Positions 1 through 64,000 of a stretch of DNA of 64,000 nt are shown piece after piece. The DNA comes from Pseudoalteromonas piscicida. GTDB taxonomy: Bacteria; Pseudomonadota; Gammaproteobacteria; Enterobacterales; Alteromonadaceae. Both the position numbers and the translations under genes were made by a program. Position 1 is the stretch's first letter; every line of letters starts with the position of its first letter. Location: the NCBI RefSeq assembly GCF_000238315.3, contig NZ_CP011925.1:558001-622000 (forward strand). Reading direction: 5' to 3'. The notes below the pieces were generated by a model, which worked only from the letters and a program-made list of their open reading frames with translations, searched no databases and was not told where the DNA came from.

Positions 1-556
1 CTTCTAAATCAAGCGGCTTACGTGTTCTAACAATCACGGTTCCACCAATAGAGCCTTCGTCAATATCGGCTTCTGGTGATTTGTACACTTCAAGCCCTGA
101 AATGATTTCAGAGGGTAACATTGTATAGTTAAAACCACGGCTCGCGGCTGAGTTAGTCCACCAATCCGCTGAGCCAACGGCTTGACCATTCAATAAGGTC
201 CGGTTTTGGCTTTCACCTGTGCCTCGAATGCTAACGCGCTCACCTTCACCAAAACTACGCGTGATTGAAACACCGGTAATTCGTTGTAGTGATTCGGCAA
301 CGTTTTGATCTGGAAATTTACCAATGTCCTCGGCGGTTACTGCATCGACAATGGCGTCAGAGTATCTTTTTGTATTGAGTGATTGAACAACGCTGCCACG
401 GATCCCTCTGACTTGAATAACTTCAACTTCACCATTTTTAGCTGCTTCTTGATTGTTGTTTTCTTCAGCGAGTGCTAGACCCGGTGCAAAAAGTACCGAG
501 CCGAGCAAAGATTGGCTGATTAATACAGTTAGTTTTTTCTTATTATTGCGAAACAT
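1..556 (-). CDS. TonB-dependent receptor, N-terminal part (runs off the window)
   Basis: Outer-membrane active transporter for a ligand I cannot name. The start codon is the ATG at 556. A signal peptide (about residues 1-28, ending ALA) is followed by an acidic linker and a TonB-box-like stretch (EVEVIQVRG, where IQVRG is typical of Alteromonadales receptors). The plug domain follows, with the motifs DAVTAEDIGKFPDQNVAES, ISIRG-type RVSIRGTG, and LLNGQ. The barrel lies upstream of base 1 on this strand and is not visible. A LacI-type regulator lies 2 kb away with an unrelated exporter gene between, so a link to a sugar-uptake locus is only a guess. Family assignment is firm; substrate is unknown. 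Confidence 0.93.
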   Translation of the reverse strand, partial: MFRNNKKKLTVLISQSLLGSVLFAPGLALAEENNNQEAAKNGEVEVIQVRGIRGSVVQSLNTKRYSDAIVDAVTAEDIGKFPDQNVAESLQRITGVSITRSFGEGERVSIRGTGESQNRTLLNGQAVGSADWWTNSAASRGFNYTMLPSEIISGLEVYKSPEADIDEGSIGGTVIVRTRKPLDLE

Positions 557-575
557 AAATTCCCCTTGAGTGCAT

Positions 576-737
576 ATACCAATTAGCCTTAATACTTGCT
601 CAGTTTGAAGGAGTAAATCTGACGCTAACAGCGTTAAAAATTTCTTATTTAGAGCAACTAAATAGCAAAATTTTTGCCTTGTTATCGACAAGATTTTCTC
701 GCCTCAAAATAGACCACTTAATTAAGACAATTGGTAT
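576..737. repeat. MITE-like element with ATACCAATT inverted ends
   Basis: The ends are imperfect inverted repeats. The left end at 576-593 begins ATACCAATTAGCCTTAAT; the right end at 721-737, read on the other strand, begins ATACCAATTGTCTTAAT. The roughly 160-bp core has no coding potential and holds a small hairpin (ACGCT-AAC-AGCGT). It sits directly upstream of the TonB receptor start, so it may carry or displace that promoter. The same terminal motif recurs at 2251-2259 and 57741-57757. The rest of the gene-free stretch, 738-960, is AT-rich and I see nothing else in it. Confidence 0.5.
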
Positions 738-960
738 TACTTGTGATTGAGAGGTTGACCTCGAGAAAGATTAAACACCAGCGGGGTTTGTTAAATCTTG
801 AATTGAAATGAATAGTTATGAATTTGGAGGTCTTTTACTTTGTATTTTCTTATTTTATTGAAATTTATAGATATAAAATAATTTTTTCTCGGTGGTTTTC
901 GGTTCAAGTTAAGTTTACTGGAGTGATTTCACTTTGTTTTTTGTTAACATTCACAACTGC

Positions 961-994
961 AAAGAACTGGAAAGGCGACTTTCCAGTTCTTTTT
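961..994 (-). terminator. Rho-independent terminator, probably bidirectional
   Basis: A perfect 13-bp stem (961-973 with 980-992) encloses the 6-nt loop GGCGAC. The stem ends in A/T pairs, so U-rich tails form in both directions. It lies 6 nt beyond the stop codon of the ThrE-type gene, which is transcribed toward it. Confidence 0.85.
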
Positions 995-999
995 GTGCG

Positions 1000-2226
1000 T
1001 TATAAGCTCTTTTTGGGTGGCAGCACAACGTTTGAGAAGATAAGGCCAGCGATAAGAGACATAAATATTAAGAAGGTTTGTTGGCCAATATGATCCGCAT
1101 GAACAAAGCTTTGGCCTTCGATCAGTGAATTAAGTCCAATATAGGTTTTAGAACCAGGTACTAACACAATTAAACCTTGCATTGCCACAATGGACGCAGG
1201 GGCATTTACCACACGGTTAAATATATTACTAAAAACTCCCACTGCAAATGCACCCACAAAAGTACCAAGCGCATAATCAAAGTAAACAGCAGAACTGATA
1301 CTGGCTGCGTAGGCGATAAAGCCTGATGCGAGTGACCAACTTGCATGGCGTAACTTTGTTCTAAAGATAATAACTAGGCTGCTACAAAGTAATAGCACTG
1401 CAAGCCAAGCCGTCCAACGTGGTAATGGTGATGGTTGTATAAAATCAACTTGACCAAAAAACGCAAACCCTAAACTGATCCCCAAAAATGCACCGAAGTA
1501 GAGCTTAAAAAGCAACATAATAGAGTCCATGACTCTTGCGGTGCCTGACACTAGATGACGAGCCGATAATTCAGCAAACCCAAGCGCCAGCGCCAAGCCC
1601 GGTATAAACACGATTATGGCCGAAAGTACCACCAAACGGATGTTGATCTGTGGGTCAATGTACACAGATACTGCACAAGCAGCAACCGCTGATACGATGG
1701 CGACCAAAGGTTCAAGCATATGTGTTACACGTTTGGAAATGCTAGCCCAAAGCACGAATAAGTAGACCACAAGCGATAATAGCGCCGACCACCATATGTC
1801 ATTCCAGCTAGTCCCCATCAGCATTGCAAACGCACCGCCTGAAGTTGCAAATGCGAGACCCGTCATTAACTTATTATAAGGGGGCTTAGCGTGCAAAATG
1901 GCTTCAAGGCATAGCTCGGCTTCTTGGATCGAAAGCTCACCAGATAACACGCGTGTTGCGACGTCATCCGTATCTGCCAATGAACCTAAATCATGGTCGC
2001 CAGGGTCAACACGTGCCACATGGGTATATTCTTCTTCATGACCTTCGGTCCAAATCACAAAAGTGACAGACGTCGGAGACATGACAAAGGAAGACTTTAA
2101 CCCTAAGTGAGTGGCTACTTCCATTAAGTGTGCTTCGAGTCGATAGGCAGGGGTACCGTATTTGTGAAGCATTTTGCCTAACTTCACAATAAAGCGGCGT
2201 TTCTCTGTAAAGGTTGCGTTATTCAA
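1000..2226 (-). CDS. ThrE/YjjP-YjjB-type amino-acid exporter
   Basis: A 408-residue membrane protein of the threonine/serine exporter family (ThrE, DUF1212 plus the DUF3815-like half). The N-terminal soluble part contains the family pattern GKMLHKYGTPAYRLE and SFVMSPTSVTFV. About ten hydrophobic segments follow from residue 120. In enterobacteria the two halves are separate proteins (YjjP, YjjB); here they are fused, as in Corynebacterium ThrE. The start used is a TTG at 2226, because the family N-terminus begins close to it and the first internal ATG would remove conserved residues. It is monocistronic and ends at the hairpin at 961-994. Substrate is inferred from the family only. Confidence 0.85.
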   Translation of the reverse strand: MNNATFTEKRRFIVKLGKMLHKYGTPAYRLEAHLMEVATHLGLKSSFVMSPTSVTFVIWTEGHEEEYTHVARVDPGDHDLGSLADTDDVATRVLSGELSIQEAELCLEAILHAKPPYNKLMTGLAFATSGGAFAMLMGTSWNDIWWSALLSLVVYLFVLWASISKRVTHMLEPLVAIVSAVAACAVSVYIDPQINIRLVVLSAIIVFIPGLALALGFAELSARHLVSGTARVMDSIMLLFKLYFGAFLGISLGFAFFGQVDFIQPSPLPRWTAWLAVLLLCSSLVIIFRTKLRHASWSLASGFIAYAASISSAVYFDYALGTFVGAFAVGVFSNIFNRVVNAPASIVAMQGLIVLVPGSKTYIGLNSLIEGQSFVHADHIGQQTFLIFMSLIAGLIFSNVVLPPKKSL

Positions 2227-2252
2227 CGAAAGAGAACCTTAAATATGTAATA

Positions 2253-2279
2253 CCAATTCTACTGAATGCAGTAAATTGG
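2253..2279. repeat. Imperfect hairpin upstream of the ThrE-type gene
   Basis: CCAATTCTACTG (2253-2264) pairs with CAGTAAATTGG (2269-2279) with one bulged base and a 4-nt loop. The bases TACCAATT match the ends of the element at 576-737, so this may be a shrunken relative of it. The surrounding gene-free stretch 2227-2565 should hold the ThrE-gene promoter; I cannot place it and see nothing else there. Confidence 0.4.
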
Positions 2280-2565
2280 CGAAAATGTTAAAAAAGTATG
2301 GTGTTTGAAATTAAAAAAATCAAACTGAGCTCATCATGGGTACGCGCTGCTAGTAAGGTACATATCATTGCTTTTACTAGATTTTAGTTATGTTTTTACA
2401 CACGAATTTGATATTCGCAACAGACTATTTTCATAGGTAAATTTGGCGGCCAAGATTGCTGCGAATTCTATCCAGATTCTCAGTAATGTCTATAGTTTTG
2501 GCCGCAAATATTTGCATTTTTTATAAACAGGTCATAGCGCTACATTCATTGCTAAATGCTAAGAG

Positions 2566-3576
2566 TTACGATGATTCTCTGATCTGTAATGAAACATCCA
2601 CCAAGGTTCTAACGGCAGGTTGTGATTTGTTTAAAATTTCGGACAGTGTATGGCATGTCCGCTTACCGATGTCGTCGGCATCAATTCTGACACTCGTTAA
2701 TGCGGGCTTCATCAGCTGGGAGTCTTGCAAGTCGTCAAAACCGACAACTTTGATGTCTTCACCAGGTACCAGCCCGTGTTCGCGCATGGCTTCAATTGCA
2801 CCGTATGCAATGACGTCACTAAAGCAAACGATAGCTTTTATCTCTTTATGGTCGGCGATGAGTGTATTAAACGCTTCCCGGCCCCCTTGACGATTGGTTG
2901 GAGCTGCGATTGCGGGTTGCGCTTCATTTAATCCGTTGAGTTTTAGAGCGCTTTGGAAACCTGACAGTCGCTCATGGTAATCTGAGATTTCGGGAGTACC
3001 ACCGAGAAAAGCAATGTCTTTTATGCCTTGCTCAATGAGGTGAGTCGTTGCTAGGTGAGTCCCTTTTTTATTGTCAGGTAGAATACAGGGGGCTTTCGCG
3101 AAGGCCACTTCACGCATAATAGTAATAACTGGAAATCCAGAGTCAGCCAATTGGTCCAGCCACTCTCGTGGAGTACTTGGTGCAGGCACCATAACAAAAG
3201 CACAAACGTTGTATTCTTTAAGTGTGTTAACCACTTGGCGTTGGCGATTAAAGTCTTCGCCTGTATTTACCAGCATAGGCACCATACCTAATGCGTAAAT
3301 ATGCTTTTCTAATCCAACAGCAAGCTGAGCAGAGTACGGGTTAGTTAAGTCGTTGATAACAACCGCAACAAGATTAGACTTTTTACTACGTAGCGCTGCT
3401 GCGTCGCGATTATAAACATACCCCAGCTTTTCGATGGCTTTTAGTACTTTCTCTTTGCTTTTATCGCTGACTTTATCGCTATGCGTTAGGACAAGGGATA
3501 CTGTTGATTTAGAAACTTGTGCCTCTTCGGCAACATCAAAAATGGTAACCTTAGCGAGTTTTTTATCGTTGTTCAT
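2566..3576 (-). CDS. LacI-family transcriptional regulator
   Basis: A DNA-binding repressor or activator of the LacI/GalR family, about 336 residues from the chosen ATG at 3576 (an upstream in-frame TTG at 3591 would add five residues). The N-terminal HTH reads VTIFDVAEEAQVSKSTVSLVL and the hinge GYVYNRDAAALRS. The periplasmic-binding-type effector domain follows, including FLGGTPEISDYHERLSGF and VVGFDD. The gene is divergent from the S9 peptidase at 3714, so that gene or its own promoter is a likely target. The ligand is unknown. Confidence 0.93.
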   Translation of the reverse strand: MNNDKKLAKVTIFDVAEEAQVSKSTVSLVLTHSDKVSDKSKEKVLKAIEKLGYVYNRDAAALRSKKSNLVAVVINDLTNPYSAQLAVGLEKHIYALGMVPMLVNTGEDFNRQRQVVNTLKEYNVCAFVMVPAPSTPREWLDQLADSGFPVITIMREVAFAKAPCILPDNKKGTHLATTHLIEQGIKDIAFLGGTPEISDYHERLSGFQSALKLNGLNEAQPAIAAPTNRQGGREAFNTLIADHKEIKAIVCFSDVIAYGAIEAMREHGLVPGEDIKVVGFDDLQDSQLMKPALTSVRIDADDIGKRTCHTLSEILNKSQPAVRTLVDVSLQIRESS

Positions 3577-3713
3577 GCTAATTCGTATCAATTATGGCTG
3601 GTTAAGTGACTAAGTGTACATCAAGTTTTCATCGCATTAAATCGCAAATCTCTGCACATTTCCCGATAATCGTTATATGATCATTCGTTAAACGCCGAAG
3701 ATAGGTAAATACA

Positions 3714-6197
3714 GTGAAATTATTAAAACAAATCACATTTATCATATTAATGACTACCGTATCATATACGGTATGTGCACAAGAGCAAGGCTACATGACA
3801 CCTTCTCCAGAGCTGGCAAAGCTTGTTGATGCACCATTGATCCCTACATCTAAATTGAGTGCAAACGGCAATTGGTTGGCATTGTTACAGCGCAATAGGG
3901 TGCTTACGCTCGAAGAGCTTGGGCAGCCAGAGCAAGCGCTTGCGGGGATAAAGTTCAACCCGCAAACCTTTATGCGGACCTCCAGCCGCCAATATAGCTC
4001 TATTGAGTTTAAACATGTCGCAACCGGTGCCTTAATTAAGGTGACAGGTCTACCTAAAGGCAAGATCAAGTCGCCAAGTTGGAGTGCAGATAGCCGCTAT
4101 CTCGCGTTTATTCTTGAACAAGAAAATAGTGCTACGCTTTGGGCTTACGATATTGAGCAGCGCAACCTTAAACAGCTCACTCAATCAACTTTAAATGGCG
4201 TGGTGACTTCAACGCCATACCAGTGGTTGCCAGACAGTACTGCAATTATCGCAAATATTGCTATTAATCATGGCAAACAGCCAAGCGCAAAAGATAAATC
4301 TAGCCTAACGCCAATAATACAAACCACATCTGGCAAAAAAGCATCAACACGCACTTATCAGAATTTATTGTCTAGTCCCTATGATATTCAGCTATTTAAG
4401 TTTTATTCTGAGGGGCAGTTAATTAAGCTAAATCTGAATGCCAGCGCGCAGCAAATTGGTAATCCAACGTATCTTAAACATTTCTCTGTTTCGCCAGACT
4501 CTACCAATCTAGTGGTTGGTATGATGGCAGATCCCTTCTCATTCCAAGTGCCTTACAGCCGTTTTCCAGCGGTATGGCAAGTGTGGGGAATGCGTGGCTA
4601 TCCATTATTTGAAGTTGCAAGACAACCGCTAGCCGACGCACTGCCTGCGGGCTTTGATAGCGTGAGAGAAGGGCCTCGAAAGATCCAATGGCGTGACGAC
4701 CATGGTGCGACACTGATATGGGCCGAAGCGCAAGATGGTGGGGATATGAGTGTGGAGGTTGACTATCATGACCACCTTTACACGATTAGTTCGCCATTCA
4801 AAAAGGAACCTGAACTTTTCGCAAAAGTAGAGCGTCGTTTTTCGAGTGTTGAGTGGGCCGATAACAATGTTGCGATTTTGAATGAATGGCGCTTTGCCGA
4901 TCGCAGTGTTCGTTCTTCTGTATTTTCTCCGCGTAATCCAGAGCAAAATCGCGTGGTGTTTTCAGAGCGCAGTGCTAATGATGCATACAAAGATCCTGGC
5001 AACTTTGTATATGAAAATAGTGATTTAGGTTCAAGAGTATTGAAGCTAGTTGGAGGCAGGTATTTGTTTTTAACGGGCAACGGTGCATCTGAGAAAGGCA
5101 ACATTCCTTTTTTAGATCGTTATGACGTAAAAACCAATACTTCAACTCGTATTTGGCAGTCGAGCGAACCTTATTACGAAAGAGTGCGTGCGATGTTAGA
5201 TGACGAAGGGATGCGCTTTATTACCGTGCGTGAGTCACGCCAAGAGCAACCTAACTTTTTTGTCCGAGACTTACAGTTTGATACATTGGAGCAGCTAACT
5301 AAGTTTGCGCACCCTTATCCCGCATTTAAAGGCGTTGTAAAAGAGCAAATCAAGTACAAACGTGATGATGGCGTTGAGCTATCCGGTAATCTTTATCTTC
5401 CTACTGATTATGACCCATCAAAAGGTCGTATACCTGTGTTGATGTGGGCTTATCCGCTCGAATTTAAAGATAAAGCTGTTGCCTCGCAGGTACGTGAATC
5501 GCCTTATCAATTCCCATATATTGGCTATTGGGGACCAATGCCGTATTTAGCAAAAGGTATTGCTGTTTTTGATGATCCGACGATGCCGATTGTGGGGACT
5601 GGTGATACGCAACCTAATGATACATTTAGGCAGCAATTGGTCGCGAGTGCAAAGGCAGCTGTTGATACCTTAGTAGAAAAAGGTATAGCAGATCCTAAGC
5701 GCATTGCGATTGCAGGGCATTCGTATGGGGCGTTTATGGTGGCTAACTTACTTGCCCATAGTGATTTATTTGCCACTGGCATTGCGCGAAGCGGGGCTTA
5801 TAATCGCACCTTGACGCCATTTGGTTTTCAGGGGGAGCCGCGTAATTTCTGGGAAGCGCAAAACGTCTATGCCTCTATGTCTCCTTTCTTTCACGCGGAA
5901 AAAATCAACGAACCTATGTTGATGATCCATGGAGAGGAAGATCCAAACTCAGGTACTTTTCCTATGCAATCTAAACGTATGTTTGCTGCAATGAATGGCT
6001 TAGGTGGCAATGCAAGGCTGGTGATGCTGCCAGAAGAAGGCCATGGCTATAAAGCACGAGAAAGTATTTTACATGTACTTTGGGAGCAAGAGCAGTGGCT
6101 TGAAAAGTATCTGTTCCCTGAGAAAGAAGAAGCAATCCCTGAAGACACGTCAACAGATGAAATGATCCCGGTTGCAACGGAAGCGACAGTTAACTAA
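3714..6197 (+). CDS. Secreted S9-family prolyl oligopeptidase-type serine peptidase
   Basis: An 827-residue exported peptidase. A signal peptide (residues 1-22, ending VCA) is followed by a beta-propeller-like N-terminal half with TolB/WD-type repeats such as SPSWSADSRYLAF. The C-terminal alpha/beta-hydrolase domain has the nucleophile motif GHSYGAFM, the acid region HGEEDPNSGTFP and the catalytic His in EEGHGYKARE. The stretch ARSGAYNRTLTPFGFQ is typical of the S9D group that includes plant chloroplast glutamyl endopeptidase, so cleavage after Glu is possible but unproven. The start is a GTG with AGG upstream. It is divergent from the LacI regulator and ends at a terminator at 6214-6244. Confidence 0.9.
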   Translation: MKLLKQITFIILMTTVSYTVCAQEQGYMTPSPELAKLVDAPLIPTSKLSANGNWLALLQRNRVLTLEELGQPEQALAGIKFNPQTFMRTSSRQYSSIEFKHVATGALIKVTGLPKGKIKSPSWSADSRYLAFILEQENSATLWAYDIEQRNLKQLTQSTLNGVVTSTPYQWLPDSTAIIANIAINHGKQPSAKDKSSLTPIIQTTSGKKASTRTYQNLLSSPYDIQLFKFYSEGQLIKLNLNASAQQIGNPTYLKHFSVSPDSTNLVVGMMADPFSFQVPYSRFPAVWQVWGMRGYPLFEVARQPLADALPAGFDSVREGPRKIQWRDDHGATLIWAEAQDGGDMSVEVDYHDHLYTISSPFKKEPELFAKVERRFSSVEWADNNVAILNEWRFADRSVRSSVFSPRNPEQNRVVFSERSANDAYKDPGNFVYENSDLGSRVLKLVGGRYLFLTGNGASEKGNIPFLDRYDVKTNTSTRIWQSSEPYYERVRAMLDDEGMRFITVRESRQEQPNFFVRDLQFDTLEQLTKFAHPYPAFKGVVKEQIKYKRDDGVELSGNLYLPTDYDPSKGRIPVLMWAYPLEFKDKAVASQVRESPYQFPYIGYWGPMPYLAKGIAVFDDPTMPIVGTGDTQPNDTFRQQLVASAKAAVDTLVEKGIADPKRIAIAGHSYGAFMVANLLAHSDLFATGIARSGAYNRTLTPFGFQGEPRNFWEAQNVYASMSPFFHAEKINEPMLMIHGEEDPNSGTFPMQSKRMFAAMNGLGGNARLVMLPEEGHGYKARESILHVLWEQEQWLEKYLFPEKEEAIPEDTSTDEMIPVATEATVN

Positions 6198-6213
6198 CAA
6201 TAAATCGATACAG

Positions 6214-6244
6214 TAGAGGGAGTATAGTAAATCTACTCCCTCTA
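6214..6244. terminator. Bidirectional terminator between convergent genes
   Basis: An 11-bp perfect stem, TAGAGGGAGTA (6214-6224) with TACTCCCTCTA (6234-6244), with a 9-nt loop. It lies between the convergent S9 peptidase and RhtA-type genes. Confidence 0.75.
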
Positions 6245-6278
6245 TTTACCATATTCAGTTAGACGAAACTTAAGCTAC

Positions 6279-7127
6279 CTACTCTTTACTGGATACTGAA
6301 CTGCCGACGGAAGCGGTAATTACCATAAAAATGGCAAGCCATTGCCAAACAGTCAGCAACTCTCCGAGAATTAAAAAGCCAGCCAACGCCGCAACCGCAG
6401 GTTCAACGCTCATTAAAATACTAAATCCTTGTGCGGGCATTTTTCGAAGCGCTACCATTTCTAGGCTATAAGGCAGGGCGCTGGATAATAAACCAATCGC
6501 GATACCTAATGGGATCAGTGACCAATCAAGCAATGCAGCACCTTGTGACACCACGCCAAACGGTACGATAGCAAGGGCAGCAACCGTCATGCCGATTGCC
6601 ACAGTCACCCCGCCGGAGCTTTCATTGCCTGAGCGTTTACCGTAGAGAATATATCCTGCCCAACAAGCGCCAGCAACCAAGGCTAAAGCAACACCGACAG
6701 GGTCTAAACCATTGACATCGCCAAGATCTGGTAACAATAGCAAGATCCCCAAAATAGCAAATGCAACCCACAAATAATCACGTTTCCGTTTAGATGAAAA
6801 CAGTGCTACGGCGAGCGGCCCGGTAAACTCTAATGCCACACCAATGCCAATAGGGATACGCTCAATGGCATAGTAAAAGGTGATGTTCATGCCGCCCAAG
6901 CATAGGCCATAAACGATGAGTGGTCGCCAGTTTGTCGGTATATGACGCCAAGGTTTGAACACCAAGCATAAAATAAGAGCTGAAAATCCAAGGCGATATG
7001 CTGTGGTACCCTCGGGCCCCACAAATGGAAATAACTGCTTGGCAATAGAGGCACCGGATTGAATGGTGACCATAGCGCAAAGTAGGCATAAAATCGCAAT
7101 GACAAAGTCGCGGCTAAGTAGTGGCAT
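6279..7127 (-). CDS. rhtA: RhtA-type threonine/homoserine exporter (EamA/DMT family)
   Basis: A 282-residue inner-membrane exporter with about ten transmembrane segments and two EamA repeats. It tracks E. coli RhtA (YbiF) closely by eye: SGASIAKQLFP near the start, SLGGMN-like CLGGMNITFYYAIE, the conserved ALEFTGPLAVALFSS, GACWAGYIL, and ALPYSLEMVALRKMP. The length matches (E. coli 295). The start ATG at 7127 is preceded by GGGGT. It is monocistronic and convergent with the S9 peptidase. The role, export of threonine, homoserine and analogues, is taken from the family. Confidence 0.88.
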   Translation of the reverse strand: MPLLSRDFVIAILCLLCAMVTIQSGASIAKQLFPFVGPEGTTAYRLGFSALILCLVFKPWRHIPTNWRPLIVYGLCLGGMNITFYYAIERIPIGIGVALEFTGPLAVALFSSKRKRDYLWVAFAILGILLLLPDLGDVNGLDPVGVALALVAGACWAGYILYGKRSGNESSGGVTVAIGMTVAALAIVPFGVVSQGAALLDWSLIPLGIAIGLLSSALPYSLEMVALRKMPAQGFSILMSVEPAVAALAGFLILGELLTVWQWLAIFMVITASVGSSVSSKE

Positions 7128-7294
7128 TGAGACCCCAATAAGATAAATAACAAGCTTAAAAATGGCGATATAAGGCTAGTCTAATCGTGTCTAAATAATG
7201 GCTCAATTACTTTTGTATATTTTATGCCTTTCTTGATTTTTGAAATGGTTATTTATTGATTTGGTTACTTTTTATTTTCAATGTTTTCTTTTTA

Positions 7295-8095
7295 TTATCG
7301 TTCCAATTTTGCTTGTGTACTCAGGTAGTTAAGCCAAGCACTTTCATGCCTTTGCATATTTTTATGCTTTTTCGAATCCAAGTGTGCGAGCTTATCGCTG
7401 TCATTGATAAAAGGGCCTGCCCTACAGATAGTGCAGTAATTATCACCCAAATAATCAGGTACTTTGAGCTTTTCTTTGATGGCGTGAGCTGGGTTAACAG
7501 ACCAGTAATAGCTAATACCGCTGGTGTCTTTTACGTGTTTATCACGGTCGACATTGCGAATTTGATACTCTGGGAACTGTGAAATCTCAAATCGAGATTG
7601 GCCGAGGTAATATTGTTCAAGTCCGTTGACAAGGCTGCCTTCTAGATTCCACTCAATATAGGGCTTTACGTCCTTTGAGGTAATGATCCCGAGCTGAGCG
7701 CCATTTGGGTCAAGTGCATAAGCCGCTGCGTTTATTAAGAATTCTCGCAGCAATTTCCGATTGAGACTGTTAACGCTCAAGGTCTGGTTTTGGAAGCTTT
7801 CAAACGAACCAAATGCAGGAATGAGAGGAAATTGAAAAATAACTGCATCAAAGGCATGCGACGGCACATTTTGCCAACAATACGCCTCAGTGACATCAAA
7901 TTGAGTCACTACATTAACTCCTAAATCATGCAGCTTATCAAAAGCATTATCTTGATATTTATGCTTAAGTTCACTTTCACTATCGTACACACTGGCAGTA
8001 AGATGTGCTGGAGCAAAATGTTTTGCTAATGAATATGAAAAGCTTAAATCGCCATCGCCAACGGTAAGAATACGCCAGTTTTTATCGAGTATCAT
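7295..8095 (-). CDS. BMT5-like Rossmann-fold methyltransferase domain (DUF2431) with C-terminal C2H2 zinc finger
   Basis: About 266 residues from the ATG at 8095 (an upstream TTG at 8131 is possible). The N-terminus ILTVGDGDLSFSYSLA is the signature of DUF2431, the fold of yeast BMT5, which methylates U2634 N3 of 25S rRNA. The region AFDAVIFQFPLIPAFGSFES matches the family's FNFPH-type motif in position. The C-terminus carries CTIC followed by HLDSKKH, spaced as a C2H2 zinc finger. The zinc finger suggests nucleic-acid binding. The bacterial target is unknown; an RNA methyltransferase role is inference from the fold. No operon partner is evident. Confidence 0.7.
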   Translation of the reverse strand: MILDKNWRILTVGDGDLSFSYSLAKHFAPAHLTASVYDSESELKHKYQDNAFDKLHDLGVNVVTQFDVTEAYCWQNVPSHAFDAVIFQFPLIPAFGSFESFQNQTLSVNSLNRKLLREFLINAAAYALDPNGAQLGIITSKDVKPYIEWNLEGSLVNGLEQYYLGQSRFEISQFPEYQIRNVDRDKHVKDTSGISYYWSVNPAHAIKEKLKVPDYLGDNYCTICRAGPFINDSDKLAHLDSKKHKNMQRHESAWLNYLSTQAKLER

Positions 8096-8140
8096 GGAGC
8101 TGTCTAATCGGTAAAAGGAGGAGTTTATCAAATCCGGCTA

Positions 8141-8380
8141 TTATCTTGTAGCAATTGGCCCTTTTATTAGTTTAAAACCAACTAGACAGAATACACCAGC
8201 CAAAAACCAAATTCCTCCAGCCACAATTGCAAAACTGGTGGTTTTTTCAGGGGAAACTATGGCTAGCGGCAGTGTAATTGCTCCCCTTACTAAACATAAC
8301 GTTGAAATTGTAAAGATGGCGGGGCGAAGCATAGGTAATGGTTTGATCCACTTGAGGGCCGAAAGTGCGTAGGCGGTCAA
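8141..8380 (-). pseudogene. Headless fragment of a small membrane protein
   Basis: The open frame encodes about 79 residues with two hydrophobic segments (AIFTISTLCLVRGAITLPLA and FAIVAGGIWFLAGVFCLVGF). It has no good start: the frame is closed by TGA at 8393-8395 just upstream, leaving only a TTG with no visible ribosome-binding site. The start of the frame (YALSALKWIKPLPMLRPA) looks like the middle of a longer membrane protein. I read it as the C-terminal remnant of a decayed gene, but a short TTG-initiated protein cannot be excluded. Confidence 0.4.
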
Positions 8381-8392
8381 ACGTACGCAAAG

Positions 8393-8746
8393 TCACTCTA
8401 AATACTTCCCCCAGTCTTGTGCCTGCCATAGCATTTTGTGCGGTTTGGATCGTTGGTTTATCTGTCCGTTTTGCTTGTCAGCAATAAGTTTTCGTTGTGT
8501 ACCTTTTTGCTCACGTTGGCGATACGCTAACGCACATAATGGGCACTTAGTATCTTGATGCAGTCCAGAGAGACTAAAAAAAGAACACTTTCCAGATAAA
8601 ATATAGATGAGTAATCGGAAGGATGTAATTTCGATTGCGTTTTGAGTCTCAACGCGTAGCTTCATGGTGCTTAAATCAATTGAGCTTTCTATCTCACCAA
8701 TTTGCGTCATGCTTGTTTCAAACGTTTCAGTCTTACGTTTTCTCAT
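8393..8746 (-). CDS. Small protein of unknown function with a CPLC motif
   Basis: A 117-residue protein I do not recognise. The ATG at 8746 is chosen because AAAAAGGACAGCAAC immediately precedes it, a good ribosome-binding site; a longer frame starting at 8806 lacks one. It begins with a basic stretch (MRKRKTETF). The centre has GKCSFF and CPLCALAYRQREQ, which could bind zinc through three cysteines, and the C-terminal third is basic and glutamine-rich. It has no signal peptide. It is transcribed away from the XRE regulator at 9002. Confidence 0.55.
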   Translation of the reverse strand: MRKRKTETFETSMTQIGEIESSIDLSTMKLRVETQNAIEITSFRLLIYILSGKCSFFSLSGLHQDTKCPLCALAYRQREQKGTQRKLIADKQNGQINQRSKPHKMLWQAQDWGKYLE

Positions 8747-9001
8747 GTTGCTGTCCTTTTTAATATGCTGAAAATGCCAAAAAGGAACGTGATGTGCGTA
8801 ACGCATTGCTTTTTCAGTGTGCGTTACTTCAAGTGTCAGATCTTACAAAGGTATGAGTCCAAAAGCTTAGACTGTTTCAGATTTTTACACTTGACCGTTT
8901 CATTTGTTTAACACAAAACACACAAACAAGGCTCAGGCAGGACTATAGCGTTGTCATTGTTAGTAAAAGAATATTAATGGAGTACCCTAAGGAAAAGATA
9001 A

Positions 9002-9217
9002 ATGACAATTAAAGCAAGCAGTTTAGTACAGCAACTGAGGTTTGCCGCAGGATACTCTGTAATTCAGTTTGCAAAGAAGATGGGCGTTTCAAAACAAACC
9101 ATCTACAACTGGGAGAGCGGCCTGACAACACCGGATTTAAACCAAGTAATTAGAATGTACATTGTTTGTGGATTGAACCCCAAGTCTTTACTACCAAAGC
9201 GAAAAAAAAAGCAGTAA
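9002..9217 (+). CDS. Small XRE-family HTH regulator
   Basis: A 71-residue Cro/CI-type DNA-binding protein. The HTH spans about residues 8-62 with the recognition-helix pattern GVSKQTIYNWESGLTTPD, and a lysine-rich tail follows. AAGGAAAAGATAA precedes the ATG. It lies 104 bp upstream of the glycine-rich peptide gene in the same direction, so it may control that gene and itself. Confidence 0.85.
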   Translation: MTIKASSLVQQLRFAAGYSVIQFAKKMGVSKQTIYNWESGLTTPDLNQVIRMYIVCGLNPKSLLPKRKKKQ

Positions 9218-9321
9218 TGATGAACTTGGTGATACCGATACCAACCTCGATTAAATAGCGCAATTTGCAATCAAGGTTGTTACACTATGTATACAAATGT
9301 TATTAACATAAGGAATACAAA

Positions 9322-9609
9322 GTGTATAAAAAAGAAACTAATTACATTTCAAAACAATTACTTCCTGGCGAGCACTTAGGCAGTATTATCGGTTCGAGTG
9401 GTGTGGTCGGTGATGGTGCTCAAATTAACCCTAGACAAGGAAGAGACAATATAGCGACTTCTGTAGTACAAGTCATTTCTCACAAGTACTTGCGGCTAAT
9501 TACAGGCTCTGGCGGTGTAGCAGGTGGTGGAGGCGGTCAAGTTGATCCTCAACAAGTGGAAGGTGCGATACAAACGCCTTACTTTAAATCTAGCAACGAG
9601 AAAACATGA
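9322..9609 (+). CDS. Glycine-rich two-repeat small peptide
   Basis: A 95-residue protein of unknown function. GTG start with AAGGA upstream. Two related units are visible: around residues 21-38 (GSIIGSSGVVGDGAQINPRQ) and 54-74 (LITGSGGVAGGGGGQVDPQQ). Both fit the pattern I-x-GS-x-GV-x-G, a glycine stretch, then Q-x-(N/D)-P-x-Q. The 30-residue peptide at 10261 carries the same motif. No typical signal peptide is seen. The stop overlaps the start of the next gene by 4 bp, so the two are translationally coupled. A secreted signal or bacteriocin-like precursor is possible; this is inference from size, composition and context. Confidence 0.6.
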   Translation: MYKKETNYISKQLLPGEHLGSIIGSSGVVGDGAQINPRQGRDNIATSVVQVISHKYLRLITGSGGVAGGGGGQVDPQQVEGAIQTPYFKSSNEKT

Positions 9610-10181
9610 GTACGTTATATCAAGTCATAATGGAAAATAACCACCTAATCAATATTTCGATTTGGGTGGTTTTGATAATTTCAGTCTTTCTAAGTAAAGA
9701 CAGCCCTAATGTTCAGTGGTTAGCAGTCAATATTTTATTTGCACGCACATTAGACATTGCACTGTATGAACCTGCTTTAAAGTTGGGCGGATGGTTTTAC
9801 TTTATAATGGCGACGCAAAATTTGCTTTTGATGGCGCTCATCATAAAACGCAAACAGATTGCAAACTATATAGCGCAGTTCAATTTAAGCTTTATCAGTC
9901 GCTTTGCACAAAAAAGCGCAAAAGACTTTTCCCTAACACCAAATGAGCTCACTTACATACTCATTTTAGCAAGTGCAGCTCTCATTCAAACTGCGTCCCT
10001 TATAGAGCGAGGGTTCAGAAAGCTAACTGACTTTAACCCAATATTTATCTATAACGCGTATCCAAGTTTGATGCACATACTCACTATTCTTTCCGTGCTG
10101 GTTGTATTTTCACTAGTCATTGATGCTTATCGTGGTTTTTATCCTCGTCGTGACTCTACAAGTCGCAGCAGCTCAATGTGA
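9606..10181 (+). CDS. Integral membrane protein coupled to the glycine-rich peptide
   Basis: A 191-residue protein with about five hydrophobic segments (for example ISIWVVLIISVFL, FYFIMATQNLLLMALII, ILILASAALIQTASLI, LTILSVLVVFSLVI) and a basic C-terminus (YPRRDSTSRSSSM). It overlaps the upstream peptide gene by 4 bp. I do not recognise the family. Its position suggests an immunity, transport or anchoring partner for the peptide; nothing in the sequence proves this. Confidence 0.6.
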   Translation: MSTLYQVIMENNHLINISIWVVLIISVFLSKDSPNVQWLAVNILFARTLDIALYEPALKLGGWFYFIMATQNLLLMALIIKRKQIANYIAQFNLSFISRFAQKSAKDFSLTPNELTYILILASAALIQTASLIERGFRKLTDFNPIFIYNAYPSLMHILTILSVLVVFSLVIDAYRGFYPRRDSTSRSSSM

Positions 10182-10260
10182 AAGCATGGCTCGGAGTGAA
10201 TTGGCTTTGTACTATCACATAACGTGCAGAGGTTACTTTTATTAAAATTGGAGAATTCTC

Positions 10261-10353
10261 ATGATATTGTTACCCAATGATATAGCTAAAAAAATAACAG
10301 GAGCAGCAGGCGGTGGAGTAACTAGTCCTGACCTACCTGAGAGAAAAGAGTAA
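10261..10353 (+). CDS. 30-residue glycine-motif peptide
   Basis: A short frame starting MILLPNDIAKK, then ITGAAGGGVTSPD, ending in an acidic/basic tail (LPERKE). GGAGAA lies five bases before the ATG, which supports translation. The core matches the ITGSGGVAGGG motif of the protein at 9322. It lies between the membrane protein and vgrG. It is probably a second member of the same small-peptide family. Confidence 0.5.
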   Translation: MILLPNDIAKKITGAAGGGVTSPDLPERKE

Positions 10354-10475
10354 AGTTTGGGTGTAGATTGATTTATATACATGATAAAGTATTAGAAGTA
10401 GCCGATCACGAGTACTAAGGAAATAGTACCGCGTATTGGTGGAACAGCTTTAACCAACAACAGTGGACATAAAAA

Positions 10476-12227
10476 ATGCAAACAAGGATTGTGGTGTATG
10501 ATACTAACCATCCTGTACATGTCGTCGATTTTGAACTCACGACCTGTATCAATAGCGGCTTTTTACTCAAAGCGAACCTAGAATCCCAATTTGACCTAGC
10601 TGATGAGTTACTCGTCGGCAATATGCTCACGTTTGAAATTGAGTCACCAGATGCAATATCAACATATTTCACTGGGACTTTGTTTGATATCCAATCTGGT
10701 TTTGTGTCTGAGCACACCTGTGGTGCAGAGGTGGTCTTAAAGCCTCGCCTTGAATTACTTAAGCAAACAGAAAAAAGCCAAATCTTTGTACAAGCCAATG
10801 TTCAGTCTGTCCTCAATAAGCTGATACAAAAAGCCGGCTATTCACAAGACCGGATAAAATGGCGAGTCACTAAAGATTTACCCACGCTACCGCAGTGCGT
10901 ACAAGCGCTAGAAAACGACTACACCTTTTTCACCCGACTCTTAGCAAAGTACGGCTTAATTTATTGGTTTGAATGCCATGATTTTATTGAGTCGATAGTG
11001 ATTGCCGAGGGGAATCTTGCAAGCCCCTATATTGAGCGAGGCTTGCTGTCGGTAACGGATAAAGATGGTCTGGTTCACGAACATGAAACCGGCTTTGTTG
11101 GGTTTACGCAGTGCCAAAGCCGCCATCGTTTTAAAATGGGTGGCTCACAAGTGCACATGAATGCCCATCCGCCAACCTCGGTCAGCTCGGCGCAGCGCAG
11201 CTATTTTGAGCCTGCGGCACAAAATCCCGCTGAGCAATTTGAGCGCACCGGCAATCTCGAGCTTGCCTATCAACAAGGTAAAAATGAAGTCACGCTGGTA
11301 GGAAACGTAGCCGAAGCCAATGCTGGTTATTCGTTTTCGTTAAATGGTAAATTGGGCACAGCGAAAGGTGGCGATTATACCTGTATTCGCAGTAAACAGA
11401 TTTATAAGCAAGGCAGTGCCAATGACCCTAAGCAAGTTGCATATCATAGCGAGTCGGTTTGTGTACCACGGGGTGAGCCAATACGTATCGCGCCCCCAGA
11501 GCATAGCCCAAAACCGATGGTGTTTACCGCCACGGTACGTTCGCTGTCAGGGTCAAAGGCCAATCCTCATGTCGATACACAAGGGCAATATGCCACGCAA
11601 GTACATTTTGATAGTCAGGTGACCGAGTCGGTCAAGCGCCTCACACAATATGCCTGTCGCGGCCAAAAGCAGCCGACGGGGTTACATTTTCCACTGCTGC
11701 CAGACAGTAATGTGCTCATCGGTTGCATGAACAACGACCCAGACCAAAGTTACCTGTTAGGCTTTGCCCTTAACGACACCCAACCGTCGGTTGTTACCAG
11801 CGCCAATAACGCCCAAAACGTGTTGTGCTCTCGCGGCCAAAACCTGTTGATGTTTGATGACACCCCAAATACCCCGCATATTGTGTTGCAAACCTTAGCG
11901 GGCAACCAGCACTTGGTGTTACATGGGGATAAAAAGCAGCCTTATATTCACTGGCTTGCACAACTTGGTGCGATGAACATTTTTGCAGCCAAAGACATCC
12001 AACTTGGCAGTGTTAAAAGTGCAATCCGACTACTCACCAATAAAACCTTTATTGCCAGCGCCAAACAACAACTGGCACTGGAGAGTAAAAAGTCAGTCAT
12101 TGCCGATGCAGCAACCAACCTAGACGTCACCGCCAATCAAATAGAACCTCAAGGCAGACAACAACCTCACCATCACCGCCCCGGCGGGAAGTCAAATCAT
12201 TCAAAGCCAAGGCAATATCACGATTAA
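10476..12227 (+). CDS. vgrG: VgrG (TssI) type VI secretion spike, frameshifted near its C-terminus
   Basis: The tip protein of the type VI secretion tube. Residues about 1-330 form the gp27-like part (for example QIFVQANVQSVLNKLI and ENDYTFFTRLLAKYGLIYWFE). The gp5/OB part follows with VRSLSGSKANPHVDTQGQYA and the VgrG signature GLHFPLLPDSNVLIGCMNNDPD, then the DUF2345-type needle region. After base 12,144 the frame derails into a nonsense tail (RQQPHHHRPGG) and stops at 12,227. From 12,145 the next frame continues the needle repeats into the nuclease extension. The original gene was therefore a single 'evolved' VgrG covering 10476-14220 (3745 nt, one base over a multiple of three). No tss core genes are in the window. 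Confidence 0.92.
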   Translation: MQTRIVVYDTNHPVHVVDFELTTCINSGFLLKANLESQFDLADELLVGNMLTFEIESPDAISTYFTGTLFDIQSGFVSEHTCGAEVVLKPRLELLKQTEKSQIFVQANVQSVLNKLIQKAGYSQDRIKWRVTKDLPTLPQCVQALENDYTFFTRLLAKYGLIYWFECHDFIESIVIAEGNLASPYIERGLLSVTDKDGLVHEHETGFVGFTQCQSRHRFKMGGSQVHMNAHPPTSVSSAQRSYFEPAAQNPAEQFERTGNLELAYQQGKNEVTLVGNVAEANAGYSFSLNGKLGTAKGGDYTCIRSKQIYKQGSANDPKQVAYHSESVCVPRGEPIRIAPPEHSPKPMVFTATVRSLSGSKANPHVDTQGQYATQVHFDSQVTESVKRLTQYACRGQKQPTGLHFPLLPDSNVLIGCMNNDPDQSYLLGFALNDTQPSVVTSANNAQNVLCSRGQNLLMFDDTPNTPHIVLQTLAGNQHLVLHGDKKQPYIHWLAQLGAMNIFAAKDIQLGSVKSAIRLLTNKTFIASAKQQLALESKKSVIADAATNLDVTANQIEPQGRQQPHHHRPGGKSNHSKPRQYHD

Positions 12228-12342
12228 AGGCAGTGGCTCTGGCAACCTCACTCTTGCCAATGGCGGCAGTGAAATCAGCATTGACTCAAGTGGTAACGTC
12301 AACATCTTTGCAGACAAGTTACTGACCTTAAAAGGCAAAGCC

Positions 12343-14220
12343 ATGACCGTGTTTGACGGCAGCATGGAGCAAGATATTGGTGGTAAACAAAGCGCCACTA
12401 TGCCGAGTGTACCGCAAATAGCGCAGATAGCAGCAAATCAACGCTTGTCGTTAACCGCTGATGGTACGGCATCACTTGCTGATAAAACCATTGACCTTTC
12501 GTATTTTTATAGCGACGGCACACCAGTAGAAGACATTGATTACGAAGTCGTGATGGATAACGGCAAAAAATACACCGGCCAGCTTAGTCGCGGTACTGCA
12601 GAAATCATTGATGTGCCTGCTGGGAATTATACCGTGAGTTACATCGGCGAGGACGAAGAGAAGATTGTCTCGTTACGCCAAGAGCTTCGCACGGCCCTTG
12701 ACCAAATGGTTGCAGAAATCCGCAAGCAAGCTGACATTCAAGAGCGCCTGATTGATGACGAAAATCTTGGGATGCAAGGACTTATCTATAGCGGTGCTTT
12801 CTTATACGGGCTTTATCAGCAAGGAGAAAGCATTGTAACGGGAGTTGCAGATTTAGTCGAAGGCACAGCAGGGGCAATTTATGATGTTGGCGCAGCAACT
12901 TTCCGTATTTTGGGCCACCTCGCAACTGGCGATGTGGAAGCTATGCGGGCAGAGTTACAGCAAATTATGTCAACTGCCTCAGAGTCCATTAATGGCATCG
13001 TTGAAGCGTTTGAAACATTAGTTATAATTGCAGAAGATGAAGAAGCGCGTACTTTACTTGCAAACTTTCCAGCACGTTACTTTAATGCCCATTCCAGTGT
13101 TGAACGTACCAGAATGGCAGGTCGCTTGTCGTTTGAAATACTGCTTGCCCTTGCCACCTTTGGTAGTGGTGCAGTGGTTTCTGCTATCGCTAAATCCAAT
13201 TACTTTGTTAAAGCAACCCGCGCATTGGAAAAGCTCACTCAAGCCACCAAGTTAAAACGCTTAAATTACACTCGCTCGGGTACAACTGAAAAAGTACAAC
13301 TAGACCGGCTCCCAAAGGTCGAAACCGACATTGACGACGTTAAAAGAATTGAGTCTGTCGCACCCGCCTCAGTTGCATTAAAAGTTAACCCTAGGACGCA
13401 TGTTCAAATATTATTGGATGACTTTTTAAGTGATGCACCAGAGCATGTAAAGAATAATTACCGGGTTGCATTACGAGATGGAAAACCGTATATAACAAGG
13501 CGAAACCAAACGGTCAGTGACCAATTGCAGTATGTTGACGGCCAAATTGTTTTCGCCTCGAATAGAATTGATACACCTAATAAAGTCTTGCAACGCTTGA
13601 AGGTTGACCACAAGTCACTCACTCCAGCGGCAAAACAAAAGCTTAGGACGCTAGAAGCACAAAGAAATCAAGCCATCGCCAAACGCGATGCCGCATTAAA
13701 GTCTGGTAATGCAGAGCACCTTAAAGCAGCATATAAAGATATGCGTGCAGCCAGTGAAGAGCTGGGTGAAGAAGCCGCCCGGATCTTCGTAGAACAAAAT
13801 TACCCAGGAGCAACACCACTGAGATCAAAGTTACTCACAGATGGTAAGCAAGGACAATTTGACCAATTATATCAAACCGAAGACGGTAGACTCCTAGTTA
13901 TTGAAGCCAAAGGTGGTAGCGCAACTTGGGGGAGTCGAATGGCCGGAAAGCGTAGAGCTCAGCAGGGCTCAAGAGAATACATGGACTCTATTTTCAAGAA
14001 TTACGAAGATAAATTAAGAGAGTATCTAGATAGCCCCAATTTTGGATCTGACAAACATGAAGTATTTACAAATCAAGTTGAACAACTTGAAGATATGATA
14101 GACGCTTATAAATCATCAAAGCTAACAGAAAGCATAGATTATATAGGTGTGCAACAAAGAGTTCGAGACAACGGACTTGTCGAAGTGATAGACATAACAG
14201 AGTTTGATATTATAAGGTAA
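12343..14220 (+). CDS. Detached C-terminal part of VgrG: needle end, TTR-like domain and PD-(D/E)XK-type nuclease toxin
   Basis: The frame is open from 12,145. The first usable ATG is 12,343, giving 625 residues, though no convincing ribosome-binding site precedes it. The order is: last VgrG needle repeats; a transthyretin-like domain (about residues 45-105, SYFYSDGTPVEDIDYEV to DVPAGNYTVSYIG); a helical region with Gly/Ala-rich hydrophobic stretches; and a toxin domain from about 440. FDQLY (about residue 507) with VIEAKGG (about 520-526) fits the D...ExK active site of restriction-endonuclease-fold T6SS toxins. It is followed directly by an Imm49-like gene. It is non-functional as a spike cargo unless the frameshift is an error or is bypassed. 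Confidence 0.75.
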   Translation: MTVFDGSMEQDIGGKQSATMPSVPQIAQIAANQRLSLTADGTASLADKTIDLSYFYSDGTPVEDIDYEVVMDNGKKYTGQLSRGTAEIIDVPAGNYTVSYIGEDEEKIVSLRQELRTALDQMVAEIRKQADIQERLIDDENLGMQGLIYSGAFLYGLYQQGESIVTGVADLVEGTAGAIYDVGAATFRILGHLATGDVEAMRAELQQIMSTASESINGIVEAFETLVIIAEDEEARTLLANFPARYFNAHSSVERTRMAGRLSFEILLALATFGSGAVVSAIAKSNYFVKATRALEKLTQATKLKRLNYTRSGTTEKVQLDRLPKVETDIDDVKRIESVAPASVALKVNPRTHVQILLDDFLSDAPEHVKNNYRVALRDGKPYITRRNQTVSDQLQYVDGQIVFASNRIDTPNKVLQRLKVDHKSLTPAAKQKLRTLEAQRNQAIAKRDAALKSGNAEHLKAAYKDMRAASEELGEEAARIFVEQNYPGATPLRSKLLTDGKQGQFDQLYQTEDGRLLVIEAKGGSATWGSRMAGKRRAQQGSREYMDSIFKNYEDKLREYLDSPNFGSDKHEVFTNQVEQLEDMIDAYKSSKLTESIDYIGVQQRVRDNGLVEVIDITEFDIIR

Positions 14221-14238
14221 GTTGGAGCGTTAAAATAA

Positions 14239-15093
14239 ATGGTTAAAAATCACTATAGTTACGCAAAGCGAACGTACGACAGAGCGAATAAGCTATATGA
14301 GAAAAGTAATAGTATTTTTTTAGAAACACTTCAAAAAAATGGCTGTCATACGTTATCTACATTCGCGTCGTTAAATTTAGAAGAGATGTTCCCTCTTGAA
14401 GTTCTCGAAAGTCCAGGTAGCGACAAAGCATGGCATTACATTGCAAGAGCCTTACAGCTGAAGCTTGCTATTTTCCAATTTAATGAAAGCCCTGATAGCA
14501 TATTCAAATTTGCCTATGATAACGAAGTAATTGAACTATCTGGGCAGCTATCTCCACAATATGCAAACATATTTAATTGGCAAAAAGCGCTGTTCTGCGC
14601 CATTATCACTCGAAATCAAACTGCGATTGATTACTTAATAACTGTAGATAACTCAGTTTTTAAATCAGCCAAATATTCAGAGCAGCTCTTGCCTTTTGAT
14701 TTTGCATATGTTGATTTGCTCAAAGCTATTTTTACACCCAGTGCAGATTTAAACCAAGCGATAGAAAAAGCGTTAATCGCCAGTGATCCAAATGACTGTA
14801 GTGAAGACGACGTATACCTTTATTCAAGTCGCTTAGAATGGCCAATAGTGTCTGTGATTCTTGGTATATTTACCGATGATAGTGGAACGGAATACAACCA
14901 GGCAGTAGAGAGTGCTAGCGCCCTGCATAATGAATACTATAACACTGATGACCGAAGGTACTCGTTAGACGGAGCTATTTCAATACCTCTCACTGCCATG
15001 GCTTCATTAGCAAAAGACATTAAAGGTTACGACTTGACCACAGAAAATGGCTATATACCTGATTGGTTGGTAAACCCTAACCCACCAAAATGA
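14239..15093 (+). CDS. Probable Imm49-family immunity protein
   Basis: A 284-residue soluble, helix-rich protein starting 18 bp after the nuclease-toxin gene. The central stretch FNWQKALFCAIITRNQTAIDYL and the overall length fit the Imm49 family known from polymorphic-toxin loci. I infer that it neutralises the nuclease at 12343. There is no signal peptide, which agrees with a cytoplasmic DNase target. If the toxin is truly broken, this gene may persist as protection against sister strains. Confidence 0.55.
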   Translation: MVKNHYSYAKRTYDRANKLYEKSNSIFLETLQKNGCHTLSTFASLNLEEMFPLEVLESPGSDKAWHYIARALQLKLAIFQFNESPDSIFKFAYDNEVIELSGQLSPQYANIFNWQKALFCAIITRNQTAIDYLITVDNSVFKSAKYSEQLLPFDFAYVDLLKAIFTPSADLNQAIEKALIASDPNDCSEDDVYLYSSRLEWPIVSVILGIFTDDSGTEYNQAVESASALHNEYYNTDDRRYSLDGAISIPLTAMASLAKDIKGYDLTTENGYIPDWLVNPNPPK

Positions 15094-15143
15094 TTAAGTT
15101 AAATTAAAAAGATGTCTAATTTGCTAAACCACACTCTTTAACA

Positions 15144-15217
15144 ACATAGATGTTGCAAGGCTAGGTTCAATTATCCTCCTAGCCTACATTTCTCATCAAA
15201 TTTCTTCTGTTGCTTTC
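15144..15217 (+). repeat. 74-bp direct repeat, copy 1, with internal hairpin
   Basis: It matches 17035-17108 at 67 of 74 positions by my count, and all seven differences are C/T transitions. It contains AGGCTAGG...CCTAGCCT (15158-15165 with 15178-15185, 12-nt loop), which could act as a terminator, although no strong T-run follows. It lies about 50 bp after the Imm49-like gene. The rest of 15094-15347 holds nothing else I can name. Confidence 0.8.
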
Positions 15218-15347
15218 ATGTACATTTTTAATTAGAGAAGCTGAGGTAGCTAACTTTCAACTGCTTTATTGAGATGGTATGTAATGGTAAGACGAAGTCA
15301 CAAATAAAGGCCCAAGACATACCACAACCATAAGTAAGGTTATCTAA

Positions 15348-16300
15348 AAAAATACTGGAGAATCCCTCTCGGCTGCGCTTGCCGTACTACGCAAGCTCGG
15401 CAAAGGCGACCCAGTTAAATACCTAAGAGACATCAACTGGCAAGACCTAGGAAAACAATCCGCCACGGAAGTAAAAAACATCGTCAAAGGCCTACGCGAC
15501 TCACTTGATGACATGTCTACCAGTTGGCACTACGACCTACTACTTCCAGACGCCGCCATCGAAGGCATGCAAGCCACAGTAAAACGCCTAGACGACGTCA
15601 CCCCAAAATCGACCAGCATATGCAACAAGCCGCCCAAGAAATCGGACAGCGAGTTAATAAAGCACTGGATGAATATCAAGGCCAATCACCAATTCGAGGC
15701 GTCACCGACAAGCCCACCAAAGCCAAAGCCGATGAATTGGAACCACCAAAAGGGAATGAGTTGCCGGGGGCAGCAATAAAACGTATGCCGCAACATAAAG
15801 TAGCTTGCTTTAAGAAGAACGATAAAGGCACTGTACAAGAATACGACCGACAGTTAGAAGGCCAAATGAAAGGGCTTAATAACATGACAGTAAAAGAATA
15901 CCTTGATAATCGCGACGCTTTTAAAAAGATTGGACGAAAAGGAACTGGGAAAGCACAAAAGAAAGCAAGAGAAGACTTTAAGAACGAACTTATTTTAAAG
16001 TACGAGGAAAAGCTTAATAATAGCGGTGAGTATTTTGGAGATGAAGCCATCAAGCAAGCCAAGCAGCTCGCGAGTAAAGATATGAAAACCCTTCATGCGC
16101 TACATAACCCTGATATGATAGCGGGCGGATTAGATGAGGTCGTTGAATTAGGGGATGCAAGTGTGAACCAATCTATTGGCGCGCAATGGAATAATAACGG
16201 CTTTGACGACAACGGTATGAAGACTACATCGAGTCGAGTTGAAATAATGGATATTGAGGCAAAAAAGCACTCTCTACACTTGGTCCCGATACAAAGTTAA
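15348..16300 (+). pseudogene. Headless, frameshifted Ntox15 (Tde-type DNase) effector remnant
   Basis: The C-terminal part of a T6SS effector without its N-terminal delivery domain. The frame opens after TAA at 15345 and reads LSAALAVLRKLGKGDPVKY onward with no start codon until an ATG at 15513. At CCCCAAAA (15601-15608) it shifts: one missing A would join it to the frame read from 15,524. The toxin domain then shows the Ntox15 pattern: CFKKN, EYDRQLEGQMKGLNNMTVKE, YLDNRDAFKKIGRKG, HNPDMIAGG (16103 onward, the HxxD motif of Tde DNases) and ASVNQSIGAQW. A matching immunity gene follows. Length modulo three agrees with one lost base. The toxin motif itself is intact. Confidence 0.8.
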
Positions 16301-16325
16301 ATATGAACCTACATAGGTGCAAATA

Positions 16326-17012
16326 ATGAATAAGTTTTTTGACAATTTTTATAACTATAAAGGTTTTGGGCCGGCTACCCACTCAATTGAAACCTCACAG
16401 GAGGTTTTGGACTTTTATCATGATAAATTACCCAAAAAATTACTCGACTACTGGCTAGAGTATGGCTTTTCCAGTTGGGGGAAAGGCATATTCTGGACCG
16501 TAAATCCAAAAGAGTATGAAGAAGCTTTAGCGTATTGGTTGCGCGGTACTGAGTTCGAAGAGAGACAATTACGAGGGGTTGATAAGTACCACGTAATCGC
16601 AATTGGAGCTTTTGGTCGAATGTTTATTTGGGGTGAAACATCGGGTCAAAGTATTAAAATCAACCCAGGTTATGCAATGATTTTACCTACCAACAAAACT
16701 GAAGACCTTAATAAGTTTGGCTCTGAACGATGTATAGAGTTATTTTTTGCTACGATGTCAAAGGACCTTGTTGATGAGAAAGACCTTGATGATAGGCTTT
16801 TATTTGAACGAGCTTTGGAGAAGTTAGGTCCTCTAGAAAATGGAGAAATCTATGGCTTTGTGCCAGCTCTTGCCCTTGGTGGCGAACCTAAGCTTGAGAA
16901 TCTCCAAAAGGTAAAAGCCACGGAACATTTAGCTTTCTTAGCAGACCTTGGAGAGAAGCGTGTTATGGCCGATATCGTTGCGCTATCTAATCAATTACCC
17001 CATAACCAATAG
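16326..17012 (+). CDS. Tdi1-type immunity protein (GAD-like plus DUF1851)
   Basis: A 228-residue cytoplasmic protein. The ATG at 16326 is chosen because AGGTG lies six bases upstream; the in-frame GTG at 16317 overlaps that site. The N-terminal GAD-like domain contains FGPATHSIETSQEVLDFY and LLDYWLEYGFSSWGKGIFW. The C-terminal DUF1851-like half contains VIAIGAFGRMFIWGE. In Agrobacterium, Tdi1 of this architecture neutralises the Ntox15 DNase Tde1, so pairing with the toxin remnant just upstream is well supported by context. Confidence 0.8.
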   Translation: MNKFFDNFYNYKGFGPATHSIETSQEVLDFYHDKLPKKLLDYWLEYGFSSWGKGIFWTVNPKEYEEALAYWLRGTEFEERQLRGVDKYHVIAIGAFGRMFIWGETSGQSIKINPGYAMILPTNKTEDLNKFGSERCIELFFATMSKDLVDEKDLDDRLLFERALEKLGPLENGEIYGFVPALALGGEPKLENLQKVKATEHLAFLADLGEKRVMADIVALSNQLPHNQ

Positions 17013-17034
17013 CACTTTTTTAAGTCCGTTAAAT

Positions 17035-17108
17035 ACATAGATGTTGCAAGGCTAGGTTCAATCATCTTCCTAGCCTACACTCCTCACCAAATTTCTTTTG
17101 CTGCTTTC
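17035..17108 (+). repeat. 74-bp direct repeat, copy 2
   Basis: The second copy of the repeat at 15144-15217, again just after an immunity gene, with the hairpin arms AGGCTAGG and CCTAGCCT preserved. The two copies bracket the Ntox15-immunity cassette, which suggests that cassettes were added by recombination between homologous ends. Confidence 0.8.
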
Positions 17109-17117
17109 GTTTTAAAA

Positions 17118-17183
17118 ATGACGCACTATGAAACAATAAACGTCGATTGGCCAATTCCCGAAGGCTTGGTTTATCCTAAGTGA
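17118..17183 (+). pseudogene. Probable C-terminal remnant of a lost effector
   Basis: A 21-codon frame, MTHYETINVDWPIPEG and four further residues, sits between the second direct repeat and an orphan immunity gene, two bases before it. In intact cassettes here the toxin's end occupies this position, so I read it as the tail of a toxin lost when the repeat-bounded cassette was exchanged. It is too short to assign to a family, and chance is possible. Confidence 0.3.
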
Positions 17184-17184
17184 G

Positions 17185-17649
17185 ATGATGATGAGCGTAC
17201 TAATCAATTTGATCGAACAGAAAAACAAAATAGAAGAATCGCAATACCAAGAAGGTTTTTTACTTCCTCCTGCAACTGAGAAACAACTTATAAAGCTGCA
17301 AGAAAACTCATTAAGATTGTTTAAGAGGAAAATATCAGACCAGTTTATAGAATTATTAAAAATTTCAAATGGTTTTTCTGTAAATGGTTTAAACGTGTAT
17401 GGTGCAAACACCATCGAAAGTCCAATTTATCTACCAGGTATAATTGAAGCCAATGAATCATTTTATGAAGAGTGCTCCCTGAAGCAATTTATTGCATATG
17501 CTGATGAAAACATGAGGCGTGTAGTTTTCAATTTGAACACCCGACTCTATGCTGTCATAGATAGAGTTACTTGGGAAATAATTGATGAGTATGAAACGTT
17601 TGAAGAAGCGTTACTTGCATTAATTGAGGAGAGTTGTGTGTTTGAATAA
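17185..17649 (+). CDS. Orphan immunity-like protein (SMI1/YrhA type)
   Basis: About 152-154 residues; three consecutive ATGs at 17185, 17188 and 17191 leave the exact start open. LPPATEKQLIKLQENS, FIELLKISNGFSVNGLNVYGA and DENMRRVVFNLNTRLYAVID fit the SMI1/KNR4-like (SUKH, YrhA) fold, which is common among immunity proteins of contact-dependent toxins. No toxin gene precedes it other than the 21-codon remnant, so it would be an orphan immunity gene giving protection against relatives. Family call is by eye. Confidence 0.55.
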   Translation: MMMSVLINLIEQKNKIEESQYQEGFLLPPATEKQLIKLQENSLRLFKRKISDQFIELLKISNGFSVNGLNVYGANTIESPIYLPGIIEANESFYEECSLKQFIAYADENMRRVVFNLNTRLYAVIDRVTWEIIDEYETFEEALLALIEESCVFE

Positions 17650-17678
17650 TGCATACCAACTCAGGATTACATGAAAAG

Positions 17679-17725
17679 TTACCCGCTTCAATCGGTGACT
17701 GCCAGTCTACGTGTTAAGCGGGTAA
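17679..17725. terminator. Inverted repeat between convergent genes
   Basis: TTACCCGCTT (17679-17688) and AAGCGGGTAA (17716-17725) are perfectly complementary over 10 bp, 27 nt apart. It lies between the orphan immunity gene and the convergent chemoreceptor gene. It could end either transcript, but the long loop and lack of a T-run make this uncertain. Confidence 0.4.
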
Positions 17726-17751
17726 ATTGAGAAGCCCTGTAGTGCTTTTTA

Positions 17752-18834
17752 TCAATGCCCTAGTTGGTCGAGTAAGTCCATTACTTCAACGCTGGCATGT
17801 TCCATTTGGTTAAGCTGTTTTACTGCGCCTTGAGAATCGCCTGCTTTAAACTTTTTCATTGCTTCTACACCGGCTCTATGGACTTCTTTATGCGGAGCTT
17901 CTAGGCGTTTAAACGCGTTGTGACCGCCAAACTTTTGGGCGCCATCGCCACTAAACCACTTACCTAAGCGGCACATTGTATGATCGGCAAAGTCGCTGAT
18001 ATTTTTATGGCTATTGCCAATAATAACGTTGTATACGTCTCCTTTCCAAACGACATGATCGAGCTTTACTGTCTGGATAAAAGTTTGGGTGGTAGAAACC
18101 AAAATGGTGTCTTTCATTGAATCACAACAACTTACAATCCCTTCGTATTCATCGTTTAAGTGTCCAATACTGTCAGATAGGGTGATATTAGACGCTTGAA
18201 TTTCTTCCACGGCACTCACGGTTGTATGAGTCGTATCGATGATCTTTTTGACCAGATCGGAGACTTCGTTGGCGGACTCGTTGGTGTTGGTTGCCAGTGC
18301 ACGTACCTCATCGGCGACAACCGAAAAGCCACGGCCAGCTTCACCCGCTCGGGCTGCTTCAATAGCAGCATTAAGCGCTAACAGATTAGTTTGATCTGAA
18401 ATTTTTGAAATCGTTGTAACAAAGGTATTAATGCTATCGGCCATTTGTGATAGGCCGGAAATATTGGTGGTCATTCTGTCCATATTGCCACCGAGCTGCT
18501 CCATTCCCGCGAGTATTTTACGCAATGCGGTTTCAGATTTAGAAAAGGCGGAGTTTACTTGCTCAATTGAATGGCTTTCTTCTTCAATACTCATAAAGCT
18601 TGCAAGAACAGTTTCGCGGATCCCTTGCACTTGGCTTAATCCGGTCAATGCACACTGCAGTAGTTGATTGTCAGTATTATCATTGAGCGCAGCTTGTGAG
18701 CTTACAACTTCTTGTTTTAATGACTCATTTTCAGCAATTAATTGCGCATTCGCATGTTTTAAACTGGCAATCTCTTGTTGCGCGGCTAATAAGGCCTGTT
18801 GGGTTTCATTGTTTGTAAATAGTTTTGCAAACAC
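17752..18834 (-). CDS. Cytosolic methyl-accepting chemoreceptor with CZB zinc-binding domain
   Basis: A 360-residue soluble signal transducer. The N-terminal coiled coil (residues about 10-50) leads to a compact MCP signalling domain with the hairpin-tip sequence [20 protein letters not shown] and [12 protein letters not shown]. The C-terminal CZB domain has [18 protein letters not shown], and two further His in HKEVH, matching the His3-Cys zinc site. CZB receptors are known to sense zinc or hypochlorous acid. The start is a GTG preceded by AAGGGAAAATAAC. There is no transmembrane segment. Confidence 0.92.
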
Positions 18835-19008
18835 GTTATTTTCCCTTGTAACTTGATATTAACGCAAGCTTAGCAATCATTGGAAAATAGTGCTACCTCT
18901 TTAGGTTTTAAAAAAGCTATAAATTTAGAGAAGTTAGCGTAGAATTGTGGTTGGATTTTGGTGCGCTGAGCATCATTGAAATTGAATCAATAAAACTGTG
19001 TTATGGTG

Positions 19009-19851
19009 TTACCCTCTAGCACTAGATCTGAGTGATTTACCGCGTTTATCGCCATACATATGCTCATCGGCTTCGTGGATGATGAGATCAGCTTGTTTAG
19101 CTGGGTCAACTTTGACCATTCCAATACTCACGTTAATTTTGTAATCGTGTAATCCTTTTAATAATGCCGCTCTTACTTCGTCTGTATCCGGAAGCACCGC
19201 ATTAATATAGGCAATAAATTCGTCTCCCCCGATACGAAAGCTGTAGTCTAAGCCAAAGTAATCTTTCATATTCTGGGTAAACTTAATCAAAACCTCGTCG
19301 CCAATATGATGGCCATAGTTGTCATTCACCTGCTTAAAATTATCCAAATCGAGGTAGAGTAGCCATTGATTATCAAAGCGATGTGTTTGCAAGCCTTCAA
19401 AACATGCGCGACGACTGCCCACACCCGTCATCGCATCATGGTTAGCTTCATAGCGCATCCGCTCCTCTAACAACCTTCTTCTCTCTACTTCTTTTTTTAG
19501 CTCTGTAATGCTGGCTCTTTTATTGGTGATCATGCAGTAAAAACCAAAGCTGATGAGTAAAAAACCGATATTTTTCAAAGAGGTGTCAAAATTAAGTAAA
19601 GGAATGGAAAAACCGTCGGTAAAATTATCAATAATATCAAGGAGTAGGCCCGCACAATACACAAGTAGGGCAAGGCGTAAGAACGGATTAGCGATTTCTC
19701 TGGTGATCAAATTGAATAAAGTGAAAGAAATGCCGAACCAGAACAACTCTTCGTAGCTCTCGTATTCGTAGTGACCAATATAGTACATGTAGCCACCAAA
19801 AAAGATGATAGCTATCCATATAACTAAGGGAGGTAACGCGCTTTTGATCAA
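19009..19851 (-). CDS. Membrane-anchored diguanylate cyclase (GGDEF)
   Basis: A 280-residue protein that should make cyclic di-GMP. About four or five hydrophobic segments in residues 1-110 form a membrane sensor region of no recognised type. A short linker (ELKKEVERRRLLEERMRYE) leads to a GGDEF domain with AMTGVGSRRACFE, YLDLDNFKQVNDNYGHHIGD and the intact active site FRIGGDEF. The RxxD inhibitory site is absent at the usual position. The start is a TTG at 19851; a later ATG would remove the first membrane segment. Confidence 0.9.
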   Translation of the reverse strand: MIKSALPPLVIWIAIIFFGGYMYYIGHYEYESYEELFWFGISFTLFNLITREIANPFLRLALLVYCAGLLLDIIDNFTDGFSIPLLNFDTSLKNIGFLLISFGFYCMITNKRASITELKKEVERRRLLEERMRYEANHDAMTGVGSRRACFEGLQTHRFDNQWLLYLDLDNFKQVNDNYGHHIGDEVLIKFTQNMKDYFGLDYSFRIGGDEFIAYINAVLPDTDEVRAALLKGLHDYKINVSIGMVKVDPAKQADLIIHEADEHMYGDKRGKSLRSSARG

Positions 19852-19918
19852 AATACTTTGGCTTCTGGTGCTTCAGTTATCTTTAGTTATAGTTAATTGA
19901 GCTTAAGAAGCAAGCCGC

Positions 19919-20341
19919 TTATGCGTTTAACTCAAGTGCTTGAGCAATCATAAATAGATGACTAACAAAAACGAGAGAAGTCAGTATTGTTCGCATTTTT
20001 TGATAGTCTTTATGATAGTCACTCCAGCGAGACGAACTGCGCTCTATAAAATATACAAGCCAATATGCGATAGCTAGATAGAGAAGCAACCATTGTGGTG
20101 CTGCAATACTAAGTAAGGGGTATGGGATCACGACAATCACGGCCAGTATCGCTTGTTTGTTGGTTTGCTCACCTGCACGCCATAAACTTCCGGCCATAAA
20201 AGCTAGAATCCCCAGACTGTAAAACTGAAAAGCATGAAGCACGTCACTTGATACACCTGTCATTAGCGTCCACGCGATACAAGCCAAAAAGGGAACGAAG
20301 CCAAAGTAACCAAGTTGAATATGATTGAAGTACGGGTGCAT
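19919..20341 (-). CDS. DUF3429 membrane protein
   Basis: A 140-residue inner-membrane protein with about four or five hydrophobic segments. FYSLGILAFMAGSLW and the C-terminal YQKMRTILTSLVFVSH fit DUF3429. An in-frame GTG lies two codons upstream (20347). Function is unknown. It is divergent from ahpC. Confidence 0.7.
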   Translation of the reverse strand: MHPYFNHIQLGYFGFVPFLACIAWTLMTGVSSDVLHAFQFYSLGILAFMAGSLWRAGEQTNKQAILAVIVVIPYPLLSIAAPQWLLLYLAIAYWLVYFIERSSSRWSDYHKDYQKMRTILTSLVFVSHLFMIAQALELNA

Positions 20342-20570
20342 AGTCACGCTCTGCTGTAGTTAATTGCTGGGATCATACCGTAATTATCTTATTTTTATAC
20401 TCTTATGCTGAATTAGTTGATCATTTAAAAGTGAATTATCGGTTTTTCCGATTACAGTGATTCAAACAATCCATTTTATTTAATCATCACTTCCCTTTAT
20501 CTTTGTACTCAAGCCAAGGCGAACAGTAATCGCCAACATTATTTTAAACTAAACAACAGTGAGGAAAGCG

Positions 20571-21140
20571 ATGAGCACTTCATTAATCAATACTAAAATT
20601 CAACCATTCAACGCAACTGCATACCATGGTGGCGACTTCGTAGAAGTTTCTGAGCAAGACCTACTAGGTAAATGGTCAATCGTATTCTTTTACCCAGCGG
20701 ATTTCACTTTTGTATGTCCAACAGAGCTTGGCGACTTAGCTGACTACTACGCACAGCTACAAGAAATGGGTGTAGAAGTTTACTCTGTATCGACAGACAC
20801 GCACTTCACGCACAAAGCATGGCACGATGCGTCAGACACCATTAAGAAAATTCAATTCCCAATGATTGGTGACCCAACTGGCCGTATTACTCGTAACTTC
20901 GGTGTGATGATCGAGGAAGAAGGTCTGGCACTTCGCGGTACTTTTGTTATCAACCCAGAGGGCGAAATCAAAGTTATCGAAACGCATGACCTAGGTATTG
21001 GTCGTAGTGCTAAAGAGCTAGTACGTAAAGTACAAGCTGCTCAATACATCGCATCTCACGATGGTGAAGTCTGCCCGGCATCTTGGCAGCCAGGTGAAGA
21101 AACACTAGCGCCTTCACTAGACCTAGTTGGCAAAATCTAA
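20571..21140 (+). CDS. ahpC: Alkyl hydroperoxide reductase, peroxiredoxin subunit AhpC
   Basis: Reduces organic and hydrogen peroxides in the cytoplasm. 189 residues from the ATG at 20571, with GAGGAAAGCG upstream; the in-frame GTG at 20559 overlaps that site. The peroxidatic Cys49 lies in FTFVCPTE and the resolving Cys168 in EVCPASW, as in E. coli AhpC (187 residues). It is followed by ahpF after 105 bp, the usual pairing. Codon use is strongly biased, which suggests high expression. I looked for an OxyR site upstream and could not identify one with confidence. Confidence 0.97.
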   Translation: MSTSLINTKIQPFNATAYHGGDFVEVSEQDLLGKWSIVFFYPADFTFVCPTELGDLADYYAQLQEMGVEVYSVSTDTHFTHKAWHDASDTIKKIQFPMIGDPTGRITRNFGVMIEEEGLALRGTFVINPEGEIKVIETHDLGIGRSAKELVRKVQAAQYIASHDGEVCPASWQPGEETLAPSLDLVGKI

Positions 21141-21245
21141 TTTGTCAGGGGAGTGCTGCATGCACTCCCATCTCAACCGTCAAGATGAATCAAATTCATC
21201 GTTTTTGCGAATTTTTACTGTAGTTTCTGCAGAGGGTTACCTTAT

Positions 21246-22814
21246 ATGTTAGACAACCAAATTAAAACTCAACTACAAAGCCACTTTAGCTCTCTACAAC
21301 GTCCGATTGAACTCGTCATTACTGTTGATGACAGTAAAAAATCGCAAGAGCTAAAAGGGTTAGCACAAGACTTAGCGTCCTTGAGCGATAAAATTACTTT
21401 ATCTGAATCAAGTGAAGGTGAACGTATCCCACAAATGGTGGTGCGTGGCGTTGAAACAAAGAGCGAAATTACGTTTGCCGGTGTGCCTATGGGACATGAG
21501 TTTACCAGCTTGGTACTTGCATTATTGCATTCAGGTGGCCATGCCACTAAAGCATCGGCAGACGATTTGGAACTGATCGGGAATATAGATAACGCATTGA
21601 ACTTTGAGGTTTACATTTCACTGAGTTGCCAAACTTGTCCGCAAGTCGTACAGGCCTTGAATCTCATGGCGGCTGTTAACCCAAATATTACCACCACTAT
21701 GATTGATGGCGCTTTGTTCCAAGAAGAAGTGGGATCACGCAACATCATGGCCGTGCCAACCGTGTACTTAAATGGTGAACAATTTAGCCAAGGCGCAGTG
21801 AGCCTGAGCGATATACTACTCAAATTGGATAGTAAAGCTGGTGAAAAACAAGCGGCTCTACTTAACGAGAAAGACGTGTTTGACGTGCTCGTTGTAGGTG
21901 GCGGCCCAGCTGGTGCATCAGCTGCTATCTATGCTGCTCGTAAAGGGCTAAATACAGGGGTAGTTGCGGAGCGTTTTGGCGGCCAAGTTACCGATACTTT
22001 GGGCATTGAGAACTTTATCTCAGTGCAAAAAACCGAAGGTCCAAAGTTGGTTGCACAGTTAGAAGAGCATGTTAACCAGTATGGCGTTGATGTGATGAAG
22101 AACCAGCGTGCAGCGGCAATTAACAAAGGTGAAACCATTGATATCACACTTGAAAGCGGTGCGGTATTAAGGGCCAAATCTCTAGTCTTGGCAACAGGTG
22201 CACGATGGAGAAGCATGAATGTACCCGGCGAAACCGAGTACAAGGGTAGAGGTGTAGCATATTGCCCGCACTGTGACGGTCCATTATTTAAGGGGAAACC
22301 TGTTGCAGTCATTGGTGGCGGTAACTCGGGTATTGAAGCGGCTATCGACTTAGCAAATATCGTTGAACACGTCACGGTATTAGAATTTGCCGATACGCTC
22401 AGAGCTGACGAAGTTCTGATCAAAAAGGCGAAAAGTCTTGATAACGTTACCATTATTAAAAACGCACAAACCACCGAAGTAGTTGGTGACGGCAATAAAG
22501 TAACGGGTTTGAACTACACAGATAGAGTGAGCGGCGGATCGCATTCATTACCATTGGCCGGCATTTTTGTACAAATTGGGCTTGTACCAAATACTGAATG
22601 GTTAAAGTCGAGTGAAGTTGCACTTAGCCGCTTTGGCGAAATCGAAATTGATAGCAAAGGTGCGACTAGTCTAGCGGGCGTTCACGCCGCAGGCGATGCA
22701 ACCACCACACCGTTTAAGCAAATCATAATTGCGATGGGTGGTGGAGCGACAGCAAGTTTAGGCGCTTTTGATTACCTAATTCGGTTAGGACAAGACGACG
22801 AGCAAGCTGCTTAA
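21246..22814 (+). CDS. ahpF: Alkyl hydroperoxide reductase, NADH-linked flavoprotein AhpF
   Basis: Transfers electrons from NADH through FAD to AhpC. 522 residues, as in E. coli (521). The N-terminal tandem thioredoxin-fold domain holds the CxxC pair Cys128/Cys131 (SCQTCPQ). The FAD-binding motif is [19 protein letters not shown], the second redox pair is Cys340/Cys343 (YCPHCDG), the NAD-binding motif [16 protein letters not shown], and the C-terminal FAD motif [12 protein letters not shown]. It is transcribed with ahpC and ends at the terminator at 22871-22898. Confidence 0.97.
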
Positions 22815-22870
22815 CTTCTCGCATTACTGGAAAGAATCATTGCAACAATACACCCATGCAATGCTCCCAA

Positions 22871-22898
22871 GCCACACTTCAACAGTGTGGCTTTTTTT
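22871..22898 (+). terminator. Rho-independent terminator of ahpCF
   Basis: GCCACACT (22871-22878) pairs with AGTGTGGC (22884-22891) over a 5-nt loop, followed by seven T. Confidence 0.92.
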
Positions 22899-22918
22899 GG
22901 CTTAGGTTTCTAAGACTT

Positions 22919-23075
22919 ATCGCTGCGTAAAGCATCTCCTACTCCAAATTGTATAGTGACTTGTGGATGGCGGTTTATCCGGCGAGAGGTTACTAGCCTA
23001 GCAGAGTGGATTATCTTCCGGTGAAGAAACACAAGATCGCTGCGTGAAGCAGCTTCTACTCCAAAGTGTAGTGTG
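22919..23075. repeat. Two REP-like 40-bp repeats
   Basis: Copy 1 (22919-22958) and copy 2 (23036-23075) begin ATCGCTGCGT and share CTACTCCAAA; they agree at about 34 of 40 positions. The sequence recalls REP elements seen between genes in other gammaproteobacteria. A frame of 79 codons on the minus strand across them is a by-product. The gene-free stretch 22899-23224 holds nothing else I can name. Confidence 0.55.
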
Positions 23076-23224
23076 TCTTTGGGCTCTCTATAAAGCAAAA
23101 AAAGCTTTGAATTGTCTGTGCTGTCGCCTTTCTGTCGCCAAGCTTTCACTTATTTGGCGTTTTAAACTTCATGTTTTTAGGGTATTACTTAGTTAACGCT
23201 AGGGAATAGATATAAGTGTAAAAA

Positions 23225-23428
23225 ATGAAAATTGATGCCGCTTTGATAATCAGGCAAAGGATGCTCAAGGGGTGGACCCAAGAGTAGTTAGCTGGTGCTT
23301 CTGGTTTAAGCAAAAGAACCATTCAGAGGGTCGAAAGAGAGGCGAGTGCTTCCATGGAAACTCAGAAGGCACTAGCTGCCACTTTTAATTTAGATTATAC
23401 GAGTCTTACTCTTAAGGAGGCTGGAGTG
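23225..23428 (+). pseudogene. XRE-type HTH domain interrupted by an amber codon
   Basis: Read through, the frame gives an HTH of the XRE family: ALIIRQRMLKGWTQE, a stop, LAGASGLSKRTIQRVER, then ASMETQKALAATFNL. The TAG at 23285-23287 sits where almost every XRE protein has Gln (WTQEQLA), so a single CAG-to-TAG change explains it. The frame runs without a break into the DUF4177 protein, suggesting an original HTH-DUF4177 fusion. Confidence 0.75.
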
Positions 23429-23623
23429 ATGAAAAAATATGAATATAAAACAGTTGAATTACCATTTAAATTGCGCTTTTTTAAATCAGGGACACCAGAC
23501 GTGCAGTCGCTATTAAATGCTGAAGGGCAAAATGGCTGGCAATTAAAACAGGTTGTTATTCCTGCATCAGGCTTTGGTGAATCTGATTCCATGGTTGTTA
23601 TTTTGGAACGAGAGACAGCATAA
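23429..23623 (+). CDS. DUF4177-type small protein
   Basis: A 64-residue protein, MKKYEYKTVELPFKL to MVVILERE, with the GWQLKQVV core of DUF4177. AAGGAGG (23414-23420) lies eight bases before the ATG, so it can be translated although the HTH part upstream is interrupted. Function is unknown. Confidence 0.65.
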   Translation: MKKYEYKTVELPFKLRFFKSGTPDVQSLLNAEGQNGWQLKQVVIPASGFGESDSMVVILERETA

Positions 23624-23673
23624 CAGAGCTAGTGTTGGCTCGTTTGTTTACCTGTCGCACCATCACTTCAGAT

Positions 23674-24162
23674 CTAGTTACTATCCATGCGTTGTAATGA
23701 CGCTGCCGATATAAACTGCTCAAAATGCTCACACCAAATAATCACGCTCTGAAACTGGGTCAGATCAACTTGGCGATACTTGGGCAGCACGAACTGCGAA
23801 AATTGGTTTATGTTAGCAATTTCCACCATGGTGTGTTTTTGTGCTTTAAAGTCGGCTTCTGTCTCAATAAATGTTTTGGCGAGGTAAAGCCGATAGTCTG
23901 GTCCTGGGGCTATCTCACCCACAAATGCAATGTGGTTATCCGTAAAATAAATCTCACCGGTAGCGTAGTGTAATACGTCTGAATCTTTAAGCTCCTTCTT
24001 AAATTGGCCTTTGTATGTTGCGGCGTTACTGATCGCCAGTATCTCTGTGTGACTAGCCGCCGGAGGTTGCGTCATTATAGGCAAAGTGTACACACCCATA
24101 ATAAACCCTGTGATAAACACCACAATGAGCAACAGTAACGTAAATAGCGTTCGCAAAATCAT
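23674..24162 (-). CDS. DM13-domain protein with N-terminal membrane anchor
   Basis: About 162 residues. One N-terminal hydrophobic segment (LLLLIVVFITGFIMGVY) anchors it, with the rest outside. The DM13 domain shows GEIYFTD, IAFVGEIAPGPDYRLYLAK, and VIIWCEHFEQFISAA with its conserved Cys. DM13 domains have been proposed to act in redox or haem-linked roles; the bacterial function is not established. The ATG at 24162 is used; an in-frame TTG at 24168 adds two residues. Confidence 0.8.
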   Translation of the reverse strand: MILRTLFTLLLLIVVFITGFIMGVYTLPIMTQPPAASHTEILAISNAATYKGQFKKELKDSDVLHYATGEIYFTDNHIAFVGEIAPGPDYRLYLAKTFIETEADFKAQKHTMVEIANINQFSQFVLPKYRQVDLTQFQSVIIWCEHFEQFISAASLQRMDSN

Positions 24163-24168
24163 TTCCAA

Positions 24169-24802
24169 GTAAGCAGTAAAGTCAAAGTATAGCCAAATTA
24201 TAAGGCTCTAGTAGTAAAATAGACTGAGTAAAAAGGGTTGTTTTTAATTTTTTTGATAAGAATAAAGTGTTTTTATTAAATGTAATTTAGTACCCAATGT
24301 AGATAAAACTTTACACAGAGTAGCGTCTTCTAATTGTAAATTATTAGAGAATAAAGTATTTCAATTGTTTTGGTTATTGTAATAGTCAAATTAAACAGGT
24401 GTTTAGGCCTGAATTATGGCGTAAAGGTATTTTTTAAATCAATCATAAAGTACTGAATGTAATTAATAATCTCATCTATTGTTATTGACTTTTGCTTGAG
24501 TAAAATGCCTCGAATTCGAGTTGATGCTCACAATAAAATTAACTTGGATACTTTTTTTTTACAAAAATAAAGGCGAGCATGCCATGGACGTGCAATAGCT
24601 TATTAGTTGTTAAAAAATGACAGCGTTGTTTTTTACTGCCGAAGTACAGTGGCGTGACCAAGATAAGTTGTGTTTATCAACGAGTAAAATCTTAGTGCGC
24701 TGGGCAAGACTGAATTTCGTGTGACAAGCAACAATAGATTCTCGCCCGTTCTAATCTTAATCGAAGTGGCGGCGGTCACTTCTCTAATACGAGTAGAAGA
24801 AA
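24169..24802 (+). promoter_or_regulatory. Long AT-rich upstream region of the chitin cluster
   Basis: A 634-bp gene-free stretch between the divergent DM13 and LPMO genes. It must hold the promoter of the chitin cluster. I see one clear feature, the perfect 12-bp palindrome CTCGAATTCGAG at 24509-24520, a possible operator. No promoter hexamers stand out with good spacing. AGTAGAAGAAA just before 24803 is a weak ribosome-binding site. Confidence 0.4.
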
Positions 24803-26377
24803 ATGAAAAACTCTATGTTAACAGTCAGTATTACCATGGCACTTGGCATGGCAGCATCGAACGCATTTGCACATGGTTATATGGATAGTCCAAAGGCAAG
24901 GCAAGCGATTTGTGAGGAGCAGGGCGGATTTTGGTGGCCAAAAGATGGAAGCAATATCCCAAACGCGGCATGTCGAGCAGCTTACCTGGCATCTGAGCAT
25001 GTGCAGTTTATTCAAAAGCATGAGTTTGCAGCGAATGTTCCTGATTATTTTAATCTGCAAGCGGTACAAGCTGCTGTTCCTAATGGACAACTTTGTGCGG
25101 GTGGCGACAGAAACAAAGCGGGCATGAATATCGCATCGAGTGAGTGGCAAAGAACCGCGATAACGCCAGATGCTCAAAACCAAATTAAAGTTAGATTTCG
25201 TGCAACGACGCCTCATAACCCGAGCTTTTGGCAGTTTTATCTTACTAAACCGGAAGCGGATATTCAGTCAACGCCTCTAGCGTGGCAAGATTTAGAGCTA
25301 GTACAAGAGTATGGCAATGTAGACTTCTTCGTCGCACCAGACGGTAAACGCTATTATGAAATGCAGGTTGCGGTGCCGAGTAAATTTAGCGGAGATGCTA
25401 TCTTATATACGCGTTGGCAGCGTGATGATGTTGTAGGTGAAGGTTTTTACAATTGTAGCGACGTCACGATAGTACGAGATACTACACCGACTGAGCCAGT
25501 AAGTTGGACGTCTGCTGGCTTTTTTATCAAACAGGGTCAACTGGCCAATGTAGGCGATACGGTATGGCTACGTGTTTTTGATGGTGATGGCCAAGAGTTG
25601 GTACAAGAAAAACTGTCGATAACACAAAGTAATATCAATCATTGGGCTGTGCAATTTGCCAGCACACTTAACAATAATTATGCGAATACGCTGCAAATTG
25701 GCGTACAACAAAGTGACGGCAATATTGTATTTGATGCTGCGCAACTCGCTGCTAATCAGCTGTTTGTTAGTGATCCTCAGTACACTTTTAACCTTTCAAT
25801 TTTAGCTAAGCCTCAAAACCGTGCCCCTGTGGTTCATACCCCCGCCAATATCACGCTAAAAGAAGGCTCAAGCACATCACTTCATGTTCATGCGTTTGAT
25901 GATGACAAAGATCCACTCACCTTTGCATGGCAGATCCCTGCACCATTGAGCTATAGCGGTAGCGGTGCAACTATCACGTTGGCAGCGCCTGAGGTTCAGC
26001 AAAATACCGACTATCAGGGGCAAGTAACCGTTTCTGATGGCACGTTTGAGAAAACCGTTAGTTTTACCATCACGGTGACTAACCAAACCGCACCACCAAA
26101 TGGTGATACATGGCGTGCCGATCAAGTTTATACCGCTGGTGATACCGCAGTGTATCAGGGCAAAAGCTATCGTGCTAAATGGTGGGTAAAAGGTCAAAAG
26201 CCCGACCAAAGTGATGCGTGGGAGCTGGTCGACAAGTCCGATGCAAGTAACACATGGAATGCTAATAAGGCATATACCGGCGGCGACAGGGTGAGTTATC
26301 AAGGCGTTGAATATCAAGCGCGCTGGTGGACCAAAGGTCAACAACCAGACAAGCACTCAGTGTGGAAAAAATTATAA
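24803..26377 (+). CDS. Secreted AA10 lytic polysaccharide monooxygenase with two chitin-binding modules
   Basis: A copper enzyme that oxidatively cleaves chitin, 524 residues. The signal peptide ends at Ala23, so His24 becomes the N-terminus (HGYMDSP), and with His138 (TTPHNPSFW) forms the histidine brace. The AA10 domain runs to about residue 225 (ILYTRWQRDDVVGEGFYNCSD). A GbpA-like middle domain and an Ig/PKD-like domain (residues about 345-430) follow. Two CBM5/12 modules end the protein, each with the (R/K)WW motif (YRAKWWVKGQKPD and YQARWWTKGQQPD). It is 18 bp upstream of the GH18 chitinase and surely co-transcribed with it. Confidence 0.95.
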   Translation: MKNSMLTVSITMALGMAASNAFAHGYMDSPKARQAICEEQGGFWWPKDGSNIPNAACRAAYLASEHVQFIQKHEFAANVPDYFNLQAVQAAVPNGQLCAGGDRNKAGMNIASSEWQRTAITPDAQNQIKVRFRATTPHNPSFWQFYLTKPEADIQSTPLAWQDLELVQEYGNVDFFVAPDGKRYYEMQVAVPSKFSGDAILYTRWQRDDVVGEGFYNCSDVTIVRDTTPTEPVSWTSAGFFIKQGQLANVGDTVWLRVFDGDGQELVQEKLSITQSNINHWAVQFASTLNNNYANTLQIGVQQSDGNIVFDAAQLAANQLFVSDPQYTFNLSILAKPQNRAPVVHTPANITLKEGSSTSLHVHAFDDDKDPLTFAWQIPAPLSYSGSGATITLAAPEVQQNTDYQGQVTVSDGTFEKTVSFTITVTNQTAPPNGDTWRADQVYTAGDTAVYQGKSYRAKWWVKGQKPDQSDAWELVDKSDASNTWNANKAYTGGDRVSYQGVEYQARWWTKGQQPDKHSVWKKL

Positions 26378-26395
26378 TAAAACGAGGAAGTATCA

Positions 26396-29041
26396 ATGTT
26401 TAAATTACTCTCATCATCTCTTGCTGTCGCGGCAGCTATTGCGTCAAGTGCAGTGCAAGCAGCGCCGTCAACACCAAGCATTACCTGGAAGCCGCAAAGC
26501 TATTCATTTGTTGATGTAAATATCTATGGCCGCGGTTCATACAAACAGTTAATTCAAGCCAAAGAGGTGGTTGATATAGAGATTGAATGGAACGCTTGGT
26601 CTGGCAAGGGCGGCGACCACTACAAGGTGTTTTTCGATGATAACTTGGTTAACGAAGGGGTGCTTGCCGCAGGCTCTAAATCGGGCGTGATCCGATTTCC
26701 TTACACGCGCTCAGGCCGTCATCAGTTAACTATTCAACTTTGTGATGCAACAGGATGCGCCACATCAGCGGCAAAGCCGATTGTAATCGCGGATACCGAT
26801 GGTGGGCATTTAGCGCCACTGAAACTCAATGTAAACCCCAACAATAAGCAATTTAATACTGATCCAAACAAGGTGGTTGGCGCTTACTTTGTGGAATGGG
26901 GTATTTATGGTCGTCAATTCGATGTGACCCAAATCCCAGCGGATAACCTGACACACTTGCTTTATGGTTTTATTCCGATTTGTGGACCGAATGAGTCGTT
27001 GGGTGAAATCGAAAATGGCAATAGCCTACGCGCGCTGAAGTTAGCCTGTGGTGGCTCTAATGATTATGAAGTGGTGATCCACGACCCATGGGCAGCGGTA
27101 CAGAAGGCGCTACCGGGAGTTGATAGCAAAGATCCTATCCGTGGTACCTATGCGCAATTAATGGCATTGAAACAGCGTAACCCAGACTTGAAAATCTTAC
27201 CGTCAGTGGGTGGCTGGACGCTATCTGATCCTTTCTTTGATTTTGATAGCAAAGCCAACCGCGACACCTTTGTCAATTCAATGCGCGAATTCCTCACTAC
27301 TTGGAAGTTCTATGACGGTATTGACATTGACTGGGAGTTCCCTGGTGGAGATGGTGCGAATCCAAACCTTGGCTCAGCCAACGATGGTGAAGTGTATATC
27401 ACCTTAATGAAAGAACTTCGCGCCATGCTAGATGAGCTTGAAGCGCAAACAGGCCGAGAATACGAATTGACCTCAGCAATTGGTACAGGTTGGGACAAAA
27501 TCGAAGACGTAGATTACCAACGTGCTGCCGAGTACATGGACTATATCTTTGCCATGACGTATGACTTCCACGGTGGTTGGAACAATGTCACGGGTCACCA
27601 AACTGGGATCTATTGTGGTTCGCATTTAAGCAATGAAGCCTGTAATGGCAGTGGTGTCGATGAAAATGGCAAGCCACGCAAAGGCCCAGCTTATACGATG
27701 GATAACGCTATCCAGCTGTTACTGGCTCAAGGCGTACCTAGTGAAAAGCTAGTTGTTGGCGCGGCCATGTATGGTCGTGGCTGGGAAGGAGTGTATCCAC
27801 AAAACGCAGCCGTTGCAGGCAACCCGATGACGGCCCCTGCGAATGGCAAGTTGAAAGGTACAACCGCACAGGGTGTCTGGGAAGCTGGCGTTATTGATTA
27901 TAAAGGCTTGAAAAAGTATATGATTGGTGACAACGAACAAGGCGTGAATGGATTTGAAGTGGGTTACGATGAACAAGCACAGGCCGCGTACGTTTGGAAT
28001 AAGAGTAAAGGCACATTGGTAACCTACGATAGCCCACGCTCAGTTCGTGCAAAAGGCCAATATATTCTTCAGCATAACCTTGGCGGTATATTTGCGTGGG
28101 AAATTGATGCAGACAACGGTGACATTCTCAATGCGATGCATGAAGGTTTAGCGGGAGATATGCCACCGCCGCCTGTTAATAATGCGCCAACGGTGACACT
28201 TGCGAGTGAAGTAAACGTAGTGGCAGGAGAATCAGTGCTAGTGGAGGCAACAGCCACTGACCCTGAAGGTAAAGCGCTTTCTTATACTTGGTCAGGTGAT
28301 GCGGCGTTAACGTTAACGACAGAGCAAAACCGCGTTACCATTGCGACGCCTAGCGTAACGCAGGACGCTGTGTACACGGTAACGCTTGCAGTAACGGACG
28401 GCAAACATACGGTCAATCGTCAGCTCAAAGTAAATGTGAAAGCTGCGGTTGCCGAGAATAAAGCCCCAGAAGTTACAGGTATTAACGATGTGGTACTTGA
28501 CGAAGGTCAGCAGGTAACGCTACGCGTGACTGCTAGTGATCCTGAAGGTAAGCCGCTTAGTTATACTTGGAATGTTCCCGGCCATACTGTGGTTGGCAAT
28601 GGTGCTAGTGTAACACTTACCGCATCTCAGGTAGAAAAGACGCAACATATTACAGGTAAAGTGACGGTGAGCGATGGCGTAAATGAAGTAACACGCCCAT
28701 TTAACATCACAGTGAACGATACCACCTCGACGGACCCAGTTGAGCCACCGACTGAGCCGGGTAAAACTACGTGGGATGTAAATGCCGTCTACGTTGGTGG
28801 TGATGTGGTTTGGTACCAAGGGGTGCAATACAAAGCTCGTTGGTGGACGCGCGGAGCCTTGCCAAGTAAAGGCGGTGTGTGGCAAGAAATCATTCCTGAC
28901 GACGGTACTATTCGAGCGTGGCGCAGTGACCTAGTATACACAGGTGGTGATAAAGTCATCTTCGCTGGTGAGACTTATCAGGCGCGCTGGTGGACTCGTG
29001 GCCAGCAACCTAGCACTAATTCTGTGTGGCGTAAGCTGTAA
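26396..29041 (+). CDS. Secreted ChiA-type GH18 chitinase
   Basis: Cleaves chitin with substrate-assisted catalysis, 881 residues. After a signal peptide (ending VQA, about residue 22) comes a ChiA-type N-terminal Fn3-like domain (SITWKPQSYSF to about 135). The GH18 barrel follows, with catalytic DGIDIDWE: Asp307, Asp310, Asp312 and the acid Glu314, almost the numbering of Serratia ChiA. Other barrel landmarks are FAMTYDFHGGW and GAMYGRGWEGV. Two Ig/PKD-like domains and two CBM5/12 modules (YKARWWTRGALP, YQARWWTRGQQP) end the protein. AACGAGGAAG precedes the ATG. Confidence 0.95.
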   Translation: MFKLLSSSLAVAAAIASSAVQAAPSTPSITWKPQSYSFVDVNIYGRGSYKQLIQAKEVVDIEIEWNAWSGKGGDHYKVFFDDNLVNEGVLAAGSKSGVIRFPYTRSGRHQLTIQLCDATGCATSAAKPIVIADTDGGHLAPLKLNVNPNNKQFNTDPNKVVGAYFVEWGIYGRQFDVTQIPADNLTHLLYGFIPICGPNESLGEIENGNSLRALKLACGGSNDYEVVIHDPWAAVQKALPGVDSKDPIRGTYAQLMALKQRNPDLKILPSVGGWTLSDPFFDFDSKANRDTFVNSMREFLTTWKFYDGIDIDWEFPGGDGANPNLGSANDGEVYITLMKELRAMLDELEAQTGREYELTSAIGTGWDKIEDVDYQRAAEYMDYIFAMTYDFHGGWNNVTGHQTGIYCGSHLSNEACNGSGVDENGKPRKGPAYTMDNAIQLLLAQGVPSEKLVVGAAMYGRGWEGVYPQNAAVAGNPMTAPANGKLKGTTAQGVWEAGVIDYKGLKKYMIGDNEQGVNGFEVGYDEQAQAAYVWNKSKGTLVTYDSPRSVRAKGQYILQHNLGGIFAWEIDADNGDILNAMHEGLAGDMPPPPVNNAPTVTLASEVNVVAGESVLVEATATDPEGKALSYTWSGDAALTLTTEQNRVTIATPSVTQDAVYTVTLAVTDGKHTVNRQLKVNVKAAVAENKAPEVTGINDVVLDEGQQVTLRVTASDPEGKPLSYTWNVPGHTVVGNGASVTLTASQVEKTQHITGKVTVSDGVNEVTRPFNITVNDTTSTDPVEPPTEPGKTTWDVNAVYVGGDVVWYQGVQYKARWWTRGALPSKGGVWQEIIPDDGTIRAWRSDLVYTGGDKVIFAGETYQARWWTRGQQPSTNSVWRKL

Positions 29042-29163
29042 TCCAAAGCTCCTCTAACAAATTACTGGCAGGTATTGCTGCCAGTGATCACATCCTTCGC
29101 TTATCGCAGAAAATTAGATATAGCAAAGTGATAAACATTAAAGAAGTAAGAAGTAAGCAGTAA

Positions 29164-31641
29164 ATGAAAAGACTAACCCCAATTACCCTTGCTATGGTAG
29201 CAAGCTTTACTACGAGCGCGTTTGCTCAACAAAGTGTTTCATTAAATAACAACGAAATGCTATCGACTGCATTGATAGAACAATTAAATAACGACAATAG
29301 CTTGTTTAGAACGGCGCAAACAGATACTGGTCTAGCATTTGAAACACATAGCGTTGCTGCCGGTGGTAAACATCAACGCCGCAGCCAATACTACAAAGGT
29401 CTTCGAGTATATGGCGGTGAAATAGTTACACATCACGATACCAGTCAAACCACTTTCGGCTGGCTGCAACCTGCGCATAAGATTGTCGATATTTCGGGTC
29501 GAGTTATCACTGGCTTAACACTCACAGAAGTTACCCCCTCGCTTGATGAAGCGTCAGCATTGAGCATCGCTAAATCACATACAAGTAAAAGTATCGAGCC
29601 TAGGGAGCAGGACATTGAGCTAATTGTGTATCCGCATGGAAGTGCTGTAAAGCTTGCGTATTTGGTTACTTTGCTAATTGAAGATAGACACGGAAGCACT
29701 CGTCCAGAGTACATTATTGATGGTCACACTGGGGATATATTGTCACACCACGACACCATTAATCACAGTACTGCGCTGATGACAGGTCCAGGAGGGAATG
29801 AAAAGATTGGTAGAGTTGAGTATGGCGTTGACCGCCCTGCAATTAAGGTGGCGGCGCTGGCAAACGGCCAATGTCGGATGGAAGATGACAAAATCAAAGT
29901 CATTGATATGCAGCATGGAACGACCAATACCAGTGCTTATGAGTTTCGTTGTGGCGAGAACAATCATAAGTTTATAAATGGGGCTTATGCGCCGCTCAAT
30001 GATGCTTTATATTTGGGTCGGATGACACAAGAGATGTTCGCAAATTGGTACGGCATAAACCAGATTCTTCCTCATAAGCTGGTGATGCGAATCCATTATG
30101 GCGATAACTACGCCAATGCTTCTTGGAATGGCAGAGAAGTCACGTTTGGGGATGGTAACAGCGTTGTGCATCCACTAGTATCGACGAATGTAACTGCGCA
30201 TGAGGTAGCACATGGCTTTACTTGGAACACATCAAAATTGGTGTACCAAGGTCATTCAGGTGGCGTCAATGAGTCATTTTCTGATATGGCGGGCGAAGCA
30301 TTGGAGTGTTATTTAAATCAGAACTCTGATGGTTCATGCATCGTTGACTGGCAGCTAGGTAAAGATATTCTTAAACGTCATCATGGTGCATTGAGGTATT
30401 TTGATAAACCAAGTAAAGATGGTCGCTCAATTGATCATGCTGATCAATATACATTAGGATTAGATGTCCACTATAGCTCAGGCGTGTTTAACCGTGCGTT
30501 TTATCTACTATCTAATAGCCCTGGTTGGAATGTGCGTAAAGCCTTTGCTGTGATGGTAGAAGCCAATCGATTTTACTGGGTTTACAACGATGACTTTGAT
30601 GCACTCGGCTGTGGTGTAACCAAAGCGGCTAGGTCGTTGGGGTATGACACGGCGGCAATTGGTGAAGCGTTTTCACAAGTTGGTGTTTACACGTGTCTAA
30701 ATAACAAAACACCGACCATTCAGCTCAGCGCACCAGCTGATCAGAGTCAGCATGTAATTGGCAGTGAAGTTGTATTAAGTGCAAATGCACAAGACGAATT
30801 TGGTGAGGTTACTCGAGTTACTTTTGAGGTCAATGATCAAATTATTGGTAGTGTGACTCAAGCACCATGGCAATTGACTTGGAATGCAGAACAAGCAGGT
30901 AAATATACTTTCTCAGCACAGGTTACTGATAATGAGGGCGCGACAGCTAAAACTGAACTTCGTCAATTCAGCGTCGTCAACCCTGACGATTGCACAACAC
31001 CTGCTTGGCAAGAAAATAGCGTTTACGTTAAAGGTGATAAGGTTGCACTGGCGGGCTTCGAATATACTGCTCGATGGTGGAACCGTTATCAAAATCCTTT
31101 AAAGTCGGGCACTTGGGGTGTTTGGAAAAAAGGAGTCGCCTGTGGTGGAACATCTGATGATGGAAGTGTTAATGAAAATCAGCCACCAACGCTTGATTTT
31201 ATCAAACCTACAGATGGGTATGTTATAGAGATTGGGAAGGCAATCGACATACAATTATCTGCCACTGATAGAGATAGTAAGATCGATACAGTCACTGTAA
31301 AAGTGAACGATACGCTATTAACCGAACTCCATAGTGCACCATACGCGTTTAATTATGTTCCTAACTTAACTGGGAGCTACATAATTAGTGCTGTTGCGAC
31401 TGACGATAGAGGAGCAAAGTCAAAGTATATTTCAAGGCGTATTGTAGTTGTAGATCCTGTAAAAGAGCCTAAGCCAAACTGTAAAGCTGAGCCTTGGAAG
31501 GCTTCCAATGTGTACCATAAAGGTGAGAGAGTAAACTATGGAGGCTTTTTATTCGAAGCGAAGTGGTGGACACGTAACCAGAATCCAACTCAGTATTCCT
31601 CTCAATGGGCGGTATGGAAAAAACTTCAAAAGTGCGACTAA
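29164..31641 (+). CDS. Secreted M4 metalloprotease with two chitin-binding modules
   Basis: A thermolysin-type zinc protease, 825 residues. A signal peptide (ending AFA) and an FTP/PepSY-type propeptide (residues about 22-210) precede the catalytic domain. His346-Glu347 and His350 lie in HEVAHGF, and Glu370 in GGVNESFSDMAGEA, giving the HExxH + E zinc site. DHADQY-type and HYSSGVFNRAFY motifs hold the catalytic His. Ig-like domains alternate with two CBM5/12 modules (YTARWWNRYQNP, FEAKWWTRNQNP). It is transcribed in the same direction as the chitinase after 122 bp. It is probably aimed at protein in chitin-protein composites. Confidence 0.94.
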   Translation: MKRLTPITLAMVASFTTSAFAQQSVSLNNNEMLSTALIEQLNNDNSLFRTAQTDTGLAFETHSVAAGGKHQRRSQYYKGLRVYGGEIVTHHDTSQTTFGWLQPAHKIVDISGRVITGLTLTEVTPSLDEASALSIAKSHTSKSIEPREQDIELIVYPHGSAVKLAYLVTLLIEDRHGSTRPEYIIDGHTGDILSHHDTINHSTALMTGPGGNEKIGRVEYGVDRPAIKVAALANGQCRMEDDKIKVIDMQHGTTNTSAYEFRCGENNHKFINGAYAPLNDALYLGRMTQEMFANWYGINQILPHKLVMRIHYGDNYANASWNGREVTFGDGNSVVHPLVSTNVTAHEVAHGFTWNTSKLVYQGHSGGVNESFSDMAGEALECYLNQNSDGSCIVDWQLGKDILKRHHGALRYFDKPSKDGRSIDHADQYTLGLDVHYSSGVFNRAFYLLSNSPGWNVRKAFAVMVEANRFYWVYNDDFDALGCGVTKAARSLGYDTAAIGEAFSQVGVYTCLNNKTPTIQLSAPADQSQHVIGSEVVLSANAQDEFGEVTRVTFEVNDQIIGSVTQAPWQLTWNAEQAGKYTFSAQVTDNEGATAKTELRQFSVVNPDDCTTPAWQENSVYVKGDKVALAGFEYTARWWNRYQNPLKSGTWGVWKKGVACGGTSDDGSVNENQPPTLDFIKPTDGYVIEIGKAIDIQLSATDRDSKIDTVTVKVNDTLLTELHSAPYAFNYVPNLTGSYIISAVATDDRGAKSKYISRRIVVVDPVKEPKPNCKAEPWKASNVYHKGERVNYGGFLFEAKWWTRNQNPTQYSSQWAVWKKLQKCD

Positions 31642-31857
31642 ACAGAAGCGTAGATAAGCGGTGAGCTAGCTCCTTTTGTCCTTTGTTGATTTTATCATCC
31701 CCTTGTCTCACCAATGAGTTTTAGGGGGAACACCGCTATCTGCTCTTACTAAGGCTTCTAATGCTAGCAAGGTGGATTTACACACCAATAGCTGGCTATA
31801 GGAAGGCAATTCAACGTATTGAGCGCTAAAATTGGCTGTTATAAGTAGCTAAACAAT

Positions 31858-31901
31858 TTGAATTCGGAATAACAACTTGCACTTCAGCTGTTGTTATTCC
31901 G
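31858..31901. repeat. Palindromic element related to the MITE-like repeat at 52060
   Basis: CGGAATAACAAC (31865-31876) and GTTGTTATTCCG (31890-31901) form a perfect 12-bp stem with a 13-nt loop. TTTGAATTCGGAATAACAA resembles the left end of the element at 52060 (CCTGAATTCGGGATAAGAA). The stretch just before it (CAATAGCTGGC at 31787 onward) also resembles that element's core. The gene-free stretch is 31642-32206. Its last 200 bp, from about 31,980, are very T/G-rich on the plus strand with few C, and lead into the next gene. Confidence 0.45.
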
Positions 31902-32206
31902 TCCAACCGCACAGAATAAACAGTCCCTAAGCTTTTAACCAAGCTCAGATGAAAGAAGCTATGTTGAGTGTTTTTATTTAAATTTATATTGTGGATTAAT
32001 TTTTTCAATCTTTAATGTTTTTTGGTTTTATTCAATAATTCAATGTTGTAGTTTTATTGGTTTTTGTATTTGTTGTTGTGTTATTTTCATTTTTGCCATT
32101 TGTAGGTTATTGTGTGCTTTTCGTGGTTTTTATATTTTTTAGGTTTGGTTGAATTTTCTGTTTTTAATGTTATTATTATGTTGGTTTTTAATTAAAAGGA
32201 AATTTC

Positions 32207-32701
32207 ATGAAAGTTTTATCTACTGGTGCATTATTATTCGCTATAAGTACAACAGCTTTTGCTGGCAATCCAACGAGTGTAGGTGATGTTGTTGCTCGAG
32301 ATCTATCAATTTCAGGCCTAGGTTGGGCTGGGCACGTTGGGATCTGGGACGGTTCAAAAGTACTTGAAGTATTGAATGATAACACTGTCATTCACAAAAA
32401 CACGCTGAGTAGCTTTAAAGGTGCTTCCTCATACTGGGGCGCAAAGTACGGTCGGGGTACTAGGCATGGGGAAATCGTTGAAGCTGGGTGGGCACAACGT
32501 AGCTTTGATCCAGAATATACAATCACTGCACAATATACAGAAGGTAAATGGGTATATAAAAATGGTAGTTTTGTAAAAGTGAAGGTAAAGTTCCGTTGTG
32601 ATACTTTTGTGAACTACTCATACAAAAAGGTTACTGGCGAGAATTTAGTTACCGTTTTCACTCCGAGAAATCTTTATAATAGCTTCCCAAGCACTAGATA
32701 A
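32207..32701 (+). CDS. Secreted NlpC/P60-like (permuted papain-fold) hydrolase
   Basis: A 164-residue protein with a signal peptide (ending AFA, residue 20). SVGDVVARD, then GHVGIWDG with His43, and RCDTFVNYSY with Cys131 give a His-before-Cys order, as in the permuted NlpC/P60 group (YiiX/LRAT-like). Such enzymes act on amide or ester bonds in peptidoglycan or lipids; the substrate here is unknown. AAAAGGAAATTTC precedes the ATG. The next gene starts 12 bp after it, so the two form a pair. Confidence 0.6.
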   Translation: MKVLSTGALLFAISTTAFAGNPTSVGDVVARDLSISGLGWAGHVGIWDGSKVLEVLNDNTVIHKNTLSSFKGASSYWGAKYGRGTRHGEIVEAGWAQRSFDPEYTITAQYTEGKWVYKNGSFVKVKVKFRCDTFVNYSYKKVTGENLVTVFTPRNLYNSFPSTR

Positions 32702-32713
32702 TTCGAGGTGGAT

Positions 32714-34003
32714 ATGAAACTAATTGCAAAATATGTAGCATTATCTTTATTAGCTGTTTTTTTGGTTGTCATTTATTTTGTATCCACAGCAGAAAAGGAA
32801 GTAAAAAAAACTGCAGAAAATAATGAGACCGTTCCTTTTATTAGCCAGTCCGAGCTCATAGCTACACTTCCAGATTTTTATGATATGGATGTTAAATTAA
32901 CAGATAAAGAAAATAATAAAATGTTAGAGTTAGCAGATACGCTTACTTTAACATTGAAGAATAGTTTTGGTACAAAGGCTATGCTTGATTTTGAAGCTGA
33001 GCTAATAGAGCTATTAAAAGATCCGAATATATCAAGAAAAGATAAAATAAGTATATTGTGGAATATGGTACAGCAGTTAGGCGTGGAATCAGAGCAAGGC
33101 TTGTATGTGCTTGAGTATGTGAGTACGTTGGCTCCTATTGAGCTGTCCAATGAGTTAATTTCGCTATTCGAAAGTGCATCAGAGCGGGCAAAATTTGGCT
33201 TACTAAATGTACTTGAGACTATCTTACTGGTTAATGGAGAAGAGGCGAAAGTTTCTGCCATGCATTTATCAGAAGTAAAGCAGCAATTACTCGATGTAAT
33301 TAGTGGTCAGCTAGCCAATGTGGAAGATCCTGCATTAGGCTTTTCAATTCTTGAGGCTGTTGTTGGTCATCTTCCTTTTGAGAAAGCCAAACTACTGATA
33401 GATGACCAGTTTGTGATATCAGAAAATAAATCTAATAACGTATCAAATGATGCTATCAGAGCAACAAAAGCTGGAATTTATAATCGCCTCGCATTAGCTA
33501 ACCCTCAATCAAGGACTGAATTTTTGCCGCAATATATTCAAACTCTTAATAATGAGCCGTCACAAAAGGTAGAGCGAGAGTCGCTAAGGCAAGATCTCTT
33601 TAATATTATCAGAATAGATGAGTTTATGAATGAGGCTCCGCATGAGTTTAAGCAAACGGTGAATGCATTTTTGGCACGAGATCTTCCCGTGATGGACATC
33701 GACAGTGCTGAATTTGATTACGATGCTGTAAAGCTGTATTCAGATTTGTCAATTGCGATGGCAAAATTGAGTGCATCGGCTCAACGCTCTAGTGAGAGCA
33801 TATATACACAACAGATTAATGCAGCTAAAAGCCCACTTGAGCAAGCGATTTTGATAAGTCGTTCACCGTATCAGCTAAATGAATTATTAACTGATGAATT
33901 TACCCGAGCAAGAATTAGCAATGACTTGCGAGCAGAGGCCAAACGAATAGGTGCAGATTCTGCCTATTCTGATTTGCTAAACGATGCCGCATCTCGGTTG
34001 TAG
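32714..34003 (+). CDS. Helical membrane-anchored protein of unknown function
   Basis: A 429-residue protein from the ATG at 32714; GAGG at 32705 is its ribosome-binding site, and it overlaps an in-frame GTG at 32708. One N-terminal transmembrane segment (ALSLLAVFLVVIYFVS) leaves the remainder in the periplasm. That remainder is acidic, leucine-rich and almost wholly helical, with no recognised family. The close coupling to the secreted hydrolase suggests that it binds, inhibits or positions that enzyme; this is inference from context. Confidence 0.6.
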   Translation: MKLIAKYVALSLLAVFLVVIYFVSTAEKEVKKTAENNETVPFISQSELIATLPDFYDMDVKLTDKENNKMLELADTLTLTLKNSFGTKAMLDFEAELIELLKDPNISRKDKISILWNMVQQLGVESEQGLYVLEYVSTLAPIELSNELISLFESASERAKFGLLNVLETILLVNGEEAKVSAMHLSEVKQQLLDVISGQLANVEDPALGFSILEAVVGHLPFEKAKLLIDDQFVISENKSNNVSNDAIRATKAGIYNRLALANPQSRTEFLPQYIQTLNNEPSQKVERESLRQDLFNIIRIDEFMNEAPHEFKQTVNAFLARDLPVMDIDSAEFDYDAVKLYSDLSIAMAKLSASAQRSSESIYTQQINAAKSPLEQAILISRSPYQLNELLTDEFTRARISNDLRAEAKRIGADSAYSDLLNDAASRL

Positions 34004-34059
34004 GTAAATACGTTGTAGCCACCTTTGGTTGGCTACAACACTTACTACGTAATCACAAA

Positions 34060-34098
34060 TTACATTAACTGTTGTGGTTTGATTTCAACATTAGCAAA
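34060..34098 (-). pseudogene. Duplicated 3' end of yaeQ
   Basis: Read on the minus strand this encodes FANVEIKPQQLM and a stop, against ANIEIKPRQLM and a stop at the real yaeQ end (34469). The two DNA copies agree at 32 of the first 37 bases. It overlaps the last codons of the RiPP-like precursor gene in another frame. It looks like the scar of a recombination that placed the peptide gene downstream of yaeQ. Confidence 0.7.
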
Positions 34099-34291
34099 TC
34101 GTTGTACCACAGTCCCATTGACATGTGAAACCGTAGTCAACAGTCATTTGTGTACCACATAATCCTGTTTCGCATGGAAAAAATGTCGGATTTTTACCTG
34201 CACCTTGGATCTTTGGCGTCATGTCTAGGTTGATATGTTTGTTACTTAGAGAAAGATTTTTGACCTGTTGCTTTTTTAGCTTAAGTTTCAT
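34091..34291 (-). CDS. RiPP-like precursor peptide with Cys-rich core
   Basis: A 66-residue peptide, ATG at 34291 with AAAGGAATTAGCA upstream. The leader-like first half is basic (MKLKLKKQQVKNLSLSNK) and of the KLKLKKxxVKxLS kind found in natural-product precursors often annotated as class I lanthipeptide-like. A GAG sequence (IQGAGK) could be the processing point. The core has four Cys in FFPCETGLCG and CQWDCGTTIC, with Thr and Ser available for modification. No lanthipeptide synthetase, radical-SAM enzyme or dedicated peptidase lies in the window, so modification, if any, would have to come from elsewhere. Confidence 0.6.
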   Translation of the reverse strand: MKLKLKKQQVKNLSLSNKHINLDMTPKIQGAGKNPTFFPCETGLCGTQMTVDYGFTCQWDCGTTIC

Positions 34292-34468
34292 TGCTAATTC
34301 CTTTAGTTTTATAATTATAAATAAGAAGTTAAAAATCAATGTAATTATGATTAACTAACTTCAACGCTATAATTTACCCAAAAAGATATCTAAGTCAATA
34401 GAATGCTTTCTCGTGTCAGGACATTAGTGACGTCGATGTAAAGCTATTCAGTAATGTCGCCGTTTGGT

Positions 34469-35005
34469 TTACATTAACTGTCTTGGTTTGATTTCAATAT
34501 TTGCGCTATCAGAACTTACCCATACTTCGCCATCTTGAATGGTAATAGTGAGCTTGATACTTCGTTCTGCTAACTGAGCTAAAGCCTGAGTCGCGCTATA
34601 ATCCAAGCCGAAAATACTTAGATTTTTAAAGTCGTATAATTTAGGCTGGTGTTTTTGCCACCAAATTGCCTGATTATTTTCGCCATAAGTATAGAGGATC
34701 ACTTGTTTTGATTTATTACACGCTTTTTTAAGGCGTTTTTCATCAGGCAGTCCTAGTTCAACCCAAAGTTCAATCTCTTCGCTGTAATTCTTAACCCATA
34801 GTTCAGGTTCATCGTCAGCGCATAAGCCTTTGGTAAACTCCAGTCCTTCACAGGTATTTAGTGCATAGGCAAGTAAACGGATCATTAACCGTTGTTCGTT
34901 TTCAGAGGGGTGCTGAGCTAGTGTTAAATTAAAGTCTTGGTAAACATGTCTGTCCATATCACTGAGTGATAGTTGGGCTTTAATGATGGTGGATTTGAGC
35001 GCCAT
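34469..35005 (-). CDS. yaeQ: YaeQ family protein
   Basis: A 178-residue cytoplasmic protein. MALKSTIIKAQLSLSDMDRH, HPSENEQRLMIRLLAYAL and DDEPELWVKN are characteristic of YaeQ, whose fold resembles PD-(D/E)XK nucleases. Older work linked E. coli YaeQ to suppression of an rfaH defect, but the role is unresolved. It is monocistronic. The downstream stretch contains a second copy of its 3' end (34060-34098) and the RiPP-like peptide gene. Confidence 0.92.
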   Translation of the reverse strand: MALKSTIIKAQLSLSDMDRHVYQDFNLTLAQHPSENEQRLMIRLLAYALNTCEGLEFTKGLCADDEPELWVKNYSEEIELWVELGLPDEKRLKKACNKSKQVILYTYGENNQAIWWQKHQPKLYDFKNLSIFGLDYSATQALAQLAERSIKLTITIQDGEVWVSSDSANIEIKPRQLM

Positions 35006-35123
35006 AAATTTTCTTAAATAATTTTTGCGCTAGTATAGCGGATTTTAAGCCTAGGAATGAGATAAAAATTTACAGAATGCTATTGTAAAAGAAATGTGGT
35101 GTAGAAAGAATAAACCAGAAACA

Positions 35124-35152
35124 AAACACAGCCTCGCAATGAGACTGTGTTT
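35124..35152 (-). terminator. Terminator of the leucine-rich-repeat gene
   Basis: AAACACAG (35124-35131) pairs with CTGTGTTT (35145-35152), with an inner CTC/GAG extension. On the minus strand it continues into TGTTT. It lies 31 nt after the LRR gene. Confidence 0.7.
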
Positions 35153-35182
35153 ATTTGAGTAACTTAATGCTTAGCGTTAATA

Positions 35183-37849
35183 TTAATTACAGCTAGTCGA
35201 AATATGCCAAATATTGGGTAACGACTCTTGTAGTTTGCTTACTTGAGCACAGTCGATATTTGGGTTTCCATATAAACTTAAATATTCCAGATTGGTCAAA
35301 TCGAATAGCGGTGACAGATCTGAAATGTTGCTATAGTTCAACTCTAAACGGGTAAGTTCGGCGTAATTTTTAATTGCACCATAGTTTTTCAGCTTGGTTC
35401 TATCCAAGTCCAAATAAATTAAGGTAGTAGGCAAGCCAAAAAGCGCGAAGTCATATACGGTTTGGCTATTTGTATTTAACTCAAAGGAGGTCAATGATTG
35501 AGGAAGTGTAGCTTTAGCCGTTAGTTCACCTGTGAGTCTATAGATGTCTAGATTCTGTAAGGTGTGGAGCTGAGCTAAGCTAGGATCTCGTAACAACGAA
35601 CTGTTAACTGAGCCATCCAGTGTTAAAGTCTTAATTGCTTCAAACTGTGTAATTCCATTTAATGATTCAATTGCTGAGGCATCGCAAGAGAGTGAGGTAT
35701 TACGCACAGCATCTTGGTATCTTCGATTTTCAATACATTCCTTAAATGCTTCATCGGTAATTAAGCTCAAATCGACCGGCTTCTTAATACAGTTAGAGTT
35801 AGAAAGATTTGTTGTTACACCATCGAGAGATTTTAATAGCTCCTGATCATCACAATAAATGGCACTACTTTGTATTTCAAGTCTTTCCAGATTGTTTAAA
35901 CTGGCAAGCATGTCTGCTCTAAAAAACGTAGAAAAGTTGCTTAATGTTAATGACTTCAATTTGTTTAATGATGCGATGCCAGAGATGTCAGCCGCTAGAG
36001 AGTAGTTAATAAACAGAGTTTCTAAGTTTTCAAATTGAGATATCTGAGTGATATCTTCTAGCTCTTTAAAGCCGCTGAGCTTGATCGATTTCAGGCTCGA
36101 GTTTGAACCTAGAGAATCGAGAGTTGTGATTTTCTCTTCATTATCATAATAGTGACCTTTTGATAACTCAACTGATTCGAGCGCGGGGAAGTTAGTCAAG
36201 TTCACCATGTTTGAATAGCTGCTGCCCTTCACGTTTAGTGTTTTTAAGCTTGGAAATGTTGTTTCACTTGAAGCTTCAAATAAACTAACTTCTAGGTTAA
36301 GTGTTTCTAATGCTTGCATTTTACTTAACGTATCTAGTGCAAAGTTTGAGTAATCGCTGTCGACGGTGAGGTCGCGCATATTTTTAAGCTCAGACAATGC
36401 GCTAAAATCCGCGTTATTATCCAATTCACGAATGTACAATTCGGTTAGGTTTGGTGTGAAACTTAGCCAACCTAAATCATTAATGTTATACAGGCTATTA
36501 AGCTTTAATGATGTTAGCTGCGGCATCGATTGCAAAAAGCTCAGAGAAGAAAGGTTTAATTCCTCCAAAGACAAAGATTGCAGCTCCGTAAAGGTTGATA
36601 GCTCACTGACATTATCAACACTTAAATTGTTTAATGACAGAGAGGTTAGCTTCGCATTACTACTGATGTCCGCAATATCAAACTCAACATTGCTATAATA
36701 AGTACTAAGACCTAGTTTTTCCAACTCACTAAATTTTTCTAAGAATGAGAAATCTTCAATCCGTGTTCTGCTGAGTACGAGTGTTGTCAGATTTGTTTTG
36801 GCTTCTATTGCTGTTGAATCAGCGGCTTCGATATTATTAAGTGTTAATGCTGTGAGGTTAGGTATGGCGCTTAAAAATGACAGCGAGTCCAGATCTTGTA
36901 TGTATGTCAAAGATAAACTCTGCAAGTTACTAAAGCGTTTTAGGGTACTTTTATCATCAATGCTTAGAGAACGTAGGGTCAAACGGGTGAGCTTATCACT
37001 TGGAAGTTCACTGAGCTGCATAGTTTCATATTGACTACTATAGTTTTCTATTTCAAGCGTCTGAAGCTGCGTAAAGCCTGATAGATCTAGTATCTGGAAC
37101 GCTAGGCGTTTGCCTGAACTATCTTCTTTGTTTTCAATAATAGACAAAGACTCAAGTTTGTTGAGCTTATTAATTTGTTCTAAACGTGCATCATTATTCG
37201 AGCTGTTCTGAGCTGCGGCAAATGCGTTATCGAGCTTTAACACGGTGAGCGGAGAAATTTGAGCTAACTCGTCGAGATTATTCAATTCTGCGTTTTTAAT
37301 AGACACGGTTGATAAGCCGCTAATACCTGATAGCCCCTCTAACGTTGCGACTGGGTAGTCTGTACAATCAACAACTGAAATACCCACATCTTGATGTGTA
37401 TCGGATAAACATTGCGCGAGCGCCGCGTCTGAAATCGTTAAGCTTGAGAGTGGAGCGTACGCACTTAGATTGACAGTTAACTCTTGTGAGCTTGAGGCCC
37501 CTTTGTCGTCTGTCGCGGTTAGCTTAAATGTTAGCGTGGTCGCTTCATTGATGTCAGGCGCACGAAATTCGAGCGTTTCGCTAGTGTTGTTTGTTAGCTC
37601 AACAGTTGTACCTGCTGTCTGCTCCCAAAGCAAAGTTTCAATCGCACCATCTTCATCAGTTACGGTCGCAACGGCTGTGATTGAGTCTCTTTCCATCACA
37701 GTAATTGGTGCTATAGTCGCAATTACTGGTGCTTTATTTTTTGATGTGACTGGTGTATCGCCTTTGTCACCGCCACTACCGCCGCAAGCTGCTAAAGTGG
37801 AGGTGAGTAATGAGGCTACGATTCCTTTGTATATAGCGCTTTTAATCAT
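35183..37849 (-). CDS. Leucine-rich-repeat lipoprotein
   Basis: An 888-residue exported protein. The signal peptide ends in the lipobox LAAC (Cys22), followed by a Gly/Ser/Asp spacer. An Ig/PKD-like domain (residues about 38-128, VIATIAPITVMERDSI to SSSQELTVNL) leads into two long blocks of internalin-type leucine-rich repeats, such as LTALTLNN, LKSLTLSNFS and LEYLSLYGNPNID. They are separated near residue 690 by a Cys-containing linker (CIKKPVDLSLITDEAFKEC). Its first block opens with a similar Cys pair (AQCLSDTHQDVGISVVDC), so the protein looks like two related halves. It is likely a surface or periplasmic binding protein; ligand unknown. Confidence 0.85.
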   Translation of the reverse strand: MIKSAIYKGIVASLLTSTLAACGGSGGDKGDTPVTSKNKAPVIATIAPITVMERDSITAVATVTDEDGAIETLLWEQTAGTTVELTNNTSETLEFRAPDINEATTLTFKLTATDDKGASSSQELTVNLSAYAPLSSLTISDAALAQCLSDTHQDVGISVVDCTDYPVATLEGLSGISGLSTVSIKNAELNNLDELAQISPLTVLKLDNAFAAAQNSSNNDARLEQINKLNKLESLSIIENKEDSSGKRLAFQILDLSGFTQLQTLEIENYSSQYETMQLSELPSDKLTRLTLRSLSIDDKSTLKRFSNLQSLSLTYIQDLDSLSFLSAIPNLTALTLNNIEAADSTAIEAKTNLTTLVLSRTRIEDFSFLEKFSELEKLGLSTYYSNVEFDIADISSNAKLTSLSLNNLSVDNVSELSTFTELQSLSLEELNLSSLSFLQSMPQLTSLKLNSLYNINDLGWLSFTPNLTELYIRELDNNADFSALSELKNMRDLTVDSDYSNFALDTLSKMQALETLNLEVSLFEASSETTFPSLKTLNVKGSSYSNMVNLTNFPALESVELSKGHYYDNEEKITTLDSLGSNSSLKSIKLSGFKELEDITQISQFENLETLFINYSLAADISGIASLNKLKSLTLSNFSTFFRADMLASLNNLERLEIQSSAIYCDDQELLKSLDGVTTNLSNSNCIKKPVDLSLITDEAFKECIENRRYQDAVRNTSLSCDASAIESLNGITQFEAIKTLTLDGSVNSSLLRDPSLAQLHTLQNLDIYRLTGELTAKATLPQSLTSFELNTNSQTVYDFALFGLPTTLIYLDLDRTKLKNYGAIKNYAELTRLELNYSNISDLSPLFDLTNLEYLSLYGNPNIDCAQVSKLQESLPNIWHISTSCN

Positions 37850-38183
37850 CTTGATATCTTATTTTATTGAATAATCATTGGGCGTGGGAGTGTACGTTAT
37901 TTAGAAACTAGTTTCCAATAATTACACTAACAAATAAGTAGGTCTTTTTTGATTATCATGTGGATAATTATTAAGTAGATATATTACTAAGACCTGTGAA
38001 ACTTAGCGTCGGCTAAATTTTTATCGCTACTAGTTAGCATTCCTGAAGATGTGCGAATAAGTCGTCGATCTCCAATGAGAATAGTGCTTATTATTTTTGA
38101 ATCGGCGGCTTTATCTCTCGATAGGCTTATGTCAAAGTGCCATGAAGCGCACTAACTGAAGGCCATAAAATTAGGATAAGTAT
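37850..38183. promoter_or_regulatory. Divergent intergenic region between LRR lipoprotein and LysR gene
   Basis: A 334-bp gene-free stretch that must contain both promoters. I see no strong palindrome of the T-N11-A LysR type that I would defend, and no other structured element. Confidence 0.4.
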
Positions 38184-39077
38184 ATGGATAAGCTAAAAGC
38201 AATTACGGTATTTAGGCGCGTTGTCGAGCTTGGAAGCTTTAGCGCGGCGGCCGATGATTTGTCGTTATCAAAGGCCGCGATAAGTAAAAATATCAATGAA
38301 CTTGAGGCGTATTTAAAAAGCCCTCTTATTCATAGAACCACGCGTAAGATGCATGTAACTGAGAGCGGACAGCAATACTATGACCACGTCAGGACTATTT
38401 TGGATGAATGGGCTAGCGCTGATCTTTCTATCATAGAGTCTTCGCAGCAACTTTCAGGGCTTTTAAGGATCAATATTCCAATGTCGGTAAGCATATTAAT
38501 GTTAAATCCAGCCATTTGTGAATTTATGAAACAGTACCCCGAAATATCGGTAGAAGTTGTCATGAACGACCAGTATATCGACTTGGTTGAACAAGGGATT
38601 GATATCGCAATACGTGGAGGACAAGCACTAACAGACTCCACGCTTAGGTCCAGAAAACTAAGTACTATGGATCGCGTTCTTTGCGCTTCTCCATCGTACT
38701 TAACACAATATGGTACACCTACAAGTCCTCAACAACTGATATTGCATAATTGCTTGGTTTATAGTCTATCTTCTTCAGCAACTAGGTGGACATTTTCGCG
38801 TGAGGACGACACGCAAGTTGTCAATATTCAAAAGAGTAACTATTCCGTTAATAACGGTTTGGCTTTAAAACAAGCTGCATTAGCTGGGATCGGAATCATG
38901 ATCCTTCCAGAAGTATTTGTTGCCAAAGAAATAAACTCTGGTGAATTACTACCGTTGTTACCGGATTGGAAAATCAGTCCCCATGCGCTCTACGCGGTTT
39001 ATCCCTATCATAAAGCGCAGTCACAAAAAGTGCGTGTATTCATTGATTTCTTAACTTCCTACTTAAAATATGAATGA
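38184..39077 (+). CDS. LysR-family transcriptional regulator
   Basis: 297 residues. The N-terminal winged HTH reads MDKLKAITVFRRVVELGSFS, then ADDLSLSKAAISKNINELE and HRTTRKMHVTESG. The effector domain follows (SGLLRINIPMSVSI; AIRGGQ). It belongs to the CrgA/AaeR-like branch, whose members regulate varied genes. It is divergent from the LRR lipoprotein; the gene after it on the same strand is a lipoprotein of unknown function. Confidence 0.92.
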   Translation: MDKLKAITVFRRVVELGSFSAAADDLSLSKAAISKNINELEAYLKSPLIHRTTRKMHVTESGQQYYDHVRTILDEWASADLSIIESSQQLSGLLRINIPMSVSILMLNPAICEFMKQYPEISVEVVMNDQYIDLVEQGIDIAIRGGQALTDSTLRSRKLSTMDRVLCASPSYLTQYGTPTSPQQLILHNCLVYSLSSSATRWTFSREDDTQVVNIQKSNYSVNNGLALKQAALAGIGIMILPEVFVAKEINSGELLPLLPDWKISPHALYAVYPYHKAQSQKVRVFIDFLTSYLKYE

Positions 39078-39262
39078 CTCAGATATTTAGTCTAAACGCC
39101 ACATAGTATGCGCGTACGCTGCTGTTTTATTGTATACTCACAGTGTTTAATTTGTTTACTGTAACTATGTTTTTCTACTCATAATTAATATTTAGACTTG
39201 GAAAATAGGCTCGACAGTGATGGTTTTGCCTTACTTGTCTAATTGTTTGAGGAGAAATTAAT

Positions 39263-40069
39263 ATGAAGAAGTTTTCTAATTTGGTGCTTGTTGCGCTTGT
39301 TGCGCTTGTTTCGGTATTGCCCCTATCAAGCTGTGTCGCCAATGCCACCCAGAGCGAAGGGCAGCTTATACTGTCGTATAGTGATGGCAGAGCAGCGTCG
39401 AAGGGGATTGCGCAGGTAAATAAAGTATTACGTCGTGTCGGAGTGAGGGTGAGCACCGTGAATATTCCAGAAGAGGCTCGGCCTATTCTGGAGGTATCCA
39501 AGAAAAGGGCAATTAACGAACAAGAAAGCATGCAGTTACTGTCGTTATTTTCTTTACACCGAGGTGAGCTACTAAACGAAATCAAGCAAGCCGGGCGTCA
39601 ACCGGAAATGCATCGTGGCGGATTTCTATCTACTTCAGAGATAGGCGTTGCACCTTATCCTAAGATATACGACATGAAAGCGATGAGCAGCGAAGTTAAG
39701 TCATATCTACAAGAAAAGTTTGGGAAACTACATGTCAACAGCGCTGAAAATGGCGTCGGCATCGATGAAGTGATGACGATTGTATCAGGTGGCCCATGGA
39801 CGTGGTTCTTTTTACTACCAGATAACGTGATCGGTAAGCTAACGTTAGGACAGGTAAGTAATCACAGTAATGCATGGCGTATTAGCTACCCAGGACTTGT
39901 TCCACACGGAGGCTTTTTGGACTCTGAATATGGCTTAGTAGTGGCCTACGCGCACGGGCCAAAAAATTTCGTCATGCGATATGAAGATCCGAGTGTGGTG
40001 GGTGCTGAACTCTTAGGCACTAATGCATGGATTGATTTTACGTCGGAGACGCCAACATTATTAGATTAA
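39263..40069 (+). CDS. Putative lipoprotein of unknown function
   Basis: A 268-residue protein with a long hydrophobic leader (LVLVALVALVSVLPLSSC) ending in a lipobox-like LSSC, so probably lipid-anchored. GAGGAGAAATTAAT gives a strong ribosome-binding site. Conserved-looking features are GGPWTWFFLLPDNVIG, ISYPGLVPHGGFLDSEYG and VVAYAHGPKNF, with several His and Asp that could be catalytic. I do not recognise the family. It is convergent with the exported-protein cluster at 40222-50790. Confidence 0.65.
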   Translation: MKKFSNLVLVALVALVSVLPLSSCVANATQSEGQLILSYSDGRAASKGIAQVNKVLRRVGVRVSTVNIPEEARPILEVSKKRAINEQESMQLLSLFSLHRGELLNEIKQAGRQPEMHRGGFLSTSEIGVAPYPKIYDMKAMSSEVKSYLQEKFGKLHVNSAENGVGIDEVMTIVSGGPWTWFFLLPDNVIGKLTLGQVSNHSNAWRISYPGLVPHGGFLDSEYGLVVAYAHGPKNFVMRYEDPSVVGAELLGTNAWIDFTSETPTLLD

Positions 40070-40073
40070 GAAT

Positions 40074-40147
40074 ACCTCAGCGGTTCCACAGCGCTTTTTG
40101 AGGTGACGCTTAATTGCGCCATAAAAGAAGCGAGGCTATATAGCCTC
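40074..40147. terminator. Two hairpins between convergent genes
   Basis: Hairpin 1: ACCTCA (40074-40079) with TGAGGT (40099-40104) plus an inner AGCG/CGCT pairing and a T-run. Hairpin 2: the perfect palindrome GAGGCTATATAGCCTC at 40132-40147. They lie between the lipoprotein gene and the end of the exported-protein cluster and could end both transcripts. Confidence 0.5.
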
Positions 40148-40221
40148 ATTGGTTGGAGAATAGAGTGGTAAGGACAACGGGTTAAGGGCGTGTGCTAGCG
40201 CGCTCCTTTTCCTGAAGTCGC

Positions 40222-41358
40222 CTAGTCAACGTTTGCGATTGCGGATTCTATACGATTTTCACAAAGGGTAGTACCGGGCAGTGTCGCACAGTATTCGCCA
40301 GCTTGCTCGAGTCCGATGCGCTGCGTATTACGGGCGGAAATACGAGCTGTAAGCTGTTCGATTTCAAGCGGGTCTTCAGACACAGCTTTAAATGCACTCA
40401 ACCTTTCTATTTCGTCATAAACTAAATCTTGATAACTTCTGAGTCTGGCAGACAGTGCAATATAGCGGTTAGATAGTGCGGTGTGACCAGCATAGGCGAG
40501 GTCATAATGGCCAGAGTCTTCATAGCTTTCGACTTCGTACTTTAAAACGTTTAAATGTTCGTCTTTAAGGTCGTCGACATACTCTCCACCGTCTAGTAAA
40601 TAGCTAAATAAATTGTCGGCGTAAGTAATACAGGGAGTTAGATTATCGGTTTTGCAGTGCATGGTGCCATTTTTACTGAGTCTAGCGAGTTCTGGCGTCA
40701 TACCCCCATCGGTATTCACCTGAATCGTATAGACGGCATCTTTGGTTGCCTCTTGAAATACTTTGGTTTTAGTAAAAGTTTTACTGAAAAAAAGAAATTT
40801 CACTTTGATTTTGGTCTGAAACCATTCGTATTTTGTGCGATCTTTAAAATGGAGTTTAGCGGTAACATAGATACGAGAACCAAGTTTGATATTGTGGATG
40901 AAGCTGTCACCACAGCGGTTTCTTACCTGAGTCGGATCTGTACTGAGCAGCTCGACAAAAGCGGGTTTGGTGGTTCGATTTTCAAAGTTATAACTTCCTT
41001 TTTCATAGGTTAACTCGACCGCCGAGGCTGCTGAATTTCTATTTTTGGTTACTTTCCTGCGCATGGAAAATTTGGCTGAGCCACCAAAAATAACTAAGTT
41101 GATACCAGCCTTTACACTACCTGTAATGGTATTGATCATGGTGTCGGAGTCAAAATCGCCACGATAAGCCAAGTCGCCCATGCTACCACCCTGAAATTGC
41201 CACTGACCATCGAGGCACGATTCAAGCGGTATGCCTAATTCCTGTTCAAATCCCTGCCCGAGTTGTTCATGCTCAGTATTTAAAGAGTAATAGGTATGTG
41301 CATTTGCATAAAAGCTTAACAGGCCACAGAGCACTATTAATATGGTTCTTAAGTGCAT
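40222..41358 (-). CDS. Exported MACPF/CDC-like protein C (third paralogue)
   Basis: A 378-residue protein with a signal peptide (ending YANA, about residue 20); CTACAGGAATTTATGT precedes the ATG. It aligns by eye with the two paralogues upstream: an early GSMGDLAYRGDFDSDT region, GDSFIHNIKLGSRIYVTAKL where the others have GDGFISEIEYGAQLLI, and VNTDGGMTPELARLS where they have GGDPKQLLSI. The position of GD-x-F(I/V)-x3-I-x2-G and the amphipathic stretch after it match the MACPF/CDC core as seen in stonustoxin-like proteins. The C-terminus is helical. It is the last gene of the cluster, 122 bp after the preceding one. Pore formation is a hypothesis. Confidence 0.5.
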   Translation of the reverse strand: MHLRTILIVLCGLLSFYANAHTYYSLNTEHEQLGQGFEQELGIPLESCLDGQWQFQGGSMGDLAYRGDFDSDTMINTITGSVKAGINLVIFGGSAKFSMRRKVTKNRNSAASAVELTYEKGSYNFENRTTKPAFVELLSTDPTQVRNRCGDSFIHNIKLGSRIYVTAKLHFKDRTKYEWFQTKIKVKFLFFSKTFTKTKVFQEATKDAVYTIQVNTDGGMTPELARLSKNGTMHCKTDNLTPCITYADNLFSYLLDGGEYVDDLKDEHLNVLKYEVESYEDSGHYDLAYAGHTALSNRYIALSARLRSYQDLVYDEIERLSAFKAVSEDPLEIEQLTARISARNTQRIGLEQAGEYCATLPGTTLCENRIESAIANVD

Positions 41359-41480
41359 ACATAAATTCCTGTAGATGGTTTACTGTGGGAGAGGCGAAGA
41401 AGTAATAATTCAATGTGCGATTGTTTATTACTTGCCACGCCTCAATTGGACTAATTGAGTCTTAGCGTTTTTACTACTCA

Positions 41481-42989
41481 CTAATTTTCAAAAGCGGTTC
41501 CATAGGTTGGTAGGGCTGATTTACATGGTAGCCAAACCATCACGCCCGCAGCTGGGTCATTTGCATCAACAAAGGAAGGCGCCCAGCCCAACTGTCTAAA
41601 CCCAAGTGATACATGATTTTCTTCAACACCAAAGTTTGCTGTTGCTTCTCGGGCATTTTCACATTTGAAGTATTGCGTCATGTTATCAGCTGGTATATTC
41701 AGATCGGCAAGCGTGTAGTTTTGTATGCAGCCGACACCACTACCACTACAGGTATTTAGATAATCGTTCCACGCATCTGTACAAGCTGTACCATAAGGAT
41801 TATCGCGACAAACTCGAGCATATTGCTCATAAATCCATGCATTGTTGTAAGCGGCTTCTTGTACGCCTTCTGCTTTTTGACGTTGTACATCCGTCATCCA
41901 ACTAGCGTATTGCGCAAGTACACCACGCGCACGGTGTTCATGATTAACCGACTTTTTGAATTGATCTTCAAGCCATAAAGTACGGTAAGTGGTTTCAAAG
42001 CGAATATCTTTATTACCTGAATCTAAACGACGTACATCTTGTGAGCTGATCTCGTAAGGCGTTGCCTTGTAACGCACTACGTTGTAATCAGATAGCGCAT
42101 TAAACTGATTACCAAAGTCGTTTTTCGCATAGTTCACCGCTTGCTCAAATAAAGTAAAGCAAGGCTCGTAGTTATCGAGTGAACAGGTGATAATATTGTT
42201 AGGGATTATGCTGAGAAGCTGTTTAGGATCACCGCCTTTTTGTAAAGCTCTGACGGTAATGCGCACACTTTTCTTAAGGTCTTCGTCGATATAATTAAGC
42301 TTACCATCGACGCTAATGCCAATATTACCAGCACCGTAACTTACCCCTAAGTAACCGCCAATTTCACTTTTGTGCTGCTCACTTAAGTATTCAATTTTCA
42401 TGTTAATGAGTAGCTGTGCACCGTATTCAATCTCACTGATAAATCCATCGCCTGCCATGCTCATTAGTTTACTTTGATATTCATTCGCTAACGTATTACC
42501 TGACGGGGTCAAGGTGTAACCAATGTTGGCATCCGCTGGCATAAGTACACGCTTTTTCGGTGTTAATGATGCTTGGAAAGTATAAGTATTAGAAAACTCA
42601 GTCGAGGACATTTCTTTGGCTAAGTGACCGCCAGCTTTGACACGAATGACTGGAAAACCAACATCAACATCAACATTACCGTTGAGTTGACGGAGTACTT
42701 CGTCATAGCTGCCATTGTTTACTAGTTCAAATTGCACTCGGGTATTACCGAGAGTCTCAATTGTTTCCCCTGCGACAGTTTGAACATTCAAAAAGCGTTT
42801 TTGGTCGCTGTTATAAGCCGTACCTAGTACAATGTGATCGTTCATCAATCCAGGAATTTCGCTTTGAAAGGTATTCACATTTTGTGCTTTTTGCATTAAT
42901 TCCGCTTCGTTGACAAAATTGGAATCTGCGAATGCGAAAGGTGTAGTGCCGGCAATAAGTGCCGCGATAGTCTGTTTGTATAAGTTCAT
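41481..42989 (-). CDS. Exported MACPF/CDC-like protein B
   Basis: A 502-residue protein with a signal peptide (ending AFA, about residue 21); AGGTGG precedes the ATG. The central stretch GDGFISEIEYGAQLLINMKI, then a Gly-rich amphipathic region (ISVDGKLNYIDEDLKKSVRI) and ALQKGGDPKQLLSIIPNN fit the strand-turn-hairpin order of the MACPF/CDC fold, SNTX branch. About 40% of visible positions in this block are shared with protein A. A Cys pair (ITCSLDNYEPCF) follows in both. The C-terminal part (about 390-502) is Cys-rich and may be a separate binding domain. It starts 11 bp after the GEVED gene. Confidence 0.55.
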   Translation of the reverse strand: MNLYKQTIAALIAGTTPFAFADSNFVNEAELMQKAQNVNTFQSEIPGLMNDHIVLGTAYNSDQKRFLNVQTVAGETIETLGNTRVQFELVNNGSYDEVLRQLNGNVDVDVGFPVIRVKAGGHLAKEMSSTEFSNTYTFQASLTPKKRVLMPADANIGYTLTPSGNTLANEYQSKLMSMAGDGFISEIEYGAQLLINMKIEYLSEQHKSEIGGYLGVSYGAGNIGISVDGKLNYIDEDLKKSVRITVRALQKGGDPKQLLSIIPNNIITCSLDNYEPCFTLFEQAVNYAKNDFGNQFNALSDYNVVRYKATPYEISSQDVRRLDSGNKDIRFETTYRTLWLEDQFKKSVNHEHRARGVLAQYASWMTDVQRQKAEGVQEAAYNNAWIYEQYARVCRDNPYGTACTDAWNDYLNTCSGSGVGCIQNYTLADLNIPADNMTQYFKCENAREATANFGVEENHVSLGFRQLGWAPSFVDANDPAAGVMVWLPCKSALPTYGTAFEN

Positions 42990-43000
42990 GTTGCCACCTA

Positions 43001-43840
43001 TTACTTCACGTAAAGGAGGTAATCTTCTACCTCTCCGGAGTCTACTTCTTTACATGCGTCATTGCTGCCACCCAAGTAATCCATGGTAACGCGCATTTTC
43101 GTCATGCCCTTTTTAGCGCCCGTTGGCGGTGTAATTTCTACCTGAACGGCTTGTTCTGAAACACCTGCGAATAAGGTTTCTTTTGTATCGTTAAAATCAC
43201 CATCTTGGTTCCAGTCAATAAACACATGCCAAGTTTCCGGGTATGTTTCTGCACTACTAAATCCTGGGGTTAACGTTAACTGGTAGCTTCTATCGGCATA
43301 TATTTTCGCAGTATCACCAACATAGTTACTGTAAAAGGTGTTGCTACTGGTGTTTTCAAGATTAGAAAACTTGACTGATTGGATAAACTCATAGGCACGT
43401 TCACGAGACTTAGTGGCGCAGTAGTTCGGCATTGCAGGTGTAACCATCACCGCGCTTATGCGATAATCTGATGGGATCTGCAAACAAGAAGTCGTTGGTG
43501 ATTTACCCGCAAACCAGTTCTTTGGATTCGCATTGTCTTCATCTCCAAAGGTAAGGTATTTTGCATCAGTCCTGAGGGTACTATTTTTGTATAGCATTAC
43601 TTTTTTAAGATTTGCTATTTTCTCATCATTTGGAATGGGAGTTGTGGGATCAAAGATATTATCAGAGACTTCAACCAACAACCCTGGGTAGCACTTTTCC
43701 AACCATTGAAAGCGTCCTAACGCTTGCTGTGGCGTAAGTACATCTCGAGATTCAAATAAAGTCGTATTTGCCTGCGCTGATGGTGCTACTGTCGCAGCGA
43801 ATGAGGCAATTAATGTGCTGGTTAGCATGACTTTTAACAT
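43001..43840 (-). CDS. Exported GEVED-domain protein
   Basis: About 279 residues from the ATG at 43840 (AAGGAATAAGACT upstream); a longer frame to 43867 has no better site. The signal peptide ends SAQA. The C-terminal half is a GEVED domain: WHVFIDWNQDGDFNDTKETLF and SGEVEDYLLYVK. The same domain occurs twice in the M4 protease at the head of this cluster. The N-terminal half is unrecognised. GEVED domains are common on secreted bacterial enzymes and adhesins and probably bind a carbohydrate or calcium. It lies 11 bp from both neighbours, between two MACPF/CDC-like genes. Confidence 0.7.
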   Translation of the reverse strand: MLKVMLTSTLIASFAATVAPSAQANTTLFESRDVLTPQQALGRFQWLEKCYPGLLVEVSDNIFDPTTPIPNDEKIANLKKVMLYKNSTLRTDAKYLTFGDEDNANPKNWFAGKSPTTSCLQIPSDYRISAVMVTPAMPNYCATKSRERAYEFIQSVKFSNLENTSSNTFYSNYVGDTAKIYADRSYQLTLTPGFSSAETYPETWHVFIDWNQDGDFNDTKETLFAGVSEQAVQVEITPPTGAKKGMTKMRVTMDYLGGSNDACKEVDSGEVEDYLLYVK

Positions 43841-43851
43841 AGTCTTATTCC

Positions 43852-45099
43852 TTATAATTCTAGCCATTTACGGTCATACTGATGAACGCGGCCACGAGTC
43901 TGTAGCTCTCTATCGCGACAGTAATTACCAATTGGATTACGCTTACAATAATCAACGGCGTCTGCCAGAATAAATGAGTTAAAGAGCGCATTATCGCGAA
44001 TGGTTTCTAATGCAGTTCGATGTGAGTTATTCAGCTCACTGGCGTAGTAATTGAGTAGGTTATCGGCACGACGATTGTCGAGAATTGCCTGTACCCAATC
44101 ATCACTCATGTTTTTCAAAGCCAACTTAGTCAAGATGCTTTTGGCAGGATAGACATCATCAGGTACTAAGGGAGATAGGCTTGGTCCAGAGTCGGTATAA
44201 CTTTGTGTTAAGACTCGACCAACGTTGTATTTATCTAAGGTATCAAACTGAGTAACGTAGTTAGTTTTGATGTAATCGATACTGTTTTTAAACACATCAA
44301 AGCATGGTGTTGGGTTTTCCATCGTACAGTTGACGAGCTGATTGGGGATCACCTTCAATAGTTCAGTTGGATCACCACCAAGCTGTAGCGCAGAAACGGT
44401 AATTTTGATGTTACGCTTCACATTTTCGTCTACTTTTTGCAGTTTACCACTGACACTGACTTTACCCGCCCAGTCCACACCAAGCTGACCCCCCCATTTG
44501 ACTTTGTCTTCGTCATTTTTATATTGGAACTTGAGGTTGATCATAACTTGAGAGCCGTACTCAATCGCTGATACAAACTCATTACCAATATTATTGAATT
44601 TATCTCCAGGGTTAGCATTGACCAAATCAAGCGCAGCTTGTGTAGGTTTAAACCCGGTTTGAGGATCCGCAACTAACAGCCGTTTTTTTGGTTTTAAGGA
44701 GAGAAATAGGGTGTAAGTGCCAGTGTAGTTATCTGCGGCGTTTTGTTTTGCGTAGCTTGCGCCAACGCCAACTTTTATGACTGGAACATCAAGTGCAGCG
44801 CCTAAATTACCATCTAGCATACTAGATAGTTGGCTATAGCTCATATCTACACCAACGACAAAATCCATTTCGGTATTGCCATAGGTTTCATCAACTCGGC
44901 CAAGCACACTTTGCAGTGCATAAAAACCTTCTTTTTCACTATGGTAAGCAGTACCGAGTGTCACTGAGTCTAAATCAGAGTTATTTGCTTGGGTAGTGAA
45001 CTCTGGATTAGCAATTTGATCAGCAGTAGCTGAAAAACTGCAGGCAAAAAGTCCCATTACCCCCATGGCACGTGCCAATGGAGAATATATAAATTTCAT
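43852..45099 (-). CDS. Exported MACPF/CDC-like protein A
   Basis: A 415-residue protein with a signal peptide (ending SATA, about residue 26); AAGGAATTCAAC precedes the ATG. The N-terminal part (VTLGTAYHSEKEGFYALQSV) parallels B's IVLGTAYNSDQKRFLNVQTV. TYTLFLSLKPKKRLLV is followed by FVSAIEYGSQVMINLKFQY, VSVSGKLQKVDENVKRNIKI and ALQLGGDPTELLKVIPN. This order, an ExG-type strand then a charged amphipathic hairpin and a helix with the NCTMENPTPCF Cys pair, is how I relate it to MACPF/CDC proteins of the SNTX type. No family search was possible. Confidence 0.55.
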   Translation of the reverse strand: MKFIYSPLARAMGVMGLFACSFSATADQIANPEFTTQANNSDLDSVTLGTAYHSEKEGFYALQSVLGRVDETYGNTEMDFVVGVDMSYSQLSSMLDGNLGAALDVPVIKVGVGASYAKQNAADNYTGTYTLFLSLKPKKRLLVADPQTGFKPTQAALDLVNANPGDKFNNIGNEFVSAIEYGSQVMINLKFQYKNDEDKVKWGGQLGVDWAGKVSVSGKLQKVDENVKRNIKITVSALQLGGDPTELLKVIPNQLVNCTMENPTPCFDVFKNSIDYIKTNYVTQFDTLDKYNVGRVLTQSYTDSGPSLSPLVPDDVYPAKSILTKLALKNMSDDWVQAILDNRRADNLLNYYASELNNSHRTALETIRDNALFNSFILADAVDYCKRNPIGNYCRDRELQTRGRVHQYDRKWLEL

Positions 45100-45155
45100 G
45101 TTGAATTCCTTACTGAGAAGTATGGCCCCTCAATAGGAGAGGCCAGAAGCAGCGA

Positions 45156-47102
45156 TTAGTTCAGGCTGTTGATGTAGTCTGTTTTCCACTTTTCAGGAAG
45201 ACGTTGGAGGATCTCTTCTTCTGACATGCGTACGTCCTGATCTTTGTAGTTAAACTCATCTTGTGTAGCAAGATCGCCTACCGCCATACCATTAGCAAAC
45301 ATGGCAAAGTTACGTGACTCAGCTAGTTTAGAATCTGCTGTTGGAGCAAGTTTTAGGTTATAAATCTTGTCGCGATACTTCTCTTTAGTCACGCTTGTTA
45401 CCAGCACCGATCCATTCTCAGTTAAGATACGATCGCCAACTTTTAGCTCTTTCGCCCAAATAATTCCTTTATTTGAGGTCGAAATTGGGTGAGTCTCGGT
45501 AGTTAAGATATCAGAGCCATCTGCGCCTTTTACGCGATACATCTTGATAGCTTCAATCCCAACCGACACATCAATAACTTGCATTGGTTCTTTAACTTGG
45601 GTATTCGAAGCAAGTGCACCTAATACCAAATCGCCTTTCGCAATGTCTTCAATAGCAAGTTGTTTGCCATCGGCCATGGTGATCATTGTGCCTGTAGCTA
45701 GACAGCTATAACCTAACTTCATCATAGGTAATACTTCACTATAGAAGTTACCAAAACGCGTTGATGTTTCTGACGTTAGTGAAACTTGGAATGCAACGGC
45801 ACCACCACGTCCTTTCTTAAAGTACGGATAACCTTTAACAGCAAAGGTCATATACCAGTTTGCTTCAGCGATGTTTGAGAACAGTTTGGCATTACCAAAA
45901 CGGCCCTCAGAACGTGGAATATTCCAACGGATAATCGACTCTTGGTTTACTGTATCAACTTCGAACTCCAAGTAATCGGAAAATTGCTTAACCGCGTTTT
46001 CGAGCCCTTTATAGCTTTGCTTTGTCGCGCCGCCATAGATACCTTCTTGTAGATAGATATTCGTTGGTTCATCTATACCGTTTGGCAAATCGCCTACAGT
46101 TGGATAGATTTCAGTGATTTCGTGAGGAACACGTAACTCGCCGTTGAATGGGATATTTACATCGGTAATTTCATTCGGTTCACGGTATTGATCTGCTGCG
46201 TAATCACAGTCAGTATGACTACGGTTTAAACAGATTTTAATAACCGCGTCGTTGTTTTTATCGATTGGCGCAGTCGCATTATACTTCGGACGTGTATCCA
46301 AAGATGAGCTGATCCCTACGTTAAGTGCAGAAGCCTCACCTTTTGCAGCTGGTGTAGCAGAGCCATACAGCGCTTCAAAGTGCTCCCATGAGAACGGGTA
46401 TTCAGTGTACTTCATCGTCGTACTGATAGTGCCATCTTCTTGCTCTAGTTCAACGTATGAACTTGCGTAAATGATATCTAGGTTGGGAAAGTTTGCTTTC
46501 AATGACTTCAGTGAAATAGTCGAAGTTGCAAGTGTGTCTTTACCATCTAGTACATTAAATGTAGAACCTAAAGGCGCAAGCTGATTACCATTTGCATCTT
46601 CTAACAACAAGTCGATGTAGGTCGCCTTTGTACCACCAAAGCGTGAGCTTTTTGCACGTACAATGAGATAAGGCTCGTTTGTATCAGACGAAATAGCTAA
46701 GTTCATATCCAAGAAGAAATGTGCTTCTTTAATGATATCCACTTCAGTTTCACTAACTGGCGGCACTTCAGAGGTGGTCATATTCATTTTGGCTGATAAG
46801 TGCTGTCCTTTTGCTACATCTAGCGTTTTGTGTAGCTGTGGGAACTCGCTCTCAATACGGTTTGCTTTTATTAAGCGTGACTTCGCCAATTGATAGTGCT
46901 GCGGATTGGACATATCGAGTTTACGGATCCCGAATTGGTCTGGCTGAGTTACTGCAATACCCTGGGTTGCAGCAGGCCCAGACTTCTGTTTCGACGCCGT
47001 GGTAGTTGGTTGTTCATTAACACTGTTGCTAGCAGCAACCGCATTGCTGACTGCTAACGCGATTGCAAGCGGCATGAGCACCTTTTTGTTTAGTTTTTTC
47101 AT
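45156..47102 (-). CDS. Exported protein with C-terminal Hint (intein-like) domain
   Basis: A 648-residue protein with a signal peptide (ending VAA, about residue 23); AAGGAAAATAAA precedes the ATG. Residues about 100-460 are an unrecognised beta-rich region. A Hint domain starts at Cys467 (SCLATGTMITMADGKQLAIE, GDLVLG), continues with TTETHP (His538, block-B type) and WAKELKVGDRIL, and closes with FANGMAVGD near residue 604. The terminal Asn plus Cys/Ser/Thr of true inteins is missing, as in bacterial intein-like and Hedgehog-type Hint domains, so N-terminal cleavage or transfer rather than splicing would be expected. A 40-residue tail follows. It sits 10 bp after the M4 protease gene. Confidence 0.8.
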   Translation of the reverse strand: MKKLNKKVLMPLAIALAVSNAVAASNSVNEQPTTTASKQKSGPAATQGIAVTQPDQFGIRKLDMSNPQHYQLAKSRLIKANRIESEFPQLHKTLDVAKGQHLSAKMNMTTSEVPPVSETEVDIIKEAHFFLDMNLAISSDTNEPYLIVRAKSSRFGGTKATYIDLLLEDANGNQLAPLGSTFNVLDGKDTLATSTISLKSLKANFPNLDIIYASSYVELEQEDGTISTTMKYTEYPFSWEHFEALYGSATPAAKGEASALNVGISSSLDTRPKYNATAPIDKNNDAVIKICLNRSHTDCDYAADQYREPNEITDVNIPFNGELRVPHEITEIYPTVGDLPNGIDEPTNIYLQEGIYGGATKQSYKGLENAVKQFSDYLEFEVDTVNQESIIRWNIPRSEGRFGNAKLFSNIAEANWYMTFAVKGYPYFKKGRGGAVAFQVSLTSETSTRFGNFYSEVLPMMKLGYSCLATGTMITMADGKQLAIEDIAKGDLVLGALASNTQVKEPMQVIDVSVGIEAIKMYRVKGADGSDILTTETHPISTSNKGIIWAKELKVGDRILTENGSVLVTSVTKEKYRDKIYNLKLAPTADSKLAESRNFAMFANGMAVGDLATQDEFNYKDQDVRMSEEEILQRLPEKWKTDYINSLN

Positions 47103-47112
47103 TTTATTTTCC

Positions 47113-50100
47113 TTAATTCTTATAGATTTCTACAAGGTAGTCTTCAATTTCTCCGCTCCCCGAGGTCGCGGCACTGCTATAGTCAGAGCAAGGATCGATA
47201 CTATTCACTCTGCTAAATCCGTAATACTGCAAAATTCTCATTCGAGTCGTTGTGACAGGTTGTGACAGCTTATTGCTTGGAATGCTAAATTCACCCTCAA
47301 CATAGCCTTTACCGTAGTCTTGGTTAGTTTGGTCAAAATCCATAACCAGCAACTCTGATTTGTTGTTTCTCCAATCGCCATCGCCAAATTGACCGTCGCC
47401 GTTTAAATCTATCCAGATGTGGTAGTTTTCAGCGAAGGCTTCATTGCCTGCATAACCTGCCTCAATACGATAAGTATTATTCTGTGTGGCATAGAGCTTA
47501 ATTGGATTGTTAGGATTAACGACACCAGGTTGCTGTGCATTGCTAAATGGACCATCTTGATTGAAAGTCACGTTACTGATGTGTTCATAATCGGTCAGAC
47601 CTACAGCCGTGCAATATTCAACAGGTTGTGTTGATTTAAGCTCTAGCAGCATATTTTTGGTACCTGTAACTCGGCTTCCCCAATCATCCCAAATAGGTTT
47701 GTTGTAACTAATAGTTAGGCTTGCGCTAAAGTTACCTGCGGCTTGATAGGTGTGTTCGGTGTCTTGGCCAAAATTACCAGTTTGCGTAAGTGTTGAGCCA
47801 TCTCCAAAGTTCCATTCCAATGTTACATCTGGGTATCTTGCAGCATTATCAGGTTTTGTGGTGGTATTACTGAAGCTGACCTTAAACGTACCGTCTGCTT
47901 GTTCGCTTACCGTGTAGCTCACATCAGGCGTAAAGCTCGTCTCGCCAATTTTCACTGTTTCAGTGGTAGATTGTGTGCCATCAGCATGATTAATTGTGAG
48001 TGTGATCGTGTACTCGCCATCGGCTTGATAGGTGTGCTGAGTGTCTCTTACCGAGGACGTGACACCATCTCCAAATTGCCACTGTATTGTGCTACCTTTA
48101 GGGATAACACTCTGATTTGTATCTACATAAACAGTACTACCGGATTTACGAGGTGTGAACCTTGCCGTGATAGTGGTGTTAAACTGAACTTGTTTGTTCC
48201 AGCTTCCAATTATCTTGTTGAATCTGTCATATGCTTTTAGTTCGACCGCATAGTTGCCAGATTGCGCATATTGGTGAATAGGCGACTTTTCACTACTGGT
48301 TGTGCCATCGCCAAATTTCCAATGCCAACGTTTAACACGTGCATCGACAGTATTGTTTTCAAAGCTAATCTGATTGACACCTTGGCTTGTGCTGATCCTT
48401 AAATCAACAGGATCTGTGTTTTCAATGAGCTTCACTGTGTAGTCTTCAACTTCACCCCAAGACATGTCGCCACACGCGGATTTCACTAAACCAAATGACA
48501 CCATAGTTCGAAGGCGGTAGCTTTGGTTTAGCTCACCACTCAATGAGATCTCGCCAGTCAATTGCGTTTTACTGCTGCCAAAAAGTGCGAGTTCTTCCGT
48601 CTTATGAAATAAGCCATCATTATCTTTGTCTAACCAGACATAAAAGTTCTTTGTCTTGTCTTGAGTATCTGGGTGGGGTGCTGCGGTTAGCGTTACATTG
48701 AGTGCTTTACCATCCTTAACTTCGACTACATCATGTGAGTAGTCGCTATAATTGCTTGATGTAGAATCGTTTTTGTAGCTGTTCAACGAAACTGATGATA
48801 AGTAGTACTTGCTATGATTGATGCCTTGCGCGGGGCAATAGTCGTCAAAAACTTCAATAGGCAGCATAAAAGTATCAGACTGACCAGAGGGGGCGATGGC
48901 GGTCAGTTCAACATTGTATTCGCCCGCAGTAGTATAGTTGTGTGTAGGCTCAAAGGCGCTACTTTGTGCACTTCCATCACCAAAATTCCACTGCCATTGC
49001 CAGCCTTCGCTGTTACTAGCCGAAACTTGCTGGCCGTCACGGCGGGTTAAGTTCTTAAAGTCAAAAGCTAAGAATTGACGATCAAAGCCAAGTTCACTCT
49101 CGAGTCCACGGTCTACCTTCAAACCTATACCGACTTGTGCAAATGCCTTACGTACGTGGTTTTGTAAATCAGTAGCTTGCCAGTTGCTACCATCTTGCTT
49201 TTTAACGCCATCTTGAGTCAGCTGATCAGTTACCGTGTGAGTTTGTCTCATTACACAATCAGCACCAGTAAGATAAGTACTATTGCTGGTCCAGCAGTTT
49301 TTATTTGCGTTAGCAAACAAGATAAAGGCGTACTTTGTATTCCACGGTGAGGTTTCGTTGTCTAGATCAGCAGTCGTGAGGTAATAAAAAGCTTTGTTAA
49401 ATACGCCTGCGCCATGGTGAGAAGTGACTGAGTCGTCATAGTCCTCAACATGATCAATCGAATTTCCATCTAGCGTAGGAGTTTTGAAATAACGCAGTGC
49501 ATCATCAAGGCGGAACGTTTCGTGATTACTTTTCCAATCATTCGCGCCAGAGTAGAAGAATTCAGCTGCTTCACCCGCCATATCAGAAAAGGCTTCATTG
49601 ATGGCACGAGCTTGACCTGTCAGCATTGATTTTGGCGTATTTGAGCCATACTCTTCGGTAAAACCGTGAGCGATTTCATGGGCGACTACATCCAAGGAAA
49701 CCATAGGGTAGAAGAGGTAGTCACCATCACCAAAATAGACCTCGCCATTTTCATAAAATGCCTGATCCATGTTTAGACCGTAATGGACATTTTGAATTAT
49801 CTTTTTATTAAAGTAGGGTTTATGTCCAAGATAAGCCTCGAACATCAAGCTTGCTGTTTGTCCATGATGATGAGCATCATTTAAGGCAGAGCGAGCGCCG
49901 TGATATTCTTTATAGTCATTGCGAGTTGAATCTGAGCAGTTATAGCTATAAGGCGTATTAACTTGCGCGGTACCGTGATTGTAGTTTCTGGTCTCAACGT
50001 TTTTTGCATCAAACAAGCAGTTAGTTTGCTGAGCATCAGTTTCCATGGCGACAACAAAGGTCTTTGGTGGGTAGGAAACGTAATCTGCTTGTTGATAATC

Positions 50101-50790
50101 TGGGCGTGAAACCTTGTCATTACCAGATGGTCCGCTTCCGCCTTCATACACAACGCGCTGCAATACATCTGATTGGCTGATAAGCTCGTTTGTTATTAAA
50201 TCTACAAAAGCAAGGATCCTTTGTGGCTTAAAAGGACCAGACTTAAAATCGGTGAAAAAAGTAAGCTTGGCAGCGTGTCGGGCTTTGCCATGAGCATCTA
50301 TATAAATTACTTCTTCTGCTGATGAACGTCTAAAAATTCTAGGGCGTTCACTGGTAAACTGAGAAATGACTGAGTCTAAAGTCGCGCTAAGTTGTGCTTC
50401 AGAAACAGGAGCGAGCGTGGGTATATCTTTAGCGACGTCAATAATGAGATCACCATAAACTTGCTCAACAGCGCCATTTTCGTCTGTCAGCACAACAAGG
50501 TCATGATTCCAGATTGGAATATTCTGGTACTTTTGAGTTATGGTATGGCTTTGCTTCGTTTGACCTACTTGGCTTTGGTGAAATGTAAGCGTGTGACCTG
50601 TGTATTGCGCTGCAAATGTTTTCAGCGTGAGTAGATAGTTTTGATTAGAATCATCACCAAATGTGGATTGTTTTTGTTGTAAAGCTGGCGCAATTTTCTG
50701 CGTGTCATTGAATAAAGAGACGCGTTCAGCGCCGTGACAATACATACTTATCGCTGATGCTAAAACGCACAGAGACTTTAACCCTTGCAT
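47113..50790 (-). CDS. Secreted M4 metalloprotease with four PKD and two GEVED domains
   Basis: 1225 residues from the ATG at 50790, preceded by ATGGAGTTAAC; an upstream frame to 50844 has no such site. A signal peptide and FTP/PepSY propeptide precede the catalytic domain with His371-Glu372 and His375 (HEIAHGFTEEYG), the third zinc ligand in INEAFSDMAGEA, and HHGAGVFNKAFYYL. Then come PKD 1 (WQWNFGDGSA), GEVED 1 (WGEVEDYTVKL), PKD 2 (WHWKFGDGTT), PKD 3 (IQWQFGDGVT), PKD 4 (LEWNFGDGST) and GEVED 2 (SGEIEDYLVEIYKN). It heads the cluster; processing of the downstream exported proteins is an attractive but untested role. Confidence 0.9.
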   Translation of the reverse strand: MQGLKSLCVLASAISMYCHGAERVSLFNDTQKIAPALQQKQSTFGDDSNQNYLLTLKTFAAQYTGHTLTFHQSQVGQTKQSHTITQKYQNIPIWNHDLVVLTDENGAVEQVYGDLIIDVAKDIPTLAPVSEAQLSATLDSVISQFTSERPRIFRRSSAEEVIYIDAHGKARHAAKLTFFTDFKSGPFKPQRILAFVDLITNELISQSDVLQRVVYEGGSGPSGNDKVSRPDYQQADYVSYPPKTFVVAMETDAQQTNCLFDAKNVETRNYNHGTAQVNTPYSYNCSDSTRNDYKEYHGARSALNDAHHHGQTASLMFEAYLGHKPYFNKKIIQNVHYGLNMDQAFYENGEVYFGDGDYLFYPMVSLDVVAHEIAHGFTEEYGSNTPKSMLTGQARAINEAFSDMAGEAAEFFYSGANDWKSNHETFRLDDALRYFKTPTLDGNSIDHVEDYDDSVTSHHGAGVFNKAFYYLTTADLDNETSPWNTKYAFILFANANKNCWTSNSTYLTGADCVMRQTHTVTDQLTQDGVKKQDGSNWQATDLQNHVRKAFAQVGIGLKVDRGLESELGFDRQFLAFDFKNLTRRDGQQVSASNSEGWQWQWNFGDGSAQSSAFEPTHNYTTAGEYNVELTAIAPSGQSDTFMLPIEVFDDYCPAQGINHSKYYLSSVSLNSYKNDSTSSNYSDYSHDVVEVKDGKALNVTLTAAPHPDTQDKTKNFYVWLDKDNDGLFHKTEELALFGSSKTQLTGEISLSGELNQSYRLRTMVSFGLVKSACGDMSWGEVEDYTVKLIENTDPVDLRISTSQGVNQISFENNTVDARVKRWHWKFGDGTTSSEKSPIHQYAQSGNYAVELKAYDRFNKIIGSWNKQVQFNTTITARFTPRKSGSTVYVDTNQSVIPKGSTIQWQFGDGVTSSVRDTQHTYQADGEYTITLTINHADGTQSTTETVKIGETSFTPDVSYTVSEQADGTFKVSFSNTTTKPDNAARYPDVTLEWNFGDGSTLTQTGNFGQDTEHTYQAAGNFSASLTISYNKPIWDDWGSRVTGTKNMLLELKSTQPVEYCTAVGLTDYEHISNVTFNQDGPFSNAQQPGVVNPNNPIKLYATQNNTYRIEAGYAGNEAFAENYHIWIDLNGDGQFGDGDWRNNKSELLVMDFDQTNQDYGKGYVEGEFSIPSNKLSQPVTTTRMRILQYYGFSRVNSIDPCSDYSSAATSGSGEIEDYLVEIYKN

Positions 50791-50936
50791 GTTAACTCCA
50801 TAATTATTTTGAAGATTCCTTCCCACTAAAACGCAACTACTCAATACATGAGATAAAAGAGCGAATGAGTGCGGCTGATTATTAGTGCTATTACTTTGAG
50901 CACAAACTCTAAAGTAATAAAAAATTTTAAATAAAT

Positions 50937-51014
50937 AAATAACAAAAAATAAACAATTTACTAACCTTATGTTTTCGTTGGGAATTTAGGAGGAGGTTTT
51001 ATTTTTTGTTATTT
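50937..51014. promoter_or_regulatory. Perfect 17-bp AT-rich inverted repeat upstream of the exported-protein cluster
   Basis: AAATAACAAAAAATAAA (50937-50953) recurs exactly inverted at 50998-51014, 44 nt apart, about 150-220 bp upstream of the M4 start. It could be an operator pair, a bent-DNA site or a cruciform. The rest of 50791-51250 is very AT-rich and holds no gene I believe in. Confidence 0.55.
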
Positions 51015-51250
51015 TTATCTAACTAATTATTATTGTTGAATAAATCTAAATTTTTTTAGAGCTTATAAAAAACTAAGAGCAGCTAATACGCTAGGGGAGG
51101 TAGTCATCATTTTATAATGTAAGGTAAATTTTAATGCTGGCAGCTTTGCTGTTTGTTCCGTTATTAGGAGCTTTTGCATAATATTGATGAAATAAAATGA
51201 ATAAGAAGCGTTGTTTTGGGTTGCTTGATTAAAGAGGAAATTGGTCTGGT

Positions 51251-51290
51251 AAAAAGTACCTAGCTGTTTTATAAGCACTAGGTACTTTTT
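51251..51290 (-). terminator. Rho-independent terminator of the lipoprotein gene
   Basis: A perfect 13-bp stem, AAAAAGTACCTAG (51251-51263) with CTAGGTACTTTTT (51278-51290), over a 14-nt loop. It lies 7 nt past the stop of the gene at 51298. Confidence 0.9.
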
Positions 51291-51297
51291 GTGATCT

Positions 51298-51834
51298 TTA
51301 TTGAACGGTTACATTAATGTAGTTAGTAACAAAGGGCGATATCTCAATAGTTCCTGTCGCATAGACTTTTTTACCTACATCTTCACCTTTTATCTTTATA
51401 TAGTATTGGCCAGCTGGAATAACAATGTCAGAGTAATGGCGTGTGCCAAAGTGAATTGTATCGCCTTTGACCAACCAGCCCTCTGGTGAAACTTCGTATA
51501 GATAGCCTTCACACCTTATTTTTCCAATTCGCGGATGTTTGCATTCATTAAACTTAAGTCTGGTTTTACCACTTGGATTCTTTGCCGTTTTCACAAATGC
51601 CAATGAGCCATAGTCTCGAGCCGTTTTCGTTGCTTGATGAGGCCATACGTCTTCTTTTTCGACTGAATAATCGTTACTTGAGCCACTACCAGTTGCTGAA
51701 ACGACGGTCCCTGAACTGCCAAAAATACCATTAATGGCGCCGTCTACACCGTCGTTAACTACACGATTGATATCATTACTTTTACATGCGGTAAGAGAGA
51801 TAAGTGAAAGTGCGATAAGTGTTACTTTTTTCAT
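51298..51834 (-). CDS. Small lipoprotein of unknown function
   Basis: 178 residues from the ATG at 51834, with CAAGGACAAATA upstream. The signal peptide ends in a lipobox (SLTAC, Cys17), followed by a Gly/Ser-rich spacer (GIFGSSGTVVSATGSGSS). The C-terminal two-thirds look like a compact beta domain (KFNECKHPRIGKIRCEGYLYE; GQYYIKIKGEDVG) with two Cys. The family is not recognised. It is a single gene with its own terminator. Confidence 0.7.
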   Translation of the reverse strand: MKKVTLIALSLISLTACKSNDINRVVNDGVDGAINGIFGSSGTVVSATGSGSSNDYSVEKEDVWPHQATKTARDYGSLAFVKTAKNPSGKTRLKFNECKHPRIGKIRCEGYLYEVSPEGWLVKGDTIHFGTRHYSDIVIPAGQYYIKIKGEDVGKKVYATGTIEISPFVTNYINVTVQ

Positions 51835-52059
51835 TATTTGTCCTTGAAGTTCCATTCGCATCAGCATTTTTACTTAATGTTAGCTGCTTTCTTCAATGCT
51901 TAGTAAGTAACATATTCAAAGACTTACTAAGCTGTAAAACTAACACAAAGCAATACGAGCATTCTTTGCTCATACAATGCTTCCAGTTATTTTTGATTTA
52001 AATCGCATAAAAGTTTACCTTGTGGCGAAAAAAAGTCCAACAAAAAGCATGCTAGTTAA

Positions 52060-52253
52060 CCTGAATTCGGGATAAGAAGTAAGTTAATCCACTAAAATCA
52101 CTAAGTTCAAAAGCATAATATCACTCTAGCCAGGAGTTATTTCTTAATACAAGGCAAATTTGTGCGTCAATAGCTGGCCTATTGCAAGCAAATTTAACGC
52201 AGTAGTAAGGGATAACGGCTGCTAGAGAACAAGTTGTTATCCCGAGTTCTGGG
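52060..52253. mobile_element. MITE-like element with inverted ends and 7-bp target duplication
   Basis: The left end CCTGAATTCGGGATAA and the right end, read inverted, CCCAGAACTCGGGATAA match over most positions. TAGTTAA flanks both sides (52053-52059 and 52254-52260), as expected for a target-site duplication. The 194-bp core has no coding frame. It lies upstream of the lipoprotein gene (start 51834) and downstream of the ABC exporter (end 52341). A related palindrome is at 31858-31901. Flanking sequence 51835-52052 shows nothing else. Confidence 0.6.
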
Positions 52254-52340
52254 TAGTTAATGACTCTAGTCATTGAACAGCATGCGAAAAAGTATATTAG
52301 ACTTGAAATATGAAGAAGGTGTTAGTGCCTCCTTTATTGG

Positions 52341-53576
52341 TTAGTCACTTTGCAGTGCTTCGATTGGGTCTAGCTTTGAAGCCTTAATGGCCGGATATAC
52401 CCCAAATGTTAAACCGACTAAAGCACAAATACTAAAAGATAGGAAAATAGCACTTAGAGACCAAGATACCGCCCAATTTGAGTAAAATGCAATTATCTCT
52501 GAAAGTAAAATACCAAACACCACACCGAGTAGTCCGCCTAATATCGAGATGGTAAAGCTCTCTGTAATAAACTGGACTTGAATATTTTTCCGAGTGGCGC
52601 CTATTGCGCGTAATAAGCCAATTTCTTTGGTTCGTTCAAGTACGGTTGCGAGCATGATATTCATAATACCAATACCACCAACAAGGAGCGATATACCAGC
52701 AACGCAAGACATGACCATATTAAAAATAGCCTGTGTTTGTTTTTGCTGAGCAAGCAAAGCTGCGGGAATGGTTAGCCTATAGTCATCAATATCGCTATGG
52801 CGATTGGTTAATATGTTAGTGATAGCTTGAGATGCCAAAATTGGACTCTGAGATTTGTCGATGGCAAGTTTTAGTTCGGTAACCTCTGGCTCAAGTAGTC
52901 CTTTATTAAAGCGATGGATGGCGGTTGTTAGCGGAACAAAAATACGGCTTTGTTCACCACCTAGAGCAACGCCTTGAAACTCCTTTTTGTTCAGGTGCGG
53001 TGCTTGCAAAATGCCAACAACCTCAAACCATAAATGGTTAATTTTTACTTGTTGCCCAACAGCGCTCCCGAGGGGAAATAGGGTTTTTGCGGTATTTGCG
53101 CCGAGTAATGCAACCTGCCTATATTCCTTGCTATCTTCAGTATTTAGTAGGCGACCAGCCGCGAGTTCATAATGCGCAAGACTAAAATAGTTTGCTGTTA
53201 CGCCTGCGGCTTCGCCTTCAAAGCTGCCGAATTCGCTAAATATCTGGTAGGTATCCACCAGTCGCTCAGCCGAAAAGTCGGTCACAAATGGCAGGGCGTC
53301 GACAATCACTTGGCCGTCTAATAGATTAAGACCTTGCGAGTGTTTTCGTTGTTCTTTTAGGTCATTTTCTTCAATGTCTTTGGCGCTGACAATAACATTA
53401 TTGATCCCCATCGAATCGATCATTTTAAGCGCTTCGCGTTCTGCACCTTCACCGATGTTTAACATGGCAATAACGGCACCCACACCAAAAATCATCCCGA
53501 GCAAGGTCAATAAGGTTCTGAGCTTATGCTGCTTTAATTGCACAATGGCATCGGTAAATAAATCCAAATATTTCAT
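52341..53576 (-). CDS. MacB-type ABC exporter permease
   Basis: A 411-residue inner-membrane protein with one N-terminal transmembrane segment (TLLTLLGMIFGVGAVIAML), a periplasmic MacB-type domain, and three C-terminal segments of the FtsX type (GIGIMNIMLATVLERTKEIG, LRAIGATRKNIQ, VYPAIKASKLDPIEAL). It lacks the fused ATPase of MacB, which is supplied by the gene at 56839. It is the last gene of a five-gene operon and its start overlaps the preceding stop by one base. Confidence 0.92.
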   Translation of the reverse strand: MKYLDLFTDAIVQLKQHKLRTLLTLLGMIFGVGAVIAMLNIGEGAEREALKMIDSMGINNVIVSAKDIEENDLKEQRKHSQGLNLLDGQVIVDALPFVTDFSAERLVDTYQIFSEFGSFEGEAAGVTANYFSLAHYELAAGRLLNTEDSKEYRQVALLGANTAKTLFPLGSAVGQQVKINHLWFEVVGILQAPHLNKKEFQGVALGGEQSRIFVPLTTAIHRFNKGLLEPEVTELKLAIDKSQSPILASQAITNILTNRHSDIDDYRLTIPAALLAQQKQTQAIFNMVMSCVAGISLLVGGIGIMNIMLATVLERTKEIGLLRAIGATRKNIQVQFITESFTISILGGLLGVVFGILLSEIIAFYSNWAVSWSLSAIFLSFSICALVGLTFGVYPAIKASKLDPIEALQSD

Positions 53577-54766
53577 TACAGTTCCTTATTCGCGACGAGT
53601 GCAATTTGTTGCTTGGGAGATAAGCCTGCCAGTACTTCAGTATGGCTTAGGTTGCTTTGGCCTAATTCCACTTTTACGCGTTTAAACTGGCTACCGTCTT
53701 TAACTTGAACAAAAAATGCGTTGTTATCATTGATCACGCTATGTTTAGGCACGAGTAACGCTTGTTTATTTTCTTGGACAAATACCGTAGCAAGCACCTT
53801 ATTACCAGGTTTAAAGTGGGCTGGAGTCTCATCAAGGCTCGCTATGATCTCATAGTATTTTTGTGGATCTCCGCGGCGAATAGATTGTGGGTAAGGTGAT
53901 ACTTTTGTGACTTTACCATCAAAGCGCTCATCGCTATTGGAGAGCAGGGTAAACATAACCTTTTGGCCAATCGCAAGGCCAAGCGCTTCTTTTTCATGAA
54001 CGAAAAGCTTAGCTTGCAGAGATGAAATATCTGGTAACCCCCCGATCTTTTGCCCAGGCCATAGCGCTTGGCCTGATTTGGGTTTCTCTCCACGCCAATC
54101 GGCACTGAGGGTAAGTAAGCCATCGTGTGGCGCGATTACTTCAAGACCTGCTAAGTTTGCGTTGTACATCGCAATTTTGCTTTCATGCTGTTTTGATTGC
54201 AGTTTTAACAGTTCCATTTCTCCAAGAGCTGAAGATGAAAACTGCTCTGTCTGCCAGCCAAAATAAGCCTCTTTTGCATTGAGATATTCAACATTTTGCA
54301 TTTGATCTAAAATGTCGAGCTTTGAGCGGATCCGTTCATCGTCAACTGAAAAGGTCTCGGCAAAGTGTTTCTCTTCACTGACGATAACTTTGTCGCTATC
54401 CAAATGGGACTTTCTCGTGGTTAAATCACTATCGGTGACTGTGATATCTTGTGCGACTTTGCCTTTGTCGAATTCACTAAAGCGTTTTCGTCTTTCTAAT
54501 TGGCTACCATCGAAGCGTGCAATAATATCGCCTTTTTTCACCTGAGTGTACTCAGGCATGATCCATGCGAGGGTCTGAGCCCCTCTTGCTGAGGTTGGGG
54601 CGGATATAACAGTTTCACTTGCGGCTTGTAATTCTCCCTCTGCATCCACAGTAATCGAAAATGGCTTTGACTCTACGGTATATAGGAGTTGCGCTGGCTG
54701 CTCAGGTGCTTCTTGGCAGCCAAGTAACCATAGTGAGACAATAACTGCGAGTAATGTTTTTCTCAT
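53576..54766 (-). CDS. HlyD/MacA-type adaptor lipoprotein (1)
   Basis: A 396-residue periplasmic adaptor for the ABC exporter. The signal peptide ends in a lipobox (LWLLGC, Cys17). A barrel-sandwich half (YTQVKKGDIIARFD; VIAPHDGLLTLSA) encloses a predicted coiled-coil hairpin (about residues 90-210), followed by beta-barrel and membrane-proximal domains (RFDGKVTKVSPYPQS). The last codons overlap the start of the permease, and its start overlaps the stop of the next adaptor by 4 bp. It is about 25-30% similar by eye to the other two adaptors. Confidence 0.88.
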   Translation of the reverse strand: MRKTLLAVIVSLWLLGCQEAPEQPAQLLYTVESKPFSITVDAEGELQAASETVISAPTSARGAQTLAWIMPEYTQVKKGDIIARFDGSQLERRKRFSEFDKGKVAQDITVTDSDLTTRKSHLDSDKVIVSEEKHFAETFSVDDERIRSKLDILDQMQNVEYLNAKEAYFGWQTEQFSSSALGEMELLKLQSKQHESKIAMYNANLAGLEVIAPHDGLLTLSADWRGEKPKSGQALWPGQKIGGLPDISSLQAKLFVHEKEALGLAIGQKVMFTLLSNSDERFDGKVTKVSPYPQSIRRGDPQKYYEIIASLDETPAHFKPGNKVLATVFVQENKQALLVPKHSVINDNNAFFVQVKDGSQFKRVKVELGQSNLSHTEVLAGLSPKQQIALVANKEL

Positions 54767-55917
54767 AGCTTTACCTCCACGCCTTGACTAATTCCAGAAG
54801 AAATCACGGCAAGTGTCGGTGTGGTATAAGAGACGGTTACCTCTTTCTCTCCGCTGTTTGTGTTTACAAGCACTTTACCCGCACTTTGTTTTAAGGCGCT
54901 CAATGGCACGGTTAAGGCGTTATCAAGTTGTGCTGTCATTATTTCTACACGAGCACTCAAGCCTGGCCGCAGCTTTTCGGGATCGACTTTGTCCAGCTCA
55001 ATAATAGCATCAACAATGCGGCTTTTATCTTGATGCGACTTTTCTCTAAAAGCTTTTCCTATTTCAACGAGTGTTCCGCCGATAACATAACCGTCGGCGC
55101 TGTCTATGGTAACTTTGACCTTTTGCCCCAATGTAATCCGTCCAAAATCGGCTTCTTTAATTTGTGCTTTTACTTGCATTTGCTCAATAACTGATAGCTC
55201 AACAACAGGTTGACCAAATTGCATGGACTCGCCAACACTGGGCTTTTCACCTTCCCAGTTTGCTCGATATGCAACTAACCCATCCATTGGCGCTTTTACT
55301 TGTAAACGCTCTATATCACGTTTTAGCTCTTTTACTTCAGCATCCGTTCGCGCAACCTTGCTTCTTGCCATTTGGATACTCAGCTCTTTGTTGTTTAGGT
55401 GAAAGGCGAGTTTACTGCGGGCAAGCTCTAAATCATTGGTTGCAATGGTGAAATCGATTTGCGCCTTCTTTCGGTCATTGTCTGAGCGTGAGTTATCTAT
55501 GATCTCTGCGCGGCGTTTTGCCTTATCGAAGTTCATTTGCGCTTCAGCGAGTGCGAGTTTGTATTCTTCTTCTTGCTTCTCGACTTGAGCTTGCTTATTT
55601 TCCAGTTCTTTTTGCGCTTGGCTTAGCTTCGAATTGTATTCCATTAAGCGATCTCTAACGGTTTGATCGTCAAATGAAACAACAGTTTGGCCTTTTTGAA
55701 CCGTGGTATTTTCAGGCATTAACTGTTTTATTTTGTATTGCCACATACGCTTGATTGAAGGAGGGGCTATCAACGCTCGGCTTTTTGATTCCAATTCACC
55801 ATTCGCTTCTACTGTGATAGTGATTGGCTGTGCCTTAACGATATGTATATCGCTGGGGGCCTGACTGCAGCCTAGTAAATAGAGTGGAATGATGACTGCC
55901 AGTAACTTAACTTTCAT
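54763..55917 (-). CDS. HlyD/MacA-type adaptor lipoprotein (2)
   Basis: A 384-residue adaptor with signal peptide and lipobox (LYLLGC, Cys17). PENTTVQKGQTVVSFDD and VKAPMDGLVAYRANWEGE mark the lipoyl-like halves. Between them, residues about 75-205 form a long charged coiled coil (KLSQAQKELENKQAQVEKQ), longer than in adaptor 1. FGRITLGQKVKVTID marks the barrel. It overlaps both neighbours by a few bases, so the three adaptors are translated together. Confidence 0.9.
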   Translation of the reverse strand: MKVKLLAVIIPLYLLGCSQAPSDIHIVKAQPITITVEANGELESKSRALIAPPSIKRMWQYKIKQLMPENTTVQKGQTVVSFDDQTVRDRLMEYNSKLSQAQKELENKQAQVEKQEEEYKLALAEAQMNFDKAKRRAEIIDNSRSDNDRKKAQIDFTIATNDLELARSKLAFHLNNKELSIQMARSKVARTDAEVKELKRDIERLQVKAPMDGLVAYRANWEGEKPSVGESMQFGQPVVELSVIEQMQVKAQIKEADFGRITLGQKVKVTIDSADGYVIGGTLVEIGKAFREKSHQDKSRIVDAIIELDKVDPEKLRPGLSARVEIMTAQLDNALTVPLSALKQSAGKVLVNTNSGEKEVTVSYTTPTLAVISSGISQGVEVKL

Positions 55918-56857
55918 TTTTCTCTCCTGGCAAAGTTATGCTTCCGCTCATGCCCGGTAGTAGTGGCAAATCGGTGTTGAATGTGAACTTAGCTCGGTAA
56001 TACATGCCTTGGCCCCAGTCTTGGCGCTTTTCAGGTTGTGTTGATAGCTCAGTGAGCGTACTAGGCGTTGATGAGGAGCGAAAGGCGTCAAACTTTAAAT
56101 CGGCAGTTTGACCCTCCTTAATACCAATAGCATCTACTTCATGGATCCATGCTTCTAGATACAGACCCGCTGTAGAAGGGATTTCTGCTACTTTCCAACC
56201 CGGTTGTACAGTTGCGCCAGCAAATAACTTGTTGCCATTCCAAGGGTGATCAGCATACAGAATAGGGCCGCTATTACTAGCCGTTAGACTCATTTTCTCG
56301 AGCTGCTCTTGGTTGTGCGTGAGACTTGCTTCTAACCGCCTTATCTCCAGTTGCTGTTTCTGAGTATTTGCCTTTGCTTCAGTTTCGGCCTTGCTTAAAC
56401 TGATTTCGGCTTTATGGTTTTCGATAATCGCTTTTTCTAACGTCAGCTGGTGTTGCTCGTAGTCGTAGGTGCTGATATTGGCTTTTGGCACGCTAGCATC
56501 TATTTTGGCTCTTTCGACGAGCAAAATGGTTTTTTTCAACTGAAACTGAGCTTCGAGTATCTTTTGGGCGCCGTCTTGCTCAATTCGTTTGTACTCATCT
56601 TTTGCAGCATCGAGCGCCACTTTATCTTGGTCGATTGAGGTCGCGATAGAGCCGGAATCATAGACGACGACGATGTCACCCTCATTAGCAACTTCACCCT
56701 CGGGCAGCATCCATTGAATTTGAATTTTCCACGAGTCGCTCATCGGCGCGTGAAAGATCTGAGTTTCACCTGCTTTAATAACACCCGAGACGATAATTGG
56801 TTTGGCAAAAGCCTGCAAAGAGGTGAGTAGGGCGATGCTTATAATATAGCTGCGCAT
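55907..56857 (-). CDS. HlyD-type adaptor (3), non-lipidated
   Basis: A 316-residue adaptor with an ordinary signal peptide (SLQAFAKP) rather than a lipobox. PEGEVANEGDIVVVYDSG and the coiled coil (about residues 85-180) are adaptor-like; the lipoyl return is degenerate (GPILYADHPWNGNKLFAG) and the C-terminal domain is short. It overlaps the ATPase gene upstream by 19 bp and adaptor 2 by 11 bp. Three tandem adaptors for one transporter is unusual; this shorter one may have a distinct role. Confidence 0.82.
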   Translation of the reverse strand: MRSYIISIALLTSLQAFAKPIIVSGVIKAGETQIFHAPMSDSWKIQIQWMLPEGEVANEGDIVVVYDSGSIATSIDQDKVALDAAKDEYKRIEQDGAQKILEAQFQLKKTILLVERAKIDASVPKANISTYDYEQHQLTLEKAIIENHKAEISLSKAETEAKANTQKQQLEIRRLEASLTHNQEQLEKMSLTASNSGPILYADHPWNGNKLFAGATVQPGWKVAEIPSTAGLYLEAWIHEVDAIGIKEGQTADLKFDAFRSSSTPSTLTELSTQPEKRQDWGQGMYYRAKFTFNTDLPLLPGMSGSITLPGEKNES

Positions 56858-57525
56858 TGGCTATCCTCCACTTTCTCACCATCTTTCATTCTGATGATAC
56901 GCTCGGCATATGCTGCAATATCGTCTTCATGCGTTACCATTACGATGGTGTGGCCTTGTTGGTGTAGCTGACATAGTAATTCCATGATCTCATGCGAGGT
57001 TTTACTATCTAAGTTACCAGTTGGTTCATCGGCAAAAATGACTTTTGGCTCATTAATGAGTGCCCGTGCAATGGCAACACGTTGGCGTTGTCCGCCAGAC
57101 ATTTCGAAGGGTTTGTGATGTGCTCTGCTATCAAGACCTACTTTTTTTAGCATGGCAAGTCCGCGACTTTTTGCCTCTGATGGAGAAGTCTCGGTATACC
57201 TTAGCGGTAAGATGACATTTTCCAGCGCGGTCAGGCGAGTAAGTAGGTGGAATGTTTGAAAGATAAAGCCAATTTTTTGATTTCTAATTTGTGATAAGGC
57301 CTCATCTTCAACGGCCTGAATTTCTTGATTAGCAAGATAGTAAGAGCCGGAGGTTGGAGAGTCTAAGCAGCCAAGTATATTCATTAATGTAGACTTTCCA
57401 GAGCCAGAAGACCCCATTACTGCGACAAATTCACCTTCCATTACTTCTAGAGAAACTGATTTTAGTGCATGCACTTGTGTCTCTCCGCTTCCGTATACTC
57501 GGCTTAAGTTTTCGACCCGAATCAT
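56839..57525 (-). CDS. MacB/LolD-type ABC exporter ATPase
   Basis: A 228-residue cytoplasmic ATPase. Walker A GSSGSGKST, Q-loop QTFHLLTRLTALENV, signature MSGGQRQRVAIARAL, Walker B VIFADEP and the switch VMVTHE are all intact. It is the first gene of the five-gene operon (ATPase, three adaptors, permease). No TolC-type gene is nearby, so a shared outer-membrane channel is likely. The cargo is unknown; export of a peptide or macrolide is typical of the family. Confidence 0.95.
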   Translation of the reverse strand: MIRVENLSRVYGSGETQVHALKSVSLEVMEGEFVAVMGSSGSGKSTLMNILGCLDSPTSGSYYLANQEIQAVEDEALSQIRNQKIGFIFQTFHLLTRLTALENVILPLRYTETSPSEAKSRGLAMLKKVGLDSRAHHKPFEMSGGQRQRVAIARALINEPKVIFADEPTGNLDSKTSHEIMELLCQLHQQGHTIVMVTHEDDIAAYAERIIRMKDGEKVEDSQCAAIL

Positions 57526-57694
57526 TGTAGATTATAATCCCTTGTTTTTTATTATATTTTATTTTTGGTTTAGAGGTGTTTAACCTTGTACCTAAATTTG
57601 AGTGTAACTGTTGTGCAGGATAGAGTAAACCGAGAAGGTATTAGACGAAAAGCGAATAAGGTAAAAAGTTGTTTCTGAATACTGAGGATTACTG

Positions 57695-57728
57695 AAAGTG
57701 CCTAACAAAATTGGCTGCTAGGCACTTT
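57695..57728. terminator. Inverted repeat after the NfeD gene
   Basis: AAAGTGCCTA (57695-57704) and TAGGCACTTT (57719-57728) pair perfectly over 10 bp with a 14-nt loop. It lies 25 nt beyond the nfeD stop; the T-run is weak. Confidence 0.5.
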
Positions 57729-57752
57729 GTTCGCAAGGTTATACCAATTTGC

Positions 57753-58211
57753 TTAATTAGGCTCTACCCAAAACGCTCCAACCTCTTTTTTAACCACTTT
57801 GACTTGTGTTCCTGCTGTAATAGGTTGTTTACTTTTTAGTTGCCACGCAATACCAGAATAGGTATGAAAAATACGACTATCTGCATTCAAATCCTTTTCT
57901 AGCGTAAAGGTAAGCTCAGCAAAATCACTGGTTACTTCTTTATTGTCGGTGACGTCTTGCATGCGTCTTAGTGGCTTCCATAAAAACACAGCCAGTAATG
58001 TCGTGACTAACGCATTAAACCAAAGTGCGGTCAGCCAAGTTTGGTCGAGCATACCTGCGTACATTAGGCCGCCGCTGATCACCAGCGACAAACCTAAAAA
58101 GAACAGTACAAAGGTCGCAAAACCAAGCACCGCAACCTCAACAATTAGGCAAGCAATTCCTAGTACTACTAAGGTTTGTGCTAAATGCTCAAGTAAAAAG
58201 GCCATAGGCAT
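57753..58211 (-). CDS. NfeD-type membrane protein
   Basis: A 152-residue partner of SPFH proteins. Two or three N-terminal hydrophobic segments (LVVLGIACLIVEVAVLGFA; FVLFFLGLSLVISGGLMYA) are followed by the NfeD OB-fold (YSGIAWQLKSKQPITAGTQV). Its first base overlaps the last of the SPFH gene. The 3' end overlaps an ATACCAATT motif. Confidence 0.88.
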   Translation of the reverse strand: MPMAFLLEHLAQTLVVLGIACLIVEVAVLGFATFVLFFLGLSLVISGGLMYAGMLDQTWLTALWFNALVTTLLAVFLWKPLRRMQDVTDNKEVTSDFAELTFTLEKDLNADSRIFHTYSGIAWQLKSKQPITAGTQVKVVKKEVGAFWVEPN

Positions 58212-59161
58212 TACCCTTGCTTTTTATTTAATGTATTAATAATAGACATGCCTTGTGCCACAAGCGAACTTGCATCTGTGCCATTGTCTGGTAGTAATAC
58301 CACAGAAGATTCTTTGGCTATAGCTTCTTTTGCTGCAATGGCTTTTGTTGCTAAGTCAAGCTGAATAGCTTTTTGACCTTCTTCGGTATTTGCAGCTTCA
58401 CCGACTTTACGAAGGGCTTCGGCTTGTGCGTCTGCAACGGCAATAATCGCTTTCGCTTCACCTTCAGCTCTTAGGATCTGCTCTGCTTTTTCGGCTTCAG
58501 CTGCAAGCACTTGTGCTTGCTTTTTACCTTCCGCGACATTGATTGCGGCTTGACGGTCACCCTCCGACTCTAATATTTGAGCTCGTTTCACACGCTCAGC
58601 CTTCATTTGTGCTTCCATTGCTTCCATTACTGAGTTTGGTGGTACAATGTCTTTAATCTCGTAGCGCAGTACTTGAATGCCCCACGGATCAGAAGCTGAG
58701 TTGATCGCAGCGACGATGTTGGTATTAAGTAAATCTCGCTCTTCAAAGGTCTTATCCAACTCCATTTTTCCCAGTTCGCTACGCATGGTGGTTTGCGCGA
58801 GCTGAGTTACCGCGAAGATATAATCGTCAACACCGTAAGTCGCTTTATACGGATCTAAAACTCTAAAATAAAGTACACCATCAACAATCAATGAAATATT
58901 GTCTTTGGTTATGGCTGACTGAGATGGCACATCAACGGCTTGCTCCTTTAAGCTTCTATCGGAGGCTACGCGGTCGATAAATGGCAGAATAAAGTTAAGG
59001 CCAGCTTCTTTAGTGGACTGATATTTACCGAAGCGTTCAATAATCCACGCACGGTTCTGCGGGACAAATTTGATACTCCCTTTTAGTACCACAATAACGA
59101 AAATCAATAAAAACGCTTGAATGGTAAAAAGGTAATCAAAAATAAGTGTGACTGGATCCAT
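58211..59161 (-). CDS. SPFH/band-7 (QmcA-like) protein
   Basis: A 316-residue stomatin-like membrane-microdomain protein. One N-terminal membrane segment (FLLIFVIVVLKGSIKFVP) precedes the SPFH domain (NRAWIIERFGKYQSTKEAGL; QAVDVPSQSAITKDN; LGKMELDKTFEERDLLN). An Ala/Glu-rich coiled coil follows (AAEAEKAEQILRAEGEAKA). The partner NfeD gene overlaps by one base, the usual pair. It may assist membrane protein quality control, as E. coli QmcA does. Confidence 0.92.
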   Translation of the reverse strand: MDPVTLIFDYLFTIQAFLLIFVIVVLKGSIKFVPQNRAWIIERFGKYQSTKEAGLNFILPFIDRVASDRSLKEQAVDVPSQSAITKDNISLIVDGVLYFRVLDPYKATYGVDDYIFAVTQLAQTTMRSELGKMELDKTFEERDLLNTNIVAAINSASDPWGIQVLRYEIKDIVPPNSVMEAMEAQMKAERVKRAQILESEGDRQAAINVAEGKKQAQVLAAEAEKAEQILRAEGEAKAIIAVADAQAEALRKVGEAANTEEGQKAIQLDLATKAIAAKEAIAKESSVVLLPDNGTDASSLVAQGMSIINTLNKKQG

Positions 59162-59303
59162 GTTAGCTCTCCTACTACATAAGAATTGTTCGCATCAAAT
59201 GCATGTTCCCAATATAGATGAATGATTTGTGAATTACCATTGGTAAATTTACTTTATGCTTGAGAGTGTCGGGTTTGTATTGTTGAAGGCTGTAAGGTAA
59301 AAA

Positions 59304-60425
59304 CTACCACCCCCCAAATCTTGGCCAAAACTCGATGTCATCATGACTTAACACATGATAGCCCGAGTGCTGAGCGGCTGTTGCACATGCATGATTCGGT
59401 AAAATACGTAGTAGGTCACCATGTTTCATGTCTGGTAAGGTGAAACCGGGTTCACATTCAATAATGCCATGCTCTTGATTTGCTGAGGTTACTTTGAGTC
59501 CAGGCAACAAATTACCTTCTTGGTCACAAACGAGGCCATAGCCACAATCAAACGCTTGACTCGCGGTACCTCTGTCTCTTGAAAGCGCCATCCAGCCTGC
59601 ATCTATAAAGAGCTTATTTTCACTACGTTTGATACCAGTGACACGCGTTAGCACGCTTAGTGCAATATCTTCGATGTCACATATGCCGACACCAGCCATC
59701 ACAAGGTCGAAGAATGTATAGACCCCAGCTCGCACTTCAGTGATCCCATCGAGGTTTTGCGTTGACAGTGCCGTTGGGGTAGAGCCAATACTCAGCATTG
59801 TTGTTGTGATCCCAGCCTCTTCCAGCATGGATGCAGCAGTCACAACGGCTAAGCGCTCTTTCTCAGCAAACTGTATTAGTTGCTCAGCTGTGCTACACGC
59901 GTATGAGCCACCGGCATGCGTTAGTAAACCCCGATATAAACCACTGCTTTCCAGTATGGTTGCGATGGTCACGATTTCTTTGTTTTTAGGGTGCAGTCCT
60001 GCGCGATGTCCGTCGCAGTCTATTTCTATCAAGCAAGGAATCGTGCACTCATTTTCCGAGCAAAATTGAGAGACAAGCATGGCTTGTTCCATACTGTCTA
60101 GCAGTATGGTTAGATTGACACCTTGGTTGATTAGGGCAAGAACGCGTTGTAGCTTATCTTCTGTGATCCCTACCGCATAGGTGATATTGGTGTAACCTTG
60201 TGCTGCAAATGTTTCTGCCTCTTTTAGAGTGGAAACCGTACATCCCGCTTGTTTGTCGGCCAAAATATAGCTTGCGGCTGCAATGGATTTTACCGTTTTC
60301 AAATGTGGGCGAAGGGCCACATTAAAAGCATCAAGATGCTTTTCCATACGCGAAAGGTTATGTAAAAAAGCAATTTTATCAACAACTAAACATGGTGTTT
60401 GTAAAGATCCTAATGTCGTAAACAT
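59304..60425 (-). CDS. DSD1-type PLP enzyme (D-serine dehydratase/D-threonine aldolase-like)
   Basis: A 373-residue fold-type III PLP enzyme. The PLP lysine is in LRPHLKTVKS (about residue 44). LIEIDCDGHRAG and SIGSTPT line the cofactor. The C-terminal DSD1-like domain carries the zinc-type ligands His and Cys in PNHACATAAQH. It acts on a D-beta-hydroxy amino acid by family; the exact substrate is unknown. It lies 7 bp after nudB and is probably co-transcribed. Confidence 0.85.
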   Translation of the reverse strand: MFTTLGSLQTPCLVVDKIAFLHNLSRMEKHLDAFNVALRPHLKTVKSIAAASYILADKQAGCTVSTLKEAETFAAQGYTNITYAVGITEDKLQRVLALINQGVNLTILLDSMEQAMLVSQFCSENECTIPCLIEIDCDGHRAGLHPKNKEIVTIATILESSGLYRGLLTHAGGSYACSTAEQLIQFAEKERLAVVTAASMLEEAGITTTMLSIGSTPTALSTQNLDGITEVRAGVYTFFDLVMAGVGICDIEDIALSVLTRVTGIKRSENKLFIDAGWMALSRDRGTASQAFDCGYGLVCDQEGNLLPGLKVTSANQEHGIIECEPGFTLPDMKHGDLLRILPNHACATAAQHSGYHVLSHDDIEFWPRFGGW

Positions 60426-60432
60426 AGCTCAA

Positions 60433-60873
60433 TCATACTCCTATGAGTTCTATTTCCTGTCGATTGCTTGGGGACCAGACGCGTTCACAAGCGTGTGTTT
60501 TGTTAAGCCAAATAAAGTCTGTATGTTCATCATCAGCAAGTACCACACTGATCCCTGACGGTACTTGGATACTAAAAACATGCTCAGTGTTTATGGTAAC
60601 ACCCGGCTCATACCGATGGCGCCACTGCGGTCTTATAGTGTATTGATTTGTTTTATTATGCGAGTGGATGGTGATCCCAAGCGCCGCGGCGTCAATACCG
60701 GTCTCTTCTTTTAACTCTCGATACGCGGTAGTGATTGGAGTTTCACCGGGATCTACTCCCCCAGTGACTGATTGCCAAAAGTGTTTATCGTCTGCTCTTT
60801 GTAATAGCAAAAACTCATTATGCTCGTTGTATATTACGACCAATACCGAAACAGGTTTACGTAGTGCCGACAT
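60433..60873 (-). CDS. nudB: Dihydroneopterin triphosphate pyrophosphatase (Nudix)
   Basis: Removes pyrophosphate from dihydroneopterin triphosphate in folate synthesis. 146 residues, as in E. coli NudB. RKPVSVLVVIY, FWQSVTGGVDPGET and the Nudix box GGVDPGETPITTAYRELKEE are present, as are RHRYEPGVTINTEH and WSPSNRQEIE, all diagnostic of NudB rather than general Nudix proteins. A frameshifted small membrane-protein gene ends 3 bp upstream. Confidence 0.9.
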   Translation of the reverse strand: MSALRKPVSVLVVIYNEHNEFLLLQRADDKHFWQSVTGGVDPGETPITTAYRELKEETGIDAAALGITIHSHNKTNQYTIRPQWRHRYEPGVTINTEHVFSIQVPSGISVVLADDEHTDFIWLNKTHACERVWSPSNRQEIELIGV

Positions 60874-60876
60874 GGA

Positions 60877-61216
60877 TTACATCAAATCAGGAACATGTGC
60901 TTTGAGTTTAACCAGTTGAGTTGCACTCGGCAATTGGTATAAAGCGTAGATGGCGAATTTTGGACAAAAAAAAGCAGGCCATCTGGCCTGCATAAAAACT
61001 CCAATAGCAACAAGCTGTGCCAAGGAAATCCCAATAATGCCAACATCCCAGTCGGCAAGCTCTACTTCTCGGGAGTTCAATTGTGACTTTAGGCACGCCT
61101 AGATACGCAGGTAAAAAGGTGCAGCCCCAAAGGAACGAGACCAATGCTAATGTAATGTTTAGTACTTGTAAACTAAAAATTGAAAAAAATAGTTTAAACG
61201 GATTTTTTTTGCTCAC
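60877..61216 (-). pseudogene. Small membrane protein gene with a single-base frameshift
   Basis: Two overlapping frames appear to be one gene. The first (from ATG 61216) gives MSKKNPFKLFFSIFSLQV, a membrane segment and VPKVTIEL. The second gives REVELADWDVGIIGISLAQL and a tail ending KLKAHVPDLM at 60877. They join if one base is removed from the GGG run (plus strand) at 61071-61073, giving an unbroken protein of about 112 residues with two hydrophobic segments. It could be real decay or a sequencing error. The family is not recognised. Confidence 0.5.
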
Positions 61217-61381
61217 TTTGAAATATAAAGCTTCTAAAATGATGGAATTACAACCGGTGTAACTATTTGTTATTTATCTGGTTGATAAGTTTTGTACCTT
61301 TAATGGTCTGATGGTTGTTGCAATTTTGTATCCATTCTGTATGTTAATGAGTTGTATAACATGTAACCTAGGAAAGGAAAA

Positions 61382-63289
61382 ATGAAATTAACATCAGCAA
61401 TTATCGCAACGTCATTATTGGCAACCAGTGTCGCAGTAAACGCGGCTATACCTTATAAAAATGAACAGTATCAATTTACTCAACCAAGTGGTGAGGTGAT
61501 CACTCTTATTCTTAATGGTAATACGTACTTTGCACAGCAGCGTACCCCTGACGGCGAGCTTGTGGTGTATGATGCCTCGCTCAAAGGCATGGCTTACGCA
61601 CAGGTGTCAGTCGATGGGGAGCAGCTTATATCAACAGGTAAGCTTGTGACCAAACGCAGTAAGCGGGGCATTCAACGTCACTCAGTAGATGCTATGCAGC
61701 AAGGGTTATCCTCTACTGCTATTGCAAAAAAGGTAAAAGCAGCGCAGCAGGTAATGCTGGGTCAAAACCAAACATCAGTCGACTTGATACATACGCATCA
61801 GTTTGAGCGTAGTGATAATGCAATGGCGTTGAATGCTGAGATCAGCGGGCAAGTAAAAGGGTTAACTATCATCATTGATTTCCCTGATGAGCGCGGCACT
61901 ATCACAAAAGCGCAAGTTGAGCGTTTTTTAAATGACCAAAATTACACTGAATTTGGTAACGCGCAGTCAGTAAGAGGGTATTTTTCGTCGGTCTCTGGAG
62001 GCAAGCTTGATTATACCAATACAGTAACGGCTTATTACACCGCAAAGAAAAACAAAGCGTATTATGCGGATAGCGCATTAAGCTCAACAGTACGCTCGCA
62101 AGAACTCATAAAAGAAGCGCTAAATTGGCTTGAATTTCAACAGGGATTTGATTTTAGTTCGCTTACTACAAATAGTAGTGGGCAGATCCGTGGGTTAAAT
62201 ATTTTTTATGCTGGTAACTCTGATAGTGCATGGTCTAAAGGTCTGTGGCCACATATGGCAAGACTCAGTCCTCGTTTTTGTGCTGACAGCGTGTGTACCG
62301 ATCGCTATCAAATCACTGATATGGGAAATAGCCTTGCAATTGGCACCTTTGTACATGAGTCTGGTCACTTAATCACAAATTGGCCTGATCTTTATGATTA
62401 TGACGGAAGCTCAGAGGGCTCAGTCGCAAGTTTTGGCGTTATGGGGTTTGGCGCGATTGGTGCTTCCAACCGTTTTAAGCCGACGCCACCTGTCGCACAC
62501 TTCAGGGCCATAGCTGGTTGGGATACGGTAACTGAACTTAATCCAGCCGTAAATGCCAATGCCCCAACGGGAAGGCTCAGTCATATTTCGGGCGCTAATA
62601 GCTCATATAAATGGACCAACCCAAGCAATACAAATGAAGCATTTTACATTGAGGCTATTCATCAATCGGGACAAAACTCAGAGCAACTCGATTCAGGTTT
62701 GGCTATTTGGCACGTTGATTCTGCCGGCAATAACTCGAATGAATGGTATCCATATATCCAAATGGAGCATGGTGATGCCAAACGAGATCCTGAAAATGGT
62801 CGCAACCGTGGGGATAATGGCGATTTATTTGATGTGGCAGGAGAGTTTAGCGCCACACTGCCGAATGCGTTGAGTAGCAAAGGGACGAATGCGCTATGGT
62901 GGAATGGAAGCGACTCTGGCTTGTCCATCAGCAATATTTCTGATCCCGCTGCAGAGATCCAATTTACCGTAAGCGGTAGTACAACCCCACCACCACCGGG
63001 AGATGTTTACACTGGATACTTAGCAGACAAGCAACAAGCCATACAACCTGACGGCAGTTGGTTTCAGTACAGCGGTGGCACAATAGCACTTACTTTAGAG
63101 GGACCAGCGAACGCAGACTTCGACTTGAAACTCGAAGCTTGGCAAGGTGGTACATGGCAACAAGTTGCTATTTCGGAGACGCCAACCTCACAAGAGTCAA
63201 TTAACTATACGGCAAATTCAGGTTATTACCGCATTTTGGTTTACTCATATAGCGGTGCGGGTGACTACCGTCTAACGTTACAGAAGTAG
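61382..63289 (+). CDS. Secreted M6-family metalloprotease with PPC domain
   Basis: 635 residues. A signal peptide (ending NAA, about residue 21) and a propeptide lead to an immune-inhibitor-A-like catalytic domain. GLTIIIDFPDERGTITKAQV and GYFSSVSGGKLDYTN are typical of M6. The active site is HESGH (residues 325-329) followed by NWPDLYDYDG. A Pro-rich linker (TPPPPG) precedes a C-terminal pre-peptidase domain (about 545-635; FDLKLEAWQGGTW, YRILVYSYSGAGDYRLTL), usually removed after export. CTAGGAAAGGAAAA precedes the ATG. The gene stands alone; 63290-63480 shows nothing notable. Confidence 0.93.
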   Translation: MKLTSAIIATSLLATSVAVNAAIPYKNEQYQFTQPSGEVITLILNGNTYFAQQRTPDGELVVYDASLKGMAYAQVSVDGEQLISTGKLVTKRSKRGIQRHSVDAMQQGLSSTAIAKKVKAAQQVMLGQNQTSVDLIHTHQFERSDNAMALNAEISGQVKGLTIIIDFPDERGTITKAQVERFLNDQNYTEFGNAQSVRGYFSSVSGGKLDYTNTVTAYYTAKKNKAYYADSALSSTVRSQELIKEALNWLEFQQGFDFSSLTTNSSGQIRGLNIFYAGNSDSAWSKGLWPHMARLSPRFCADSVCTDRYQITDMGNSLAIGTFVHESGHLITNWPDLYDYDGSSEGSVASFGVMGFGAIGASNRFKPTPPVAHFRAIAGWDTVTELNPAVNANAPTGRLSHISGANSSYKWTNPSNTNEAFYIEAIHQSGQNSEQLDSGLAIWHVDSAGNNSNEWYPYIQMEHGDAKRDPENGRNRGDNGDLFDVAGEFSATLPNALSSKGTNALWWNGSDSGLSISNISDPAAEIQFTVSGSTTPPPPGDVYTGYLADKQQAIQPDGSWFQYSGGTIALTLEGPANADFDLKLEAWQGGTWQQVAISETPTSQESINYTANSGYYRILVYSYSGAGDYRLTLQK

Positions 63290-63480
63290 TTATCCAAAGC
63301 ACTGGTTAGTCAATATAATTGATATAATGCCAAGTCGCGTTGCTTGTGTGGTAGGCGCGCGGCTTGTTTTGGTGCGTATGTTAGAACGCCAAACTCCACT
63401 TTCTTATCTATAATTCATACTTTATTACCAAAACTATGATAATAATGCAGTCATGCATATTGTTTGTTACGGAATAGCTT

Positions 63481-64000
63481 ATGAACTTTTTTCGAAAGCC
63501 AAATCAAGAAGTTGAAAATTTGACCGCTGAACTCAACCGTGCTCGGGCATTACTTTCTGCGATTGATGAAGCGGTCGCAAAAATTGAATTTACACCCGAT
63601 GGTCAAATAGCAGCAGTCAATCGACATTTTCTTGCTGTTGTGGGTTACACCGAGGCTGAAGTGATAGGACAGCACCATCGTATTTTTTGCCACAAGGACT
63701 ACGTAAATTCTTCGGAATATCGCAGTTTCTGGGCAAGCCTTAAGCGTGGCCAAGCTCAGTTTGGTAATTTTGAGCGCTTTACCAAAACAGGTGACGTGGT
63801 TTGGCTTGACGCTACCTATTTTCCGGTTGAAGAAAATGGCAAAGTCACCCGTATTGTTAAAATTGCGAATGACATCACAGCAGAAAAACTCACCATAACG
63901 GCACAAGAAGCGATAGCTAACGCACTCAATAAATCCATGGCAACCATAGAGTTTACACCTGAGGGCGTTATTTTAGATGCGAATCCAAATTTCACCGCAA
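63481..64000 (+). CDS. PAS-domain chemoreceptor, N-terminal part (runs off the window)
   Basis: The first 173 residues of a soluble signalling protein. A short helix (QEVENLTAELNRARALLSAI) precedes PAS 1 (AVAKIEFTPDGQIAAVNRHF; GQHHRIFC; YFPVEENGKVTRIVKIANDI). A second PAS begins in the same way (MATIEFTPEGVILDANPNF). Tandem PAS domains of this type are usually followed by an MCP signalling domain; that part is outside the window, so the chemoreceptor call is inference. Confidence 0.75.
   Translation, partial: MNFFRKPNQEVENLTAELNRARALLSAIDEAVAKIEFTPDGQIAAVNRHFLAVVGYTEAEVIGQHHRIFCHKDYVNSSEYRSFWASLKRGQAQFGNFERFTKTGDVVWLDATYFPVEENGKVTRIVKIANDITAEKLTITAQEAIANALNKSMATIEFTPEGVILDANPNFTA

Follow-up and report, generated by a model that had tools for sequence, protein, structure and literature searches.

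A conserved six-gene cluster of Pseudoalteromonas may encode a secreted, multi-component MACPF/CDC-like pore-forming machine

Six adjacent genes in the window (the whole stretch of 64,000 nucleotides that was analysed) encode a set of exported proteins that is kept together in many relatives. We consider it reasonably probable that the six genes form one secreted machine, a three-component MACPF/CDC-like pore that the M4 protease of the cluster would process. Such conservation suggests a weapon or membrane-opening machine of several parts that has yet to be described; its components A, B and C appear to be distant relatives of the human immune membrane-attack proteins.

The genes lie on the minus strand in the order M4, HINT, A, GEVED, B, C, with gaps of 10, 56, 11, 11 and 122 bp (Table 1). 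A preliminary description had reported this layout, a ribosome-binding site before each gene and a signal peptide on each product. The open reading frame (ORF) listing bears out the layout and coordinates, a purine-rich sequence precedes all six chosen starts, and the six N-termini look Sec-type when judged by eye. In the ORF listing M4 begins at an upstream TTG (50844) and the GEVED gene at an upstream ATG (43867) that would overlap A. For GEVED the ATG at 43840 is preferred because AAGGA precedes it, and no ribosome-binding site was seen before 43867. Terminator-like sites in the region, the hairpin after C included, are about as many as expected by chance, and promoter and terminator counts there do not exceed those of shuffled sequence. 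Pfam assigns PF20009 to the GEVED protein, PT-HINT to HINT, and FTP, M4, M4_C, PKD (four stretches) and GEVED (two stretches) to M4.

Table 1. Features of the six-gene cluster (positions in the window)
Feature	Position	Strand	Description
M4	47113..50790	-	Thermolysin-family metalloprotease, 1225 aa
HINT	45156..47102	-	648 aa; beta-rich N-terminal region and C-terminal Hint autoprocessing domain
Hint domain of HINT	45252..45713	-	Residues 464-617
A	43852..45099	-	MACPF/CDC-like paralogue, 415 aa
Candidate TMH1 of A	44734..44841	-	Residues 87-122; placed by chain order and alignment to the Aeg-L pore; left unmodelled by AF2
Candidate TMH2 of A	44407..44523	-	Residues 193-231; charged amphipathic stretch
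Glycine pair of A	44374..44379	-	Gly241-Gly242, the GGDP of the preliminary description; invariant in A and B
GEVED protein	43001..43840	-	279 aa, counted from start 43840
B	41481..42989	-	MACPF/CDC-like paralogue, 502 aa; additional C-terminal stretch
C	40222..41358	-	Most divergent paralogue, 378 aa
Terminator-like hairpin	40131..40148	-	T-rich tail; directly 3' of C

The contig of the cluster, C2 (1.23 Mb), is one of two in a genome of 5.49 Mb. In Pseudoalteromonas flavipulchra (L009) protein identity is 99% across all six genes, and HINT is 97% identical to a P. piscicida HINT. Compared with P. fuliginea, the six genes have dN/dS values of 0.02-0.08 and are under purifying selection; the comparisons with L007 and L008 are partly or wholly saturated. 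No immunity gene was evident among the flanking genes, which are conserved only among near kin in a comparison where most loci of the GTDB scan extend little upstream of M4. Downstream of the cluster (window 35183-37849) lies a gene for a large exported protein of 888 aa, leucine-rich by eye, and such a protein is likewise found downstream in L007 and L009. Another M4-type protease gene, partial in the region read, occupies window 30013-31641.

The paralogy of A, B and C, also proposed in the preliminary description, is confirmed far above chance. When A was searched against its own genome, B was matched at E 2e-66 and C at 2.8e-8, with no other match at E<=0.001, and hhalign aligned the C profile to the A/B profile over 327 columns (98.9%, E 2e-17). 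The family lies outside existing domain profiles: Pfam gives none of the three paralogues a domain above cut-off, a search at E<=10 with MACPF (PF01823) and Thiol_cytolysin (PF01289) matched none of 47 A/B members and none of 16 C members, and PF01823 was not found in the own genome at E<=0.001. Several homologues of A are called 'internalin' by NCBI; Pfam finds no such domain. The NCBI record of the P. xiamenensis homologue of A says plasmid.

The assignment to MACPF/CDC comes from structure. An AF2 model of A retrieved 14 PDB matches at E<=0.001, 13 of which are MACPF/CDC by title. The best was the Aegerolysin-L (Aeg-L) pore, PDB 9uj0 (E 5.8e-6; 9% identity across the Foldseek alignment), itself taken as MACPF/CDC-like from the neighbouring matches in the search. 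The same entry was recovered when a wide profile of 16 divergent relatives was compared with the PDB (E 0.0033; next match 1.8). Searches of the PDB with the sequence of A, the A/B profile, the C profile or one single-gene relative gave nothing convincing. The fold matches have low TM-scores (0.17-0.28 normalised to the model, over 50 rows) and the model is of moderate quality; sorted by Z, its first rows are unspecific helix bundles. The VIA-align matches to the last 97 residues of A were likewise discarded as unspecific helix bundles. Against a profile of four Pfam-MACPF bacterial proteins, hhalign was weak for the wide profile (6.1%, P 0.0061); P values against the same kind of profile were 0.072 for A/B, 0.21 for C and 0.73 for HINT as control. 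The profile of the four proteins did not list 9uj0 at E<=1 in the PDB. The interpretation in the preliminary description, a multi-component secreted pore-forming system, is partly supported. The MACPF/CDC fold class is predicted for A from its model and extended to B and C through their homology to A.

Two segments of A are candidates for the hairpins that would unfold into the membrane (Table 1). High beta-moment windows fall in both segments for B and C and in the TMH2 segment only for A, whose TMH1 is unmodelled; the top windows also include others elsewhere in the chains. The glycine pair, placed after TMH2 from chain order, is present in all 47 A/B rows. Among the C rows, glycine occupies the first column in 15/16 and the second in 7/16, so that at most 7/16 keep both. 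Of the GGDP motif that had been described for all three paralogues, the glycine pair holds for A and B, and its second glycine is often lost among relatives of C. In a tree of 56 chosen proteins, C (93/67) and a set of four single-gene relatives (97/87) each stay together on one side. A and B form separate lineages, except for the distant L022 and the B's of the triplets; several branches are long and deep placements unsure. From these separate lineages, the threefold split looks ancient.

A contig scan of GTDB returned 22 loci, 17 of them in the order M4-HINT-A-GEVED-B-C. L023 has all six genes with HINT ahead of M4, C is missing from L024, and L025 consists of a single gene. The remaining two, L012 and L022, are A-B-C triplets, of which L012 begins inside A, where its contig ends. 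The A/B profile was found in 39/108 genomes of the genus, 15/295 of the family, 5/394 of the order and 7/369 of the class, in four overlapping surveys that each take in the window's own genome. HINT is also present in all 39 genus genomes with A/B, and in 49/49 places it immediately precedes A (same strand, match gap 0-250 bp; one A is a split gene). After removal of L084 (=L010), L107 (=L024) and L115 (=L011) as duplicates, the fetched loci, as distinct from unfetched genus-genome clusters, comprise 44 multi-gene clusters with the window included: 30 with six genes, nine without C and five A-B-C triplets. Near kin were retained, so these counts are not independent events; one G1311 cluster spanning L104 and L105 was counted once, L114 as six-gene and L113 as C-less. 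In these two loci B (L114:5301-6805) and A (L113:9238-10490), respectively, are each in two ORFs, by disruption or sequencing error. In the protein databases, scoring was limited to the ~8,000 candidates with most words in common with the query, and the alignment-based search there gave one further new protein. The neighbourhood survey finds the paralogues kept together with the protease and HINT in many species. Part of clade II has a small PKD gene after B or C. The triplets (L012, L022, L075, L076, L077) have no M4, HINT or GEVED match, and these three genes are therefore not essential to the A-B-C trio.

The M4 protein carries HEIAH (residue 371) and NEAFSD (residue 398), the HExxH motif with its downstream Glu. 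HExxH is kept in M4 wherever C is present (30 of 30 clusters). Of the nine clusters lacking C (L071, L106, L107 (=L024), L108-L113; L024 is the second P. rubra cluster), six have the motif broken and three have it intact, and the six also have Glu changed to Gln in the second motif. All nine have L024 as best match and a small PKD gene after B; they probably form one clade with few independent events of C loss and M4 decay, a view that rests on these best matches, with only L024 and L071 in the tree. Several clade-II M4 proteins from clusters with C, otherwise intact, have the third-motif His changed to Tyr. A broken M4 site was seen only where C is gone. On this reading protease activity would become dispensable without C, which would make C the likeliest substrate or partner of M4. 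Between the C-less L024 and L071, dN/dS is 0.21 for M4, 0.16 for HINT and 0.04-0.07 for A, B and GEVED, a comparison made unsafe by uneven dS. The C-less clusters with decaying M4 offer a natural experiment on which component the protease acts on.

HINT is, by predicted fold and conserved residues, a Hint autoprocessing protein. Cys467 and Thr535..His538, corresponding to Cys1 and Thr-x-x-His, are conserved. The C-terminal His-Asn of inteins and type A BILs is not found; it appears to be replaced by Gly609-Asp610, assigned to block G by reading of the ...FANG..V-GD end. In the alignment of 35 rows, Gly609 is kept in 34 and Asp610 in all 35, including P0076, the single row without a Hint domain. 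Such a replacement would suit a type that only cleaves and does not splice (PMC4031507). The HINT model also has weak structural matches of low TM, to RbmA, a biofilm scaffold protein (E 2e-5 to 3e-5), and to transglutaminase 3 (E 1.2e-5); they are taken to fall on the N-terminal half because other structures match the Hint domain.

HINT also occurs apart from the trio. A strong homologue (E 1e-48 or better) accompanies no A/B match in 7/108 genus genomes, and some of these homologues match residues 282-648 only. Five of the seven genomes were fetched (L098-L102), and HINT lies there between two M4-type proteases. L098:4696-18380 encodes, on one strand, Lcl_C proteins of 692 and 190 aa, an RTX-repeat protein of 629 aa, M4, the HINT homologue and M4; L099-L102 have ORFs alike in size and order to L098, whose domains alone were scanned, and no A/B/C. 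Such genomes speak for a portable M4-HINT pair with processing work in several exported systems and no particular link to a pore, co-located only for joint export. This reading is compatible with a pore; we regard it as possible if unlikely, given that HINT stands immediately upstream of A in 49/49 places, that M4 is present in all 39 clusters read that hold GEVED and that its site was seen broken only where C is absent. In L098, where A/B has no match, the pair's place beside the RTX-repeat protein and the Lcl_C proteins is also what would be expected if A, B and C had a MACPF/CDC fold but were non-lytic and built an extracellular matrix or adhesion layer together with M4 and the beta domains of HINT. 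PKD and GEVED domains are frequent on surface proteins, and the weak matches to RbmA and transglutaminase 3 point the same way. We nevertheless find a matrix role doubtful: A and B still carry the paired glycines, and relatives have lectin tails, which some pore-formers carry as well.

Those tails are C-terminal modules of distant relatives: Jacalin in two L022 proteins and, below threshold, ricin-B in L025; Fib_succ_major (L012, L075) and TPR (L078) also occur. The 2000-aa product of L081:6645-12647 combines many ASH/HYDIN-type Ig domains with an A/B/C-family stretch towards its C-terminal part. Relatives with no partner gene within the stretch read (L025, L078, L079, L081, L082, L083), together with the old divergence of the lineages, would suit three independent pore-formers with different targets that share only an operon. 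Two A/B-type genes are nonetheless found together in 44/44 clusters, joined by C in 35 (the 30 six-gene clusters and five triplets), and independence is in our estimate very unlikely.

If the preferred reading of a single secreted machine is right, the three paralogues would be long-separated members of a divergent bacterial MACPF/CDC branch that assemble into a mixed ring, each unfolding two amphipathic segments into a beta-barrel pore. Their roles would be unequal. A and B retain the glycine pair that serves sheet opening in MACPF/CDC proteins, and C, smaller and fast-changing, may start, cap or target the ring. M4 would process one or more exported proteins of the cluster, with C as prime candidate. 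HINT may cleave itself at Cys467, freeing its beta-rich N-terminal half or passing it on as a thioester, and the freed half may be a surface adaptor. The GEVED protein would be a small helper and the target cells would bear glycans. A bolder version, which we rate as rather improbable, joins a complement-like three-component pore of marine gammaproteobacteria to a thioester that the Hint domain makes of the N-terminal half of HINT, by which a beta-sandwich adaptor is released or covalently attached to a surface as in hedgehog proteins; M4 would license C, and the M4-HINT pair would be portable, also serving the non-pore RTX/Lcl_C system. If this were true, we know of no earlier pore-former coupled to Hint chemistry.

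Several known systems resemble the cluster in part. The cluster is not described in the titles and abstracts listed on Pseudoalteromonas pore-formers or on tripartite MACPF systems (10 of 86 for the latter), a scope outside which most subscription literature falls (PMC11112141, PMC11796346). For Mif1 of P. luteoviolacea, pore size has been compared with that of CDC pores (PMC11796346). The tripartite alpha-pore-forming toxins of Gram-negatives, AhlABC, SmhABC and MakABE, likewise have three components; they form ClyA-type helical pores, unlike the MACPF/CDC fold predicted here. Pleurotolysin B with aegerolysin and the complement MAC share a MACPF core and a membrane-bound partner that recruits the pore-former (PMC11169675). 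The cluster differs in having three paralogues and, by Pfam, no aegerolysin domain in its six proteins. The Aeg-L pore is the best match by both wide profile and fold, far diverged; its name did not occur in the 12 of 25 matching papers that were listed.

The closest functional analogue may be the CDCL toxins of Bacteroidota, in which two components and proteolysis yield pores that kill bacteria (PMC11169675). In both, paralogous genes of MACPF/CDC type lie side by side as pairs or triplets and the products are similar in size (CDCLs ~365 and 500 aa; here 378, 415 and 502). CDCL-short is among the best structural matches. CDCL pores depend on proteolysis, for which the linked M4 gene is only suggestive here; the B. 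fragilis CDCLs are activated by a C11 protease of the target cell, whereas the cluster has its M4 gene linked. CDCLs were found through PF01289, which A, B and C do not match, and for this reason the cluster is not filed as a CDCL. CDCL pairs were selected for lipoprotein signals, whereas the signals of the cluster are type-I-like by eye, and the sections on CDCL identification, activation and protease and the discussion mention no Hint or GEVED gene (PMC11169675). By analogy, the cluster may work like a CDCL. If the preferred reading is true, MACPF/CDC-like pore-formers reach a branch missed by Pfam profiles, and a bacterial multi-component membrane-attack candidate, encoded in one block together with its candidate protease and a protein that processes itself, is added to the few known complement-like bacterial systems.
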